DNA of 64,000 nt from an uncultured Candidatus Saccharibacteria bacterium (GTDB lineage: Bacteria > Patescibacteriota > Saccharimonadia > Saccharimonadales > Saccharimonadaceae). The translations under genes and the position numbers were made by a program. This document shows, in pieces, positions 1 to 64,000 of this stretch (its first letter is position 1; each line of letters opens with the position of its first letter). The notes below the pieces were generated by a model, which made no database searches, was not told the DNA's origin, and was given only the letters and a program-made list of their open reading frames with translations. The stretch lies in assembly GCA_946406315.1 (NCBI GenBank), contig CAMJKD010000004.1, positions 37,200-101,199 on the forward strand, written 5' to 3'.

Positions 1-590
1 TTAAAATTGCTCCAGATTTTTTTATTAATTCCTGGACCTTCGGTGAGCATAAAGAAGGCTAAAACGAGGGTTAGGATAATAGTGGCAATAGCGCTACCGA
101 GTGCGGCAACGGAGTTAGTTAATGTCGAGCCAACGTTGTCTAATTTAACAAAGTTTTGAGAAAATTCTCTAATTTTTCCAATTGCTTCCTCGCGGAAATT
201 ATTGATACGCAAGGTTTCGCCGATATTATCAATAAAAGTGAGATTATTAGTGGCGCCATCAACGATGTTTGGAAGGTTTTTAGCAAATTTTGCGGTTTCG
301 GAAATGATAGTAGGCACAACTATGGCGATGAATGCGCAGATAAAGCCGACGACTACGAGGTACGCGAGTGCAATTGGGAGCTTATGAGTTTTATTTTTAT
401 TAGGAAATAGATTTGCGATACGGCTAATTAAAGGCTTAATGGCGAGCGCAAAGAAAAGGGCGTAGCCAATTATCAGTAGGCCTTTTCTTGCCGCAAATAA
501 AAGATAACCCGCCGCAAGGAAACCGATTATGACAAGCCAGAAGCGAATGAATGTTTTAGTGTCGATCTGAACTTTAGTTGTAGTGCTCAT
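1..590 (-). CDS. AI-2E family transporter (PF01594-like), truncated at window edge
   Basis: Minus-strand reading frame open from 590 to window start: MSTTTKVQIDTKTFIRFWLVIIGFLAAGYLLFAARKGLLIIGYALFFALAIKPL...LALGSAIATIILTLVLAFFMLTEGPG; multi-TM pattern and 'AFFMLTEGP' motif typical of the family. Not in ORF track because incomplete. Confidence 0.75.
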   Translation of the reverse strand, partial: MSTTTKVQIDTKTFIRFWLVIIGFLAAGYLLFAARKGLLIIGYALFFALAIKPLISRIANLFPNKNKTHKLPIALAYLVVVGFICAFIAIVVPTIISETAKFAKNLPNIVDGATNNLTFIDNIGETLRINNFREEAIGKIREFSQNFVKLDNVGSTLTNSVAALGSAIATIILTLVLAFFMLTEGPGINKKIWSNF

Positions 591-636
591 GAAGTTATTA
601 TAGCATTCCAAAAAGCATTAGCGCTACTTAGAGAGT

Positions 637-1599
637 TCAGCGCCTTTGCAACATTTGCATAGGAGCCATTCTTAAAGTTGTATGTATTCTAGCATAGTTG
701 TAATAGATTAGGTATTCTTGAATGCTCTTAGTAACTTCAGGCAGCGTTCTTGCGGTATATGGACCAATAGATTCTTCTCGCATTGTTCGGTTAAATCGCT
801 CAATATGCGCATTATCATTAGGCTGACGCACTCTCGTGTGTCGGATTGGAATACGATGCTTTGCGAGAATATCTTTGAAGCGTTGTCCAAATTCTCGACC
901 GTTGTCGCACTGGACCATCTTAAAACTAAAGCCAAACTCTTTTTGAGCTGCAAGCACGGCATTCGCCGTGCTTGTTTGGCTGTATGAGTATCCTATGCGA
1001 GAATAGGCTAGCCTTGTATTCACATCAATAATATTCGTAATATATAGGTGCTTTCCGCCGAAGTGGTTCATTAGGAAAACCGTATCCACTTCAACTAGAT
1101 CGCCTGGAGACTCTGCTTTTGGTCTCCTCGGGTTATGCTTAGCCCAATACTTCTTACCATAAAGTCTAACTCTCTGTAATTTGTATCTTCGAACAATCCT
1201 TCGGACACTCGAAAAACTAACTTCAAGATTCTCATTCTGAAGCGTTAGCCAAACTACGTAGTTGCTTCGACCAAGCTCGAGCTTGGTCTCGACGATGTGT
1301 GCCACAAGGCGCTCGTCTAGAGCGTTCGGATGCACCTTAGGAGCAGAAGATAGGGTTGGCACTAGCCATTTGAGGCTAGACAAACGAAAAGTGGCGCCCT
1401 GAAGCCTACGCGGCCTTCCGTAGTTATTGAAGTCTGGATAGTTATTTAGCTCGCGCCACTTTTTTATCCAACGATAGATTGTACTCCTATTTCTTCCGTA
1501 GCGTCTCGCAACTTGCGAAACGCTACGATGCTCAAAGAAAATCTCTTTTAGCGCTTTTTCGCGTTGTTTTTCGATTGCTTTATCTATACAATATGCCAT
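637..1599 (-). CDS. IS481/IS3-like transposase, HTH + rve integrase core
   Basis: N-terminal HTH (SVSQVARRYGRNRSTIYRWIKKW), core with VEVDTVF...DVNTRLAYSRIGYS...VQCDNGREF...NAHIERFNRTMREE. Confidence 0.9.
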   Translation of the reverse strand: MAYCIDKAIEKQREKALKEIFFEHRSVSQVARRYGRNRSTIYRWIKKWRELNNYPDFNNYGRPRRLQGATFRLSSLKWLVPTLSSAPKVHPNALDERLVAHIVETKLELGRSNYVVWLTLQNENLEVSFSSVRRIVRRYKLQRVRLYGKKYWAKHNPRRPKAESPGDLVEVDTVFLMNHFGGKHLYITNIIDVNTRLAYSRIGYSYSQTSTANAVLAAQKEFGFSFKMVQCDNGREFGQRFKDILAKHRIPIRHTRVRQPNDNAHIERFNRTMREESIGPYTARTLPEVTKSIQEYLIYYNYARIHTTLRMAPMQMLQRR

Positions 1600-1690
1600 A
1601 GGTAGTTTCCTGTTTAGGTTTTTGAGGAACTTTAAGTATGAAACTACCTATTTTTGTTGGCAAGTACTGTCAACTATTTTGTTGCAAAGG
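643..1690 (-). mobile_element. IS481/IS3-like insertion sequence
   Basis: Encodes a DDE transposase and is bounded by an 11-bp inverted repeat CCTTTGCAACA (643-653) / TGTTGCAAAGG (1680-1690). Confidence 0.7.
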
Positions 1691-1711
1691 TCCTGGACCC
1701 TAACGGCGCTA

Positions 1712-1740
1712 TTGACAAAATAAGCGTTTCGTGCTATAAT
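1712..1740 (+). promoter_or_regulatory. sigma70 promoter, TTGACA-N17-TATAAT with extended -10 (TGC)
   Basis: TTGACA 1712-1717, TGCTATAAT ending 1740. Confidence 0.75.
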
Positions 1741-1771
1741 GGGATTGTAAGCTTGTTATAGATGAGCTTAA

Positions 1772-2005
1772 GTGATGAGTAGTTTTTGGATTGGAAGGGG
1801 GTGCACTACCGTGGCATTCAGCAGAACTACCGAGACGGGTGCAGTTTGCACCTATATCATCGATGAGGATGGTTGCGCGTCATACAGCGACACGGAGGGT
1901 CACCAATTTGAGGGGGCTGTTAATGTCGATGTCCTTTGCGCAATTTGTGAGTTAGGAGCAATGACATACGAAACGTATTTGGAAATCATTGCTCTTGTAG
2001 CGTAA
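1772..2005 (+). CDS. small orphan protein (start uncertain; a downstream GTG near 1811 has a better RBS)
   Basis: ORF between consensus promoter and a strong terminator; no recognisable domain. Confidence 0.55.
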   Translation: MMSSFWIGRGCTTVAFSRTTETGAVCTYIIDEDGCASYSDTEGHQFEGAVNVDVLCAICELGAMTYETYLEIIALVA

Positions 2006-2015
2006 GAAACTATTT

Positions 2016-2056
2016 CGGCCGGTATCTTTTCGTTAAGATTAGTACCGGTCTTTTTC
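2016..2056 (+). terminator. intrinsic terminator
   Basis: GGCCGGTAtcttttcgttaagattaGTACCGGTCtttttctt. Confidence 0.75.
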
Positions 2057-2060
2057 TTGT

Positions 2061-4204
<2,144 letters not shown>

Positions 4205-4227
4205 ATTTTATTATTATATAATTTTTC

Positions 4228-4950
4228 TTGCGTTTTAGCAAAAATGCAATGCTCGTGTTTTTTTGTTTGTGGTTTTGTATGCAAAATAGAAAGATGTGGG
4301 TTTATATTGATGAATCGGGTAATTTAGGGAGTAAAGGAAAATTTTTTTTGCTTGCGGCTGTGATATGTAGCAATGACAAAGTGAAGAAAAAAATTAGAAA
4401 TATGATACGCTCGGCTAAAGTACGATTTGCTGATGAAGAAAAAGCGTTAGATGAAATACACGCCGTAAATTTAGAGTACGCTCAGCGGCAGGATTTGATT
4501 AATAAGATTATTGCGATGGGAAATATATTTTTTGAGGTACTTGTTATTAGGAAAAGCGAGATTACTTTTTCTTTAACGAGAAAAACACGAAACGTAGCAT
4601 ATAATTATTTTGCCGGTTTGTTAGTGGAGCGAATAATTGCGAAATGAAGTGATGATATCTTTGTGACTTTTGATAAGCGCACGACGAGAATTGCGTCAAA
4701 AAATTCTTTACTTGAATATTTGATGATAAAAATTCAAATGGAAAAATATGGTTTTCGAAGAGCAATGATTATTCAGGCGGATTCAAAGGAGGTGTATGGT
4801 TTGCAAGTGGCGGATTTGATTGCGAATACTATTTATCAAAGATTAGGCGGGAGGAATATGGAATTAGTGAGAAGGTTGGCGGAAAAAAGAATGTTAAATA
4901 TCAACGTGTTTCCGAGGAACTGTTTTGATGAATATGCCGAATTGTGGTAG
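4228..4950 (+). pseudogene. DUF3800-like protein interrupted by an in-frame TGA (4645-4647)
   Basis: MWVYIDESGNLGSKGKFFLLAAVICS... then TGA, then same-frame continuation ...DKRTTRIASKNSLLEYL...QADSKEVYGLQVADLIANTIYQR (ORFs 4228 and 4663 are in the same frame). Confidence 0.7.
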
Positions 4951-5028
4951 GATTGATTTGGGACGTAAGTCTTATGGAGACCGCATTACGCGTAAACGTC
5001 GTTGTCCGGCGTAGAACCATGTAGCAGT

Positions 5029-5057
5029 CCGACAGTGCTCTACGGGGCACTTTTTTG
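5029..5057 (+). terminator. intrinsic terminator-like hairpin
   Basis: AGTGCtctacggGGCACTtttttgg. Confidence 0.5.
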
Positions 5058-5173
5058 GTGGTTGATGTTTCGTTTAAAAAAGATAGATGAAGGCATGGGC
5101 TTTTTCAGTTTTTTAAGCTTTTTTCAGCTTCGCCTCTTAAAATTGATATCATAAGAACATAGGAGAAATATAA

Positions 5174-5833
5174 ATGAGAGTTTTATATGTAGAAGACGAA
5201 AAGTTTCTCGCTGAAGCAGTAAAACATAACTTAGAAAAGGAAAAAATTGATTGCGATTTGGCACTCGACGGTGAAGATGGGCTTAATAAAGCCATTGATG
5301 AAATATATGACGTCGTGATTCTTGATGTGATGTTGCCGAAGATATCTGGTATTGATATTTTGCGTCGGATGCGGGAGCGCAAAATCTCGACGCCGGTAAT
5401 TATGCTGTCGGCTTTATCGGAAGTGGAAGACAAAGTGAATGGTTTAGATGCGGGAGCGGATGATTATTTAGCAAAGCCATTCAAGACGGCAGAATTGGTT
5501 GCGCGAATTAAAGCTTTAATGCGTCGCCCGGCGGTAATTAAAAGTGAAAAAGTGCGCTACTTGAATTTAATTTATGACGTGAATGAAAAAAGTTTGAATG
5601 GTGTGTCTTTGACAGGAAAAGAAGCAGGGATTATTCACGAGTTGATGAAAACGCCAGGCAAGATTGTGAAGAAGGATTTTTTGTTAAATAAAGTATGGGG
5701 TGGTGAAGCATTTGGTGAAGATAATTACATAGAAGTATATGTTTCACGTTTGCGCAGAGTGCTAAAGAAGCTTGGTAGTAAGGCGGAGATTAATTCCGTC
5801 CGTGGATTAGGTTATAAGATTGTAGAAGCTTGA
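5174..5833 (+). CDS. OmpR-family response regulator
   Basis: Receiver domain (VEDEKFLAEA...DVVILDVMLPKISG...VIMLSALSEVEDKVNGLDAGADDYLAKPF) and winged-helix C-terminus. Confidence 0.95.
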   Translation: MRVLYVEDEKFLAEAVKHNLEKEKIDCDLALDGEDGLNKAIDEIYDVVILDVMLPKISGIDILRRMRERKISTPVIMLSALSEVEDKVNGLDAGADDYLAKPFKTAELVARIKALMRRPAVIKSEKVRYLNLIYDVNEKSLNGVSLTGKEAGIIHELMKTPGKIVKKDFLLNKVWGGEAFGEDNYIEVYVSRLRRVLKKLGSKAEINSVRGLGYKIVEA

Positions 5834-5834
5834 T

Positions 5835-6761
5835 ATGTTTAGAAGATTACGGAATAAATTTATTTTAACCAATATGATTATCACGTCGATAATCTTAGCG
5901 ATAGCATTTGGTTCGATCTTTGCTGTGACGGTGGTGTCAAATAATAATCGGCCGCCAGAGATGCCGAATCGTATGGGAATTTCGAATGAATGGCGCGATG
6001 CGATGAGGGAAGAGATTGAAAAAGACCGGGCGCGAAGAGTAGAAAGGCTAGGCGTTACGTTGATAATGGTGGCAATAATTACGGAATTACTTGTATTTGC
6101 GGCGAGCTATTATTATGCGGAGAAATCAATTAAGCCAGTGAAGGATGCCTACGAAAAACAGCGTGAGTTTATTGCAAATGCATCACATGAGCTGAAGACG
6201 CCAATTGCGGCGGCGCGAGCGAATTTTGAGGCACTCGACACCTCGGAGCAGCCGTGGACGGATAATGTAGATTCGGAACTTGATCGAGTGGCAAAATTAG
6301 TAAATGATTTGTTAATTTTGGCGCGGACGGATGGTAGAACGGTGGTATTGGAGAAAAAAGATGTTGATTTGTCGATAGTTGTACGAAAGCATATGCAATT
6401 AATAGAAGCAAGATTGGGCGAGAAAGAGTTGAAAGTCGATGCACCTAAATCAACTAGCGTACGGATAGTGCGGGCGGATTTTGAGCAGATACTGGATATT
6501 TTATTAGATAATGCAATTAAATATTCAAAATCAAAGATAGAAGTTGAATTAACGGATAAAATGTTGCGCGTGACGAATGATGGTAAAACGATTTCGGCTG
6601 ATAAATTGAATAAAGTTTTCGATCGGTTTTATCAGGCCGACAAAACGGCGGAAGGCTCGGGTTTAGGGTTGGCAATTGCGAAAGCGGTAGCGGATCAAAA
6701 TAGTTGGAAAATACGTGCAGAATCCGACGAAAAGAAGACGAGTTTTATTTTAGAATTTTAA
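5835..6761 (+). CDS. sensor histidine kinase
   Basis: HisKA FIANASHELKTPIAAARANFEAL; HATPase ILLDNAIKYSK, GSGLGLAIAKAVAD. Confidence 0.95.
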   Translation: MFRRLRNKFILTNMIITSIILAIAFGSIFAVTVVSNNNRPPEMPNRMGISNEWRDAMREEIEKDRARRVERLGVTLIMVAIITELLVFAASYYYAEKSIKPVKDAYEKQREFIANASHELKTPIAAARANFEALDTSEQPWTDNVDSELDRVAKLVNDLLILARTDGRTVVLEKKDVDLSIVVRKHMQLIEARLGEKELKVDAPKSTSVRIVRADFEQILDILLDNAIKYSKSKIEVELTDKMLRVTNDGKTISADKLNKVFDRFYQADKTAEGSGLGLAIAKAVADQNSWKIRAESDEKKTSFILEF

Positions 6762-6822
6762 GTTTTCTTTTAAGCTTCGGCGAGATAATGAGGATAACTA
6801 GATAAAGATAGAAAGGATTAGA

Positions 6823-8353
6823 ATGTTTAGGAGTATGCTGAAGAGGAGTTTTCTGTCAATCAAGCGGAAACTAGGGCGAACAATCATTTTGACATTGATT
6901 TTTTTCATGATGGCAAATTTGGTACTCGCTGCGATTACGATTAAAACTGCCGTGGCAGCACAGATGGATTATGCGAAATCTACTTTGGGCGGCACGGTAA
7001 CGATTCAGGCCGATATGGATGCGATTCGTGAATCGCAGAAAGAGGAGATGGAGAAGGGCGGCGATCGCAAAGAGATGTTTAAGAATATGGTGCGCCCAGC
7101 CGTAACGGTCGAAACAGCAAATAAGATAGCGGAATATTTCGGATTACGTGAAGGACTATTCTTATGAACTGTCGAGCTCGGCAAACTCGGCTGATTTGGA
7201 TGTGGTAGAATCGAAGAATGAAGGTGCGCCTGGTGGCGGTTTTGGCGATGGGATGTCAGGAATGCCTGGAGGCCGATCGGGCAATTCTTCGGATGACGAC
7301 TCAAAGCTTGAAGGCGACATTACGATTTCTGGCATTAATGCCTACGCATATATTTCTGGAGTACAAAACGAAACTTTCACGATTAAAGATGGCGAATACT
7401 TTGATGAAGACTCGAACGATAAGGCGATGATTTCTTATGAATTTGCAGAGCTGAACTATTTGAAAGTTGGTAGCAAGTTCAAAATTAAAAATATTTATAC
7501 CGAAAAAGAGATTGAGCTAGAAGTGATTGGCATCTATGATACTTCCGAGGAACGTTCCAATGCGAATGCGATTTATATGAACATTGAAACGGCAGCAAAG
7601 TTTCTGGGAAGTGATGATTATAAGGACGGAAAATATAATGTGAGCAATGTAAATTACTACATGAACAATTCCGATAAAGCCGAAGAATTTGTCGAGAAGG
7701 TTAATGCTGATTTTAAAGAATTATCTGAGAATAAAATGAAGATGGCGATCGACACGAGCGAATATGATGCAATGTCGGGTTCAATTGAGAGTGTAGGCAG
7801 TTTCGCGACGACGATTTTGGTGATTGTAATTGTGGCGGCGATTATTATTGTAACTTTGATTGTAACGATTAACGTAAAAGATCGTCGCTATGAAATGGGT
7901 GTGTTGCTTTCGCTTGGTGCACATAAGAGGAATATTATCGGACAGATTGCGACAGAATTGTTAATAGTAGGTACTTTAGGTTTTGTTTTAGCTTCAATTT
8001 CGGGAACGTTTTTAGCAAAAGCGATGGGGCAGGGTATTTTAGAGTCGCAGATAACAGCAAGCACGCAACAGTCTGAACGTAATTTCGGTCGTCCGGGTGC
8101 GCAGGTGGGCGGTTCGAGTAAGAGTGGCGGTATGCCATCGATGCCGTCGATGTCAGATACGGGCGGTCAAAATATGAAACAGAGGATAACGGCAAGCCGT
8201 AATCAAGATATAAAGTTAGATATTAATGCGACGCCGATTGACTTTCTGCTGCTATTTGTGACGGGATATTTAGTAATAATTTTAGCCTTAATATTGCCAT
8301 CAGTTAACGTGTTGCGTTATCAGCCAAAAGAAATCTTAGCGGGGAAGGAGTAA
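6823..8353 (+). pseudogene. MacB/FtsX-like ABC transporter permease, frameshifted near 7137-7139
   Basis: ORF 6823-7167 (N-terminal TM) and ORF 7148-8353 join by removal of one T in TTT at 7137-7139 (reads ..AEYSDYVKDYSYEL..); second ORF has FtsX TM domain. Confidence 0.75.
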
Positions 8354-8356
8354 AAA

Positions 8357-9004
8357 ATGAGTACTTTAAAAGTTGAAGATGTTTCTTATAGCTACGTAAA
8401 TGCATCAGGTGAGCAGCAGGTTTTGAAGAATGTGAGTGCGGAGTTTAAAGAGGGGAAGATGTATGCGATTGTGGGTGAAAGTGGCTCGAGGAAAACGACT
8501 TTCTTATCGCTGATATCGGCTTTAGATAAAATGCAAGAAGGCGATATTAAATATAACAGGAAGAGTTTGCGCAAAATTGGCGGATCAGAGTTCCGCTTGA
8601 AATATGTAAACATTGTCTTTCAATCGTACAATTTGATTAAATATATGACTGCGAAAGAGAATGTTGAGGTTGCGATTGATTTTGATAATCGGAAGGTGGA
8701 TGCTAATACGTATTTGAAACAGGTTGGTTTATCGGAGGAAGAAGGCGGTCGTTTGATTGGAAAACTATCGGGCGGTCAGCAACAACGTGTGGCAATTGCA
8801 CGCGCAATTGCGTCGAACTCGCCAATTATTGTAGCGGATGAGCCAACGGGTAATTTGGATGAAGACACGGAAGAAAAAATAATTGAACTATTTAAAGATT
8901 TGGCGCATAAAGATAAGAAAATTGTGATTATTGTAACGCACAGTAAGAAGGTGGCGGAGCACGCAGACAAGATATTGCGACTTAGGAGAGGGGAACTTAG
9001 CTAG
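8357..9004 (+). CDS. ABC transporter ATP-binding protein with altered Walker A (GESGSRKTT)
   Basis: LSGGQQQRVAIARAIA signature, IIVADEPTGNLD Walker B; Walker A Gly before Lys is Arg (AGG at 8489-8491). Confidence 0.9.
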   Translation: MSTLKVEDVSYSYVNASGEQQVLKNVSAEFKEGKMYAIVGESGSRKTTFLSLISALDKMQEGDIKYNRKSLRKIGGSEFRLKYVNIVFQSYNLIKYMTAKENVEVAIDFDNRKVDANTYLKQVGLSEEEGGRLIGKLSGGQQQRVAIARAIASNSPIIVADEPTGNLDEDTEEKIIELFKDLAHKDKKIVIIVTHSKKVAEHADKILRLRRGELS

Positions 9005-9022
9005 TAGATTATTTGCGTAATG

Positions 9023-9056
9023 AAAAAGCCGTCGGTTGTTGAGACCGGCGGCTGGC
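9023..9056 (-). terminator. intrinsic terminator of the 9059-9514 unit
   Basis: Minus strand AGCCGCCGGTctcaacaACCGACGGCtttttc. Confidence 0.7.
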
Positions 9057-9058
9057 TA

Positions 9059-9514
9059 TTAGTATGTTGTAGGAGTGGTATTGTAATTACTGAGTTCGTA
9101 CACGTGTCCTCTGCCTGTTATGGGATTATATACGAGGCGAATCGTATATTTAGAACCGCGAAGAAGCTTGTACGATGTTTCGGGCGAGACAAGCGTACGG
9201 TTGTGGTTGATATAAAAGTCGAGTCGAACGAAATAATTATCTCCCCGCTTGTGGATACTGCTTATTATTCTGCGAATAGTGAACGGAATGAACCGGGCTT
9301 GCAGTTTCCACTTCAGATTTGCCTTTTCCAGTATTAAACTGCAGTAATCGTAAGTCGGCTCATCTATAACCTCTGGACGTTCGCCCTTTGCGGTTGCTGA
9401 GGCAAAATAGTCTTCTTCGACTTTTTTGGCTCTCTCTATAGCTGCGATGGCCTGATCGAGCTCCTCCTTGGTTGGACCCGTTATGATGGGAACGGTGAAA
9501 TTATTAACAATCAT
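9059..9514 (-). CDS. orphan hypothetical protein
   Basis: Complete ORF with RBS AAGGAGGGG, promoter TTGACA-N16-TAGAAT (9563-9590) and own terminator. Confidence 0.75.
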   Translation of the reverse strand: MIVNNFTVPIITGPTKEELDQAIAAIERAKKVEEDYFASATAKGERPEVIDEPTYDYCSLILEKANLKWKLQARFIPFTIRRIISSIHKRGDNYFVRLDFYINHNRTLVSPETSYKLLRGSKYTIRLVYNPITGRGHVYELSNYNTTPTTY

Positions 9515-9721
9515 GCTTTAATTCCCCTCCTTGTTGAAAATGTGCGACGAGTTGCTATTACTATTCTAACATTTTTTAATAAATTGTCAATACTGATGAG
9601 GGGTGTATTAGGTGGAGCGTTGTAAAATTAACATAAACGCCAGATATGGTGTATTTTTATGTATTGACTACGCTATATGTAGTGTTTACAATATTTTTTG
9701 TAAATATAAAAACGAGGGATT

Positions 9722-10168
9722 ATGAAGAAGATTCTTTACTTTGAACCAAGTGATGCAAAGAAATTTGATTTAGAACGTTTTGCGCAATCATTGAACACTT
9801 ATGCGAAGATTCCGGTCGATGAAATTAAAGAGGTTTTGAAGCAATTTGATGGATTTGAGAACTTACACGTGAGCCGCTTAGTGGAAGTGGGTACAGCTTT
9901 AATTGAGAAGAATAGTAGTGCGGAAGCTGCGAAAAAATATTTTGAAGATCACAATCAATACTTTGGCAGTAAATTTGAGCGTTTGCGTAGAATTACGGGC
10001 TATTTAGTCGGTACGTTAGAGCGTTGGAATGATGGCAAAAAGGCAGAAGAGAAAGCGCGCGTCAAACATTCAGTAAACTCTGCGATTGATGACGACGAAA
10101 GGGCGGCGCATCTCGAGAAACAAGCATTGGCGCACAATGTTGCTTATGCGAATTCGATTATCGATTAG
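9722..10168 (+). CDS. hypothetical protein
   Basis: 148-aa ORF preceded by TTGACT-N17-TACAAT promoter (9664-9692). Confidence 0.75.
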   Translation: MKKILYFEPSDAKKFDLERFAQSLNTYAKIPVDEIKEVLKQFDGFENLHVSRLVEVGTALIEKNSSAEAAKKYFEDHNQYFGSKFERLRRITGYLVGTLERWNDGKKAEEKARVKHSVNSAIDDDERAAHLEKQALAHNVAYANSIID

Positions 10169-10190
10169 TGTTTGAAAATTGTCTGAAACT

Positions 10191-10940
10191 TTACAATTTT
10201 ATTTCAACATAACCGCTAACAAGTCCCTGACCCATATGCGATGACATTCCGAGTTTTTGTAGGATTTTGTATTGTTCGTATGAAACGGTAGCTTTAGAAT
10301 CTTTCAAAAAGACATAGAAAAGGTTTTGGTCGCTTTTTAGCGTTGCTATATATTTCTCTGTATTATTTTTAAAATCATTTATGCTAATCTTTTCGGCTTC
10401 AACATTTCCATTTATGTCTAGCAGGAATGAATCAATAGAGGCAGTTTCAGCAATATTATTAAGGATTTTGCGATAGACTTCATCTATAGTAAAACCAAAA
10501 CGGTCTAGGGTTTTTACGTTGTCGAGTTTCTCGCCTGTATTTAGATCTAAGTTGCTAGATATTACTTTACTTATGACGTCTTTTGCTGGATTTTGATAAT
10601 AATTGATGGAATATGCAGATAATACATTGTTATAGACGCCGTATTCAAACTTTACTGTTCCATCATTGATTCCTGCACTATATGAAGTAGGGTTTGGGAC
10701 TGTAAATGACGCATCTCCCGTGACCGCGGGTTTAGATGGGGTATTGTTATTGTTATCGGCTATATCATTATCATTCTGCTCATATTCCGTGTAGCAGTTT
10801 CGATTTTGATTGTCGATATTTTGATATAGCTCGAAACCGCCAAAAATACAGCTGCAAACGAGAAGAATAACTAATACTGTTATTACTGGTATATGCTTGC
10901 ATTTGTTTCGTTCGTTAATAATCTGATTTTGTGGGTCCAT
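10191..10940 (-). CDS. hypothetical membrane-anchored protein
   Basis: Single N-terminal TM helix (HIPVITVLVILLVCSCIFGGF) then extracytoplasmic region. Confidence 0.7.
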   Translation of the reverse strand: MDPQNQIINERNKCKHIPVITVLVILLVCSCIFGGFELYQNIDNQNRNCYTEYEQNDNDIADNNNNTPSKPAVTGDASFTVPNPTSYSAGINDGTVKFEYGVYNNVLSAYSINYYQNPAKDVISKVISSNLDLNTGEKLDNVKTLDRFGFTIDEVYRKILNNIAETASIDSFLLDINGNVEAEKISINDFKNNTEKYIATLKSDQNLFYVFLKDSKATVSYEQYKILQKLGMSSHMGQGLVSGYVEIKL

Positions 10941-11066
10941 TCTCTATATTCCTTATTATTTTTATGTTTATTATAGCGCAAATAAACGAATCGATATATT
11001 CGCATAGGGAAGTGGTAAATAAAGCGATCGGCGATGCTGGTCTATACGTGAGAAAAAGCTATTATC

Positions 11067-11807
11067 TCATTTTGAAACATCTATTTTCTGAGACTTGCCT
11101 TTTCTAAAGAAATAATAAGGCCTACTTCCGAGAATCTCCACTTTACCGTCATGAACAAAGATTGCATCTTCTTCCGGTATAGCAATTACATCCCCGACCA
11201 AATTTGAGTAATTTATAATTGAATCAGTAAAATTACGAAACCTCTTTTCATTTTCATCTTTTGATAGCTCAAGCTTATTATTTGTGTAGTGCGGGAATAT
11301 AGAAACACCGTCTAAAACATTAAAACCTTTTGTCTCTTTCAAACCCACATTATTTGGATCCATTATAGAAATGCTATTTATGTTATACCCAAATATTACA
11401 GCTCCAGCACTCGAACCAAGGATTACGCCGCCACCATCTAAATAATCTATGATTTTCGAAAATATACCGTTATCCTTTAATCCTTTTAACAGTTTATAAG
11501 TATTTCCGCCACCAATAAACAAAGCAGAATAATCATTTAATTCTTTTTCAGCCAAATCCTTAAAGCTTCTAACCATCTTTATCCCGGCGAAGGAGACTTG
11601 CGATAGCTCTTTTTTTATCCATTCATAACAACTATCATATGAATGAACGTTTTCGTCCATAGCTAAAGGAATATAAAGTAAGGGCTTATTATGATTTATG
11701 ATCTCGTTTAATTTCTGGTTAGCGTAGTAATTTTGTTCTCCAGAACCACCGCCGCACAATATCAATCTTGCGTTTGTATATCCTTTTGTAGTCTTTAAGG
11801 CACACAT
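11067..11807 (-). CDS. peptidase S51 (dipeptidase E)-like protein
   Basis: ARLILCGGGSGEQ, ALFIGGGNTYKLLKGL, GGVILGSSAGAVIFG (nucleophile elbow). ORF track starts at a TTG (11825); ATG at 11807 preferred. Confidence 0.85.
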   Translation of the reverse strand: MCALKTTKGYTNARLILCGGGSGEQNYYANQKLNEIINHNKPLLYIPLAMDENVHSYDSCYEWIKKELSQVSFAGIKMVRSFKDLAEKELNDYSALFIGGGNTYKLLKGLKDNGIFSKIIDYLDGGGVILGSSAGAVIFGYNINSISIMDPNNVGLKETKGFNVLDGVSIFPHYTNNKLELSKDENEKRFRNFTDSIINYSNLVGDVIAIPEEDAIFVHDGKVEILGSRPYYFFRKGKSQKIDVSK

Positions 11808-11860
11808 ATCTTCGTTATATATCAAAATATAGTATAATAATATCTAAATTAACAAATGTA

Positions 11861-11914
11861 ACAGGTTGGTTATGAATTTAAAGATTGGAATCTTGAATTA
11901 TTAAACTAACCTGT
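11861..11914 (+). repeat. ychF-leader-like hairpin repeat, copy 1
   Basis: acaggttggttATGAATTTAAAGATTGGAATCTTGAATTATTAAactaacctgt; arms ACAGGTTGGTT/AACTAACCTGT. Confidence 0.95.
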
Positions 11915-11915
11915 C

Positions 11916-12257
11916 TTAATTGAATAAACCTTCATCCAAAAGCGGAATAATATCGATTGCTGGCTCTTCGTAAGGATGTACTTTTCTTAACACGGAAACA
12001 ACATTTTTAACTTTCTCTACATCACAGATTACTTCCAGTTTTTCTTCATCAACATATTCTAATTTATTCGTTTCTCCAATATACGGATTTGCTTTTTTGT
12101 TTGGCCTAAATGTCCCTATCACCCTACACGAATTGGAACAAAAGTCATAGTTGCCAATCACGCCAGCGCCAGCTTCGCATACAGCATCTCTTACTACAGC
12201 AACATCACTGCTTGGTGCCGTTACGCTAATTTTAACTTTTTTAATATCGACTTTCAT
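11916..12257 (-). CDS. NIF3/YqfO PII-like domain protein
   Basis: KISVTAPSSDVAVVRDAVCEAGAGVIGNYDFCSNSCRVIGTFRPN...HPYEEPAIDIIPL; stop codon 1 nt from repeat copy 1. Confidence 0.75.
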   Translation of the reverse strand: MKVDIKKVKISVTAPSSDVAVVRDAVCEAGAGVIGNYDFCSNSCRVIGTFRPNKKANPYIGETNKLEYVDEEKLEVICDVEKVKNVVSVLRKVHPYEEPAIDIIPLLDEGLFN

Positions 12258-12520
12258 TTTTTAATCTTACTTTCCCAAATTTTTCTTACAAAACCAAGAG
12301 AAAGTGTCGAAAGAGTAAAGCCAATTACTGGTACTAGCGAAGATAGAAAAACATTAGAAACCTGTTGAATTGTAAAACTATAAATCACCACGACAATATA
12401 AGTAAGTACGCAAATACAAAATCTACGAGTCCATGAGGTTTCCCATTTTTTATCTAGCTCGACCCGTGCATTACGAGCCTTAATATTTTTAATTTCAGTC
12501 TCAATTTTTTCATTATCCAT
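12254..12520 (-). CDS. small two-TM membrane protein
   Basis: 88-aa ORF overlapping the next gene by 4 nt; two hydrophobic helices. Confidence 0.7.
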   Translation of the reverse strand: MDNEKIETEIKNIKARNARVELDKKWETSWTRRFCICVLTYIVVVIYSFTIQQVSNVFLSSLVPVIGFTLSTLSLGFVRKIWESKIKK

Positions 12521-12575
12521 ACCTTATATTGTATAATAAATTATGTTATAATATATACCTATAATAATAGATATT

Positions 12576-12629
12576 GCAGGTTGGTTATGAATTTAAAGAT
12601 TGGAATCTTGAATTTTTAAACCAACCTGT
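12576..12629 (+). repeat. ychF-leader-like hairpin repeat, copy 2
   Basis: gcaggttggttATGAATTTAAAGATTGGAATCTTGAATTTTTAAaccaacctgt. Confidence 0.95.
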
Positions 12630-12640
12630 TTAAATATTCT

Positions 12641-13795
12641 TTACTCATGTAAATCGTTACTCTTTAATAAATAATAATCACTAGGCAGTATTCTTTTACA
12701 TTCGCCATCAGGCTCTTTAGCTAACTCCTCGAAGCGACCATTATATTTAGCTTTTATCTTATCTAGAGGAAGAATTCTCTTGTCTTTTAAATAGGTTTCT
12801 CCATCTCTCGTAGAATAATATAACATACATACTAATTCATTCTTTTTCTCGCTATCGATGACATTCAGAAGGGTATTATATGCGCGATCAAAGCTACTAG
12901 TAACTAAATAATCCTTTATCAAATCATAGTTATTGTTATATTGTTTTGGGTTTTCAGGGTTAGTAGCAAAATCCAAAATATCTTCATTGCCTTCTAATAG
13001 CGAGTTAATACAGACATCTAAATTGTTTAAAACAAAATTCTCAATATCTCTTGCTTGTAACATATCAGTCTCGCTCATCTTACTGCGTCCAGAATTTGTC
13101 TCGTCGTTTTTGTGAGAAACAAGTTCTAGTTGTTCCTTCATTTCGGACAAAATTACAAAATCCATTAAGCTATTTTTTTCTTCCGAAAGATTGTTTGAGT
13201 CCACAGCGATGCAAAATCGGAAAATATCAAAAGGTTTAATCGCTTGGTTATCTACGGTTAAGTATTCCAACTTAGACATCCCGAATGGTTTGTCAGAAGA
13301 AATGTCATTCGATGATAAATGAATTTTTTTCTGGATAGTTGATAATTTATGCGATACAGTAACATCAATGCCGAATGGTAGTAAGTTATTATTTTCGTCA
13401 TTGATAAAAATTGCTGAATCGATGCGATTATTTTGGTCGTCAAATACATTTGCATCTGATGCCGTGACGACAGGCGCATCTTCATACAGAGAAAAAGCTC
13501 TTTGTAAAAATATTTCTGGTACTACCTTTTCGGCAACGGCAGAAGCATTTGTCTCGTTCTTTTCTCCAAATTTTATTACTTGGTTTTCAACTCTACTTAA
13601 ATCGTCTTTCACTTTTTCTTCGGAATAAATACCTTGCTCGCAAAAAAGTCTAGCAACTTTACCAAACTCATTGATAACCCGTTGTTTCTTTTCGGTTAAC
13701 ATGTGATCATTGGTTTGTTCGCCTCTTGCAGACTCGTTACTATCTGGATAATTATTCGCTTCTGCTTTGAAACTACCCTTAATATTTATTCCCAT
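12641..13795 (-). CDS. hypothetical protein
   Basis: 384-aa ORF, ends 12 nt from repeat copy 2; no domain recognised. Confidence 0.7.
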   Translation of the reverse strand: MGINIKGSFKAEANNYPDSNESARGEQTNDHMLTEKKQRVINEFGKVARLFCEQGIYSEEKVKDDLSRVENQVIKFGEKNETNASAVAEKVVPEIFLQRAFSLYEDAPVVTASDANVFDDQNNRIDSAIFINDENNNLLPFGIDVTVSHKLSTIQKKIHLSSNDISSDKPFGMSKLEYLTVDNQAIKPFDIFRFCIAVDSNNLSEEKNSLMDFVILSEMKEQLELVSHKNDETNSGRSKMSETDMLQARDIENFVLNNLDVCINSLLEGNEDILDFATNPENPKQYNNNYDLIKDYLVTSSFDRAYNTLLNVIDSEKKNELVCMLYYSTRDGETYLKDKRILPLDKIKAKYNGRFEELAKEPDGECKRILPSDYYLLKSNDLHE

Positions 13796-13895
13796 AATAG
13801 TTTTAAATAGATAATTATATTATATATCAACCTGGTTAGGATTTATAGTGATGAGCATGCGTGGTCCTAAGTTTTTCTTGTGCCATAATGATACC

Positions 13896-14480
13896 ATGAA
13901 TAAAATATACTTAGTCCACTGTTGGGATGGAACAAAAGACGATGGATGGTATCCTTGGCTTGAAGAAAAAATAAACAATTCAGACAACAAACTCATTAGG
14001 TTTGATATGCCTAATACTGCTAATCCAAAAATCGAAGAATGGGTATCAGAGTTAGACAAACAAGTAGATAATCTGGATGAACGTACGCTCTTTGTTGGCC
14101 ATAGTATTGGCTGTCAAACAATCATGAGATATCTTGAAAAATGCGATGTAAAAAGAATTGGTGGTTTGTTATTTGTTGCGCCTTGGCTAGATTTACTTCC
14201 GGAAGCGACCAGCGACGAAGACTCCCGTAATACTGCTGAGCCTTGGCTAAAAACGTCTATCGACTTTAATAAAGTTAAACACTTCACGGACAACATTACT
14301 TGCATTTTTTCTGACGATGATTATTTTGTTTCGTTAAATCAAGAACAAAAATTCAAAGAACTGTTAAATGCTAAAACGATAATCGTAAAAAATAAAGGTC
14401 ATATCAGCGCAGACGATGGTGTGAATGAATTAAATGAAATTTACGACGCGCTATCAGAACTATTAACAGGGAATAATTAA
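13896..14480 (+). CDS. RBBP9/YdeN-type serine hydrolase
   Basis: MNKIYLVHCWDGTKDDGWYPWLEEKI...LFVGHSIGCQTIMRYL...LLFVAPWL; first ATG with upstream CATAAT used. Confidence 0.85.
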   Translation: MNKIYLVHCWDGTKDDGWYPWLEEKINNSDNKLIRFDMPNTANPKIEEWVSELDKQVDNLDERTLFVGHSIGCQTIMRYLEKCDVKRIGGLLFVAPWLDLLPEATSDEDSRNTAEPWLKTSIDFNKVKHFTDNITCIFSDDDYFVSLNQEQKFKELLNAKTIIVKNKGHISADDGVNELNEIYDALSELLTGNN

Positions 14481-14848
14481 GCGAAGTAATTTGTATCAGG
14501 GTTTCTATCGATTAAGTCGAAAGCCGTTTTCATTTTTTCTGGAGTATTAATGTATATAATTTTATATTTGCCAGAAGTTGTTTCGTTTATATAATCGTGT
14601 TTAATTTCAATTACATGTATTTGACCCCAATATAGCCATTTGCCGTCAATATTTTCCACTAAAAAATTTCTAACTGGCGGACGATGAAAAACTCTTATGC
14701 CAGGCTTATCTCGAAATTCAAAAATAACATCTTTAAAATCTTCGGCCGTAAATGGCTTCTCGACATGCTCTTCGTATTTTAGTTGAGCAGGGAAACCTTG
14801 ATCTTTTGATATTTGTAATGTGTCATTTACTTCTATATGGGAACCCAT
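14477..14848 (-). CDS. hypothetical protein
   Basis: 123-aa ORF convergent/overlapping with 13896-14480. Confidence 0.65.
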   Translation of the reverse strand: MGSHIEVNDTLQISKDQGFPAQLKYEEHVEKPFTAEDFKDVIFEFRDKPGIRVFHRPPVRNFLVENIDGKWLYWGQIHVIEIKHDYINETTSGKYKIIYINTPEKMKTAFDLIDRNPDTNYFA

Positions 14849-14912
14849 GTAATTCTCTTTTGATTAATTGTATGTCAAAATGTGTTATAATTACATCTAT
14901 AATAACAGATAT

Positions 14913-14966
14913 ACAGGTTGTTTATGAATTTAAAGATAGGAATCTTAAATTTTTAAGCCAACCTAC
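14913..14966 (+). repeat. ychF-leader-like hairpin repeat, copy 3
   Basis: acaggttgtttATGAATTTAAAGATAGGAATCTTAAATTTTTAAgccaacctac. Confidence 0.95.
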
Positions 14967-15596
14967 CTAGCAAACGACATTTTCGCCAAAACCCAAATCT
15001 CTATATTCTGCACTTGCTTTATCGCAAGCCCCTTTCATCCAACTATCGCTAATTGATTTACCCAAATCAGACAACAATGCATCATGCACTGGTATTACTA
15101 TCTGAGGCTTAACTCTGTCGACGAAGTCCATAGATTCTGCAATCTTTAACCAAGGCGCCGAAATAGGAACAAACAAAACCTTGGCGCCAACATTAGAATA
15201 ATCAAAAGAATCGCCGGGATTCACAATACTACCGTTTACCATTACTCCAATATTTTCACACGGTATTTGTCCAGGAATTATTGTAGCGTGATTCTTACCA
15301 AAGAAATCCAACTTGAACCCACTAATCTTGCACGTCTCTCCGCCTTTCACGATAATGGGATCCTCAATAAACGAAGCAGCATCGTTAGTCGTTATAATCT
15401 TCGCATCAGGATTATTGCGTATTATTCTTTTGATAACTTCAATCTGCAAATGATCACTATGTTTATGCGTAATAATAACAGCAACAACATTATTCAGTCT
15501 TGGTATCGTTTTATTGAATTCGACAGGATCGAAGACGATTCTTTTTCCATCTTTTTCAATCACTATGCCAGAATGCTCTAGCTTCGTTATTTCCAT
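14967..15596 (-). CDS. MBL-fold metallohydrolase (UlaG-like)
   Basis: VAVIITHKHSDHLQ, IVNPGDSF, VIPVHDALLSD; stop codon directly abuts repeat copy 3. Confidence 0.85.
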   Translation of the reverse strand: MEITKLEHSGIVIEKDGKRIVFDPVEFNKTIPRLNNVVAVIITHKHSDHLQIEVIKRIIRNNPDAKIITTNDAASFIEDPIIVKGGETCKISGFKLDFFGKNHATIIPGQIPCENIGVMVNGSIVNPGDSFDYSNVGAKVLFVPISAPWLKIAESMDFVDRVKPQIVIPVHDALLSDLGKSISDSWMKGACDKASAEYRDLGFGENVVC

Positions 15597-15649
15597 AGCT
15601 TATATTATATATCAAAATATGTTATAATTTTATCCACAATAACAGATAC

Positions 15650-15703
15650 GCGGGTTGGTTATGAGTTTAAAAATCGGAATCTTGTATTTCTAAACCAATC
15701 TAT
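15650..15703 (+). repeat. ychF-leader-like hairpin repeat, copy 4
   Basis: gcgggttggttATGAGTTTAAAAATCGGAATCTTGTATTTCTAAaccaatctat. Confidence 0.93.
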
Positions 15704-15741
15704 TCCTCTCATCTAATATCTATCCAGAATACAGCCATCGA

Positions 15742-16443
15742 TTATTTAACTAAGAAATTATTCAGTTCGTCATAAAAAGCAGCATTATTAATAATATAAT
15801 TACAATGTCCCGCTTTTTCCAATATGACTAGTTTTGAATCTTTAATATTACTAGAAATAAATTCGGCCTCATTTATCGGAACTACATCTTTAGCCCCTCC
15901 ATTAAAAACTAAGGTTGGAACACTGATAATTTTTAACTCTTCCTTAGCCATAGAATGAGACTCGTTCATTAGCTTTTCGAACTTCTCATTATTCTTTTTG
16001 CCAGGATACCAAGGCAATTTCTCCATAATTTTGGCATAAGTGGGCTTTTTAATGGTATTATTCCTCGCGACACTGCTGCATAATATTAACTTCGATACGC
16101 TTTCTGGATATCTAACAGCTACATTGAGCGCGACTGTTCCTCCTCCACTTAATCCCAATAGGAAAGGCTTATTTATATTTAGCTTTTCAATAAACTCATA
16201 CACATCCTTTGCGGATTCTTCATATGTCAGCGAACACTTCTTTTCGCTTTTGCCGCAACATCTTCTATCAAAAATATATACCATATACTTATTTTTTAAT
16301 CTATTTGCGATAATTTTCATCATCCCAGTATTTACACTATTTGGATTCAGCAGAATAATAGGTTTCCCTTCGCCTAGAACTTCGTAATGAATTTTTATTT
16401 TATTCACATTTACATACATACCAATACCAACATTATATACCAA
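15742..16443 (-). CDS. alpha/beta hydrolase
   Basis: GEGKPIILLNPNSVN, FDRRCCGKSEK, LLGLSGGGTVALNVA, GHCNYIINN. Confidence 0.9.
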   Translation of the reverse strand: MVYNVGIGMYVNVNKIKIHYEVLGEGKPIILLNPNSVNTGMMKIIANRLKNKYMVYIFDRRCCGKSEKKCSLTYEESAKDVYEFIEKLNINKPFLLGLSGGGTVALNVAVRYPESVSKLILCSSVARNNTIKKPTYAKIMEKLPWYPGKKNNEKFEKLMNESHSMAKEELKIISVPTLVFNGGAKDVVPINEAEFISSNIKDSKLVILEKAGHCNYIINNAAFYDELNNFLVK

Positions 16444-16477
16444 AATATGATATAATTATACCCATAATAACAGATAG

Positions 16478-16531
16478 AAAGGTTGGTTTTGAACTTAAAG
16501 ATTGGAATCTTGAATTTTTAAACCAACCTAG
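16478..16531 (+). repeat. ychF-leader-like hairpin repeat, copy 5
   Basis: aaaggttggttTTGAACTTAAAGATTGGAATCTTGAATTTTTAAaccaacctag. Confidence 0.95.
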
Positions 16532-16617
16532 TTTTTATATTACATTTCCTATTAAAGTTCACTCGTCAAAACCAGAATGAAAAACCACAAAATTCTCTAC
16601 ATGATATAATAATATAA

Positions 16618-17094
16618 ATGCAACGACTCACAAAAAGATTCATAGTCAAAAACATAGATAGCTTAAACTTAAGCAATCCTATCATATACGAAAGATTCTA
16701 TCTTCCAGACCAAACTGTTATCCAAAGAAAACAAGATGCTTATACAAAAGGAACTCTAACTAGCGTCGGCATCATTAACCAAACTCTAATATCTCAAACA
16801 GAATTCGAAAAATTAAAACAATCAGCAAACAATAGTATTACTAGAAAAAGCTATCTATATCTAGATGACAACAGAGTATCTATAAAGGAGTACCAGGGTA
16901 ACCTTGAAGGGTTTATCCGTGCGGAAGTAGAATTTAAAACTAAAAGCGAAATGGAAGACTACCACAAAGAATCTTGGATGAGGCAAGATATAACCGCAAC
17001 CCCACTTGCATTTGATAGCCTGTTAAGCGCGCTAAACAAAGATGAGCTTTCAAAAATATTGAAAGAATATAATATAATAACAGATAAGAATTAA
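16618..17094 (+). CDS. CYTH-domain (triphosphate tunnel) protein
   Basis: VSIKEYQGNLEGFIRAEVEFKTKSEMEDY...WMRQDITATPLAFDSLLS matches the CYTH C-terminal pattern. Confidence 0.75.
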   Translation: MQRLTKRFIVKNIDSLNLSNPIIYERFYLPDQTVIQRKQDAYTKGTLTSVGIINQTLISQTEFEKLKQSANNSITRKSYLYLDDNRVSIKEYQGNLEGFIRAEVEFKTKSEMEDYHKESWMRQDITATPLAFDSLLSALNKDELSKILKEYNIITDKN

Positions 17095-17101
17095 CGAAAG
17101 G

Positions 17102-18166
17102 TTGGTTATTAATATAAAGATCGGAATCGTAGGTTTGGCAAATGTGGGGAAGAGCACGCTTTTTAATGCCTTGACGAATGCGGGTGCTTTGGCGGCGAAT
17201 TATCCTTTTGCAACAATTGAGCCGAATACTGGCATTGTTGGCGTTCCAGATGAGCGGATCGGCGTATTGGCAAAGATGTATGAATCCGAAAAGATAGTGC
17301 CAGCGACGGTTGAATTTGTTGATATTGCCGGTTTGATTGCTGGCGCCTCTAAGGGGGAGGGGCTAGGCAATAAATTCTTGGCGAATATACGCGAATGCGA
17401 AGTGATATGCCATGTCGTAAGAGCATTTGAAGATACAAATGTGACACATATAGCCGGCGGTCCAGATCCGAAGCGAGATATTGATACGGTTGAGACGGAG
17501 TTAGCTTTGGCGGATATTGAAACATTGGAGAAATCTCTGCCTAAGATGCAAAAAGAGATGCGCGGCGGCAGTAGAGAAGCAGGGCAGCGAGTTGAGCAGG
17601 CGGCAAAAGCGCTTGAGCAATTAGAGAAGGGCATGACGCATATTGAGCCAGTTGACGGGCTGGACTTGTTATCGGCGAAGCCGGTCTTCTTTATGTTTAA
17701 TATGGACGAAAATGAGCTTGCGGATGAAAAAAAGCGAGCAGAATTGGCTAACTTGGTAGCGCCGCGGAAGTGTGTGTTTGTTAATGCGAAACTTGAATCC
17801 GAGATGGTTGATATGGAGCCGGAAGAGAAGAGAGAATTTTTAGAGAGTTATGGAGTAGCCGAAGATGGATTAAGCCAACTAGTGCGTGTAGCCTATGATA
17901 CTTTAGGGTTGCAAAGTTTTTTGACGGCGGGGAAAAAAGAAACGCGTGCTTGGACGATAAAGAAGGGTGCAACGGCGCCAGAGGCGGCAGGGGTGATTCA
18001 CACGGATTTTCAGAGAGGTTTTATAGCGGCGTCGATTTGCTCTTATGGCGATTTAGTACGTTTAGGGTCGGAGAAAGCTGTGCGCGAAGCGGGGTTAATG
18101 CGAACGGAAGGCAAAGACTACATAATGCAGGACGGCGATGTAGTTGAATTCAAATTTAACGTCTAG
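17102..18166 (+). CDS. ychF: redox-regulated ATPase YchF
   Basis: IKIGIVGLANVGKSTLFNALTNAGALAANYPFATIEPNTG; start is TTG (17102) or ATT (17108). Confidence 0.95.
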   Translation: MVINIKIGIVGLANVGKSTLFNALTNAGALAANYPFATIEPNTGIVGVPDERIGVLAKMYESEKIVPATVEFVDIAGLIAGASKGEGLGNKFLANIRECEVICHVVRAFEDTNVTHIAGGPDPKRDIDTVETELALADIETLEKSLPKMQKEMRGGSREAGQRVEQAAKALEQLEKGMTHIEPVDGLDLLSAKPVFFMFNMDENELADEKKRAELANLVAPRKCVFVNAKLESEMVDMEPEEKREFLESYGVAEDGLSQLVRVAYDTLGLQSFLTAGKKETRAWTIKKGATAPEAAGVIHTDFQRGFIAASICSYGDLVRLGSEKAVREAGLMRTEGKDYIMQDGDVVEFKFNV

Positions 18167-18219
18167 ATTTTCGTTAGTTTTTATTGCGTTTTAAAAGGCG
18201 CTTATGCTAAACTTAGTGT

Positions 18220-19266
18220 ATGAGTCTAGGTTACGGTGTGGGTGATTTCTTCGCACTAGATATTGGTACAGACGCACTAAGAATGGTGCAATTATCTGGC
18301 AATGCTCAGCATGGCTTTGTATTGCAGAGGTTTGCATATGTACCAGTGAGCCGATCGATATTGCAAGATGGCAGTGATGCGGGGAAGCGTCGTTTAGGGG
18401 AGACAATTCAGAGTGCGGCAGAGCAGGCTGGTATTCGCACAAAGAATATTGCGCTTGGTATGCCGTCGAGCAAAACGTTTACGACAGTAATCGAGGTTCC
18501 TACTCAAGACAATAAATCTATGGAAAAGATTATTAAATATCATGCAGATCAATACATTCCGATGCCGATCGATGATGCGAAGGTTGATTTTGTTATCCTC
18601 GGTCCAAGTCCAAATGACCCGCAGATAACAGAGGTATTATTGTCTTCTACTTCAATTGCTTATGCTGAGGAGAGAATGGAGAATGTTGAGGCTTTTGGTT
18701 TCAATTTGATTGCGCAAGAGCCGGATCCGATTGCGATGTCGCGTTCTTTGACGCCACCAGGCATAAAAGATGCAATTTTGATTATTGATTACGGTGAAGA
18801 ATCAACAGATTTGTCTATGGTATATGGGGCGCCGCGTTTGGTGCGTATGCTGCCGGGTGGTTTATCTGTTTTAGTGCGCACGGTAGCTAATTCTTTGAAT
18901 GTAAAGGAAAGCCAGGCTCGCCAATTTATCTTGAAATTTGGTCTTGCTCAGGATAAGCTAGATGGTCAGGTTTTTAAAGCTCTTGATCAGACGCTCGAGA
19001 ATTTTGCTTCTGAATTAACGAAATCTATACGTTTCTTCCAGACAAAATATCCAAACGTAAATGTTGGAGGAGTTGTCTTGTCTGGTTTTGCTGGTATTAT
19101 TCCGTTTTTGCCTGAGTATATTGAAGCGAAGACTGGTTTTAAGACAATTCAGGGTAATCCATGGCAAATGGTGAGTGTGTATGATCAACAAAGGCAGGCG
19201 TTGTCGCAAGTCTCAGCTGAGTTTGCAGTGGTAATTGGGCTAGCTGAAAGGACGAACAAGAGGTAG
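18220..19266 (+). CDS. pilM: type IV pilus assembly protein PilM
   Basis: FFALDIGTDALRMVQL, ALGMPSSKTFT, ILIIDYGEESTDLSMVY actin-like ATPase motifs. Confidence 0.9.
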   Translation: MSLGYGVGDFFALDIGTDALRMVQLSGNAQHGFVLQRFAYVPVSRSILQDGSDAGKRRLGETIQSAAEQAGIRTKNIALGMPSSKTFTTVIEVPTQDNKSMEKIIKYHADQYIPMPIDDAKVDFVILGPSPNDPQITEVLLSSTSIAYAEERMENVEAFGFNLIAQEPDPIAMSRSLTPPGIKDAILIIDYGEESTDLSMVYGAPRLVRMLPGGLSVLVRTVANSLNVKESQARQFILKFGLAQDKLDGQVFKALDQTLENFASELTKSIRFFQTKYPNVNVGGVVLSGFAGIIPFLPEYIEAKTGFKTIQGNPWQMVSVYDQQRQALSQVSAEFAVVIGLAERTNKR

Positions 19267-19269
19267 GAT

Positions 19270-20442
19270 ATGTACGAGATAAGTTTAGTTCCAGATATTA
19301 AAGCCCAGCTTCTGAAAAAGCAAAAATTGCGTAATTTGATTATATTCATTTGTATTATTGTTGCTGTTGCGTGTGGCGGGGTTTTACTGATTTTGTCAAC
19401 AATTGCAGGCGGTCAATCAATACAGATTGGTTTACAGAAGAACGAGATTGACTGTCGAATTGACGGTACGGGTACGAATTGTTCTAGATATAATGATAAA
19501 GGTGATCCCGTAATGAAAGTTGAAAACTTAAGTGAGTTGTTAACTATCCAGGATCAGATGAGCAACATCAACGTTTTGAATAATCAGAAAATTAAATTTT
19601 CACGTATTTTTGGTATCTTGGATGTAATATTGCCAAATGGTGACGATGTGGTGAAAGTTAACGAGATTACTGGTAATGTTGATGAAAATATTCTTAATGT
19701 GACGGCGACTGGTACGTCGAAAAATAACATTGGCTTTAGGGCGCTCGAAGCGTTCAAGAAGACAACGAATAAGACCTATTTTGACTATGGTTCTTATATG
19801 AGACCAGACGAAAATGGCGAATATGTCGAAATTCCTTCGTTCTGTATCGACGAAAAAGTAGTTAACGGAAGGCTATATGGCTATTATCTTAAAGGCTCTC
19901 CAGGATGCGAAGCTCCTTTAGTTGATACTAAGACGGATGAGAATGTGGAAGATGCTGATAGTTCGGAGGATCAAGGTAATATTCAGGATGAAACAAAGGA
20001 GAAAGCGAATACGGTTGAAAGAATTCCTATTTTGAGAAGCTATAAAACTTCGCAGGAGAGGGAAGAATATAAGCTAGGTAAAGATCCGTATGCGAAAAAG
20101 ACAGAAGAAGGAAATAATGGAAAATATTACTTCCAAAGTCAGTGTCTAGAATATAAGGAAGATGGTTCCTTTGATGAGGAAGCGAGTCGCGCGAAATGTC
20201 CGTTAGTTAATGGCGAGAATGGAGTTATAACTAATGAAGCACGCTATGGTAAAGGCGATGGGAACGAGATGGTATTGAATTTTGAAGCAAGAATTGCAGT
20301 CGAACCACGAGTGTTCTTATCTAAGCATAAACATATGCAGATAATTGGTCCAGATAGGCAAAACGTAACCGATAGCTATGTGCAGATTCGTAATATGTTT
20401 GGTCAAAAGGCGTCAAGCGGAGGTGGCACAAATGAAGAGTAA
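19270..20442 (+). CDS. PilN-like type IV pilus inner-membrane protein
   Basis: Position after pilM, starts YEISLVPDIKAQLLKKQKLRN followed by one TM. Confidence 0.7.
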   Translation: MYEISLVPDIKAQLLKKQKLRNLIIFICIIVAVACGGVLLILSTIAGGQSIQIGLQKNEIDCRIDGTGTNCSRYNDKGDPVMKVENLSELLTIQDQMSNINVLNNQKIKFSRIFGILDVILPNGDDVVKVNEITGNVDENILNVTATGTSKNNIGFRALEAFKKTTNKTYFDYGSYMRPDENGEYVEIPSFCIDEKVVNGRLYGYYLKGSPGCEAPLVDTKTDENVEDADSSEDQGNIQDETKEKANTVERIPILRSYKTSQEREEYKLGKDPYAKKTEEGNNGKYYFQSQCLEYKEDGSFDEEASRAKCPLVNGENGVITNEARYGKGDGNEMVLNFEARIAVEPRVFLSKHKHMQIIGPDRQNVTDSYVQIRNMFGQKASSGGGTNEE

Positions 20443-21352
20443 AGATAATGGAAAAGGCGTATCGATAGCTAAGAGAGCCAAGATTAGCAAGGCTGAGCAG
20501 AATATGTTTGTTGCGGTGTGTTTAGCGTCAATCCTGCTAGGTATCACGATTGTAGGCGTTTATCAATTAGTAACGGCGATTCAGTTTAATGGTAAGGTTT
20601 TGGCGGAAACTGCCAAAATTAGAGACGATGTTAAGACTTATCAAGATAATATTTCTTCATTAAAGACGAGTATTACGCAGTTGTCTAGTAATGAAAATTT
20701 GGAGTCGGTTGGTCGCGAGAATCCTGAATGCGAAGGATATACGGCGCCAAATGCAGAGATAGGAGATGAGAATACGAATGTGGATTTGACGAAAACTCGG
20801 ACCTGTTCCGCATTGCGTGTGGTGGGCGATGCGTTGCCTTCATTAACTTCAAACAACGACTTTGAAGGTACGCTTAACAGTTTCATTAAGCTGTTAGTTC
20901 ATGATAATAATGATGTTAATATTGAAACGCTTGGTCTAAATGAGTCCTTGGAATATACCGTGACGGTTGACGAGGAAGGGGATGCTACGGCAGAAGATTC
21001 CAATGACGGGTCTGATGATGGATCCGATGGTGATTCGGGAGCGAAAGGGCTAAATATTAAGGTGATGGGCATTTCGATGAATGCAAAAGATAATGCGAAT
21101 AAGATCAAAAAAATGATGTCTAGCATTGAGGATTCTATTAGGAACTATGATATTCGTAACGTGACAATTTCCTGGTCTGAGCAGGAAGTCGATGAATCTG
21201 GACAACTTGAACCTATTATTGACTTAAATGCAACTTATTCGGCTTATTATTCGAGCAGCGTGTCGGTTTATCCAAGGCGCATAACTATCTGTGCGGATGA
21301 GCAAAATGCGAAGTGTGCACGAAACAATGCATCAAGCGAGGACGAGGAATGA
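20432..21352 (+). CDS. PilO-like type IV pilus protein
   Basis: N-terminal TM, coiled coil, position in pilMN-B operon. Confidence 0.6.
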   Translation: MKSKDNGKGVSIAKRAKISKAEQNMFVAVCLASILLGITIVGVYQLVTAIQFNGKVLAETAKIRDDVKTYQDNISSLKTSITQLSSNENLESVGRENPECEGYTAPNAEIGDENTNVDLTKTRTCSALRVVGDALPSLTSNNDFEGTLNSFIKLLVHDNNDVNIETLGLNESLEYTVTVDEEGDATAEDSNDGSDDGSDGDSGAKGLNIKVMGISMNAKDNANKIKKMMSSIEDSIRNYDIRNVTISWSEQEVDESGQLEPIIDLNATYSAYYSSSVSVYPRRITICADEQNAKCARNNASSEDEE

Positions 21353-21726
21353 AAAATACAGATATTGCTTTAGTAGTTTTAATTTCTGCGATTTCAATTC
21401 TAGTGTCTTATTGGGTTGGTAGTGTTATTATGGGAAATCCGAACGAAAGAACCGAAACGACGAATTATTTAGAAAGTATATCCGGAGAGCTTCGGACCCC
21501 AGATCAGGAGACATTTAATCCGACTATGATTAACCCAACTGAGGAAATTATTATTGGAAGTTGCAACTCCGAAACGCAAGTTGAAGACCCTGAGACTCAT
21601 CGCTGTATGTCTAAGGAAGAGTATGAAATTAAGAAGAAAGAAGAAGATAAAAATAAACAAAATCAAGATGATGGTCAAAATGAAAGTGATGATTCTGGCG
21701 CAGGAAATAGTGATTCGGAGTACTAA
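21349..21726 (+). CDS. small membrane protein of pilus operon (PilP-like position)
   Basis: ATG overlaps previous stop; one TM; located between PilO-like and PilB. Confidence 0.6.
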   Translation: MKNTDIALVVLISAISILVSYWVGSVIMGNPNERTETTNYLESISGELRTPDQETFNPTMINPTEEIIIGSCNSETQVEDPETHRCMSKEEYEIKKKEEDKNKQNQDDGQNESDDSGAGNSDSEY

Positions 21727-21728
21727 AT

Positions 21729-23489
21729 ATGCTTCTTAATAAGGAGCTACAGGATAAGATAGTAAGCCTCTTGGTTGAAAGTGGCTTGGTTGATGCTGGT
21801 TTGGTTAGGAAGACCTATAATGAGGTCGCGAAGACTGGGCAGCCAGTTTTGGCGGTGTTGCGTAGTAAAAATATTGCTACGGACGATTGTATCCAGCACG
21901 CGACGGCCGTTATTCTTGGTATTCCTTATATTGATTTAAGGAATGTACGTTTCGATAAGGATAAATTGCTGAAGATTCCACAAGATGTTGCTCAGCGTTC
22001 AAAAGTTGTGCCATTGGACGAGCAGAACGGACAATTAGTTGTAGCGGTTTTGGATAACTCGAATATTCAAAGGATGGATTATTTGTCGACTCTCGTAAAA
22101 ATGCCGATTCGGACAATGTTGACTTCTGAGGCTGGTGTTCAGAATGCCTTAATGCAATATATGGCAGACTTGAAGGATGTCAATAAAGTAGCGAAGCAAG
22201 AGGAGGCGCAAAAAAATGCTTCAGATGCGACAAACGTTCAGACAATTACGCAGGATTCGCCAATTTCGAAGGCGTTGAGCTCGATTCTGGATTACGCCGC
22301 GAAGTCGAAAGCGTCGGATATTCACATTGAGCCACTAGAGCATTCACTTATTATTAGGATGCGTATTGATGGCGTTTTGCGCCAGACGATGGAGTTGCCG
22401 AAATCGATTGAGGCGGCGTTGGTTTCGCGCATAAAGATTATGGCAAAACTGAAGATTGATGAACATCGTATTCCGCAAGATGGTCAGTTTACGGTAGTAG
22501 TAAACGATAATACGATTGATCTTCGTATTGCGACTTCGCCAGTTGTTTGGGGTGAACAAGTGGTAATTCGTCTTTTGGATAAGTCTGGTACTTCTATGGA
22601 AGTTGAAAAGATGGGTATGACTGGTCGTGCGTTAGAAGACGTAATGGAGGGTATTAGCCGTCCAAATGGTATGATTTTAACTTCAGGTCCGACTGGCTCA
22701 GGTAAGTCGACGACTTTGTATGCTCTGATTAAGAAAATTAAAAACGAAACGATTAATATCGTGACGCTAGAGGATCCGGTTGAATATAAGATGGACGGCG
22801 TGAATCAAATTCAGATTAATACCGATGCTGGTTTGACCTTTGCGTCGGGTTTGCGTTCGATTTTGCGTCAAGATCCAGACGTAGTAATGGTGGGCGAGAT
22901 TCGCGATGGCGAAACGGCGAATTTGGCGGTGCAGGCGGCTTTGACGGGACACTTAGTATTTTCGACGTTGCATACTAACTCGGCCGCTGGTATTATGCCG
23001 CGTCTTTTGGATATGGGAATTGAGCCGTTTTTGATTGCTTCAACTTTGAATACAGTGATAGGTCAGCGTTTGGTACGCCGTGTAGCGGAACGTCGTGAAG
23101 CATATCAGACAAATGATATGGAAACGAAGATGATTAAAGATATCGTTGGTAATTTATTACCAGCAACGAAAAACGATGTACCAGAAGTAAGCGAGAAACG
23201 TGGCTACGGTAATTTACCGCCGCTGGATTCAAGATCTTTTACAATGGTGCGTGGTATTGCTTCGGAAGAAGCGCCGAATGGATACAAAGGCCGGGCTGGT
23301 TTATATGAGACAATTTCGGTAGACGAAGACATTCAGAAGTTAATCGTGGCGCACGCGACGTCTGGTGATATTATGCGCGTTGCGAAGATGAAGGGGGCAA
23401 TTACAATGCGTCAAGATGGCGTATTAAAAGCTTTAACTGGCATTACGACGATTGATGAAGTAAATCGCGTAGCGAGCGATTTGGCATAA
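21729..23489 (+). CDS. pilB: type IV pilus assembly ATPase PilB
   Basis: GSPE N domain, TSGPTGSGKSTTLYALIKKI, RSILRQDPDVVMVGEIRDGETANLAVQAALTGHLVFSTLHTN. Confidence 0.95.
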   Translation: MLLNKELQDKIVSLLVESGLVDAGLVRKTYNEVAKTGQPVLAVLRSKNIATDDCIQHATAVILGIPYIDLRNVRFDKDKLLKIPQDVAQRSKVVPLDEQNGQLVVAVLDNSNIQRMDYLSTLVKMPIRTMLTSEAGVQNALMQYMADLKDVNKVAKQEEAQKNASDATNVQTITQDSPISKALSSILDYAAKSKASDIHIEPLEHSLIIRMRIDGVLRQTMELPKSIEAALVSRIKIMAKLKIDEHRIPQDGQFTVVVNDNTIDLRIATSPVVWGEQVVIRLLDKSGTSMEVEKMGMTGRALEDVMEGISRPNGMILTSGPTGSGKSTTLYALIKKIKNETINIVTLEDPVEYKMDGVNQIQINTDAGLTFASGLRSILRQDPDVVMVGEIRDGETANLAVQAALTGHLVFSTLHTNSAAGIMPRLLDMGIEPFLIASTLNTVIGQRLVRRVAERREAYQTNDMETKMIKDIVGNLLPATKNDVPEVSEKRGYGNLPPLDSRSFTMVRGIASEEAPNGYKGRAGLYETISVDEDIQKLIVAHATSGDIMRVAKMKGAITMRQDGVLKALTGITTIDEVNRVASDLA

Positions 23490-23500
23490 AAAAGGCTTTA

Positions 23501-23532
23501 AAAATATACCCCTGAAGGGTATCTTTTTTATT
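23501..23532 (+). terminator. intrinsic terminator of pil operon
   Basis: ATACCCctgaaGGGTATctttttta. Confidence 0.8.
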
Positions 23533-23534
23533 GT

Positions 23535-23609
23535 TGGTGCGAGTTGAGAGAGTCGAACTCTCATGTTGAGTTTGGAAAACTCACATAATAACCGTTATAT
23601 GAAACTCGC
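23535..23609 (-). tRNA. tRNA-Gly(TCC), CCA encoded
   Basis: Acceptor GCGAGTT/AACTCGC, anticodon loop TTTCCAA, TpsiC GAGAGTTCGACTCTC. Confidence 0.9.
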
Positions 23610-23639
23610 AAGTATTGTTATATTTCTTATTATACTACA

Positions 23640-23717
23640 TGGGGTGGGTAAGAGGGTTCGAACCTCCGACCTTCGGTGCCACAAACCGACGCTCTAACCA
23701 GCTGAGCTATACCCACC
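23640..23717 (-). tRNA. tRNA-His(GTG), CCA encoded
   Basis: GTGGGTA/TACCCAC with extra G-1:C73, anticodon loop TTGTGGC. Confidence 0.92.
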
Positions 23718-23768
23718 ATGTAAAATAGATACACCAAGAATGATTGGCGTATCTAGATTATATCAGAT

Positions 23769-24524
23769 TTAGAGCTGATTGGCAAAAACGATAAGGTAGG
23801 CTAAATAACCAAGTCCGGCACCGGCGGCGATGACAAGAATAACAATGAGAGTCCAAAGCCAACCGGAATGTGTCCTTGGTGCTTCAGTAACAGTATGTTT
23901 TTTACGTTTGGCGGCAGGAGCTTTGGTTGGGCTTTTTGAACTGTAGACGTTTTTAGTGCTATGAATTGATGAGGCGTTGACTTCTGGAATATTGGAGCCG
24001 AGTGGGCGTTTTTCAACTTTAGTATCGGTTAAGAAAGGAGAGCGACCGCCAAGGGAGTAACTATTAGCATCTGGCGCTTCGACTTTTCTAGGTACGGTTT
24101 TAGGTTGCAACTTTGGAGCTTCTTTTGGTGTAGCTTCTACGATGCGCTCGCGTTTTTGTTGAATCTTAGCGGCGATGCTTTCGCGGTTTGTAGTTGGTTG
24201 GGTGACATGAGCTGAAGGCTTTGCGATGGGGCGTTGTGGTATGGTTGGGCGAGCGGCTGGGCGTGGATTGGCTGCGGGTTTAGCGACAGCCTTCTTAACT
24301 GGTAGAGGTTGAGTAATAACGCGTTTATTATTGCTACGTGGAGCAAAGTCCATGATACGACCGTGATTCTGCGGACGCGTGGCGGGACGATGAGCGACGG
24401 TCTTGACAGCAGAATTGGTAGTTGGACGGGCAACAGGACGAGCGGTCGGCTTGACCGGTTGGGCCTGCATGGCTTCGTTAACGGCTTTATCTAATTCTGC
24501 ATAATCAATATTGTCATTACTCAT
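23769..24524 (-). CDS. hypothetical membrane protein, low-complexity N-terminus
   Basis: Pro/Ala/Arg-rich cytoplasmic region and C-terminal TM helix. Confidence 0.7.
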   Translation of the reverse strand: MSNDNIDYAELDKAVNEAMQAQPVKPTARPVARPTTNSAVKTVAHRPATRPQNHGRIMDFAPRSNNKRVITQPLPVKKAVAKPAANPRPAARPTIPQRPIAKPSAHVTQPTTNRESIAAKIQQKRERIVEATPKEAPKLQPKTVPRKVEAPDANSYSLGGRSPFLTDTKVEKRPLGSNIPEVNASSIHSTKNVYSSKSPTKAPAAKRKKHTVTEAPRTHSGWLWTLIVILVIAAGAGLGYLAYLIVFANQL

Positions 24525-25303
24525 GATTTCATCCCCTTAGCTATTTCTACGATAGCACAGAATGAATCTGCTATCAAACTGGCACCTCCGATGAGGAGGC
24601 CATCGATACCTTCAATAGAAAGATAGCCACCGGCACTGAGGTGATCGACAGAACCGCCATATAAGACGGGGATGCTTTCGCCAACACCTTTACCGTAGAC
24701 TTTTGAGATATGTTTACGAACTAGAGCTTGAGCTTCGTCGATGTCGGCCGGCTTGGCGGCGTGAGCATTCTTATTGCTAGAGATAGCCCAGACTGGTTCG
24801 TAAGCGATAATAAGTTTAGAGATGTCTTCTTTGCTGACTTCGTGGAGGCCGTTTGCAAGCTGGCTATAGATAGCGGCAGCAGTTTCACCGTCGCGACGTT
24901 CCATAGCGGTTTCGCCGATACAAAGGATAGGGATGAGGTTATTACGTAGTGCGGCGGCAACCTTGTTGGCAATATCTTCTTCGGATTCATTAAAGATATA
25001 GCGGCGTTCAGAATGGCCAATGATGGCATAATCGACAAAACCACGTAGCTGCGAGACGGAAGTTTCGCCAGTGAAAGCGCCGTAATCGCGCCAGTAGAAA
25101 TTTTGCGCGGCGAGCTTAAATTGACGACGATTTATCTGGAGAGAAAGTGGCTGCAGTGAAACGGTAGAAGGGGCCAGAATAACTTGGACATTGCGAGAAG
25201 GTTTAATGCGACCCTCGAGGCGATGTAAATAAAGGCTGGCTTCACCTGGGGTGAAGTTCATTTTCCAGTTAGCAATAATATAAGTTTTCCTGGTACTAGT
25301 CAT
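24521..25303 (-). CDS. tpiA: triosephosphate isomerase
   Basis: IIANWKMN, AIIGHSERR, IAYEPVWAI, VLYGGSV, GLLIGGASL. Confidence 0.97.
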   Translation of the reverse strand: MTSTRKTYIIANWKMNFTPGEASLYLHRLEGRIKPSRNVQVILAPSTVSLQPLSLQINRRQFKLAAQNFYWRDYGAFTGETSVSQLRGFVDYAIIGHSERRYIFNESEEDIANKVAAALRNNLIPILCIGETAMERRDGETAAAIYSQLANGLHEVSKEDISKLIIAYEPVWAISSNKNAHAAKPADIDEAQALVRKHISKVYGKGVGESIPVLYGGSVDHLSAGGYLSIEGIDGLLIGGASLIADSFCAIVEIAKGMKS

Positions 25304-25337
25304 ACTTCCATTTTACCATAAGCGGGTAAAGATGACA

Positions 25338-25865
25338 CTAGACTTTGTAATCTGGCATGCCATACGAAATCCAGCCGAAGAGGAAGAAGAGGACGTTGAA
25401 GATATAAGGGAAGATAAGAATAGTACTAGCAAGTGGAAAGCTAAAGATGAGCATAGCAAGCACAGTAGACCAAATGATGAGCGTGAGGCCTAGTTCAACC
25501 ATGTGGATAGGAGACTTGAGATGTTTGGCAATATTGGCTATGGCGGTGCGAATAGTGGCATTATACTTTTTAGCGAGGTAACAAAGGGCGATGATGGTGG
25601 CGGTAATGATGGTGCCCGTGATAAACCAAGATGCAATCTGATTTTGGGAAATTACAGCCACAAATGAATGGGACGCTTCGGATGAAGTGGGTGTGACTGA
25701 TGATGTGGTTTCGGCGACATCGCTAATTGTGCTTGAGCCGTCTTTGGATGCGAAGGAGTTGATAGTTAATAATGCACAAATGCCAATGCCGAGAATGAAA
25801 CCGGCAAAAAGAGTAATCCTACCGAGAAAACGGCAGAGTCGCCCAAAATAGTTGGTGTTTTTCAT
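25338..25865 (-). CDS. hypothetical multi-TM membrane protein
   Basis: 175-aa ORF with about four TM segments. Confidence 0.65.
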   Translation of the reverse strand: MKNTNYFGRLCRFLGRITLFAGFILGIGICALLTINSFASKDGSSTISDVAETTSSVTPTSSEASHSFVAVISQNQIASWFITGTIITATIIALCYLAKKYNATIRTAIANIAKHLKSPIHMVELGLTLIIWSTVLAMLIFSFPLASTILIFPYIFNVLFFLFGWISYGMPDYKV

Positions 25866-25884
25866 ACTTTTATTTTAGCATGAG

Positions 25885-26652
25885 CTATTTAATGAGACCA
25901 AGAATACCGCGTAGCGCATAAGCGGTGTCTTCATGGCTACGTACGGTAATGGTGTCGATGCCCATTTCGACAACAGGGTAATCGTTGCCGCCAGGTTGAG
26001 TCATATCACCGAAGTAAAGAATATCTTGTTTATTGACTTTGAGTTCTTCCATGAGATGAGTCATACCGAAGACTTTGTTCATGCCAGGAGTAATGGCATT
26101 AATAGAGGTAGTACCGCCAATTTCATAGTCGAATTCCGGTGCGAGCTCTTTGCAGCGCTTAACGATGGCTTCGCGCTTTTTACAATCTGGATCCCAAGCG
26201 TATTTTTCTTTAGTGCCAGCCTTTTGGCCGAGAGCAGAGAAGGTGACTTGGCTGAGACGATTCTCGATAATTTCGTCGCCATCTTGGAGTTTATCTTCTT
26301 CCCAATAGCCGAGTTCTTTAGCGGCTTTTTCGATAGCTTCGCTGATTTTTTGAACTTGTTCGTCGGTAAGAGGGTAGTTGTAAACTTGGTCCCAATCTTT
26401 CTTTTTGGCGTCATAACGGTAATACTGAGTGCCTTGGGCAACAAAGAGGTGGAGATGTTCTAATTGTTCTGGCTTGGCGTCTTTAAGTTGATCGACAATT
26501 TGGATGAGGAATTGATCAAATTTTTGGCCTGAGATTGGGCAAATTTCGAAATGATCAAGACATTGAGTGAGGAGATCGGCGATTTCGTCTGGGATAGGGG
26601 TTTTGGCAACATTAAGGGTTTGGTCTACGTCGAATGCTAAAACTTTCTTCAT
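25885..26652 (-). CDS. HAD-superfamily phosphatase (phosphomannomutase-like)
   Basis: AFDVDQTLNVAKTPIPDEI, ISGQKFDQF, DILYFGDMTQPGGNDYPV. Confidence 0.85.
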   Translation of the reverse strand: MKKVLAFDVDQTLNVAKTPIPDEIADLLTQCLDHFEICPISGQKFDQFLIQIVDQLKDAKPEQLEHLHLFVAQGTQYYRYDAKKKDWDQVYNYPLTDEQVQKISEAIEKAAKELGYWEEDKLQDGDEIIENRLSQVTFSALGQKAGTKEKYAWDPDCKKREAIVKRCKELAPEFDYEIGGTTSINAITPGMNKVFGMTHLMEELKVNKQDILYFGDMTQPGGNDYPVVEMGIDTITVRSHEDTAYALRGILGLIK

Positions 26653-26698
26653 GATTTACTCCTGGTTATATGTAGATATATTATAGCAATAAAGCATG

Positions 26699-26744
26699 AA
26701 AAAGGCTCCCTCCATCATCCTTGCGGACGATTTTGGGAGCCAGC
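26699..26744 (-). terminator. intrinsic terminator
   Basis: Minus strand GGCTCCCaaaatcgtccgcaaggatgatggaGGGAGCCttttt. Confidence 0.8.
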
Positions 26745-26798
26745 TTCAGACGTTATTAACGGGGTGCGATCAGTATTTGGCTCAGAAGGGCTTGCGCG

Positions 26799-27536
26799 TC
26801 AGACGCGCTTGCCCTTCTCCCAGGAGGCCGGCGACTTGTCGCCGAGGAGGTTCTCGTATACTTCGCGGAAGAGATTGATTCCTGCGATGTTGCTGGGGCT
26901 CAGAGAAGCCGGAGCGGGAGCGGGCGTTCTGCCAGCCGGAGCAGGAGTGCTGCCACCAGCAGGAGTTCCAGCCGGAGTGCCAGCCGGAGTACCAGCAGTG
27001 CCACCAGCAGGAGTTCCAGCCGGAGTGCCAGCCGGAGTACCAGCAGTGCCACCAGCAGGAGTTCCAGACGGAGTACCAGCGGGAGCCGGAGCGGCGCCAG
27101 GCGTGGCTGTGGTTGCGTGCTGCGTCCAGCTCAGAATCGCAGCGCGGGTGCCAGCCTTGAGGGCAGCGTTAAGCTTTTCCTTCTTGGGCGGCTGAATGAT
27201 GCAGCCGCCGTTAGCGCACCCGGATCCGAATGATACAGTATCCTTTTTGCCGCTGTAGCGGGCGGCGTCAAGACCGGAAAGCCATCCGTCCACCTCTGTC
27301 ATCAGGGCATTGCGAGCGTTGTCACTCATCGGGTTCTTGCCAGGAACGATGTGGATGCGCTCGTCGCTTTCACGGCGCATGAAGATCACCGCGTTCTCGT
27401 TCCGGTTGTGGATGTCGGCGATAATGTCGTCGACGTTAGGGTTGCGAGGAAGACCGTAGTAGACCTTGGTGCCGTCTGCCTTGAAATAGCAGACTGAGGT
27501 GGGTTTGTTAAACGTGAGCTTGAACATCGTCGTCAT
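26799..27536 (-). CDS. orphan protein with C-terminal GTPAG repeat region
   Basis: ATG at 27536 with SD AUGGAGGU; region of perfect 48-nt tandem repeats. Confidence 0.75.
   Translation of the reverse strand: MTTMFKLTFNKPTSVCYFKADGTKVYYGLPRNPNVDDIIADIHNRNENAVIFMRRESDERIHIVPGKNPMSDNARNALMTEVDGWLSGLDAARYSGKKDTVSFGSGCANGGCIIQPPKKEKLNAALKAGTRAAILSWTQHATTATPGAAPAPAGTPSGTPAGGTAGTPAGTPAGTPAGGTAGTPAGTPAGTPAGGSTPAPAGRTPAPAPASLSPSNIAGINLFREVYENLLGDKSPASWEKGKRV
26952..27068. repeat. 48-bp tandem repeat, two perfect copies plus partial third
   Basis: gccaccagcaggagttccagccggagtgccagccggagtaccagcagt at 26952-26999 and 27000-27047; partial from 27048. Confidence 0.9.
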
Positions 27537-27606
27537 GGTATATACCTCCATATCGGTATGTAGATTGCCTATCTCGGAATTGAGTATAGGTTTGCCGGCT
27601 TTACTA

Positions 27607-27668
27607 CTTTAGCCAAGCATTAAACGCACCATATTAACGGAGGTGATGCGTTCGATGCTTGACTAAAG
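27607..27668 (-). promoter_or_regulatory. leader hairpin with anti-SD-like loop
   Basis: 14-bp CTTTAGTCAAGCAT/ATGCTTGGCTAAAG and 9-bp AACGCATCA/TGGTGCGTT stems, loop CCTCCGTTAATA. Confidence 0.75.
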
Positions 27669-27752
27669 AGTAAGCATAGAGGTATAGACTCTCAAATACT
27701 GATTTATAACGTCTATCAATATGCTTACGCCGCTTTCGTAGCGTATGGCTTA

Positions 27753-27781
27753 ATTGTAGCATACTTTATTAAAAAAGTCAA
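27753..27781 (-). promoter_or_regulatory. promoter TTGACT-N17-TACAAT with extended -10
   Basis: Forward AGTCAA 27776-27781 and ATTGTA 27753-27758. Confidence 0.75.
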
Positions 27782-27830
27782 TAGTTATTATATATTTATG
27801 CTTATTTTACAAGGAAGAAAAAGGCCCCGT

Positions 27831-27857
27831 AAGACCAGAGGTGATACGGGGCTGTGA
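27831..27857 (-). terminator. intrinsic terminator of the 27973-28416 unit
   Basis: Minus strand GCCCCGTAtcacctctggtctTACGGGGCctttttc. Confidence 0.75.
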
Positions 27858-27972
27858 AAGGGGGATGCGGGTTATTACTGCTTCTTAAACGGGGTGGGCT
27901 TGAAGTGTCGCGGTCCCTTCGGCTTATAATATGTGGTGCTGGTCTTGGCGTTTCGAGAAGGAGAGCCGAGTT

Positions 27973-28416
27973 TCACTTTTCAGACGGCTCGGGGTTGTCA
28001 ATGCGACGCAGCATATGTGCTGCCATATAGAGCTGATTGCTCGTTGAGTTGTCGACGTGGCCTTTCTGGTGCACGTAGTTGAAAGCTTTGATGATTTCCT
28101 GGCGATCTTTCGTCGGGTAGTCGACCTTTTTGGTGATTTCGAGAATTTCGAACAGAGAATTGCTTAATGCTATTTCGCTGTGAGGCAAATCGACGATGTT
28201 GTGGCACATGGCTACGAATGTATCGATGTCTGCGGCGCGACCCGTAGCGGGGTCGATTGCGATGGTAGCTTTGAAGCGCGCCATTTCGGCGTTGCGTTTG
28301 TTAAGCTCGTGGCGACTATCCGCGTAGGCGGGGCAACCAATCAGGGAAGTAACCTTAACGGTCTCTCCGATGCGTTCGCATTCGTGCTCGGCTAATTTAG
28401 TAGCGTAATTATCCAT
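27973..28416 (-). CDS. orphan hypothetical protein
   Basis: MDNYATKLAEHECERIGE...; SD AGGAGG upstream of ATG 28416; promoter 28489-28517. Confidence 0.8.
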   Translation of the reverse strand: MDNYATKLAEHECERIGETVKVTSLIGCPAYADSRHELNKRNAEMARFKATIAIDPATGRAADIDTFVAMCHNIVDLPHSEIALSNSLFEILEITKKVDYPTKDRQEIIKAFNYVHQKGHVDNSTSNQLYMAAHMLRRIDNPEPSEK

Positions 28417-28488
28417 ATAGTATCCTCCTATGAAGGTGCATAAGTGAACTTTGCGCATAAAAATACGCAAAAATGTTGTTACATTTTT

Positions 28489-28517
28489 ATTATGGCATAG
28501 TTTTACAGAAAAGTCAA
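28489..28517 (-). promoter_or_regulatory. promoter TTGACT-N17-CATAAT with extended -10
   Basis: Forward AGTCAA 28512-28517 and ATTATG 28489-28494. Confidence 0.75.
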
Positions 28518-28530
28518 TAAGACTAATGTT

Positions 28531-29745
28531 TTAGCGGATGAGGGCGAACTTGTTTTTGCCTTTTTTGATGAGACTAGTTTTATCGATGGATTGGTCTTCG
28601 GTGGTTTTTACGCCGTTAACGGAAATGGCGTTACTGGAGATAAGCTTGCGAGCTTCGCCCTTGCTGGAAGCAAGGCCAGTCTCGGCAAGAATATCGACAA
28701 GTTTGGTGCCAGTTTTGGCGGTAGGGAAGCTCTTAGCTAAGAGATCGAGGTCGGAATCGTCGAGATCGGTGATTTTGGTGTCGCCAAAGAGAAAGGTGGT
28801 GATTTTTTCAGCTTGTTTGGCGGCATCTTCGCCGTGAACAACTTTGGTAACTTCCTGAGCAAGGCGTTTTTGACCAGTACGGGCGCCTGGATTCTTGGCG
28901 TGTTCGGCGAGAATTTGTTCGAGTTCTTCTGGTATGACGAAGGTGAAGTACTTGAAGTAATCTTCGAGAGCTTCGTCGGATTGGTTGAGCCAGAATTGGT
29001 AGAAATCGAAGATAGAGGTCTTTTCAGCATCGAGCCAGACGGCGTTACCTTCGGATTTTCCGAATTTGCGACCGGTAACTTTATCAATAATGAGTGGGCA
29101 AGAGTAACAATCGGCTTCGCGGTTTTCGAGGCGTTTGATGAGATGGATGCCGCTGGTGCAGTTACCGAATTGGTCGGCGCCGCAGAGCTGAAGATTGACG
29201 TTGTGTTCGCGGAAGAGGTGGAGAAAATCGTAGCCCTGGATGAGGGTGTAGCTAAACTCGGCATAGCTGATGCCGGAGCCGCCTTCGCCGATGCGTTTTT
29301 GGACGAATTGACGGTCGAGTAGCTGAGTCATGCTGAAAGCTTTGCCGATTTCGCGGAGGAAAGGTAGGAATTTAACGTCTTTGAACCAGTCGTAGTTGTC
29401 TACGAGCTGAGTACCCTCTGGCGAATGGGTAACCTTGATGATTTGCTTAGCGAGAGCGGCCTTGTTTTTCTCGATTTCGTCGAGACCTTTAAGGTCGCGC
29501 TCGACGGTATCCTTTGGGTCGCCGATTTGGCCAGTAGCACCGCCAACGAGATAGTAAGGAGTATAACCGTGGCGAACGAAGCATGCGCACATCATAAGAG
29601 CAGCGAGGTGGCCGATATGAAGAGAATCGGCACTTGGGTCGGTGCCCCAATAGAAATTACGCGGAGCTTTGTCTAAGTCTGATATCTGGTCCAGTGTGTG
29701 CTCGGCAACAAAACCGCGCCACTGGAGTTCTTCGGATAATTTCAT
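28531..29745 (-). CDS. tyrS: tyrosyl-tRNA synthetase
   Basis: DPSADSLHIGHLAALM, QPGYDF-like IQGYDFLHL, KFGKSEGNAVWLD, C-terminal S4 domain. Confidence 0.95.
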   Translation of the reverse strand: MKLSEELQWRGFVAEHTLDQISDLDKAPRNFYWGTDPSADSLHIGHLAALMMCACFVRHGYTPYYLVGGATGQIGDPKDTVERDLKGLDEIEKNKAALAKQIIKVTHSPEGTQLVDNYDWFKDVKFLPFLREIGKAFSMTQLLDRQFVQKRIGEGGSGISYAEFSYTLIQGYDFLHLFREHNVNLQLCGADQFGNCTSGIHLIKRLENREADCYSCPLIIDKVTGRKFGKSEGNAVWLDAEKTSIFDFYQFWLNQSDEALEDYFKYFTFVIPEELEQILAEHAKNPGARTGQKRLAQEVTKVVHGEDAAKQAEKITTFLFGDTKITDLDDSDLDLLAKSFPTAKTGTKLVDILAETGLASSKGEARKLISSNAISVNGVKTTEDQSIDKTSLIKKGKNKFALIR

Positions 29746-29797
29746 GAATACTCCTTATGTTTGTTGTTATCTCTGTTAATTATAACATTTTACAAGG

Positions 29798-29953
29798 TGG
29801 TGGGCAAAGACGCCTATGATGTATTGGAATAAAAAATAGGACAGTCACCCTGTACATTGTAATACTGGGCCCGTCCCTAAGATTATTTTATTATTAATTT
29901 TTATGTAGGTCAATCATGCTCCTATTTTGGTGGGCAAAGACGCCTATGATGTA
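29798..29953. repeat. pair of exact 26-bp direct repeats 130 bp apart
   Basis: TGGTGGGCAAAGACGCCTATGATGTA at 29798-29823 and 29928-29953. Confidence 0.9.
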
Positions 29954-30285
29954 ATAGTCGTGTAGAGCATAACTCTAGAAACTACGCTCGATGTGTTTGG
30001 TTCGTCACTATTTAGCTAGCGACGATTTTTTGAATTTCGAAAATCGAATTCCAAACTCTACACTTACGCCTAGGATGGTAATCTGTACACTCATGCAAAG
30101 ACTTTCTCTGGAGTCTCTAGCTATCTAGAACTGCCACTCATTGAAGCCCCAGCGAGCTGAGTTTCAATGGTCATAATTGCTGAATATTCAAAGGATAACA
30201 CGGGTCCTCTATAAAAGATACCGACATAAAATGATTACAGAAAGCATAAGTTTAATATTCTTTACACAAACACCGCAAAAACAGA

Positions 30286-30507
30286 TATAATAAAGGCGGA
30301 ACTTACAATTTAACAATATATCGCGTTTTAGCTGACGTATTTTCGCGTTGCAAAAACTTTGATTGCAGCTCCCGTAGGAGTCGGTCTTATAGTTTTTGCC
30401 TAAAACGCGAAATTGTAGGTTCCAGCCGGCAACTCGGGGGCTGCAATTTTTATTAAATTGCTGTGCCAAAAATTTATCAAACATAAGAGTAATTGGAACC
30501 TACGATT
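30286..30507 (+). promoter_or_regulatory. structured leader of the type III R-M operon
   Basis: TATAAT at 30286-30291; GGAACTTAC (30298), GTAGGTTCC (30415) and GGAACCTAC (30495) allow alternative pairings. Confidence 0.6.
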
Positions 30508-32472
30508 ATGAGCAGCCTCATTGAACTGCTACCAAAGGTAGTCAGTGAGGGGCGCAGAGAAGCAAATAGAATTTTGGACGGACTTTCTGCTGCGTCCCGT
30601 ATTACTTTACAAACTAATGAACTTATTCAGCCGCACAAGGACCGCAGTCAAGCAGAAATCCTCAACGACGATATCGAATATGTTGACGATTGGAAGAATC
30701 GCCTAGTCTATGGCGATAATTTACTAGTCATGCAGGCACTTTTGGCTGGCGACCCAGCTTCGGGCTTACCTAGCATGCGCGGCAAAATTGATTTGATTTA
30801 TATCGATCCGCCATATGACAGCAAGGCGGATTACCGTACAAAAATAGAACTCCCAGGCGCAAATATTGATAGCAAGCCAACCGTCCTTGAACAGTTTGCT
30901 TATGCTGACACTTGGAGTGCAAACATCGATGGCGAAGACGTAAAAGGCACGGCTGCTTATTTGAAGTATATGTATCCAAGGTTGGTTTTAATGAGGGAGC
31001 TATTGAGCGAGCAGGGGCAGTTTTATTTCCATGTGGATTGGCATATTGGTCATTATGTAAAAGTTTTACTGGATGACATCTTTGGGAAAGAAAATTTTAG
31101 AAATGAAATAGTTTGGGGATACAAGAGCGGTTCTTATCCAGACACTGATTTTGCTAGAAAACATGACGTTATATATAGGTATTCAAAAAGTGAAAAATGG
31201 TTCTTTAATTTGGTTCCAGGCGTAATCAAGGTTTTATCTGAAAATAGTAAATCTAGATATAACAGAACCGATGACGATGGACGACGATACGCTGAGGTTA
31301 AATCTGGTGGTAAGTGGCGTAGATATTATTTAGACGAGGCAATTCATCCGCTTGAAGATTGGTGGGGCGATATTCCTATGCTTAAGGCAAATTATGAAGA
31401 AAATTTAAATTACGGAACTCAAAAGCCCGAAGCGCTCCTGGAGCGTATTATAAAATCCAGCTCAAATCCAAATTCTATTGTTGCCGATTTCTTTGGTGGT
31501 TCCGGCACTACTGCTGCCGTCGCGGAAAAACTCGGTCGCAAGTGGATCACTTCCGACATTGGTAAGCCTGCCACTATGATTATGCGCAAACGCTTCATCG
31601 ATAATGATGCTGGTGAATTTTTATATCAATCCGTTGGTGATTACCAACGCGAGCAAATGAGTACCAATTTCGGTACACGTTTTCGTGTTGGTGATTTAAA
31701 TCAAATTGTCATTAACTTGTATGGTGCCGTTCCATTCCGCGAAGAAGATAATCCGCGCCGCAATTTAGGTAAAATTCCTCGCACGAAACGTCTGGTCTAT
31801 GTCGCTTCGCCGTCTGAATTAGTCTCCGCAAACACCATTAAGCGCGCGCTTGATGAAATGAATACTTTCCAGGGTGGCTGGGATAAAGTTGCATTACTCG
31901 GCTGGAACTTCCGTAGCGACTTAGGCGCATACCTGGATACTTTAGATGAATATAAGAACGGCACATTGACGATTGAGATTATTCCGCCAGACTTACTGGA
32001 TCAGCTAAAGAGCAAAACTACATTTAAGAAACTTAGTGACCAAGTTGCGGTCGATCCAGATGGTACAATTCACACGCCAGTTCGCTTCTCATCACTCCAG
32101 TATCTCACTATTAAAGACCCAATCGTAAACGGTAACGAAATTACCGTAGAGCTAGATAACTACGTCATTCTTTCATCGGATTCTTTGCCACTCGATTCCA
32201 AGAATAAAGAAAAAATGAATGAAGTTATCGCTCGCGATCCGCTTGCGTTGATTGAATATTGGTCTATCGATGCTGACTTTGACGGTAACGTCTTCCGCAG
32301 TACTTGGCAGGATTATCGCCAAAATACTGATAACGATAGCGACTCGCTACATGTTGTAAACAAAGTTACACTTCCGCTTAATAACACGACTGGTCTTATT
32401 GCCATTAGAGCAGTAGACGTCTTTGGCTTTGAAAGTGAAGTGGTTGAGGAGATTAATAAGTATGGAAATTGA
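30508..32472 (+). CDS. type III restriction-modification DNA methyltransferase (Mod)
   Basis: LIYIDPPYDSKADYRTKIEL, VADFFGGSGTTAAVAEKLGRKWITSDIG. Confidence 0.93.
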   Translation: MSSLIELLPKVVSEGRREANRILDGLSAASRITLQTNELIQPHKDRSQAEILNDDIEYVDDWKNRLVYGDNLLVMQALLAGDPASGLPSMRGKIDLIYIDPPYDSKADYRTKIELPGANIDSKPTVLEQFAYADTWSANIDGEDVKGTAAYLKYMYPRLVLMRELLSEQGQFYFHVDWHIGHYVKVLLDDIFGKENFRNEIVWGYKSGSYPDTDFARKHDVIYRYSKSEKWFFNLVPGVIKVLSENSKSRYNRTDDDGRRYAEVKSGGKWRRYYLDEAIHPLEDWWGDIPMLKANYEENLNYGTQKPEALLERIIKSSSNPNSIVADFFGGSGTTAAVAEKLGRKWITSDIGKPATMIMRKRFIDNDAGEFLYQSVGDYQREQMSTNFGTRFRVGDLNQIVINLYGAVPFREEDNPRRNLGKIPRTKRLVYVASPSELVSANTIKRALDEMNTFQGGWDKVALLGWNFRSDLGAYLDTLDEYKNGTLTIEIIPPDLLDQLKSKTTFKKLSDQVAVDPDGTIHTPVRFSSLQYLTIKDPIVNGNEITVELDNYVILSSDSLPLDSKNKEKMNEVIARDPLALIEYWSIDADFDGNVFRSTWQDYRQNTDNDSDSLHVVNKVTLPLNNTTGLIAIRAVDVFGFESEVVEEINKYGN

Positions 32473-35359
32473 CGAACAAAAACGCTACAAAAATCCTCCA
32501 CTCGCTTTTGCGAAAGCCGTAACGGAACGCGCCAAGGCGGCCTGGGAAGACGGCAGCTTTATGGAATCGGTTACGCCAACTACGCGCGCATTGCTAACTT
32601 ATTGGTTTGACGATGCCTATGTAGATATGCGTGACTTGAATTTTCATATTGGGCAACGTAATGCCATCATGAATATTATTTATATTCATGAGGTACTCAA
32701 AAAAGATAAAGTCGTTGATGTCTATAACGAAATCGCTCCGCAGCTCCTATTAGAACGTGGCGGCACGAAGTTAAGTGAACTCGGAGATGATATTTATTCG
32801 TTCCCAAAGTATTGTGTCAAAATGGCAACTGGCACTGGTAAAACTTGGGTACTTGAAGCCTTAATGATTTGGCAATACTTAAACGCCAAACATAACGAAG
32901 AAGGAAACTATACTAAGAATTTCCTCGTTGTCGCTCCTGGCTTAATTGTCTATGAACGTTTGCTTGATGCGTTCCTCGGCAAAATGAACGATGATGGTCA
33001 AACTCGCAATTTCGAAACTTGCGACATTAAGAAATTCGAGAACCTATTTCTGCCGGAAGAATACCGTAATGAATTTTACGGTTTTTTGCAAAGTAGCGTA
33101 GCCGCCAAAACTGAAATTGGCAGTAAAGTTACAGGTGACGGTTTGATTGCTATTACGAACTTTCACTTACTTATGGGTGCGGATGAGCAGGAAGACGAAC
33201 CGGGCATTGATGACGGCTGGCGCTTGCCGGTTGCTCCCGGCATCACGGTGGGGAATAGCTTAGATTCGTTAGACAATTCGCTCTGTGGCAAAAAGGAGCT
33301 CGAATTCCTACATAATCTACCAGACCTTATGATGATTAATGATGAGGCACATCATATCCACGACAACATGAAAGGTGGTGAAAAGGAAGAGGTTGAATGG
33401 CAAAAATCTTTGCGTTATATCGCTGAAGGTAAGGCTAACCGTGCTATGCAATTAGATTTTTCCGCTACGCCATACAATCAGAAGGGCAAAGAAAAAGTTT
33501 ATTTCCCGCACATTGTCGTAGACTTTGATTTAACCGACGCGATTCGCCGTGGTCTAGTAAAAACTTTGATGCTTTCTGAACGCAAGGAATTAGCCACGGA
33601 AGCATTAGATTTTAAAGCCGTGCGCAATGATCGCGGTGAGGTTGTGGATTTGTCTGATGGTCAACGCCAAATGTTGCGCGCAGGCCTCTCAAAACTAAAT
33701 AAACTCGAAACTGAATTTGCAGATGTCGACCCTGAAAAACGTCCAAAAATGATGGTGGTCTGCGAAGATACGAATGTCGTTCCGCTTGTTGCGAATTTCT
33801 TAAAACTTGAAGGTTTGAGTGAAGAAGAATTTATCGAAATACACAGTAATAAAAAAGGCGAAGTTGGCGAAGAAGAATGGAATAATCTTCGCAATAAATT
33901 ATTCGCACTCGACCGCCACGAGAATCCGCGCGTAGTCATTTCTGTCTTGATGCTTCGTGAAGGTTTTGATGTTAATAATATCTGCGTTATCGTTCCATTG
34001 CGTAGTACAACTTCCGGAATTCTTCTGGAGCAAACAATCGGCCGCGGTCTGCGTTTAATGTGGCGTGGTAATAAAGAAATTGATGAGTTAAAGAACGAGA
34101 ATCGCCGCGCGATTATGGTCGAACATAAGCCTGCGACTAATTATTTCGACGTTTTATCGATTGTCGAGCATCCAGCTTTTCGCGATTTCTATGACGAACT
34201 CGTCAACGGTGGATTAATGGGCATTGAAGAAGAGGAAGATGACTTGGGCGGTGACGATAAGATTAAGGGAGACTTAATTCCAGTCGGTTTAAAAGAAAAT
34301 TATATGGACTATGATTTTCGTTTGCCACTCATCATTAACGAAGCTGAGTCAGTTATGAAAACTCCATCGATGGATATTACGAAGCTTAAGCCATTTGGCA
34401 TGAAATATGAGACATTGATTAAAATGATTCCGGAGCGTGAACAATGGATCGATCAGGAAGTTTTGAGCGGCGTAAAAGCAGGATTTTTTGAAGTAACATC
34501 GGGAGTTTTTCGATCGACAAGTTACAACGATTATCTTAGTCGTATTACGAATCATATCGTAGAAAAACTAAATACCGCAGATAGTATGGGGCGTAGTCGT
34601 AAGGCGCTTGATTTTCCGATTTTGTCTATAAATAATGCCCAGATTGCTGCGATAATTGATAAATATATTCGTAAACAGCTATTTGGGCAAGAAATTAATC
34701 CGGCCGAAGGAAAAAACTGGAAGGCGCTCCTTATTTCTGAAGTAATGAACCATATTATCGGTCAAATAACTTCTGCTATTGTTGCCGCACAAGAGGAAGC
34801 CGAAAGCATTGGTGAAACGAATGTCGTATTCACGCCTTTCTCAAGCGTAGATAAAATAACCGTTCGTGAAAAGTTTAGTATCGAACTTGCAAAGTGTATT
34901 TATGAAAAATGTCCTTTTCCGAGTAATAAAGGTCAGTTCGAACATGATTTTATGGAATTCTGCGACAAGGATGGCGAAGTAGATGCGTTATGTAAAGTAA
35001 TTGAGAACCGTCATACTTTTGCTCGTTTTCGTTATGTGCGTGAAGATGGAATGCCGGCAGAATATATTCCAGATTTTGCAGTACGTATTGGTAGCGATAA
35101 TTACTTAGTTGAGACTAAATCTCAAGATCAAATATCTCATCAAAACGTGATTCGCAAAAAGCGTGCGGCACTTCGTTGGGTAGAGCGCATTAATGATTTA
35201 CCGCTTGGAAAACGAGAAGACATTACTTGGCATTATGTTCTACTCGGCGACGCAACATTTTATGAATGGAAACGTAAGAATATGACGATTCGCGAATTGC
35301 TAGAATTTTCAGAGGTTCGTAATAATGAAGAACTGACTTTTACGGGAAAACTATTGTAG
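32462..35359 (+). CDS. type III restriction enzyme (Res), SF2 helicase + nuclease
   Basis: MATGTGKTWVLEALM, MINDEAHHIHD, LMLREGFDVNNICVIVPLRS, C-terminal PDFAVRIG..YLVETKSQ. Confidence 0.93.
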   Translation: MEIDEQKRYKNPPLAFAKAVTERAKAAWEDGSFMESVTPTTRALLTYWFDDAYVDMRDLNFHIGQRNAIMNIIYIHEVLKKDKVVDVYNEIAPQLLLERGGTKLSELGDDIYSFPKYCVKMATGTGKTWVLEALMIWQYLNAKHNEEGNYTKNFLVVAPGLIVYERLLDAFLGKMNDDGQTRNFETCDIKKFENLFLPEEYRNEFYGFLQSSVAAKTEIGSKVTGDGLIAITNFHLLMGADEQEDEPGIDDGWRLPVAPGITVGNSLDSLDNSLCGKKELEFLHNLPDLMMINDEAHHIHDNMKGGEKEEVEWQKSLRYIAEGKANRAMQLDFSATPYNQKGKEKVYFPHIVVDFDLTDAIRRGLVKTLMLSERKELATEALDFKAVRNDRGEVVDLSDGQRQMLRAGLSKLNKLETEFADVDPEKRPKMMVVCEDTNVVPLVANFLKLEGLSEEEFIEIHSNKKGEVGEEEWNNLRNKLFALDRHENPRVVISVLMLREGFDVNNICVIVPLRSTTSGILLEQTIGRGLRLMWRGNKEIDELKNENRRAIMVEHKPATNYFDVLSIVEHPAFRDFYDELVNGGLMGIEEEEDDLGGDDKIKGDLIPVGLKENYMDYDFRLPLIINEAESVMKTPSMDITKLKPFGMKYETLIKMIPEREQWIDQEVLSGVKAGFFEVTSGVFRSTSYNDYLSRITNHIVEKLNTADSMGRSRKALDFPILSINNAQIAAIIDKYIRKQLFGQEINPAEGKNWKALLISEVMNHIIGQITSAIVAAQEEAESIGETNVVFTPFSSVDKITVREKFSIELAKCIYEKCPFPSNKGQFEHDFMEFCDKDGEVDALCKVIENRHTFARFRYVREDGMPAEYIPDFAVRIGSDNYLVETKSQDQISHQNVIRKKRAALRWVERINDLPLGKREDITWHYVLLGDATFYEWKRKNMTIRELLEFSEVRNNEELTFTGKLL

Positions 35360-35369
35360 GATATGTGAT

Positions 35370-36206
35370 ATGCAAATACCCGAAAATGTAGCAGAGCGAG
35401 TTAGGGAAAATTCAATCAATAGCATAGTCGATAAATATAAAAATATTACCGACATTAAATGTGATGAGTATAAGCAGCTATGCGCTGCTTATAGGCGTGC
35501 TATGGATGATAAGGATAAAGAATTAGCCGATCGGTTGTATGAGCTAATGTATAGTATCCAAAAGAAAAAGAAGCCTAGAGCGTCTAATAATTTACCGAGT
35601 AGACGTAATTCCTGGAACTACGTTAAAGGCTTGGGTAGGCATAAAATATTTTCCGCAAAGGATATTGCTTTTAAGTTTGATGTTTCAATTGCGGAAGCGG
35701 AGCAAATGATAAAAGATGCCGTTGAATTTAGATTAATATATAAGGATGGTCCAACTACTTATCGAATGCGAAATATCAAAAAGATAGTTAGTCAGGATGT
35801 TTCTGCTTATTTAAACAATGAGCGTAGGCGAGCAATCGGTAATAAAGAAAAAGGCCGTCTGAGTAATGTGGAGAAGAATTATCAAAAGCTGCTTGAAGCT
35901 TCGAAGAAAAGTAGTGCTGAAATTGCAAAGGATATAGATGCATTATATATAAAGCGGGAAAATCTAAAACGACGGCGTGAGAATGAGATAATTGCGAGTG
36001 GAAGAAAAACAAAAAAGCCAAATTGGAAAAAAGATGGTCGAAAAATGCAAAATACTAAACCGATGAAGAGGTATGAGACGATTAGTGGTGGTAATTCATT
36101 TAAAAAAGAAAGCGTTGATCCAGATGAAAAAGACAAAACAAAACGACGAAATCTTCAACTGGGAACCATGAAACATTTTATAGATTTTTATGGTCTTGAT
36201 GGCTAA
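35370..36206 (+). CDS. basic hypothetical protein in the type III R-M operon
   Basis: Starts 10 nt after res stop; lysine/arginine-rich with a central HTH-like segment. Confidence 0.7.
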   Translation: MQIPENVAERVRENSINSIVDKYKNITDIKCDEYKQLCAAYRRAMDDKDKELADRLYELMYSIQKKKKPRASNNLPSRRNSWNYVKGLGRHKIFSAKDIAFKFDVSIAEAEQMIKDAVEFRLIYKDGPTTYRMRNIKKIVSQDVSAYLNNERRRAIGNKEKGRLSNVEKNYQKLLEASKKSSAEIAKDIDALYIKRENLKRRRENEIIASGRKTKKPNWKKDGRKMQNTKPMKRYETISGGNSFKKESVDPDEKDKTKRRNLQLGTMKHFIDFYGLDG

Positions 36207-36293
36207 TTAGAACGTTCAATTCGCGATGGTAGCTTGAAACGTGAGCATGAGAAGTATGATGATATATAATGAGGGCATAATGGGAGGAGGAAT

Positions 36294-38129
36294 ATGGCTC
36301 TGAAAGAAACATTGCAAAAAACTGGCGAATTGAACAAAAAATATGATTACTACAAGGCGCTAGGCTACTCCGATGAGGCGGCGAGTGTTTTGGCTTGTTT
36401 TACTTATGGCGATTTCGTGATTGCGAAATTTGCGACGGAATTAGGCAGTGAAGATATTCTAAAGAAAGTATACGAATTTGTAGGTGATGATAATATTGAA
36501 GATGCTGTAAGGAAGATTCGCGAAAAGTATATTCCAGTTGTTGAAGATGATATGGTTTATAGTGCCAGACCACTTAGGGGGAGGGTTTTTAGACGTGCAA
36601 GTGCAGCGTCCGCGGGAGTGTCGGAGGAGATGGCGTTACAGGCGGATGCCATGATGGACGGAGCGGCGCCTGCCGGAATAAGTATGGCGAAAATGGGTGC
36701 GCCAGTAGTGGGCGGTTTGGCAGAGCTTAAACAGCTAGCCGAAGATATTTCCTCTGATAGTTATGAGCAGATTGAAGAAAAGGATGCAAAAGGTGTATTC
36801 ACGGCGCCAACTTCAACTTTTAGGATGACAACTACGACCGCCTCGATGGGTGTAGTGATGAATCAGATTCGCAACGAGCGCAAGGTTGATATGTCGCAAG
36901 TGCGGATTGAAGAAGTGCTGAATTACTTTGATTACGATGCGAAGGCGCCAGAAGAAGACGTTTTTGCAATTGAAACGGAAATCTTGGATAAGAATGAACA
37001 AAAGAAATTATTCTACATCAATGCGCAGGCGAAGCATGAAGTAAAAGAGCATCAGAACATTATTTTATTGCTTGACGTTTCGGGTAGCATGATGGGTAAT
37101 GCTGAGGTGGTACAGATGGCAATTGCGACGATTGTAAGCAAGTTGAAAGTTGGAGATATCTTCAGCCTAGTAACTTATAGTTCGAAAGACGAAACCGTGA
37201 TGAAGAATTATGCGATTCGGAATGAGTCGGATAAAGAATACATTATGGGTCGAATTATGCAGATTGAGATCTCGGGCTATACGGACGGTTCGGCCGGTAT
37301 CGAGACGGCGTACGAGATTGGCAAAAAGAATTATGACAAAGATTGGAACAATCAAGTCATTTTGATTACGGATGGCGATTTGAACTTCGGTATTACGGAA
37401 AAAGGTGGATTAAAAGATTTGATTGAAGAGAAGAAAAAAGAGAACTTGTTCTTGTCGGTAATTGGCACTGGTCTGTGGAACTATAAAGACGATAAATTGG
37501 AAGTTTTGAGTAAGCATGGGAATGGTACTTATTGTGTAATTAATAGCTTGGAAGATGTAGATGAGTCGATTAACAAGCATTATGAAAGTCTGACGAATAT
37601 TGTGGCGAAAGACGTGAAGGCGCAGGTAGAATTTAATCCTAAGTATGTTAAAGAGTATCGCTTGCTTGGATACGAAAACCGCGAATTGAATCATGAGGAT
37701 TTTGCGAACGATAAGGTGACTTCAGAGCCGTATGGTAGTGGTGGGCATGGCGTTGCGTTATATGAGTTGATGATGAATGATGGGGCGGCGGTGGATAATG
37801 GCTTGAAATATCAGACAGCAACGGTGAACGATTCAGATGAATTATGTACGGTTAAAATACGCTACAAGGAGCCATTAGCAGATAAGAGCCATGAAATCGA
37901 ACGGGCGGTAAAAATGGCTAAGACAGAGACGAAGAACGTAAAGCTGGCATATTTACTGTATTGCGTGTCGGAAAAGCTACGTGGATCAGATAAATTAGAT
38001 GAGGATGACGAAAAATATCTCAAAGAAGCAATTGCGAAGAATGGCAATGAACAGTTGATGGAACTGAATGGCGATAAGCTCAAAAGCTTTATTGAGGCGT
38101 ATACTAGTGATTCTTTTATTGATGCCTAG
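36294..38129 (+). CDS. von Willebrand factor type A domain protein
   Basis: ILLLDVSGSMMGNAEVVQ MIDAS motif, GYTDGSAGI, VILITDGDLNFGI. Confidence 0.9.
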   Translation: MALKETLQKTGELNKKYDYYKALGYSDEAASVLACFTYGDFVIAKFATELGSEDILKKVYEFVGDDNIEDAVRKIREKYIPVVEDDMVYSARPLRGRVFRRASAASAGVSEEMALQADAMMDGAAPAGISMAKMGAPVVGGLAELKQLAEDISSDSYEQIEEKDAKGVFTAPTSTFRMTTTTASMGVVMNQIRNERKVDMSQVRIEEVLNYFDYDAKAPEEDVFAIETEILDKNEQKKLFYINAQAKHEVKEHQNIILLLDVSGSMMGNAEVVQMAIATIVSKLKVGDIFSLVTYSSKDETVMKNYAIRNESDKEYIMGRIMQIEISGYTDGSAGIETAYEIGKKNYDKDWNNQVILITDGDLNFGITEKGGLKDLIEEKKKENLFLSVIGTGLWNYKDDKLEVLSKHGNGTYCVINSLEDVDESINKHYESLTNIVAKDVKAQVEFNPKYVKEYRLLGYENRELNHEDFANDKVTSEPYGSGGHGVALYELMMNDGAAVDNGLKYQTATVNDSDELCTVKIRYKEPLADKSHEIERAVKMAKTETKNVKLAYLLYCVSEKLRGSDKLDEDDEKYLKEAIAKNGNEQLMELNGDKLKSFIEAYTSDSFIDA

Positions 38130-38175
38130 CGGTGAGTAGAAGCCTAATATGGTAAAATAAAGGACATGGAAGGGC

Positions 38176-38250
38176 GGGCCCATCGTTCAACGGATAGGAC
38201 ATACCCCCTCTAAGGGTACAATGCTGGTTCGATTCCAGCTGGGCCTACCA
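38176..38250 (+). tRNA. tRNA-Arg(TCT), CCA encoded
   Basis: GGGCCCA/TGGGCCT acceptor, TACCC-CCTCTAA-GGGTA anticodon arm. Confidence 0.92.
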
Positions 38251-38281
38251 TATTCACTAAAATTCGCCTTTGGGCGATTTT

Positions 38282-39265
38282 TTAGTTTTTGAAGCTGATG
38301 TATTGATGTTTAACATCTGGCTTGCGGGCAAGAAGTTCGTTATTGGTAAGCTCGAGTGAAGCGATATTGATAGGATAGATGCCATTGATAAAAGTAATAG
38401 GCTTAGCGCTGGCTTGGACGGTAGAGACGGCGCCGAGAGTAATAATCTTGTCATAGGGGCTACGAATTTTAGCGCGAGCGCCGTGTGGGAATAGTTTTTT
38501 GCCAGGGGCAACAATACCACGATCGGAGCGCCAAAAATCATTAATTACTGGCGGAACGAGACCATCGTGCATATGACCAGATATAAAATAGTCAAATTCA
38601 TATAATTTTGCAGCGACTTCTGAATCAGAGAGATAAACGGGGGAATGGACGAGGGCAATTTTGACCTTATGTTTTGGCAACCCTGAGATTAATTGCTGGT
38701 CGAGGGCGTCGATATCGGCAAGCATAATGTCGAGGTCTTCGCTACCAGGGTGAAGTAGGGTGGTGCCACGTTTTTCGTCGCGATCGAATTGGAAGTATTC
38801 TGGCGATTGAGTAAAACCGAAGATATAGACGTTTTTGTCTTCGTAAGATTGATTATCGAGAAGTTCGACGTTATCGATAGCGTTAATGTTTTCGATGAAA
38901 TGTTGGCTTTTTTCGGCATACCAATGGCGTTTTTTAGAGAAAATATTGTTATGATCAGGGTTTTTGCGGTAAAAATCGTGATTGCCAAAGCTAATGAGAG
39001 TAGGGGCAACTTTGCCAAGTTGTGCTAGCCAACTAGTAAGTCGCTTAAGGTCGGAAGGGTTCTCAACGTAATCAAGTGAATCGACGAGATCGCCGGCGAT
39101 AAGGATATAATCAGAGGCTTTTTCGCGTGCCTGTTCGGTAATAGCACGAAGCTTAGCGGAGCTCACTTTGGGGCTAAAATGAATGTCGCTAATGAGGAAA
39201 AATTTGAGCTCATGTTTGACGTTTGCGTTATAGAAGCGATAGCGGGAATAATAAAAGCATTTCAT
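38282..39265 (-). CDS. metallophosphoesterase
   Basis: FLISDIHFSPK, LIAGDLVDS, SFGNHDFYR, ISGHMHDG. Confidence 0.9.
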   Translation of the reverse strand: MKCFYYSRYRFYNANVKHELKFFLISDIHFSPKVSSAKLRAITEQAREKASDYILIAGDLVDSLDYVENPSDLKRLTSWLAQLGKVAPTLISFGNHDFYRKNPDHNNIFSKKRHWYAEKSQHFIENINAIDNVELLDNQSYEDKNVYIFGFTQSPEYFQFDRDEKRGTTLLHPGSEDLDIMLADIDALDQQLISGLPKHKVKIALVHSPVYLSDSEVAAKLYEFDYFISGHMHDGLVPPVINDFWRSDRGIVAPGKKLFPHGARAKIRSPYDKIITLGAVSTVQASAKPITFINGIYPINIASLELTNNELLARKPDVKHQYISFKN

Positions 39266-39314
39266 TAGAGATATTATAGCATTGTGATACGTTTGTGCCT
39301 GATTGTATTACTAA

Positions 39315-39332
39315 TACGCTATATATAGCGTA
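39315..39332. promoter_or_regulatory. perfect 18-bp palindrome upstream of pyrG (operator candidate)
   Basis: TACGCTATATATAGCGTA. Confidence 0.6.
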
Positions 39333-39444
39333 ATTTGCAAGTATTAGGACACTAAAATTGGAAAAATCAGGAGTTGAAGACTGTGTTGAAATTGCTTATG
39401 CTAAAAGTGTATATTTAACGGTGGGCTAGTTAAGGAGGTGCCCA

Positions 39445-41037
39445 ATGAAAACAAAAACGAAATATATATTTGTAACAGGGGGCGTGATTTCTGGTGTCGG
39501 TAAGGGAATCATGGCGGCAAGTATCGGCGCGATTTTAAAGGCGAAGGGTCTCAAAGTTTCGATGCAGAAATGTGACCCTTATTTTAATGTTGATGCTGGC
39601 CTATTAAATCCGCGCGAGCATGGTGAATGCTTCGTGACGCACGATGGTGCGGAAACCGATCTCGATTTGGGGCATTATGAGAGGTTCCTCGATGAAGAGA
39701 TGACTGGTGATTCGATTTGGACATCGGGCAAGTTGTACAAGAAATTGATTGACGCAGAACGGGCGGGGAAATTTGGTGGTAAGACCGTGCAGTTAGTTCC
39801 GCACGTGACCGGTTTGGTGCAACAAACATTTTTGGATAACGCTAAGCATTTTGGTTCGGACGTGCATATTGTAGAAATTGGCGGTACGATTGGGGATCTT
39901 GAGGGCTCACATTTCGTAGAGGCGATTCGAGAATTTGGTACCAAAGTTGGGCGCGAGAACTGTCTATATGTTCATGTCTGCTATGTGCCATGGTTGTCAA
40001 CGTCGCAGGAATTTAAGACCAAGCCGGCGCAAAACTCACTACGCGATTTGCGTGAGTTCGGCATTATTCCAGATATGGTAGTAGCGCGCATGGACGTTGA
40101 TAAGGTGATAAAGGCACCGCACGTGGCGGCAAAATTAGCAACCTTCTGCGCCGTGCGTGAAGATGCGGTTGTATTGATGCCGGACGCAAAATCGGTTTAC
40201 GAAGTGCCGCTTAATGCAGTAAAAGGCGGCGTGTTGGCGCCGCTAGAGCGTTTTATCGATCATGGCGATCCAGATATGTCGCAGTGGGAAGAGCTAGTTG
40301 AAAACATTGAATCGAACCCGCGCAAAGAAACCAAGATTGGCTTAGTAGCGAAGTATATCGACAATACGGACACTTATTTATCGGTAACGGAAGCCTTAAA
40401 GGCGGCGGCGTGGAAAGTTGGAGTGAAGTTGGATACAGTTTGGATCGATGCGGAGAAAGCAACAGACGAAGATTTTGCGGCTGTGGATGGAATCGTAGTG
40501 CCGGGTGGATTTGGTATTCGAGGTGTTGAAGGTAAGATTGCGGCTGGCAAGTACTGCCTAGAGCATAACAAGCCATATCTTGGCCTCTGTTTGGGTCTAC
40601 AGACGGCAGTAATTGCGGCGGCGCGTCGAGGGGGTATTAAAAAAGCGAACTCCGAAGAGTTCGATGCGCCGGCTAATGCGAACGTAGTATATATCATGGA
40701 AGGTCAGAAGGGTAAGGAAAGCACAGGTGGCACAATGCGACTTGGCGATTATCCAGCAAAGCTTGTAAAAGGTAGCAAGGTGGCAGAATTATATGGCGTA
40801 GACAAAGTAATTGAGCGTCATCGCCATCGCTACGAGGTGAACCAGAAGTTTTTGAAGGAAATTGAGAAGGGTGGATTGGTAGTTTCTGGTACTTCGCCAG
40901 ATGGCAAATTGGTAGAGTTTGTCGAGGCGCCGGATTGCGATTTCTTTGTAGCGACACAGGCGCATCCAGAATTTAAGAGTAGACCATATCGGGCGCATCC
41001 GTTATTTGAAGGACTAATGCGCGCGGCGAGTAAATAA
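39445..41037 (+). CDS. pyrG: CTP synthase
   Basis: YIFVTGGVISGVGKGI, SMQKCDPYFNVDAG, GAT domain PYLGLCLGLQ. Confidence 0.97.
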   Translation: MKTKTKYIFVTGGVISGVGKGIMAASIGAILKAKGLKVSMQKCDPYFNVDAGLLNPREHGECFVTHDGAETDLDLGHYERFLDEEMTGDSIWTSGKLYKKLIDAERAGKFGGKTVQLVPHVTGLVQQTFLDNAKHFGSDVHIVEIGGTIGDLEGSHFVEAIREFGTKVGRENCLYVHVCYVPWLSTSQEFKTKPAQNSLRDLREFGIIPDMVVARMDVDKVIKAPHVAAKLATFCAVREDAVVLMPDAKSVYEVPLNAVKGGVLAPLERFIDHGDPDMSQWEELVENIESNPRKETKIGLVAKYIDNTDTYLSVTEALKAAAWKVGVKLDTVWIDAEKATDEDFAAVDGIVVPGGFGIRGVEGKIAAGKYCLEHNKPYLGLCLGLQTAVIAAARRGGIKKANSEEFDAPANANVVYIMEGQKGKESTGGTMRLGDYPAKLVKGSKVAELYGVDKVIERHRHRYEVNQKFLKEIEKGGLVVSGTSPDGKLVEFVEAPDCDFFVATQAHPEFKSRPYRAHPLFEGLMRAASK

Positions 41038-41060
41038 TCTGCGAATAATTTTAGACATTG

Positions 41061-41755
41061 AATAAACATCCACCGGCTTAGCCGGTGGTTTTTCTTGTGC
41101 GGGCATAGCCCTCTATTCTTAGCAACGCGTAGAACGCGTAAGTTAGCCCGTCAATTGCTAGCTGTTATGTTATTTTTTCTTGAAAACTAAATCGTTACCG
41201 AGAACTAACTGTTCGCCGAGCATATCTTCTTTCAATTGATTCTGAATATATTCAGCAATTCGGCTCGTATTCTTTCCTACAGTATCTACATAATATCCTC
41301 TGCACCAAAACTCCCTATTGCGATATTTGTATTTTAATTCGCCGAATTGCTCGTACAGCATTGTACTACTTTTACCTTTCAGGTAGCCCATGAAACTAGA
41401 CACAGACAACTTTGGCGGTATCTCTACCAACATATGTACATGGTCAGGACAAGTCTCAGCCTCAAGAATAGTTACACCTTTCCATTCGCAAAGCTGTCTT
41501 AATATTTTGCCTATTACTACTTTTTTCTTATGGAAGAATACTCTTCTTCTGTATTTTGGAGCGAATACTATATGATATTTGCAATTCCATTTCGTGTGAC
41601 TTAAACTATTGATGTCATTGATAGGCATAAAAACTCCTTTTTTGTTTATGTGAATAGCTGACGGGCTACAAAACTAGCATAACAAAAAGGAGTTTTTATG
41701 CGTTCATCGGTAAACCTATACAGAACCACTGGCCTAGCCAGTGGTTTTACGCTAC
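41061..41755 (-). mobile_element. IS200-type element (Y1 transposase only)
   Basis: TnpA ORF bounded by same-orientation hairpins CCACCGGCTTAGCCGGTGG (41070-41088) and CCACTGGCCTAGCCAGTGG (41726-41744). Confidence 0.75.
41170..41628 (-). CDS. tnpA: IS200/IS605 family Y1 transposase TnpA
   Basis: KYHIVFAPKYRRRVF, CPDHVHMLVEIPPKLSVSSFMGYLKGKSS, YYVDTVGKN. Confidence 0.95.
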   Translation of the reverse strand: MPINDINSLSHTKWNCKYHIVFAPKYRRRVFFHKKKVVIGKILRQLCEWKGVTILEAETCPDHVHMLVEIPPKLSVSSFMGYLKGKSSTMLYEQFGELKYKYRNREFWCRGYYVDTVGKNTSRIAEYIQNQLKEDMLGEQLVLGNDLVFKKK

Positions 41756-41756
41756 A

Positions 41757-41790
41757 AAAAGGGCGGTCAGTTATACTGGCCGCCCATGCT
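41757..41790 (-). terminator. intrinsic terminator downstream of 41913-42404
   Basis: Minus strand GGGCGGCCAgtataacTGACCGCCCttttt. Confidence 0.7.
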
Positions 41791-41912
41791 CCCTTTTTGG
41801 GAGCTTGTGGTGGTGCCCTGGTGGCATCAGGGCTGGGGTCTTTTGCCATTTAGCCGGCTAGACACCGATTAGGAGGTGATCAAAGGGGTTTTACTCCCCA
41901 ATGATGCTAATG

Positions 41913-42404
41913 TTAAAACGCAGCGGTCTCAGCGGGTGCTGCGTCGACATCGTCCTCCTCATCGTATTCGTCGTCGGCGTCATATATTTCTTCATCGATT
42001 GCCGGCGACTTGTGCGGAGCACGAGTCGTTTTGGTACGCTTCAGCCGATCGGCGGCCTTGGCGTTCTGTTTGAGCTCGTTCAGAATCGTCTGCAGGCTGC
42101 GGCGATTGATGTTCTCAATACCGAGCTTACGCAGCTTCGCGATCGTGTCGTTGAGGGCGTTCTGAGCTTTGCCTGAAATCTTATCGGCGTGCTCGGCGCG
42201 CTCTGCGATTTCGATGTAATCCTGAACAAGTTTAATGTTGTCGAAGACGATGGCCCTTTCCCTGAGCCCAGTCTGGTGCCTCGGATCGAGGCCGCGAGCG
42301 GTCAGCATGCGGCGCAGCGAGACGAGCTCTTTCTGCTCGGATTCGTTGCGGCTAGACATGTTGGAGAGTTCCAGGAACCTTTCTACCTTCTTCAAAATCT
42401 TCAT
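41913..42404 (-). CDS. orphan charged protein
   Basis: Promoter 42604-42632, SD TGGAGG upstream of ATG at 42404; acidic C-terminus EEIYDADDEYDEEDD. Confidence 0.75.
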   Translation of the reverse strand: MKILKKVERFLELSNMSSRNESEQKELVSLRRMLTARGLDPRHQTGLRERAIVFDNIKLVQDYIEIAERAEHADKISGKAQNALNDTIAKLRKLGIENINRRSLQTILNELKQNAKAADRLKRTKTTRAPHKSPAIDEEIYDADDEYDEEDDVDAAPAETAAF

Positions 42405-42603
42405 AATGGTGTCCTCCAGATTGTAAAGAGCCGAGGGGAATTCTTCCCCTTATAGGTAATTCGGGTCCGTCAATGCGGGGTTATCCCACCGTTATAACGG
42501 ACGACTAGCAACCGTCGGCTACGTTATTTTGCTTAGCGGATTAAAAACCTTTCCTACGCGGAATAGCTAAATCTGCAAAATACACAGCTCAACGGCTACC
42601 TAT

Positions 42604-42632
42604 ACTATATCAAATATTAGACAGTTTGTCAA
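42604..42632 (-). promoter_or_regulatory. promoter TTGACA-N17-TATAGT with extended -10
   Basis: Forward TGTCAA 42627-42632 and ACTATA 42604-42609. Confidence 0.75.
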
Positions 42633-42669
42633 GCATTAATTTGAAACAGGGGTGAGATGATGGTAAAAT

Positions 42670-44361
42670 ATGGCTATTATGGATAATCTAAAGGCACAAA
42701 TCAAAGGAGTTATCAACGATTTATACGGCGTTGATGATGTCGTGGTTGATTTCGCGGATGTACCGAGCGATATTGAGGGCGACTATTCGACGAATGTGGC
42801 GATGCGTTTGGCGCGTCAGGTCGGTAAAGCTCCCCGTACGATTGCTGAAGAGATTATCGCGAGACTTGAGGGCGGAGATTTTAAGTTTTCAATAGCAGGT
42901 CCTGGTTTTATTAATGTGGCTGTATCTGGAAAAGCTTTACAGAAACAATTGACTGATGCTTGGACGGATCATTATGGCGATAATGAATCTGGAAAGGGCA
43001 AGGTTGCCTTAGATGAGTATCCGAGTACAAATATGGCTAAGCCTTATTCGGTCGGCCATTTGCGTCCTGGCACACAGGGGTGGGCAGCAAAGAAGGTTCT
43101 AGAAGCGAATGGCTGGAAAGTGATTACTGATAACCATCTCGGTGATGTAGGCACGCCGTTTGGGATTTGGGCGACTGGTTTTAAGCGTTCCGGGATAGAT
43201 TTTGATAAGGTGACGGTTTATGATCTAGGTAATATTTACATTCAGATGAAGGCCGATCTAAAAGCCGAAGAAAAGGCCGGAAAACATGAATTGGCCGATG
43301 AGGCGCAAGAGTGGTTAAAGAAACTGGAAAATAAAGATCCAGAAGCGGTTAAGATGTCGAAGCATTTTAATCAGATATCGATTAATCATATGCATGAGGT
43401 GATGTCGCGCTTAGGAATTTCGACTGAATATGAGATGGGTGAAAGTCAGTTTGTGGAATCCGGAAAGAAAGCGGTCGAGAAATATGTTGCTGAGGGTATT
43501 TTTAAACGCAATGAAGACGGTTCGGTGATTTGTCGATTGGATGAATTCGGCATAGATGTACCGATGTTGATGCTGAAAAGTAACGGCACGGCGCTCTATG
43601 CGACGACTGATTTAGGCTGCATGCTATACCGCGTAGAGCATTTTAATCCGGATTTGATTATTATCAATACTGGCATGGAGCAAAATTTTTATTTTGAGCA
43701 ACTCTTTGCGATGGCGAAAAAGATTGGCTTAACGGTGCAGAATTACCATCTGAATTTTGGGATGATTGATCAGATTGGGCCAGATGGCAAGCGCGAGAAG
43801 ATGTCATCGCGTAAAGGTGTGGTACTAATGGAAGAACTGCTGAATGATGCCGAGAAGCGGGTGCGTGAGAATTTTGGTGCTGACATTTCTGATGAGGATA
43901 TTGCGAAGATTGCAGTGGGGGCAATTAAGTTCTCGGATTTTGTAGCCGACCGCAAGACGGGGATTTTGTATGACCCAGATAAGATTTTTGCCTTGACGGG
44001 ACAATCGGGACCGTTTTGTCAGTATGCCTGTGTGCGAATGCGGAGAATTTTGGAGAAAAATGCCGATTTTACAGCTGTTGATTTTGCCGATTACGATTTT
44101 GAGGCAGAGAAAGATATTTTGCGTTTGCTGTTGGCGTTTCCGGCAATTGTAGCGGCGATGCCGGATGGTTTCCTGATGCATAAGATTGCTGGTTTTGCCT
44201 TTGAATTGGCACAAGAATTGAATAGATACTACGAAAAAACGCCAATTTCGTCCGCTTCGGACGTTGAGCGCTCGGCGCGTTTGTGGATGATTGCCCGTGC
44301 GGATTTCGTGCTAGCAAGAGCGTTAGATTTATTAGGGATTGAGATTCCTGCAAAGATGTAA
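42670..44361 (+). CDS. argS: arginyl-tRNA synthetase
   Basis: NMAKPYSVGHLRPGTQG, EKMSSRKGVVLM, C-terminal DALR domain. Confidence 0.93.
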   Translation: MAIMDNLKAQIKGVINDLYGVDDVVVDFADVPSDIEGDYSTNVAMRLARQVGKAPRTIAEEIIARLEGGDFKFSIAGPGFINVAVSGKALQKQLTDAWTDHYGDNESGKGKVALDEYPSTNMAKPYSVGHLRPGTQGWAAKKVLEANGWKVITDNHLGDVGTPFGIWATGFKRSGIDFDKVTVYDLGNIYIQMKADLKAEEKAGKHELADEAQEWLKKLENKDPEAVKMSKHFNQISINHMHEVMSRLGISTEYEMGESQFVESGKKAVEKYVAEGIFKRNEDGSVICRLDEFGIDVPMLMLKSNGTALYATTDLGCMLYRVEHFNPDLIIINTGMEQNFYFEQLFAMAKKIGLTVQNYHLNFGMIDQIGPDGKREKMSSRKGVVLMEELLNDAEKRVRENFGADISDEDIAKIAVGAIKFSDFVADRKTGILYDPDKIFALTGQSGPFCQYACVRMRRILEKNADFTAVDFADYDFEAEKDILRLLLAFPAIVAAMPDGFLMHKIAGFAFELAQELNRYYEKTPISSASDVERSARLWMIARADFVLARALDLLGIEIPAKM

Positions 44362-44375
44362 GCATAAGCGTGCTA

Positions 44376-44404
44376 TTGACTTTTTAGCAAAAGTGTGATA
44401 AAAT
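44376..44404 (+). promoter_or_regulatory. promoter TTGACT-N17-TAAAAT with extended -10
   Basis: TTGACT 44376-44381, TGATAAAAT ending 44404. Confidence 0.75.
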
Positions 44405-44622
44405 ACAAGGGTGTCGATAGATGATAATATTTATCGAGGTACTTTAAGTGATACGAACAAAATATGACCCATAAAGCTCCAATCTTAGAGTTAGCTTTCT
44501 GTACTGCGTAGTACCAGTGTGGAAAGCTAGCTCGAAGGGATCTGCGGAGCTCCCTGGAGAGGATAGCGGAAAATTCAGTCACAGCTGCCCTCATCTAGGG
44601 GTAAGCGGAAACGGAGGTTTTT

Positions 44623-45111
44623 ATGTGTAGGGTTAGCGTTAGTACTAACGGCAACGTTCTCGTCGTAGATGGCGAGAGCTACACCTGCGAAAGCAGGGAG
44701 CAGGCAGAAGGTTTGTGCGAGGCAATGTCGCGCGGCGGATTCCATATCGATGATGAAGCTTACGCTGCAAGTGTTATTGCAAAGAAACCGAAGCCTGACA
44801 AGGACAGCGTGAAGGTGGTAGGACTGGCAAAAAAGCGTTATCGCGACCATTTTGCGGCGAGCCCGCAGGAGGAAGCGGAATGTCTGACATGTCTCAACGA
44901 CATCCTTTTGGCGGAAACCGAAGAGGAGCGTGACGAGGCTATCAAGTTTTACTCCGAAGGTACATATCCAGGCCTGGCGACGATGGCTTTCAGGGCAATC
45001 GAAGGATTGCGTAAGAGCGGCAACGTCAATGAGACGGCCGAACTTATCAGCGGTCTGAGCGACCATCTGCCTGAAGTCTTCAGCATCATGCAACGCATCT
45101 ACACTGCGTAG
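44623..45111 (+). CDS. orphan hypothetical protein
   Basis: SD CGGAGG, long structured leader, own terminator. Confidence 0.8.
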   Translation: MCRVSVSTNGNVLVVDGESYTCESREQAEGLCEAMSRGGFHIDDEAYAASVIAKKPKPDKDSVKVVGLAKKRYRDHFAASPQEEAECLTCLNDILLAETEEERDEAIKFYSEGTYPGLATMAFRAIEGLRKSGNVNETAELISGLSDHLPEVFSIMQRIYTA

Positions 45112-45143
45112 CATACGAAGACCTGAGTGTTCGTTTCACACTA

Positions 45144-45186
45144 TGGGACCTGCGGCTTTCGAGCCAAAGGTCCCTCTTTCTTTTTT
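45144..45186 (+). terminator. intrinsic terminator
   Basis: GGGACCtgcggctttcgagccaaaGGTCCCtctttctttttt. Confidence 0.8.
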
Positions 45187-45233
45187 AGAGGAATTAAAAC
45201 CGGTGAAGATCGGATTTTTTTAAGCAAGAAAAA

Positions 45234-45267
45234 TCCCCCCGCTTGCGGAATGCAATATTGCGGGGGT
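45234..45267 (-). terminator. intrinsic terminator
   Basis: Minus strand CCCCCGCaatattgcattccgcaaGCGGGGGgattttt. Confidence 0.75.
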
Positions 45268-45278
45268 GTATTTGGGAT

Positions 45279-45935
45279 TTAGGAAACGGGACAAGCTTTA
45301 CGCAGTGCGCGGTTGCGCATGCGATTAGGTCTGGAGCAGATGGCTGCCAGAAAGGTTTGTTCAGCTTCGGTAGATCGATACTTACCAAAGTGAGAGTCGT
45401 TAGGGATTGTATCGACGCTCTTCTCCTTAAGCAGCAGATCCTTCGGACCCAATACAGTATTGAGTGCTCCGAATGCGTACATGCAGTATGCCAACATCTG
45501 TAGAGCAATATCTTTATCGCCGTGGCTATTGTGCCAACCGCCGATAATGGTGCCAGTTCGGCATTCGCATGCTATGAGTGAAGCATAATTGCTGGCATCA
45601 GGGTAGACGACGCACTTATTAGTCCTGTGAACTTGCTTAGGAGCTGAAGACGCAAAGTCGTTCAGCAAGGTATTTAGCTCGTTTCCAGCAACTTCGTCGG
45701 CTATCTCCGGAGTAGAATTACTATTTTCTCCCTGGAGCATACCGTAGAACAAAGTAGTGACTTCGCCGTCGCGCTCGATCAGACGAAAATCATAAACATC
45801 TGTACTGTGACTACGAAGTTTGGTGAAAAAACTGTCGATGACGTAATTTTCTACGATCAGATATCCTCTAATTGAGGGAATTAGGCTTACATTTTTGATG
45901 TCGCTGAAGTTATAGATTCTTCCTCTCTGCTTCAT
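45279..45935 (-). CDS. orphan hypothetical protein
   Basis: Promoter TTGACA-N17-TAAAAT (46037-46065), SD AGGGGG, own terminator. Confidence 0.8.
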   Translation of the reverse strand: MKQRGRIYNFSDIKNVSLIPSIRGYLIVENYVIDSFFTKLRSHSTDVYDFRLIERDGEVTTLFYGMLQGENSNSTPEIADEVAGNELNTLLNDFASSAPKQVHRTNKCVVYPDASNYASLIACECRTGTIIGGWHNSHGDKDIALQMLAYCMYAFGALNTVLGPKDLLLKEKSVDTIPNDSHFGKYRSTEAEQTFLAAICSRPNRMRNRALRKACPVS

Positions 45936-46112
45936 GGGAAAATTCCCCCTTTCTTTCTTTCCTATGATCTTTTAAAGAGCTTTGTATTGTTAATTAATTA
46001 CGCAAAAAACTTGAGCGCAATAGTTTGCGTATATAGATTTTAGCATACTTTTGCTAATTTGTCAATAATCAACAGATGTGATATAGTTAGGGTAAGTTAA
46101 AAGAGGAATAGT

Positions 46113-46487
46113 ATGGCTGAAACAAAAGCTAAAACAAAAGAACTAGCGAAAGCTGGCTTAGGCAAAGTTAAGGGCATGGGCGGGGGTTTTATTGCTTTTA
46201 TTAAAGAGCAGAATGTAGTAAGTTTGGCGATTGGCTTGGTGCTTGGTACAGCGGCAAGTGCGCTAGTTAATTCTTTAATCAATAACATCATTATGCCACC
46301 ACTTGGCTTTTTGCTCGGTAGTGCGGATGGCATTCGTGGGCTAGAGCTCGTGATGGGTACGACTCCGACTGGCGAAACGGCGATATTGCGCTATGGGCAA
46401 TTTATCAACGATTTAATTAACTTCCTAGTTTTGGCATTTGTTGTTTACTTTGTCGTTAAGGCTTTGAAGCTCGATATTAAGAAATAA
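46113..46487 (+). CDS. mscL: large-conductance mechanosensitive channel
   Basis: FIKEQNVVSLAIGLVLGTAASALVNSLINNIIMPPLGFLLG. Confidence 0.88.
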   Translation: MAETKAKTKELAKAGLGKVKGMGGGFIAFIKEQNVVSLAIGLVLGTAASALVNSLINNIIMPPLGFLLGSADGIRGLELVMGTTPTGETAILRYGQFINDLINFLVLAFVVYFVVKALKLDIKK

Positions 46488-46490
46488 TCG

Positions 46491-47027
46491 ATGACAAAAA
46501 CTGCCGAAAAAGCAAGCCTGCTGTGGGTGGATTTGGAGATGACGGGGTTGTCGCCGGAAGAGGATAGGATCCTTGAGGTGGCGGCGATTGCGACGGATTG
46601 GAATTTTAAAGAATTTGATACCTATACTGCAGCAGTTAAATGTGATGAAAAATTAATGCGCGAGCGGATGGTGGGGGAATTTTGGGAAAAGAATCGCGAG
46701 TCTTTTGACGCTTTGATGGCGCAGAATATTGACGGAAAAGCGCCAGAGATTGTTGAGAAAGAATTACTAAAGTTTATTAAGAAGAACTTTAGTGGTACGG
46801 TGTATCTGGCAGGCAATTCAATCCATCAGGATCGCAAGTTTATCGAGCGAGAATGGCCAAAATTGAATGCGAAATTGCATTATCGGATGCTTGATGTGAG
46901 TGCGTGGAAAATATTCTTTGAGAATGCGCTGCATAGGAGTTTTGCAAAGCCAGAGAATCATCGTGCGCTTGACGATATTCGGGGAAGTATTGAGGAGCTG
47001 AAATGGTATCGGAAGATGATATCGTAA
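46491..47027 (+). CDS. orn: oligoribonuclease
   Basis: LLWVDLEMTGLSPEEDRILEVAAI, AGNSIHQDRKFIEREWP, NHRALDDIRGSIEEL. Confidence 0.95.
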   Translation: MTKTAEKASLLWVDLEMTGLSPEEDRILEVAAIATDWNFKEFDTYTAAVKCDEKLMRERMVGEFWEKNRESFDALMAQNIDGKAPEIVEKELLKFIKKNFSGTVYLAGNSIHQDRKFIEREWPKLNAKLHYRMLDVSAWKIFFENALHRSFAKPENHRALDDIRGSIEELKWYRKMIS

Positions 47028-47311
47028 AATATGCGCTTGGATTTGAAGGCGTAGCGGAGCGCCGCGATGGTGGTTTAAGAATATTTACCAGAGGCGAGAA
47101 GATTTTTTTGGTAATTGAAGCCGACACTGATCCATTAAGGATTGAGACGCGTTGTGATTATAAGTTAAGTAAAACTTTACAGGGACGCTATGAAAGCGTA
47201 ATGGAGAGTCGCGCCTTGGGGCGGAATGGTATTGAGATGATTTGTAGCGGACAGCTAAGCGATGAAGAGATTAAAGATTTGATTCGACATAGCTTTGAAA
47301 TATCTAGATAA
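47003..47311 (+). CDS. MmcQ/YjbR-family protein
   Basis: Small ORF overlapping orn; GGLRIFTRGEKIFLVIEADTDPLRIETRCDYKLSKTL... Confidence 0.6.
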   Translation: MVSEDDIVKYALGFEGVAERRDGGLRIFTRGEKIFLVIEADTDPLRIETRCDYKLSKTLQGRYESVMESRALGRNGIEMICSGQLSDEEIKDLIRHSFEISR

Positions 47312-47360
47312 AGCGTAGAGTAAAAAAATATCTCCTTTAGGGGAGATATTTTTTGTTGAA

Positions 47361-47981
47361 TTACTCAAGCGTGCTATTGAAATCGCGGAATCTCTCGTAA
47401 AGTTTGTCGAGTTCGCTAATGGATTGTTCAAGGATGGCTGGGAGAGATTTGTTCTTAGTCTTTTTGAGAATTTGCTGTTCGAGAGTCTCGAGCTGCATGA
47501 TTTGATTGGCGGTTAAACTAGAATAATATGAGTCCATTTGACCGTTGACGGACGCTTCCTCGAGACGATGCATATAAGAGTTGAAAGATGTAGTTTCTTC
47601 GTTTTTGACGTCTTTGGAAATATCGGTGCTATTAACGTTGAGACTGTTCCAAACTGGGGAAAGTCTGTTAGCGGTATTAGTGAGAGATGTTTCGAGTTGG
47701 TTAGCGTAAGCGGCTAGATCGGAAGAGTTGATAAACGTTGAATATTGTTTGTATGGACCTTTAGTACCACATAATTGAGTAATACGCAGATAGAGACGCT
47801 CATAGGATTGTGTAAGTTTATCGTTAGTGTTATTGAACATAACGGCAACTACAATAAGAGTAACTAGCATAATTGCGCCGGCAATCAGTAACTTAATCAT
47901 CAACGGGCTAAGTAATGGTCTGCTATTCGTCGCGTTCTTGCCTTTAACGGCGATTTGATCAAGATATGCTTTATTGTCCAT
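47361..47981 (-). CDS. hypothetical single-TM protein
   Basis: N-terminal TM; helical extracytoplasmic region. Confidence 0.7.
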   Translation of the reverse strand: MDNKAYLDQIAVKGKNATNSRPLLSPLMIKLLIAGAIMLVTLIVVAVMFNNTNDKLTQSYERLYLRITQLCGTKGPYKQYSTFINSSDLAAYANQLETSLTNTANRLSPVWNSLNVNSTDISKDVKNEETTSFNSYMHRLEEASVNGQMDSYYSSLTANQIMQLETLEQQILKKTKNKSLPAILEQSISELDKLYERFRDFNSTLE

Positions 47982-48070
47982 ATGCTCATTATAGCATAAA
48001 CGAGATTAGATATATGTCTAATTCTATTCAAGGGGTCGTATATCTGTTAGATGAATGATATAATTTTGAT

Positions 48071-49693
48071 ATGGAGGATGCGAAAGAAGAAATTCGAGCG
48101 CGGTTAGCAGTAGAGGATGTGGTTGGACAATACATCGAGCTACAACGTGCTGGGAGGAATTTTAAAGGGCATTCACCTTGGGGGACAGATCGGACGCCGA
48201 GTTTTATGGTTTCGCCAGATAAGGGTATTTGGCATGATTTTTCGAGTAATAAAGGTGGCGATATTTTTACGTTTGTGATGGAGATGGAGGGCTGCACTTT
48301 TCGCGAGGCTTTAGAGAAGTTGGCGCGGCAAGCGGGAGTAGAACTAAAGCGTTATTCTTCGGATGACCGAAAGCAAGCGGCGCACAAGCAGAGATTGCGC
48401 GACTGTCTAGAACTGGCAACGAAGTATTTTCAGTTTTGTTTGACGAAAAATAAGACGGTTATGCAGTATGTGTTCTATAAGCGGAATTTGAATAAAAAGA
48501 CGGTTGAGAATTTTCGGATTGGCTATGCACCAAAATCGGGGCGAGCATTAGTAGATTTTCTGAAAAAGCGTGGTTTTACGGCAAAAGAGATGGAAGATGC
48601 TGGTCTTGTAAATCGATTTGGTGGGGATTTGTTTAAGGGTCGGATGATGGTACCGTTGATGGACGTGTCTGGAAGTGTAATTGGTTTTACGGGGCGGATT
48701 ATTGAGCAAGATGACAAATCGCCTAAATACCTTAATACGCCAGAAACGATTCTCTATAACAAGGGGCGGCATATCTTTGGACTTTCGCAGGCGAAGGATG
48801 CAATTCGGCGAACGGATTTCGTTGTGGTAGTAGAGGGGAATATGGACGTGATTTCATCACATCAGGCGGGCGTGAATCAGGCGGTAGCGACGGCGGGGAC
48901 GGCAATGACGGAGATGCACTTGAAGAGTTTTGCGCGTTTAACAAAAGATATTCGTTTAGCTTATGATGGCGATGAGGCAGGGGTGAGAGCGGCGGAAAGA
49001 GCGATTTCGATGGCCTCGAAATTTGGTATTTATTTGTCTGTGGTCGATGATTATCATGGTTGCAAAGATGCGGATGAGTTAATCCAGAAAGATCCGAAAT
49101 TATGGCAGGAGGCAGTGCAGAATTATCGACCGGCTTTGGAATGGTTATTAGAGAAATATGTAGCGAAATATAACTTAAAGACTGAAAAGGGTTTTCAGGA
49201 ATATACGACTGAAGCAAAACGTTTGATTGAACAGATTGATCCGACTGATACGGTGTTGCGCGAAAAATATGAACGAATTGTGTCGGAACGCTTGGGGATT
49301 TCTTTGGAGGCATTTCGGGCAAAGAAAGTGGTGCAGCCAGAAAAAAAGAAGCTAAAAAAGACTAACGTTGTAAAAAATACAACGGTTGTAAGTAGAGTTG
49401 AAAAGAATTTGGCGGCTTTGGCGCAATCTGGCAAAGTAGATTTAGGCGATTTTGAGGTCAAAAAATATGACAACGACGAGCTGAGTTTTATTTTTGACGA
49501 GCGATATGGGAAATGGAATGATGCAGATTTGCAGCGTGAGGCGTTGGATTTAATGCAGAAAGCGAAGGCGGAGCGATTAGATGTAGAGCGCAAAGAGCTG
49601 GAGCGAATGATACGCCAGGCTGAAGAAAATGGAGATGAAAAATTGGAGGGTGAACTAATGCAGAAATTGAGCAAGATGTTGCGTCAAAAATAG
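48071..49693 (+). CDS. dnaG: DNA primase DnaG, zinc ligands absent
   Basis: GRNFKGHSPWGTDRTPSFMVSPDKGIWHDFSSNKGGDIFTFVMEMEG; TOPRIM VVVVEGNMDVISSHQAGVNQAVATAGTAMTE. Confidence 0.95.
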   Translation: MEDAKEEIRARLAVEDVVGQYIELQRAGRNFKGHSPWGTDRTPSFMVSPDKGIWHDFSSNKGGDIFTFVMEMEGCTFREALEKLARQAGVELKRYSSDDRKQAAHKQRLRDCLELATKYFQFCLTKNKTVMQYVFYKRNLNKKTVENFRIGYAPKSGRALVDFLKKRGFTAKEMEDAGLVNRFGGDLFKGRMMVPLMDVSGSVIGFTGRIIEQDDKSPKYLNTPETILYNKGRHIFGLSQAKDAIRRTDFVVVVEGNMDVISSHQAGVNQAVATAGTAMTEMHLKSFARLTKDIRLAYDGDEAGVRAAERAISMASKFGIYLSVVDDYHGCKDADELIQKDPKLWQEAVQNYRPALEWLLEKYVAKYNLKTEKGFQEYTTEAKRLIEQIDPTDTVLREKYERIVSERLGISLEAFRAKKVVQPEKKKLKKTNVVKNTTVVSRVEKNLAALAQSGKVDLGDFEVKKYDNDELSFIFDERYGKWNDADLQREALDLMQKAKAERLDVERKELERMIRQAEENGDEKLEGELMQKLSKMLRQK

Positions 49694-49853
49694 AACTGTG
49701 ATATAAAAATATCAAATCAGCTGGACAGCGGACTTATTTTGTTAGTAGTCCATCCAGGAGAAGTATAAGATTGATCAAGAATATACAAAAACTTCTAAAC
49801 ACAAAAACTTGCAAAAGCATGGGGCTTTTGTGTGTTAATTAACGAGGAAGGAC

Positions 49854-50825
49854 ATGGACGAAGACGACAAAGATTTACGCTTAGATGACGAACTCGATGA
49901 GCCTACGCTGGACGAGATGGGTGAGGAAAGCGAAGAAGATCTCAATATTGACTTAGAATCGGCGACTTACGATGAAGTAGCGGACGATTCAGTAAAATTA
50001 TATTTGCGTGAAATTGGTAAAATTCCACTTTTGACTTCGGAGGAAGAATTTGAATTAGCGCAGAAAATCATTAACGGCACCGAGAAAGAGAAGAAAAAGG
50101 CTAAAGATAAGATGGCGGAGTCGAATATGCGTTTGGTGGTATCGATCGCAAAGCGTTATTCGGGCCGCGGTTTGGATTTTCTCGATTTGATTCAGGAAGG
50201 TAATACTGGTCTGCTGCGGGCGGTTGAGAAGTTTGATCCGGACAAAGGCTTTAAGTTTTCGACCTATGCGACATGGTGGATTCGTCAGGCAATTACGCGT
50301 GCGATTGCTGACCAGGCACGTACGATTCGGATTCCAGTACACATGGTAGAAACGATTAATAAAGTTTTGCGTACGCAACGTCGTTTGACGCAAGAATTGA
50401 ATCGTGAGCCAACGACTGAAGAAATCGCCAAAGCGATGGGGATGGAGCCGGAGAAAATTGAGTACGTAATGAAGATTAAGCAAGATATTGCTTCGCTTGA
50501 CGCTTCGGTTGGTCGTGATGGTGAAGATGATGACTCTTCCTTGGGTGATTTTATTGAGGACGAAGATCGTGTATCGCCAGAAGATTCGGCGGCAACGCAG
50601 CTTTTGAAAGAGCAAATTGCTTCAATTTTGCAGACTTTGACTGATCGTGAGCAGAAGATTATTAAAATGCGCTTTGGCATTGGTGGTGGTAAAAGTCATA
50701 CTCTAGAAGAGGTTGGTGCGGAGTTTTCGGTAACGCGTGAGCGTATTCGTCAGATTGAGGCCAAAGCCCTAACGAAATTACGCAAGAATAAAGATACAAA
50801 GAAATTACACGAATATTTAAAGTAG
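49854..50825 (+). CDS. rpoD: RNA polymerase sigma factor RpoD/SigA
   Basis: [54 protein letters not shown]; region 4.2 [18 protein letters not shown]. Confidence 0.96.
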
Positions 50826-50902
50826 CAATAATGAAAAGACGGGCGAGAGGGGCTGTTTTTCGTGAGTGAGGTAATTAAAGAGGCTTATGCTAAGATAAGA
50901 AT

Positions 50903-51688
50903 ATGAGTGAAGAAAAAAGTACACAAAAGGGCAAGCAATCAAGACGAAATACGAAGCTGAGTTCTGGCGCGAAATTGGCTATAATAGTAGCTATTTGCCT
51001 GGTCGTTTTTGTATGCGTTCTGGCGATTACTTACGGAATTAGAAAAGCCGAGCAAGAAAGGGAAGAGCGGGAGTCGCCGCAAACAATAGAGGGGCCAGAT
51101 GGTCCGTGCGGCATGCCGTGTGTTAAAGCGGAAAAGCCGATGATTTATTTGTATCCAGAGAAGAAAACTGAGGTGATGATAAAGTTGGGCAATCCGCAGA
51201 ATTTAACAATCACTTATCCTAAGTACGATACTGGTTGGAGAGTTACAGCCGAGCCGGGCGGTAAACTATTAGGACAAGATGGGCGTGAGTATTATGGTTT
51301 GTACTGGGAAGGTAAGAGTGCGTCTTATCATGAAAACGATGAAGGTTTCGTAGTAAAAGGTGAAGATACGGCGCATTTTTTAGAAGATAAACTAGCTATT
51401 TTGGGTTTAACAGAGCGAGAGGCGGAAGAGTTTATTGTTTATTGGCTGCCAAAGATGGAACATAACGAATATAATTACATACGTTTTGCGACAGATTCGG
51501 AAATTGCTTTGAATATGCCGATGGAGGTAACCCCTAAGCCAGATACGATGATTAGAATTATGATGCTCACAAAGAAATTGGAAGAGCCGAAAAAAATAAG
51601 AGAACAACAGTTGAAGTCGGCTGAGCGTAAAGGGTTTACGGTAGTTGAGTGGGGTGGCGTAGATTTGGGGTTACAAAGTATAAAATAG
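50903..51688 (+). CDS. hypothetical membrane-anchored extracytoplasmic protein
   Basis: N-terminal TM, then KPMIYLYPEKKTEVMIKL... Confidence 0.7.
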   Translation: MSEEKSTQKGKQSRRNTKLSSGAKLAIIVAICLVVFVCVLAITYGIRKAEQEREERESPQTIEGPDGPCGMPCVKAEKPMIYLYPEKKTEVMIKLGNPQNLTITYPKYDTGWRVTAEPGGKLLGQDGREYYGLYWEGKSASYHENDEGFVVKGEDTAHFLEDKLAILGLTEREAEEFIVYWLPKMEHNEYNYIRFATDSEIALNMPMEVTPKPDTMIRIMMLTKKLEEPKKIREQQLKSAERKGFTVVEWGGVDLGLQSIK

Positions 51689-51725
51689 ATTTGATTTTTG
51701 CACTAAACATAAGTACAATGATGTT

Positions 51726-52877
51726 ATGGAACAAAGTGGGCAGGTGAATAATACCGTTCCGGCGGCAGGAGCTCCAGGTTTATCGCCGTCGATAGTACAG
51801 ACTTCGATTTCGAATGCTGATATTCGTATCGAGAGTCTCTTGGAGGAGTGCGTCAGAACGAAGGCGAGCGACTTGCATTTGCAAGTGGGTTTGCCGCCAA
51901 TTCTGCGTATTGATGGCGCCTTGCAGCCAGTTTCTGGTTATGGAAACTTGGATGAACCGACCGTCGAACGCTTAGTTTTTGCAACTCTTGAAGAAGATCA
52001 GAAACAGATTTTAATTAAAGATAAAGAATTTGATTACTCGTTTTCTTTTGGTGATTTAGGGCGTTTTCGCGTAAATGCCTTCCATGAGAAGGGTAACATA
52101 GCGGGTGCTTTTCGTTTAATTCCGAACGAGATTCAGTCGATAAATGAACTTGGTATGCCATCGGTGGTGACGAGCTTTGCGGATTTTCCACGTGGCTTAG
52201 TTTTGGTGACTGGTCCAACTGGTTCAGGCAAGTCTACGACGCTTGCGGCTTTGGTAGATAAGATTAACCGTGAAAAGTCTGTTCATATTATTACAATTGA
52301 GGATCCAATTGAGTTTACGCACAAATCTTTGCGTTCTGTAGTGGTACAGCGTGAAGTTCACTATGATACTTATTCGTTTTCGGCAGCATTACGTTCGGCA
52401 TTGCGCGAGGATCCGGATGTAGTATTGATCGGTGAGATGCGTGATTTAGAGACGATTTCGGCGGCGATTACGATTGCGGAGACTGGCCACTTAGTGTTTG
52501 CGACTTTGCATACGAACTCTGCTTCTCAGAGTATCGATCGTATGATTGACGTATTTCCGCCACATCAACAGCCGCAAGTGCGTTCGCAGTTGGCAAATAT
52601 TTTACAGGCGATTTGTGCGCAGCGCTTAATTCCGGCTATCGGTGGCGGTCGTGTCGTGGCGGCAGAGATTTTAATTGCAAATCCAGCAGTGCGTTCAGTT
52701 ATTCGTGAAGGTAAGACGCATCAGCTCGATACGATTATTCAGACCGGTGCTGATCAAGGTATGCAGACGATGGACCGTACTTTGGTTAAGCTGATTCAGA
52801 CTGGTGTAATCACTTACGACAGTGCGCGCGAATATGCAGTTGATTTACAAGAGTTTGAGAGGTTAGCTAGAGGATGA
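51726..52877 (+). CDS. pilT: twitching motility ATPase PilT
   Basis: KASDLHLQVGLPPILRIDG, VTGPTGSGKSTTLAALVDKIN, REDPDVVLIGEMRDLETISAAITIAETGHLVFATLHTNSA. Confidence 0.96.
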   Translation: MEQSGQVNNTVPAAGAPGLSPSIVQTSISNADIRIESLLEECVRTKASDLHLQVGLPPILRIDGALQPVSGYGNLDEPTVERLVFATLEEDQKQILIKDKEFDYSFSFGDLGRFRVNAFHEKGNIAGAFRLIPNEIQSINELGMPSVVTSFADFPRGLVLVTGPTGSGKSTTLAALVDKINREKSVHIITIEDPIEFTHKSLRSVVVQREVHYDTYSFSAALRSALREDPDVVLIGEMRDLETISAAITIAETGHLVFATLHTNSASQSIDRMIDVFPPHQQPQVRSQLANILQAICAQRLIPAIGGGRVVAAEILIANPAVRSVIREGKTHQLDTIIQTGADQGMQTMDRTLVKLIQTGVITYDSAREYAVDLQEFERLARG

Positions 52878-54073
52878 AACGCTTTACCTACAAGGCGAAG
52901 GAGATTGGAACTGGTAAGATTATTAAGGGTACCATTCAGGCTGAAACTGAGCGTGTGGCAGGAAAGTTGCTGGTGGATCGCGGCTATGTACCGGAGAGTT
53001 TGAAGGAGGAGGGGACTGGTCTTGCTAGTAAGCTTAATAGGGTTACATCGAAAGATCGTATTAATTTTACGCGTCAGTTTGCAACGCTTGTAGGGGCAGG
53101 GCTTCCGATTGCGCAGTCATTGAGGACGGTATCGGAGCAAACCAGTAATAAGGCAATGAAAGCTATTATCGAGGAGATTTTAGCCGATGTTGAGGCTGGT
53201 CGTTCTTTGAGTGCGGCTTTCGGTAAACATCCTGACGTGTTTGATAAAGTGTATTTGTCCTTAATTAAGGCGGGCGAGACTTCCGGCACGCTAGATCAGA
53301 GTTTGCGACGTATTGCTGAGCAGGAAGAAAAAGACCAGAAAATGATTGGTAAGATTAAAAGCGCGATGACGATGCCTTTGATTACGCTATTTGTTATTAT
53401 TGTAGTTTTTATCTATATGATGCTTGAGGTGGTTCCACACGTGGAGTCGCTTTATCATGATTTGCATGAAGAATTGCCTACTTTGACATTGATAATGGTT
53501 GGTATCAAGGATTTCTTAATTGGCTATTGGTGGTTGATGTTGATTATTATTGGCGGTATTGCTGTGGGTTTATTCCAATTTTTCAAGACAGAGCTTGGTG
53601 TAAGGGTTTCGGCAATTATAAAGTTAAATGTACCGATATTTAACGGTTTGTTTAGGATTTTATATATGGCGCGTTTTTCGCGTATTTCGCAGATTTTATT
53701 AAGTACAGGTGTAGCTGTGTTAGATACGATGCATATTGCGGGCGAATCGACGGCGAACGTGGTTGTGCAAGAAAAGGTTGAAGCAGCGGCGGAGAAAGTC
53801 CAAGCTGGCAAGACGCTTTCGGATTCTTTGAAAGATCAAGATTATATTATGCCGCTTGTGTATCAGATGGCGGCGATTGGCGAACAATCTGGTAAGATGG
53901 ATGAAATGCTCGGCAAGGCGGCGCAGGTATTTGAAGATGAGCTTGATGAGAAGATTGCGACGATTTCTGCGATGATTGAGCCGTTGATGATGATTATGCT
54001 TGCGGTTGTGGCGGGTCTTTTGGTTGGCGGCGTGCTGTTCCCGATCTACTCGCTCGTCAACTCGATTGGGTAG
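52874..54073 (+). CDS. pilC: type IV pilus inner-membrane platform protein PilC
   Basis: FTRQFATLVGAGLPIAQSL, GETSGTLDQSLRRIAEQEEK, EPLMMIMLAVVAGLLVGGVLFPIYSL. Confidence 0.95.
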   Translation: MKRFTYKAKEIGTGKIIKGTIQAETERVAGKLLVDRGYVPESLKEEGTGLASKLNRVTSKDRINFTRQFATLVGAGLPIAQSLRTVSEQTSNKAMKAIIEEILADVEAGRSLSAAFGKHPDVFDKVYLSLIKAGETSGTLDQSLRRIAEQEEKDQKMIGKIKSAMTMPLITLFVIIVVFIYMMLEVVPHVESLYHDLHEELPTLTLIMVGIKDFLIGYWWLMLIIIGGIAVGLFQFFKTELGVRVSAIIKLNVPIFNGLFRILYMARFSRISQILLSTGVAVLDTMHIAGESTANVVVQEKVEAAAEKVQAGKTLSDSLKDQDYIMPLVYQMAAIGEQSGKMDEMLGKAAQVFEDELDEKIATISAMIEPLMMIMLAVVAGLLVGGVLFPIYSLVNSIG

Positions 54074-54151
54074 AAAAAATGGCAAAAGATGTTATTGTAA
54101 AATTATGCTTGATTTTACCTTAATCTTTTTGTATAGTTAAGTTAAATGCAG

Positions 54152-54215
54152 TTTTGCAATTGGCGATAACAGAGTGGGTATCTCTGTAGCCAAAGGGCAA
54201 TTGCTGATTGCAAAA
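54152..54215 (+). promoter_or_regulatory. stem-loop in pilin 5'UTR
   Basis: TTTTGCAAT...ATTGCAAAA with inner ACAGAG/CTCTGT. Confidence 0.6.
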
Positions 54216-54234
54216 ATAAAAAAGGAGCAAAAAA

Positions 54235-54774
54235 ATGACAAACAAAAATAAAAAAGGCTTTACGATCATCGAGGTGGTCTTGGTGCTTGCAATTGCGGGT
54301 CTTATTTTCTTGATGGTCTTCATTGCGCTTCCTGCTATGCAGCGTTCACAGCGTAATACGCAGCGCGCAAACGATATGTCTCGTTTCTTGACCGCCGTTA
54401 ATCAATATCAATCAAACAACAGTGGTAAGATACCATTCTCGACGGATGATACTGGCAACTGGGCGTACGATAATCAGTTCGTTAAGCGTTATATTGATAA
54501 TACTTGTACCGCTTCTGCAGCTCCAAGCTGTTCTGGTGGCGAATTTAAGGATCCAGATGGTACTAACTATAGCTTCGTACAAAAGGGTAGTGGTACCGTT
54601 ACTAACGTTGCTCCTACTGTTGCTAATGGCGCAGTTGATCATAAGATTTATGTCGTTCTTAAAGCTATGTGCGATGGTGTCGAGAATCAATCTAAGACTT
54701 CTCCTGGTAAACGCGATATAGCTCTCTTCTACAACATGGAAGGTGGTTCGGTCCGTTGCTTCGACAATCAATAA
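54235..54774 (+). CDS. type IV pilin-like protein
   Basis: Prepilin signal KKG|FTIIEVVLVLAIAGLIFLMVFIALP. Confidence 0.92.
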   Translation: MTNKNKKGFTIIEVVLVLAIAGLIFLMVFIALPAMQRSQRNTQRANDMSRFLTAVNQYQSNNSGKIPFSTDDTGNWAYDNQFVKRYIDNTCTASAAPSCSGGEFKDPDGTNYSFVQKGSGTVTNVAPTVANGAVDHKIYVVLKAMCDGVENQSKTSPGKRDIALFYNMEGGSVRCFDNQ

Positions 54775-54848
54775 TAACTGTAATATAAGTGAAGCCTAAT
54801 AAAGGAGCCCCTGCGAAGGGGCTTCTTTTCTGTGTTAATATAATAGAT

Positions 54849-55652
54849 ATGAAAAGCGTTGGCGTAATGATAGTTTTGTTTGTGTTGGGCGCTGCGCTAG
54901 GGTCTTTTGCGTGCTGTCAAGTTTGGCGGATGCGTAAGAAAGATAAAACAAAGTGGTCGCATTGTATGAATTGTAAGTATCGCTTGCGTTGGTACGATAA
55001 TATTCCGATTATAAGTTGGTTATTGTTAGGCGGAAAATGTCGAAAGTGCCGTAAGCCGATTGGCTGGATGGAGTTTTTGGCTGAAGTTGGATTAGGGGGT
55101 GCTTTTGTGCTAAGTTTTGCATGTTGGCCTTGGCGGAATGAATTGATGAACTTAGAATTTGCGGCTTGCCTGAAATACGGGTTGTTTTTGGTGAATTTGG
55201 TGATTTGGTCGGTTTTATTAATGTATGATGTGAGGTGGAGAGAATTGCCGGTGGTTTTGATGGCGGTTGCGGCTGTTATTTCTTTGATGCATTTAGGGGT
55301 TGACGTTTTTATGATTTACGGTTTGGGCGGAGAAGTTGATTGGTTGAGCATTGCGGGTGCTTTGATGATTTTGCCTGGTTTCTATTATCTAATGTATCGC
55401 ATTAGTAAAGAGAAGTGGGTAGGGGGTGGCGACTGGATTTTATGCCTATCGCTCGCAATTATGTTGGGTAATTTTTGGTTAGCAATGTTTGCATTATTTG
55501 CGGCAAATATTATTGGTAGTGTTTTTTCATTGCCGTTATTGATGAAGAAAAAAGGCATAAAAAAGGCGGTGCCATTTGGTCCATTTTTAATACTGGGTTT
55601 TTTGGTAGTATTTTTCCTACAGGCGCAAATATTAAGTTTGGTGGCGATTTAA
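54849..55652 (+). CDS. pilD: prepilin peptidase (A24)
   Basis: GAALGSFACCQVWRM, CMNCKYRLRWYDNIPIISWLLLGGKCRKCRKPI, YDVRWRELPVV, GGGDWILCLSL. Confidence 0.9.
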   Translation: MKSVGVMIVLFVLGAALGSFACCQVWRMRKKDKTKWSHCMNCKYRLRWYDNIPIISWLLLGGKCRKCRKPIGWMEFLAEVGLGGAFVLSFACWPWRNELMNLEFAACLKYGLFLVNLVIWSVLLMYDVRWRELPVVLMAVAAVISLMHLGVDVFMIYGLGGEVDWLSIAGALMILPGFYYLMYRISKEKWVGGGDWILCLSLAIMLGNFWLAMFALFAANIIGSVFSLPLLMKKKGIKKAVPFGPFLILGFLVVFFLQAQILSLVAI

Positions 55653-55653
55653 A

Positions 55654-56592
55654 ATGTATGTAGCGGATTTAATCAACGATTTTCTAGAATCGCTAGAGGT
55701 TGAGAACGGACGCTCGCGTTATACAACGCGTAACTACGAGTTATATCTGGCGCGATTGATTGAATTTAGCGAGGAATCAAATCCGGAGGATGATTTAAGA
55801 CCATCTAATATAACGCCGGAATGGTTGAGAAAGTATCGGTTATGGCTGAATCGTTATCGGACGGAGCGAGGAAAAGGCTTATCTGTGATGACGCAGAATT
55901 ATCACTTGATTGCGCTAAGGGGATTTTTGAAGTATTTAGCAAAACGGGGAATTAAATCATTAGATCCGGTACTAGTAGAATTACCACGAACGCATCGGGC
56001 GCAAGTGACGTTTTTGCATGTGGACGAAATCGATAGGATTTTGGCTGAGATTCCGTTGGATACTGAAGATGGACTGCGTGATCGGGCAATCTTTGAATTA
56101 TTGTTTTCGACGGGGCTGCGCGTGTCGGAACTGACGAATTTGAATCGTGATCATGTAAATTTGGAGCGGCGAGAATTTATGGTACGCGGAAAAGGACAAA
56201 AAGATCGACCGGTATTTGTGTCGCAATCGGCAGCGGACGCAGTACGAGATTATTTAGACGAGCGAAAAGACCATTTGCCGGCATTATTTTTGAATAATTC
56301 ACGGAACCAGCCCGCTGCAGGAACGAGTGGCGATTATCGACGCCTATCGCCCCGAAGTATTGAGCGCATTATTAACAAATATGTGCGAGCGGCGGGTATT
56401 ACGAAGCACGTGACGCCACATACGTTAAGGCACTCATTCGCAACGGATTTGTTGATGAACGGGGCGGATTTACGTTCGGTGCAGTCGCTGTTGGGGCATT
56501 CAAACATTTCTACGACGCAGATTTATACGCACGTGACAGATCCGCATTTGCGCGAGATACACGAAAAGTTCCATAGTGACGTGGAAAGATAA
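55654..56592 (+). CDS. tyrosine recombinase XerC/XerD-like
   Basis: FELLFSTGLRVSELTNLN, HVTPHTLRHSFATDLLMNGADLRSVQSLLGHSNISTTQIYTHV. Confidence 0.94.
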   Translation: MYVADLINDFLESLEVENGRSRYTTRNYELYLARLIEFSEESNPEDDLRPSNITPEWLRKYRLWLNRYRTERGKGLSVMTQNYHLIALRGFLKYLAKRGIKSLDPVLVELPRTHRAQVTFLHVDEIDRILAEIPLDTEDGLRDRAIFELLFSTGLRVSELTNLNRDHVNLERREFMVRGKGQKDRPVFVSQSAADAVRDYLDERKDHLPALFLNNSRNQPAAGTSGDYRRLSPRSIERIINKYVRAAGITKHVTPHTLRHSFATDLLMNGADLRSVQSLLGHSNISTTQIYTHVTDPHLREIHEKFHSDVER

Positions 56593-56643
56593 TAACTCCT
56601 TGGTGGGCTTCTTTTGTTATATAATGAAAAAAAGGGAGAAAGT

Positions 56644-57258
56644 ATGACAGGAAAGAAAGAAGCCAAAAAGAAAATCGGTAAAGCAGTAGAGAAAGTTGCG
56701 GCGGGAAAAAACGTAACAGCGGCGAATATTGGTCTGACAAAAGAAAATAACCCAAATGGATTAGTACAAAGGACTTTGATTGTATTCAAGCCAGATGCAG
56801 TACAGCGTGGTATTGTTGGTGAGATTTTAAGTCGCTTTGAGCGCGTTGGTTTAAAGATTGTTGGTGCTAAGATGGTAAACCCAGACAAAGACCATTACTA
56901 CCAGCACTATGAGGGTATTTCAAAAATGATTTCGCGTCGTGGTCAGAAGACCTTTGATATTACTTTGAAATTTATGACTTCTGGTCCAGTAATTGCAATG
57001 GTACTCGAAGGCGTAGAGGCGGTGCCGTTGGTACGTAAAATGGTCGGCTCAACCGAACCGATGGCGGCTGACATGGGTACGATTCGAGGTGATTATGCGC
57101 ACATTTCTTTCGGCTATGCCGATGCGCACGATGAGGCGGTACCTAACTTAATTCATGCTTCTGGTAATCCAGAGGAGGCTGAAGCTGAGGTGTCTTACTG
57201 GTTTAAGCCGGAAGAAATTCAAATGTATCATACTCTGAGTGAGAAATTTACGCGCTAA
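56644..57258 (+). CDS. ndk: nucleoside diphosphate kinase with Lys-rich N-terminal extension
   Basis: QRTLIVFKPDAVQRGIVGEILSRFERVGLKIVGAKMV, GTIRGDYAHISF. Confidence 0.9.
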   Translation: MTGKKEAKKKIGKAVEKVAAGKNVTAANIGLTKENNPNGLVQRTLIVFKPDAVQRGIVGEILSRFERVGLKIVGAKMVNPDKDHYYQHYEGISKMISRRGQKTFDITLKFMTSGPVIAMVLEGVEAVPLVRKMVGSTEPMAADMGTIRGDYAHISFGYADAHDEAVPNLIHASGNPEEAEAEVSYWFKPEEIQMYHTLSEKFTR

Positions 57259-57276
57259 TAATAAGGAAAAATAGAG

Positions 57277-58140
57277 ATGAGGAAAATGGGCGGGGAGCGT
57301 ACGGGGGTAACATACGAAGAGAATCCACAGCAAATAGCTGAGGCGGAGGCGAAATTGCAGCAAAAAGCTGAGGCGGAGTTGCAGGAGGTATTCAGGAGTT
57401 TTGAGGGAGAAGACGACGACCGGAGAGGGATTGTCCCCGCTTATGAGGCGATGGGGCTTGGCGATATGACGCCAATACCGCACGTAATTTTCGATGAATT
57501 ACTCAATAATCGTATCTTGATGAGCTATGACTGTGCGGAACGTATGGATATAATGCTTGATGTTACACGAGAAAAAGGAGTCGAAGTACCGTTTGTGTTA
57601 ATTGGCGAGCAGGCGAAAAAAACAAACTATGTAATGTTTAATGAATTCTATTCGGTGAAAAACAACTCTGGCTTGACGTGGAACGAATGTGATTTTAAAA
57701 AGGTGACGGATGCTAATGTAGGTTTGGTCGGTAGCTTCAAAAAAAGGATAGAGGCTGTAGCTAAAATGCATGACGGCAGTCGTGCGATTATATGTTTTGG
57801 ACATACGCATCCGGAGGATCGATCAATTTATTATGGCACCTATAGCAGGGGTGACTTGAGAAATTTGATTCAGTACGATGATAGCATTGCTAAAGTTAAG
57901 AGAGAGATGAAGGATGATGATAATATTTCTGCTGAAGTTAAGAGAGAGATGGAGGATAATGGTCCGCAAACTTTAAGTTGTGTGATTGCGGCGAATGGTG
58001 ATATGGATTTTATGTTTTATGATCACGATGATAGGAACTTCTATAAGTTTACGAATGTGCTGAGAATGACTGATGATGGTAGCAAAGAAATGCTGCAGAA
58101 TTATACATTTAAAACTCCACTGCCGCGACAATATAGATAG
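57277..58140 (+). CDS. hypothetical protein with JAMM/MPN+-like HxHP...SxxD motif
   Basis: VPFVLIGEQ...CFGHTHPEDRSIYYGTYSRGDLRNLI. Confidence 0.6.
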   Translation: MRKMGGERTGVTYEENPQQIAEAEAKLQQKAEAELQEVFRSFEGEDDDRRGIVPAYEAMGLGDMTPIPHVIFDELLNNRILMSYDCAERMDIMLDVTREKGVEVPFVLIGEQAKKTNYVMFNEFYSVKNNSGLTWNECDFKKVTDANVGLVGSFKKRIEAVAKMHDGSRAIICFGHTHPEDRSIYYGTYSRGDLRNLIQYDDSIAKVKREMKDDDNISAEVKREMEDNGPQTLSCVIAANGDMDFMFYDHDDRNFYKFTNVLRMTDDGSKEMLQNYTFKTPLPRQYR

Positions 58141-58168
58141 TGCGTGAATGTGTTAAAATATAGGTGCT

Positions 58169-58244
58169 GGCCCAGTAGCTCAATGGATAGAGCAGCTCCG
58201 TCCTAAGGAGAAGGTTGTGCGTTCGACTCGCTCCTGGGCTACCA
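58169..58244 (+). tRNA. tRNA-Arg(CCT), CCA encoded
   Basis: GGCCCAG/CTGGGCT acceptor; anticodon loop GTCCTAA. Confidence 0.9.
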
Positions 58245-58278
58245 GCATGAGTACGTGTGCTTATGATAAAATATAGGT

Positions 58279-58767
58279 ATGGCGACTACTTTTGAAGGGC
58301 AACGTGCAAATGAAGAAATTGTTTATGTTTTTCGGAGACATATTCTGACCTCGATTAAAGGTCTCTTTTTCTTGATTTTTATGGCTGTGATAGGGTTTCT
58401 CCCGCAGTTGATGTGGTCAGACAATCAGATGATGGTCTTTGTGTGGATGGGGGCAGTCATAGTAGGTTTGTTGGGGATGGGCTATAGCTATTTGCTATGG
58501 TATTTTAGTTTTTATGTCGTGACTAATCAGAGGCTAAGACAGACGAGGCAAAAAGGTTTATTTAAGAAGACGGTAGTAGATTTGAGTCTGGAGAATATTC
58601 AAAGTACGTCTTTTGGTGTGCCTGGGCTGTTTGGATCGATGTTTGACTACGGAACAATTTTAATCCAGACTGGAGCAGGGGACTTAGTTCTAAGCATGGT
58701 GAGTCACCCCGAAAAAGTGTATAATGAAATAGAAAATGCGCGTCATGACGCGCAACTACAAGAATAG
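58279..58767 (+). CDS. bacterial PH-domain membrane protein
   Basis: Two TM helices then FYVVTNQRLRQTRQKGLFKKTVVDLSLENIQSTS. Confidence 0.8.
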   Translation: MATTFEGQRANEEIVYVFRRHILTSIKGLFFLIFMAVIGFLPQLMWSDNQMMVFVWMGAVIVGLLGMGYSYLLWYFSFYVVTNQRLRQTRQKGLFKKTVVDLSLENIQSTSFGVPGLFGSMFDYGTILIQTGAGDLVLSMVSHPEKVYNEIENARHDAQLQE

Positions 58768-58769
58768 AT

Positions 58770-59852
58770 ATGGGTAAAATTAGAGAAAAAGTTAAAGCAC
58801 GTCGTGCAAAGAAGAAAAATCTTAATATCACGCAGCAGAATCTCGAAGAGAGCCGTGATGAGATTTTAAGCAAGGGTAAAAAGTTTAAATATCCTTTTCA
58901 ATACGCGAAGCATCGTGTAGTTATTTATACTATCGGTATTGCGATTGTGGCTTTTGCGTCTTTTATTGGCGTAGGCTGGTATCAGTTATATAAGGCTCAG
59001 AATACTGGTGAAGTAATGTTTCGTTTTACGAAAGTATTAAGATTGCCAGTAGCGGAGATTGATGGTCATAGTGTACTTTATAGCGATTATCTGATGCTTT
59101 ATCGTGGCAGCATTACGTCGATAGAGCGTCAACAGGGTAAAATGGATGATTCGAACGAGGAAGTGAAGAGTCGAAAGTCATTTTATAAGCGTCAGGCCTT
59201 GAATGATGCCGAGATGTATACTTATGTGTTGGAGGAATTAAAAAATCGCAATTTGACAGTATCAGCGAGTGAAATTGATGAAGTCATAGATAGTCATAAG
59301 AGCATCAATGGTGAAAAACGAAGCGATGAGGCTTTTGAAGGTATTGTGAGGGAAAATTTTGGATTAAGTATGTCGGAATATCGCCGATTGGTGATGTTCT
59401 CATTAGCTAAGAAGAAGCTTTCTGTGGAGATTGATGAAGAAGCAAATAAAGCGGCAGATCAGGTAGAGGAGACTCTACGGGCAAATAACAATGATTTTGC
59501 AAAAGCAGTAGATGCGCTAAAGAACAATGATTTAATTAGCTATGAGCCGGCTAGTAATGCGGTTGAAGCTTCAAATTTAGACGGTGGTCGCGCTGAGATG
59601 GCGATGAAATTGGAGAAGAAGGGCGATGTATCGGAACGCTTTGTCTCGAAGAATGGTGATGGTTATTACTATGTGCGTTTGGTATCGAAAGAAGATGGCA
59701 AAGTAAGTTACGAGACGATTGCAGTCCGTTTTTCTAAAGTGGACGCTAATGTCCAAAAGCTACGTGACGAGGGGAAAGTTCAAGAAAAAATTGAAATACA
59801 GGTCGAAGAAAGCGATGGTGAAACTTCGACTGAAAGTCCGGACGCTAAGTGA
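58770..59852 (+). CDS. SurA-like/PpiC-type peptidyl-prolyl isomerase domain protein
   Basis: TM helix, SurA_N-like helical region with repeated LTVSASEIDEVID, FGLSMSEYRRLV. Confidence 0.7.
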   Translation: MGKIREKVKARRAKKKNLNITQQNLEESRDEILSKGKKFKYPFQYAKHRVVIYTIGIAIVAFASFIGVGWYQLYKAQNTGEVMFRFTKVLRLPVAEIDGHSVLYSDYLMLYRGSITSIERQQGKMDDSNEEVKSRKSFYKRQALNDAEMYTYVLEELKNRNLTVSASEIDEVIDSHKSINGEKRSDEAFEGIVRENFGLSMSEYRRLVMFSLAKKKLSVEIDEEANKAADQVEETLRANNNDFAKAVDALKNNDLISYEPASNAVEASNLDGGRAEMAMKLEKKGDVSERFVSKNGDGYYYVRLVSKEDGKVSYETIAVRFSKVDANVQKLRDEGKVQEKIEIQVEESDGETSTESPDAK

Positions 59853-60603
59853 GAAAATGATACATAGCAATACTGGCGGCAACGGCGAGGTTTAGGCTGT
59901 CAACCATTGGTGTTTGAGGGATAAAAACGGTAGTAGAAATATCTGCGAATGAGTCTGGCAATCCGGTGGCTTCGTTGCCAAAGATTAGGGCGAAATAGTT
60001 ATTATTAGGTTTTATATCTGCCAGGGTTTTACTGTGTTGGTTGAGCATAAAAGAGTAGAGGGCGCGTTTATTATTGTCGAGTTGTCCGTAAGATGACAGA
60101 TAGGCTTTGAAAGACGGGAAAGTTTCGATGTTGAGGTGAAAAATTGCGCCCATAGAAGCGCGAATAGTTTTTGGGTCAAGATGGTCGACGGCTGGCGTAA
60201 TGATAGCAATGTTTGTATAGCCAAAGGCGAGTGCGGTGCGCATGATAGTGCCGAGATTACCGGAGTCGGAAGGATTGACGAGTATGACGTGAGGTGCCTC
60301 TGATGTGCTGCTAAGTTTAGTGGAAGGTTTTTTGAATTCGGCAATAATGAAGCAATTGTCTTTAGCGCCGAGAACGTTGAAAGCTTTAGTAGATTCTATG
60401 ATGGGGATGTGCTCCTGTCTGAGTTTGGAGAGTATTTTTTTCAGATCGTCGCCATGTTTGATTTCGGGGCGGAGGAAGACGCGCGTTATAGCATTAGTGT
60501 GTGTTTTAAGTAATTCAAAAACCAGCGTAGCGCCAAGAGCGTAGGAAAAAGCGGAAGTATGCTTATAGCGGGAAAGCTTCATATATGTATAATTATACCA
60601 CAA
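59845..60603 (-). CDS. SpoU-family rRNA/tRNA 2'-O-methyltransferase
   Basis: VILVNPSDSGNLGTIMRTALAFGYTNIAII, ALIFGNEATGLP, DSLNLAVAASIAMY. Confidence 0.93.
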   Translation of the reverse strand: MWYNYTYMKLSRYKHTSAFSYALGATLVFELLKTHTNAITRVFLRPEIKHGDDLKKILSKLRQEHIPIIESTKAFNVLGAKDNCFIIAEFKKPSTKLSSTSEAPHVILVNPSDSGNLGTIMRTALAFGYTNIAIITPAVDHLDPKTIRASMGAIFHLNIETFPSFKAYLSSYGQLDNNKRALYSFMLNQHSKTLADIKPNNNYFALIFGNEATGLPDSFADISTTVFIPQTPMVDSLNLAVAASIAMYHFLT

Positions 60604-60639
60604 AATGCGTATTTATGCAAGTGCTATGATGTGGCAATA

Positions 60640-61635
60640 CTAGTAGCGTGGTAGGGCCTCAGTGGAATCGTCTATGGTACGAAAAGAGCCAGTAATTTGA
60701 TAACTTATATTGTCAGTACGAACGATAGTGTATGTCCAGGTAGATACAGTCTTATCGTTATTACACTCGCCACCCTCTGTGAGAAAGATGTGGTAAGGGC
60801 TATTCTCGAGAGCGCAATAAGCGGCGAAGTCGGTTATTTTTGCCTCTTCCATTTGAGCGTCAAGTTTGGCCTGATCGAATAGATAGCTGTAGGTTGTGTC
60901 GCAGAGGTAGCTATCGGCATTGGTCATTTTTTTAACTGAGAAATCTGCGCGGCAGTAAAAACGGTCGATACGGATTTTTTCATAATTTGGCGTCTCGGCT
61001 TTTTTGCTAGTGTTGAGATGATTACTGAATGCGACGGTGATATTCTGAACGATATTGCGTAGTTGGAGAGAATCGAAATAGACAGCGTTACTGTTCTTGC
61101 TAATCTTTTCGGAATCTTTTACTAGATAATCGCCTTTAATTTTGAATACTTCTTCATTACTAAGGGTAATAGTGTTGTCTTTTACGGTATAGGTGCCAGG
61201 TTCGGTACTTGGTTGCAGTTTTTGGCGATCCGTAGAAGGTTCGCGGTAGTAGGAATATTCATATTTTGAGTCGCTAGTGAAGGTAATGTATTCATCATAA
61301 CCGGAGTTAGTAGTAAAAGTGCGTCCAGTAAGCGCATCTTTGAGAATATCTTCGGGCGAATTGTCAGGAATTTCTACTTTAGAAAGCGGAGTGGAGAGCG
61401 GAACGGCGATATTGCCGACGGTGGTTACTTCTGGTGCTTTTTTAGTTAAATTGAGAACTAGTATGACGCCGAGAGCTAGTGACAGTAAAGCAAATATTAT
61501 TGCGAAAAATAGGCTAATATGGGATTTTTTCTTTGGTACGGAAGGGACGGGAGCTTGCTGATAGCCGTTTGGCATTGATTGCGGTTGAATGGGTGGGGTT
61601 GGCTGTGGAGCTGGTTGCATATTATTTGGTTGCAT
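60640..61635 (-). CDS. hypothetical membrane-anchored protein
   Basis: Pro/Gln-rich N-terminus, TM, extracytoplasmic region. Confidence 0.75.
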   Translation of the reverse strand: MQPNNMQPAPQPTPPIQPQSMPNGYQQAPVPSVPKKKSHISLFFAIIFALLSLALGVILVLNLTKKAPEVTTVGNIAVPLSTPLSKVEIPDNSPEDILKDALTGRTFTTNSGYDEYITFTSDSKYEYSYYREPSTDRQKLQPSTEPGTYTVKDNTITLSNEEVFKIKGDYLVKDSEKISKNSNAVYFDSLQLRNIVQNITVAFSNHLNTSKKAETPNYEKIRIDRFYCRADFSVKKMTNADSYLCDTTYSYLFDQAKLDAQMEEAKITDFAAYCALENSPYHIFLTEGGECNNDKTVSTWTYTIVRTDNISYQITGSFRTIDDSTEALPRY

Positions 61636-61755
61636 AGTTAGTTATATTTTAACATAAACGGAATGGGAGGGGGTAGGCTTATAAGTATGAAAAGATAGCT
61701 TCTTTTAGCATCTAACTATTATTATACTAATTAATCTGTTGTAAAATATAAACAT

Positions 61756-62949
61756 ATGCGTAAATGTGGCTTTTTTCTTGTTGTAGTATTCTTTTTTGCC
61801 ATACAAGCGACGCCAGTTTTTGCAATAAGAACCAATGAAGAAGTGTTGCGAGAGCTAAAGCTTGATTCTAAATCTTTGCTTTTGATTGATATTGATCACC
61901 AGAAGACTTTATTGACAAAAGATGCTGAACGAGAGCTTCCTGTGGCGTCGCTGACTAAGATTATGACGGCTTTAGTAACGCTTGAAAAGCGTCAGCTTGA
62001 TGAAAAAGTGACTATTACGCGTGATATGGTAAGCAATCTTGGTGATTACGTGGCAATTGGTTTGAAGGAGGGGCAGCAAGTATCGGTGGAAGATTTATTG
62101 TATGCGACTTTGCTTCCTTCTGCGGGGGATGCGGCACAGGCTTTAGCGATTTCTACGGGTGGTTCAATTGATGGATTTGCCGATATGATGAATAAGAAAG
62201 CGGTTGAGCTAAAACTGAAAAATACGCATTTTAGTAATCCGGTCGGCATGAATGAGAATAATTATTCTACGGCGGCGGATTTTGCAGTGATTTTGCAGGC
62301 GGCTTTGAAAAATAAGACGTTTAAGACTATCTTTCAGTCTTATGAATATAAATTAAAAACGGTGAGCTTAACGGTCGAGAAGACATTCTCAAAACGAGCA
62401 TTAATACTTGGCGGTAAGACTGGCTATACGCAGTTGGCGGGGCGTTGTTTGGCGAGTGATACGTATTTAAATGGTGTAAATTATGTCTTAATTACACTAG
62501 GTGCGAATCCAGATTCGTTAAATCATATAAAAGACACGGAAAAGATTTATCAATATGTGAAAGATACATATATTGAGCAAGAGATTCTAAAGGAAGATGA
62601 TCTTATTCGGACGATGACAGTGACGGACAGCGATCAAAAAACGCTCGATTTGAAGGCGGAAAAGGGGGTGAAAGTAGTTCTAAATAAAGAATTGAGTCGC
62701 GAGGATTTAACCTATAAATATGAAGGCATAGAGGAAATAACACCCGAAGTCGAGTTGGGATCAAAATTGGGCGTTTTCTCAATTTATAACGGTGACGAAA
62801 AGTTATATGAAACTAATGTTTATTTGCGAGATGAGATTGAGTTTTACGATTACCCAATGATTATTGCGGGCTTTATTGGTCTTGGGATTCTCGGAGTGGG
62901 AATTGTGCTGGGGATAATAATGATTGCGCGAAAAATTATCGCTAGATGA
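61756..62949 (+). CDS. D-alanyl-D-alanine carboxypeptidase (PBP5/6 type)
   Basis: LPVASLTKIMTALVTLE (SxxK), SAGDAAQALA (SxN-equivalent SAGD), LGGKTGYT (KTG), signal peptide and C-terminal TM. Confidence 0.94.
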   Translation: MRKCGFFLVVVFFFAIQATPVFAIRTNEEVLRELKLDSKSLLLIDIDHQKTLLTKDAERELPVASLTKIMTALVTLEKRQLDEKVTITRDMVSNLGDYVAIGLKEGQQVSVEDLLYATLLPSAGDAAQALAISTGGSIDGFADMMNKKAVELKLKNTHFSNPVGMNENNYSTAADFAVILQAALKNKTFKTIFQSYEYKLKTVSLTVEKTFSKRALILGGKTGYTQLAGRCLASDTYLNGVNYVLITLGANPDSLNHIKDTEKIYQYVKDTYIEQEILKEDDLIRTMTVTDSDQKTLDLKAEKGVKVVLNKELSREDLTYKYEGIEEITPEVELGSKLGVFSIYNGDEKLYETNVYLRDEIEFYDYPMIIAGFIGLGILGVGIVLGIIMIARKIIAR

Positions 62950-62990
62950 TATTTATAAAAAAGAGTCGGAAACCGACTCTGACTCTCATA

Positions 62991-63065
62991 TGGTGCGGGT
63001 GGAGAGAGTCGAACTCTCGTCTTATCCTTGGGAAGGATACATAATAGCCGTTATACGACACCCGC
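62991..63065 (-). tRNA. tRNA-Gly(CCC), CCA encoded
   Basis: GCGGGTG/CACCCGC acceptor; TATCC-TTCCCAA-GGATA anticodon arm. Confidence 0.9.
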
Positions 63066-63118
63066 GTTGGTTTTATTTTAGCACATAATGTGATGTTTTA
63101 GTCTGATATTATAGATAT

Positions 63119-63640
63119 ATGACAAAGCATAAAAAGAAAACGATAATAACGGTTATTGTAGCTGCGTTTGTATTTTTTATTGGATTAGTTGTTGCGGTTT
63201 TGATAATCAATAGTAATAATTCTAACGGCGGTTCTGATGACGATGTGCGAAATGGGAATATTACTAGTTTTTCTTTTAGTAGAGGCTATGGTTTAGGCGG
63301 AGCGGTTGGATATACGATTGCGCGAAAAGATAATAATAAGGCTTCTTTGAAGTACGAATACTTTGGGTTTAACAGTGATGAAGATAGCAATTTCGAAAAA
63401 GATATAGATGCGGAATATCTTGATGAGCTGGCGGATATTATAAAAGAGGAAAATATTGTAAAGTGGGACGGTTTCGACAAAAGTGATGATGGCGTACTGG
63501 ACGGTTCGGGCTTTTCTTTAAAGATTAAATATGATGATGGTAAGGAAATTAATGCTCATGGCTACATGAAGTTCCCGGATAATTACAATGAAGCTGAAAA
63601 TAGATTAGATGCCTTTTTAGAGAAACTTAAAGACGTATAA
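63119..63640 (+). CDS. hypothetical membrane-anchored protein
   Basis: N-terminal TM, acidic extracytoplasmic domain. Confidence 0.7.
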   Translation: MTKHKKKTIITVIVAAFVFFIGLVVAVLIINSNNSNGGSDDDVRNGNITSFSFSRGYGLGGAVGYTIARKDNNKASLKYEYFGFNSDEDSNFEKDIDAEYLDELADIIKEENIVKWDGFDKSDDGVLDGSGFSLKIKYDDGKEINAHGYMKFPDNYNEAENRLDAFLEKLKDV

Positions 63641-63669
63641 AAAAGATCTCCTGAAAGGGAGATTTTTTA

Positions 63670-63746
63670 TGGCGGGCCCGACGCGACTCGAACGCGCGAC
63701 CTCCTCCGTGACAGGGAGGCGCTCTAACCAGCTGAGCTACGAGCCC
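63670..63746 (-). tRNA. tRNA-Asp(GTC), CCA encoded
   Basis: GGGCTCG/CGGGCCC acceptor, CCTCC-CTGTCAC-GGAGG anticodon arm, G73. Confidence 0.94.
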
Positions 63747-64000
63747 TTGTGTGCATAAGTATATACGAAAATATGTTAATTTGCAAGCGTTTTCTCTGAT
63801 TACCGTCAATGTTTCGTAAAAATGTCACCCCTTTTGTTCCATGAAAAGTTTTGTAAATGAAAGATTGACTTACGTGTTTGTTGTCAGGGTAACATTTTAA
63901 TAAAACGATCTACTATGACATTATTGCGAGACAACAATAAGTTGCGGTATGAAGCTTGTGCTTTTTACGCATATGCATTATTGTAGTATTAGTACCATTT

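Follow-up and report, generated by a model that had tools for sequence, protein, structure and literature searches.

The five hairpin-forming repeats found upstream of ychF in an uncultured Candidatus Saccharibacteria bacterium are junctions in an array of gene cassettes. With good confidence, the array is interpreted as a series of non-autonomous cassettes inserted successively at the 5' end of ychF and mobilised in trans by large serine recombinases (LSRs) that target this gene. We further lean towards regarding the system as an LSR-based analogue of integrons, the first in the Candidate Phyla Radiation, in which recombinase-less single-gene cassettes would be moved in trans and would renew the promoter and start of ychF. 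The window is the whole stretch of DNA that was analysed (64,000 nucleotides; GenBank assembly GCA_946406315.1, contig CAMJKD010000004.1, positions 37,200 to 101,199), and the features of the array within it are as follows, where P and P' are the two halves of the repeat and B' is the ychF body.

11067–11825, minus strand: gene of an S51 peptidase, immediately upstream of junction 1
11863–11912, plus strand: cassette junction 1 (P-P'), 50-bp imperfect dyad, crossover GG at 11887–11888
11889–12603: cassette 1, 715 bp, with two ORFs on the minus strand, one weakly CutA-like and one small
12578–12627, plus strand: cassette junction 2 (P-P'), crossover GG at 12602–12603
12604–14940: cassette 2, 2337 bp, three ORFs: one of 384 aa without a family on the minus strand, a serine hydrolase (PF06821) on the plus strand and one of 123 aa on the minus strand
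14915–14964, plus strand: cassette junction 3 (P-P'), crossover GG at 14939–14940
14941–15677: cassette 3, 737 bp, hydrolase with a metallo-beta-lactamase fold (PF13483) on the minus strand
15652–15701, plus strand: cassette junction 4 (P-P'), poorest hairpin of the five, crossover GG at 15676–15677
15678–16505: cassette 4, 828 bp, alpha/beta hydrolase (PF00561) on the minus strand
16480–16529, plus strand: cassette junction 5 (P-P'), crossover GG at 16504–16505
16506–17124: cassette 5, 619 bp, one ORF on the plus strand (158 aa) without a family
17040–17128, plus strand: cassette right-end module at ychF (attR-like, P-B'), crossover GG at 17123–17124
17102–18166, plus strand: ychF (Obg-type GTPase), the target gene

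The repeat is an imperfect inverted repeat of ~50 bp with five plus-strand copies between 11863 and 16529. In the whole genome (1.07 Mb, 26 contigs) it is confined to this locus, plus a sixth, half copy at 17097–17128 that is the 5' end of ychF, so that the repeats described in an earlier sequence-only reading are real; for the 28-nt core with 3 mismatches, the chance expectation from shuffles was 0.00. The left half of the repeat (TATAAT...AACAGATA...AGGTTGGTTATGAATTTAAAGATYGG) duplicates the promoter, leader and first codons of ychF, and with the right half (AATCTTGAATTTYTAAACCAACCT), which is not ychF sequence, a cassette begins. A micro-ORF in the repeat (MNLKIGILNF, then stop) consists of the first ychF codons continuing into the foreign DNA of the cassette arm. 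The copies separate cassettes of 0.6–2.3 kb from one another, each with one to three genes that lie mostly on the minus strand. The right-end module at ychF comprises a -10 TATAAT, AACAGATA, the AGGTTGGTT arm and the first ychF codons; as the usual ychF ATG is ATT in this genome, translation probably starts at a TTG inside the arm supplied by the cassette. The Peptidase S51 gene may be a sixth, older cassette with a decayed outer site; the score of a candidate decayed site beyond it was equalled by 68 of 1459 random windows.

Base composition at 109 junctions and at 65 ychF junctions was equal at position -7 and differed at positions -4 and -1, which places the exchange at the GG lying between -7 and -4, the exact centre of the dyad. 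Counted from this GG, the paired positions form an inner block (1–12) and an outer 9-bp block (15–23, conserved as AGGTTGGTT/AACCAACCT), with constant mismatches between them. In the published structure of an attP-bound serine integrase, the half-site spans 25 bp, and positions 16–24 hold the 9-bp motif of the zinc domain (PMC3783163). The present site is likewise an imperfect dyad of ~50 bp with a 9-bp outer motif per 25-bp half-site, and its central crossover of 2 bp proceeds with no bases gained or lost, according to the composition of the 109 sites and to the comparison with an empty site given below. The 2-bp crossover, the 50-bp dyad with outer 9-bp motifs and the absence of covariation match an LSR attP, and the anatomy of the site, as read from its sequence, is that of a double-stranded attP of this enzyme class. 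In the half-site at ychF, an ACCAA outer motif is displaced by 4 bp, compared with the published 5 inward in attB; because of this 4-bp shift and its location in conserved coding sequence, it was treated as weak evidence.

The sequence-only reading had described the repeat as a nearly full-length hairpin with bulged bases and wobble-preserving variation. When all copies were folded, copies 1, 2, 3 and 5 were clearly more stable than shuffles (z -3.8 to -6.5 as RNA, z -3.9 to -5.7 for the bottom strand as DNA) and copy 4 barely so (z -1.8 as RNA, z -0.6 as DNA), and the half copy at ychF showed no folding beyond shuffles (z +0.55). The wobble-preserving variation was not borne out, as arm pairing did not exceed the level obtained with shuffled partners, either at 40 array sites (704 pairs, 710.0 expected) or in 99 cassette-end pairs (1746 against 1757.6 expected). 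Two C-to-T changes in the right arm do produce G-U pairs on one strand, but on the opposite strand they give A-C mismatches. The arms pair best in a register that is free of bulges, has the GG as its centre of symmetry and contains constant mismatches, and the extrahelical A residues are therefore not a conserved feature. Since the arms do not covary, the hairpin is a consequence of the dyad and not itself the conserved object.

The idea that the repeats are recombination substrates was upheld in that they are the recombination sites of a cassette array, but not in its folded, bulged, attC-like form. Folded single-strand recombination by a tyrosine integrase, as in integrons, would fit cassette arrays with imperfect hairpins at their junctions and a variety of cargo resembling that of integrons. 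It is nevertheless highly improbable, given a crossover at the GG of the dyad centre (the hairpin tip and not the stem base), arms that do not covary and a consensus in which the R boxes of the attC core (RYYYAAC/GTTRRRY) were absent by eye from both strands, as had been noted before. No IntI-type integrase lies in or near the array; the only tyrosine recombinase (PF00589) of the genome studied here (G000) scores as Xer, with 132.8 bits for TIGR02249 against a cut-off of 265 bits. Three array genomes were without any PF00589 match, and no dedicated tyrosine integrase tracking the arrays was found.

An RNA element regulating genes, whether a terminator, a leader hairpin or a leader peptide, was also considered, as the RNA hairpin is stable, a promoter lies just upstream and the 3' side is T-rich in 72 of 109 copies (7% background). 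We give this explanation very little credence: besides the absence of covariation, the Rfam search of the repeat gave no match, and promoter and terminator scans returned nothing above shuffles, with the repeat sites not called as terminators. The T-rich stretch partly reflects a coding tail, and the junctions at ychF and the mobility of the cassettes would be left unexplained. The repeat may have a secondary role in terminating transcription from the orphaned ychF promoter.

Genome comparisons show that the cassettes are mobile in a site-specific manner, based on empty ychF sites, differing cassettes in sister genomes, sharing between genera and an off-target insertion with its empty site. 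The uninterrupted native ychF start (AACAGATATGAATTTAAAGATYGGNATYGTNGG) is present in array-less genomes of the second genus (14 of 118 sampled); one array genome also matched it, with two mismatches. Among the upstream-most sites, 18 of 61 lack the outer GGTTGG arm, and many have native ychF sequence directly before P'. In G340 and G322, the upstream flanks are 95% identical over 1300 bp and the downstream flanks 89–90%, and the cassettes are unrelated apart from their end modules. Cassettes shared between the two genera reached 93% DNA identity along 513 of 523 bp, with further cases at 92% (540 bp) and 88% (390 bp), compared with about 62% identity for the ychF proteins. In the window, the left 390 bp of cassette 1 are 88% identical to a cassette of the other genus (L169), and cassette 3 is 92% identical to the sole cassette (L121) of the relative G144. 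Most of the genomes are metagenome-assembled (MAGs), in which repeats can cause misassembly; G334 and G379 were rejected as a gain/loss pair, their flank being 100% identical next to different ychF genes, with misassembly possible.

The off-target insertion is a 921-bp cassette of G144 at a place other than ychF, where G165 and G258 retain the intact empty site TTAAGATTGGGGTCATC. The empty sequence (...TTTTTTAAGATTGGGGTCATCAG...) is split in G144 into ...AAGATTGG joined to AGTCTTGAATTTC and GCAGATAGG joined to GGTCATCAG..., and the contiguous identity of both partners at the crossover is GG only. This clean insertion at a non-homologous site in one genome, with two near-identical relatives empty, argues against a scenario in which no recombinase is active now, LSR events are ancient and cassettes are dispersed chiefly by transformation together with homologous recombination via their end modules. 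That scenario agrees with the conservation of the end modules (about 80 bp on the right, 100 bp on the left) and with nearly all array genomes being without a ychF-type LSR; we consider it unlikely as the main explanation. Cassette spread among genomes could partly proceed by homologous recombination through these modules.

Using the 28-nt core pattern, arrays were detected in 64 of 394 genomes of the family, belonging to 2 of its 61 genera, and an order-wide search recovered them in the same two genera only. Nearly all lie directly upstream of ychF and in its orientation; array loci lacking ychF are mostly on short contigs or at contig ends, plus the off-target cassette of G144. Arrays hold up to 5 cassettes. 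Approximately 106 cassettes were examined from the family arrays and from named Saccharibacteria MAGs, three loci being duplicates of named MAGs. They have a median length of 995 bp; only one ORF of at least 70 aa is present in 72 of them, and the largest ORF is opposite to ychF in 79 (binomial p 4e-7). The cargo (128 proteins) includes 17 matches to the CdiA C-terminal domain and 8 to NUDIX, in addition to methyltransferases, GNAT, MazF, MazG and more. No recombinase family occurs among the top 25 Pfam families of the cargo, and BLAST with LSR proteins gave no match in ordinary cassettes. Two patterns of the repeat site were without match in IMG/VR viral contigs. The open literature searched, many subscription papers falling outside it, yielded no account of arrays of this kind.

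LSRs are common. The most frequent LSR group in array genomes was rejected as the ychF enzyme, as its members mostly end against tRNA genes. The candidate enzyme is P0002 of G286 (567 aa; Resolvase, Recombinase and zinc-ribbon domains), the gene of which ends within the ychF start in a 7.1-kb element. The left junction of this element is the native ychF start plus TTGAATTTTTAAACCAACAT, and the right junction is ATGTTGGTTATGAAATTACAGATAGG plus ychF; a 9.6-kb LSR element in G266 has the same build, and both elements carry P' arms of the cassette type. Homologues of P0002 (E <= 1e-60) were detected in 10 of 394 genomes from five genera and in all ten lie directly before ychF, with LSR gene fragments in the same place in L039 and L043. 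The shared target, arms and junction link the cassettes to these ychF LSR elements. The LSR gene adjoins the att site in the autonomous elements (L165, L257 and 8 more), but not in the cassettes, nor in the genome studied here, in which no ychF-type LSR was found. Such an LSR is missing from nearly all array genomes, G286 being the only genome with both the enzyme and a detected site. No ychF LSR was detected in IMG/VR viral contigs, and LSRs of phages and plasmids are only about 30% identical to it.

The same arms bear on the housekeeping Xer recombinase, which cassettes might exploit as IMEX elements do. Most array genomes contain exactly one tyrosine recombinase, the Xer. Against its involvement, the arms are common to LSR elements, Xer is equally present in array-less genomes, and the overlap in the off-target insertion is only 2 bp, where Xer-type enzymes need about 6 bp; the 50-bp site is also, we presume, unlike dif. 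This route is accordingly judged improbable.

A further link to the LSR elements is the sequence just inside P', which in many cassettes is open and conserved in the frame of the LSR C-terminus (NLEFLNQPxSFIPFSxKIxLPKPKWK). In the two g2 LSR elements examined, the P' tail continues the LSR frame, and across 31 cassettes its dN/dS was about 0.27 in this frame, compared with 0.93 and 1.35 for the remaining frames. Most simply, the cassettes would have descended from LSR elements that lost their middle. In a circle, the LSR frame would extend across attP into the P' tail, which integration would remove.

In the proposed mechanism, a cassette circle, as the putative intermediate, would contain a single 50-bp attP, the P-P' 'hairpin'. 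The cassette inserts through one crossover at the GG in the dyad centre. Upstream remain P' and the promoter and start that ychF had before, and the ychF body (B') is joined to P, which comprises the promoter, outer arm and first codons brought by the cassette. As the cassette supplies a new promoter and start, ychF is predicted to stay expressed. The enzyme would be an LSR of the ychF-targeting family (P0002 and relatives), provided in trans from larger elements. Serine integrases normally do not recombine attP with attR or attL unless an extra factor is present (PMC3783163), so array growth at an occupied site is left unexplained by the model. Either the already used P-B' site could still work as attB, having the same inner half-site, or cassettes could fuse before insertion.

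Compared with known systems, the arrays have an integron-like outcome without being of the integron family, and their mechanism is nearest to that of LSR cassette chromosomes (SCC), at a much smaller scale. Like integrons and CALINs, they consist of single-gene cassettes with one recombination site each, gathered in one chromosomal place and shared between species, and as in CALINs there is usually no recombinase beside the array. Unlike integrons, they have neither IntI nor attC boxes, the crossover is at the centre of a double-stranded dyad, the cassettes carry their own promoters and the cargo is mostly opposite to the target gene; the class of enzyme running them appears to differ from that of true integrons, being a large serine recombinase. 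The SCC of staphylococci and ECC of enterococci (CcrA/CcrB or CcrC LSRs) resemble the ychF arrays in inserting at one end of a conserved gene that remains functional and in forming tandem composite islands. Elements without ccr exist as well (pseudo-SCC; PMC4723332), and the att sites of ECC are conserved 50-bp sequences (PMC6222049). The ychF arrays differ in using the 5' end of their target, which gains a new promoter and start codons, and in their recombinase-less units of about 1 kb with 1–2 genes, up to 5 per array. SCC and ECC are defined by ccr-family recombinases and by rlmH or an ECC-specific target; judged by its target, ychF, the present system is neither. With LSR phages and IMEs and their satellites and CIMEs, the cassettes share attP/attB sites with a central dinucleotide and the accretion of non-autonomous elements with the same att, and the integrase of LSR phages and IMEs adjoins the att site as in the ychF LSR elements. 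Unlike these, the ychF units are of gene-cassette size, regular and present in many species, and the arrays are far commoner than the autonomous ychF LSR element (64 versus 10 of 394 genomes).

If this interpretation is true, gene-cassette arrays arose with a second, unrelated class of recombinase. The ychF-specific LSRs come with naturally defined att sites, and tandem accretion of LSR elements becomes testable, although recombination of attP with attR is considered blocked. To our knowledge, little is known about gene exchange among Saccharibacteria, which have small genomes and live as symbionts of other bacteria. The array site provides a marked, searchable handle for listing many exchangeable genes in gut Saccharibacteria.

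In two loci with large serine recombinase (LSR) elements at ychF (L165 and L257), the open reading frame of the LSR was found to cross attP, the recombination site of the circular element. The frame and its C-terminal tail lie in the following regions:

L165:9767-9934 and 15220-16923, LSR frame and tail
L257, LSR frame and tail
Left ends of cassettes at many loci, shortened tails

In the circular form the LSR would gain a tail of 45-57 aa (LEFLNQ..IPF..PKPDHG..), which on integration would be replaced by a few residues derived from ychF. Shortened versions of this tail are retained in the cassettes, where a dN/dS of about 0.27 suggests that they are apparently under purifying selection.

In the source genome of the window, ATT stands in place of the usual ychF ATG (window 17102-17128), and the start must therefore, as read from the sequence, be either a TTG in the cassette-supplied arm or a non-standard codon. 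The 5' side of ychF may be a recurrent target, and in pneumococci prophage group PPH005 is inserted between a DUF951 gene and ychF, a site at which a defective prophage was reported to switch ychF (PMC8637289).

Cargo of the larger units was located as follows:

L165:10237-12038, restriction enzyme region of the ychF LSR element of relative G286
L173:2337-8413, last unit of the array of relative G385, 6 kb

The G286 element encodes an LlaMI-type restriction enzyme paired with a C5 methyltransferase; its AAA_25 protein has a counterpart, recognised by eye, in the G017 element. The G385 unit, above the usual size of ychF cassettes, carries two aminoacyl-tRNA-synthetase-like and two radical-SAM-like genes beside one peptidase S51-like ORF (all assigned from sequence only).

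A second LSR family (L235-L242), up to 98% identical across species of the second array-bearing genus and mostly ending at tRNA genes, marks a separate set of integrative elements.

The C-terminal domain of CdiA (contact-dependent inhibition) was matched by 17 of the 128 cassette proteins, in cassettes of several relatives (e.g. locus L117, where a protein similar to these matches is fused in frame to the tail that overlaps attP). These CdiA-like proteins could possibly be weapons or immunity genes of episymbionts.
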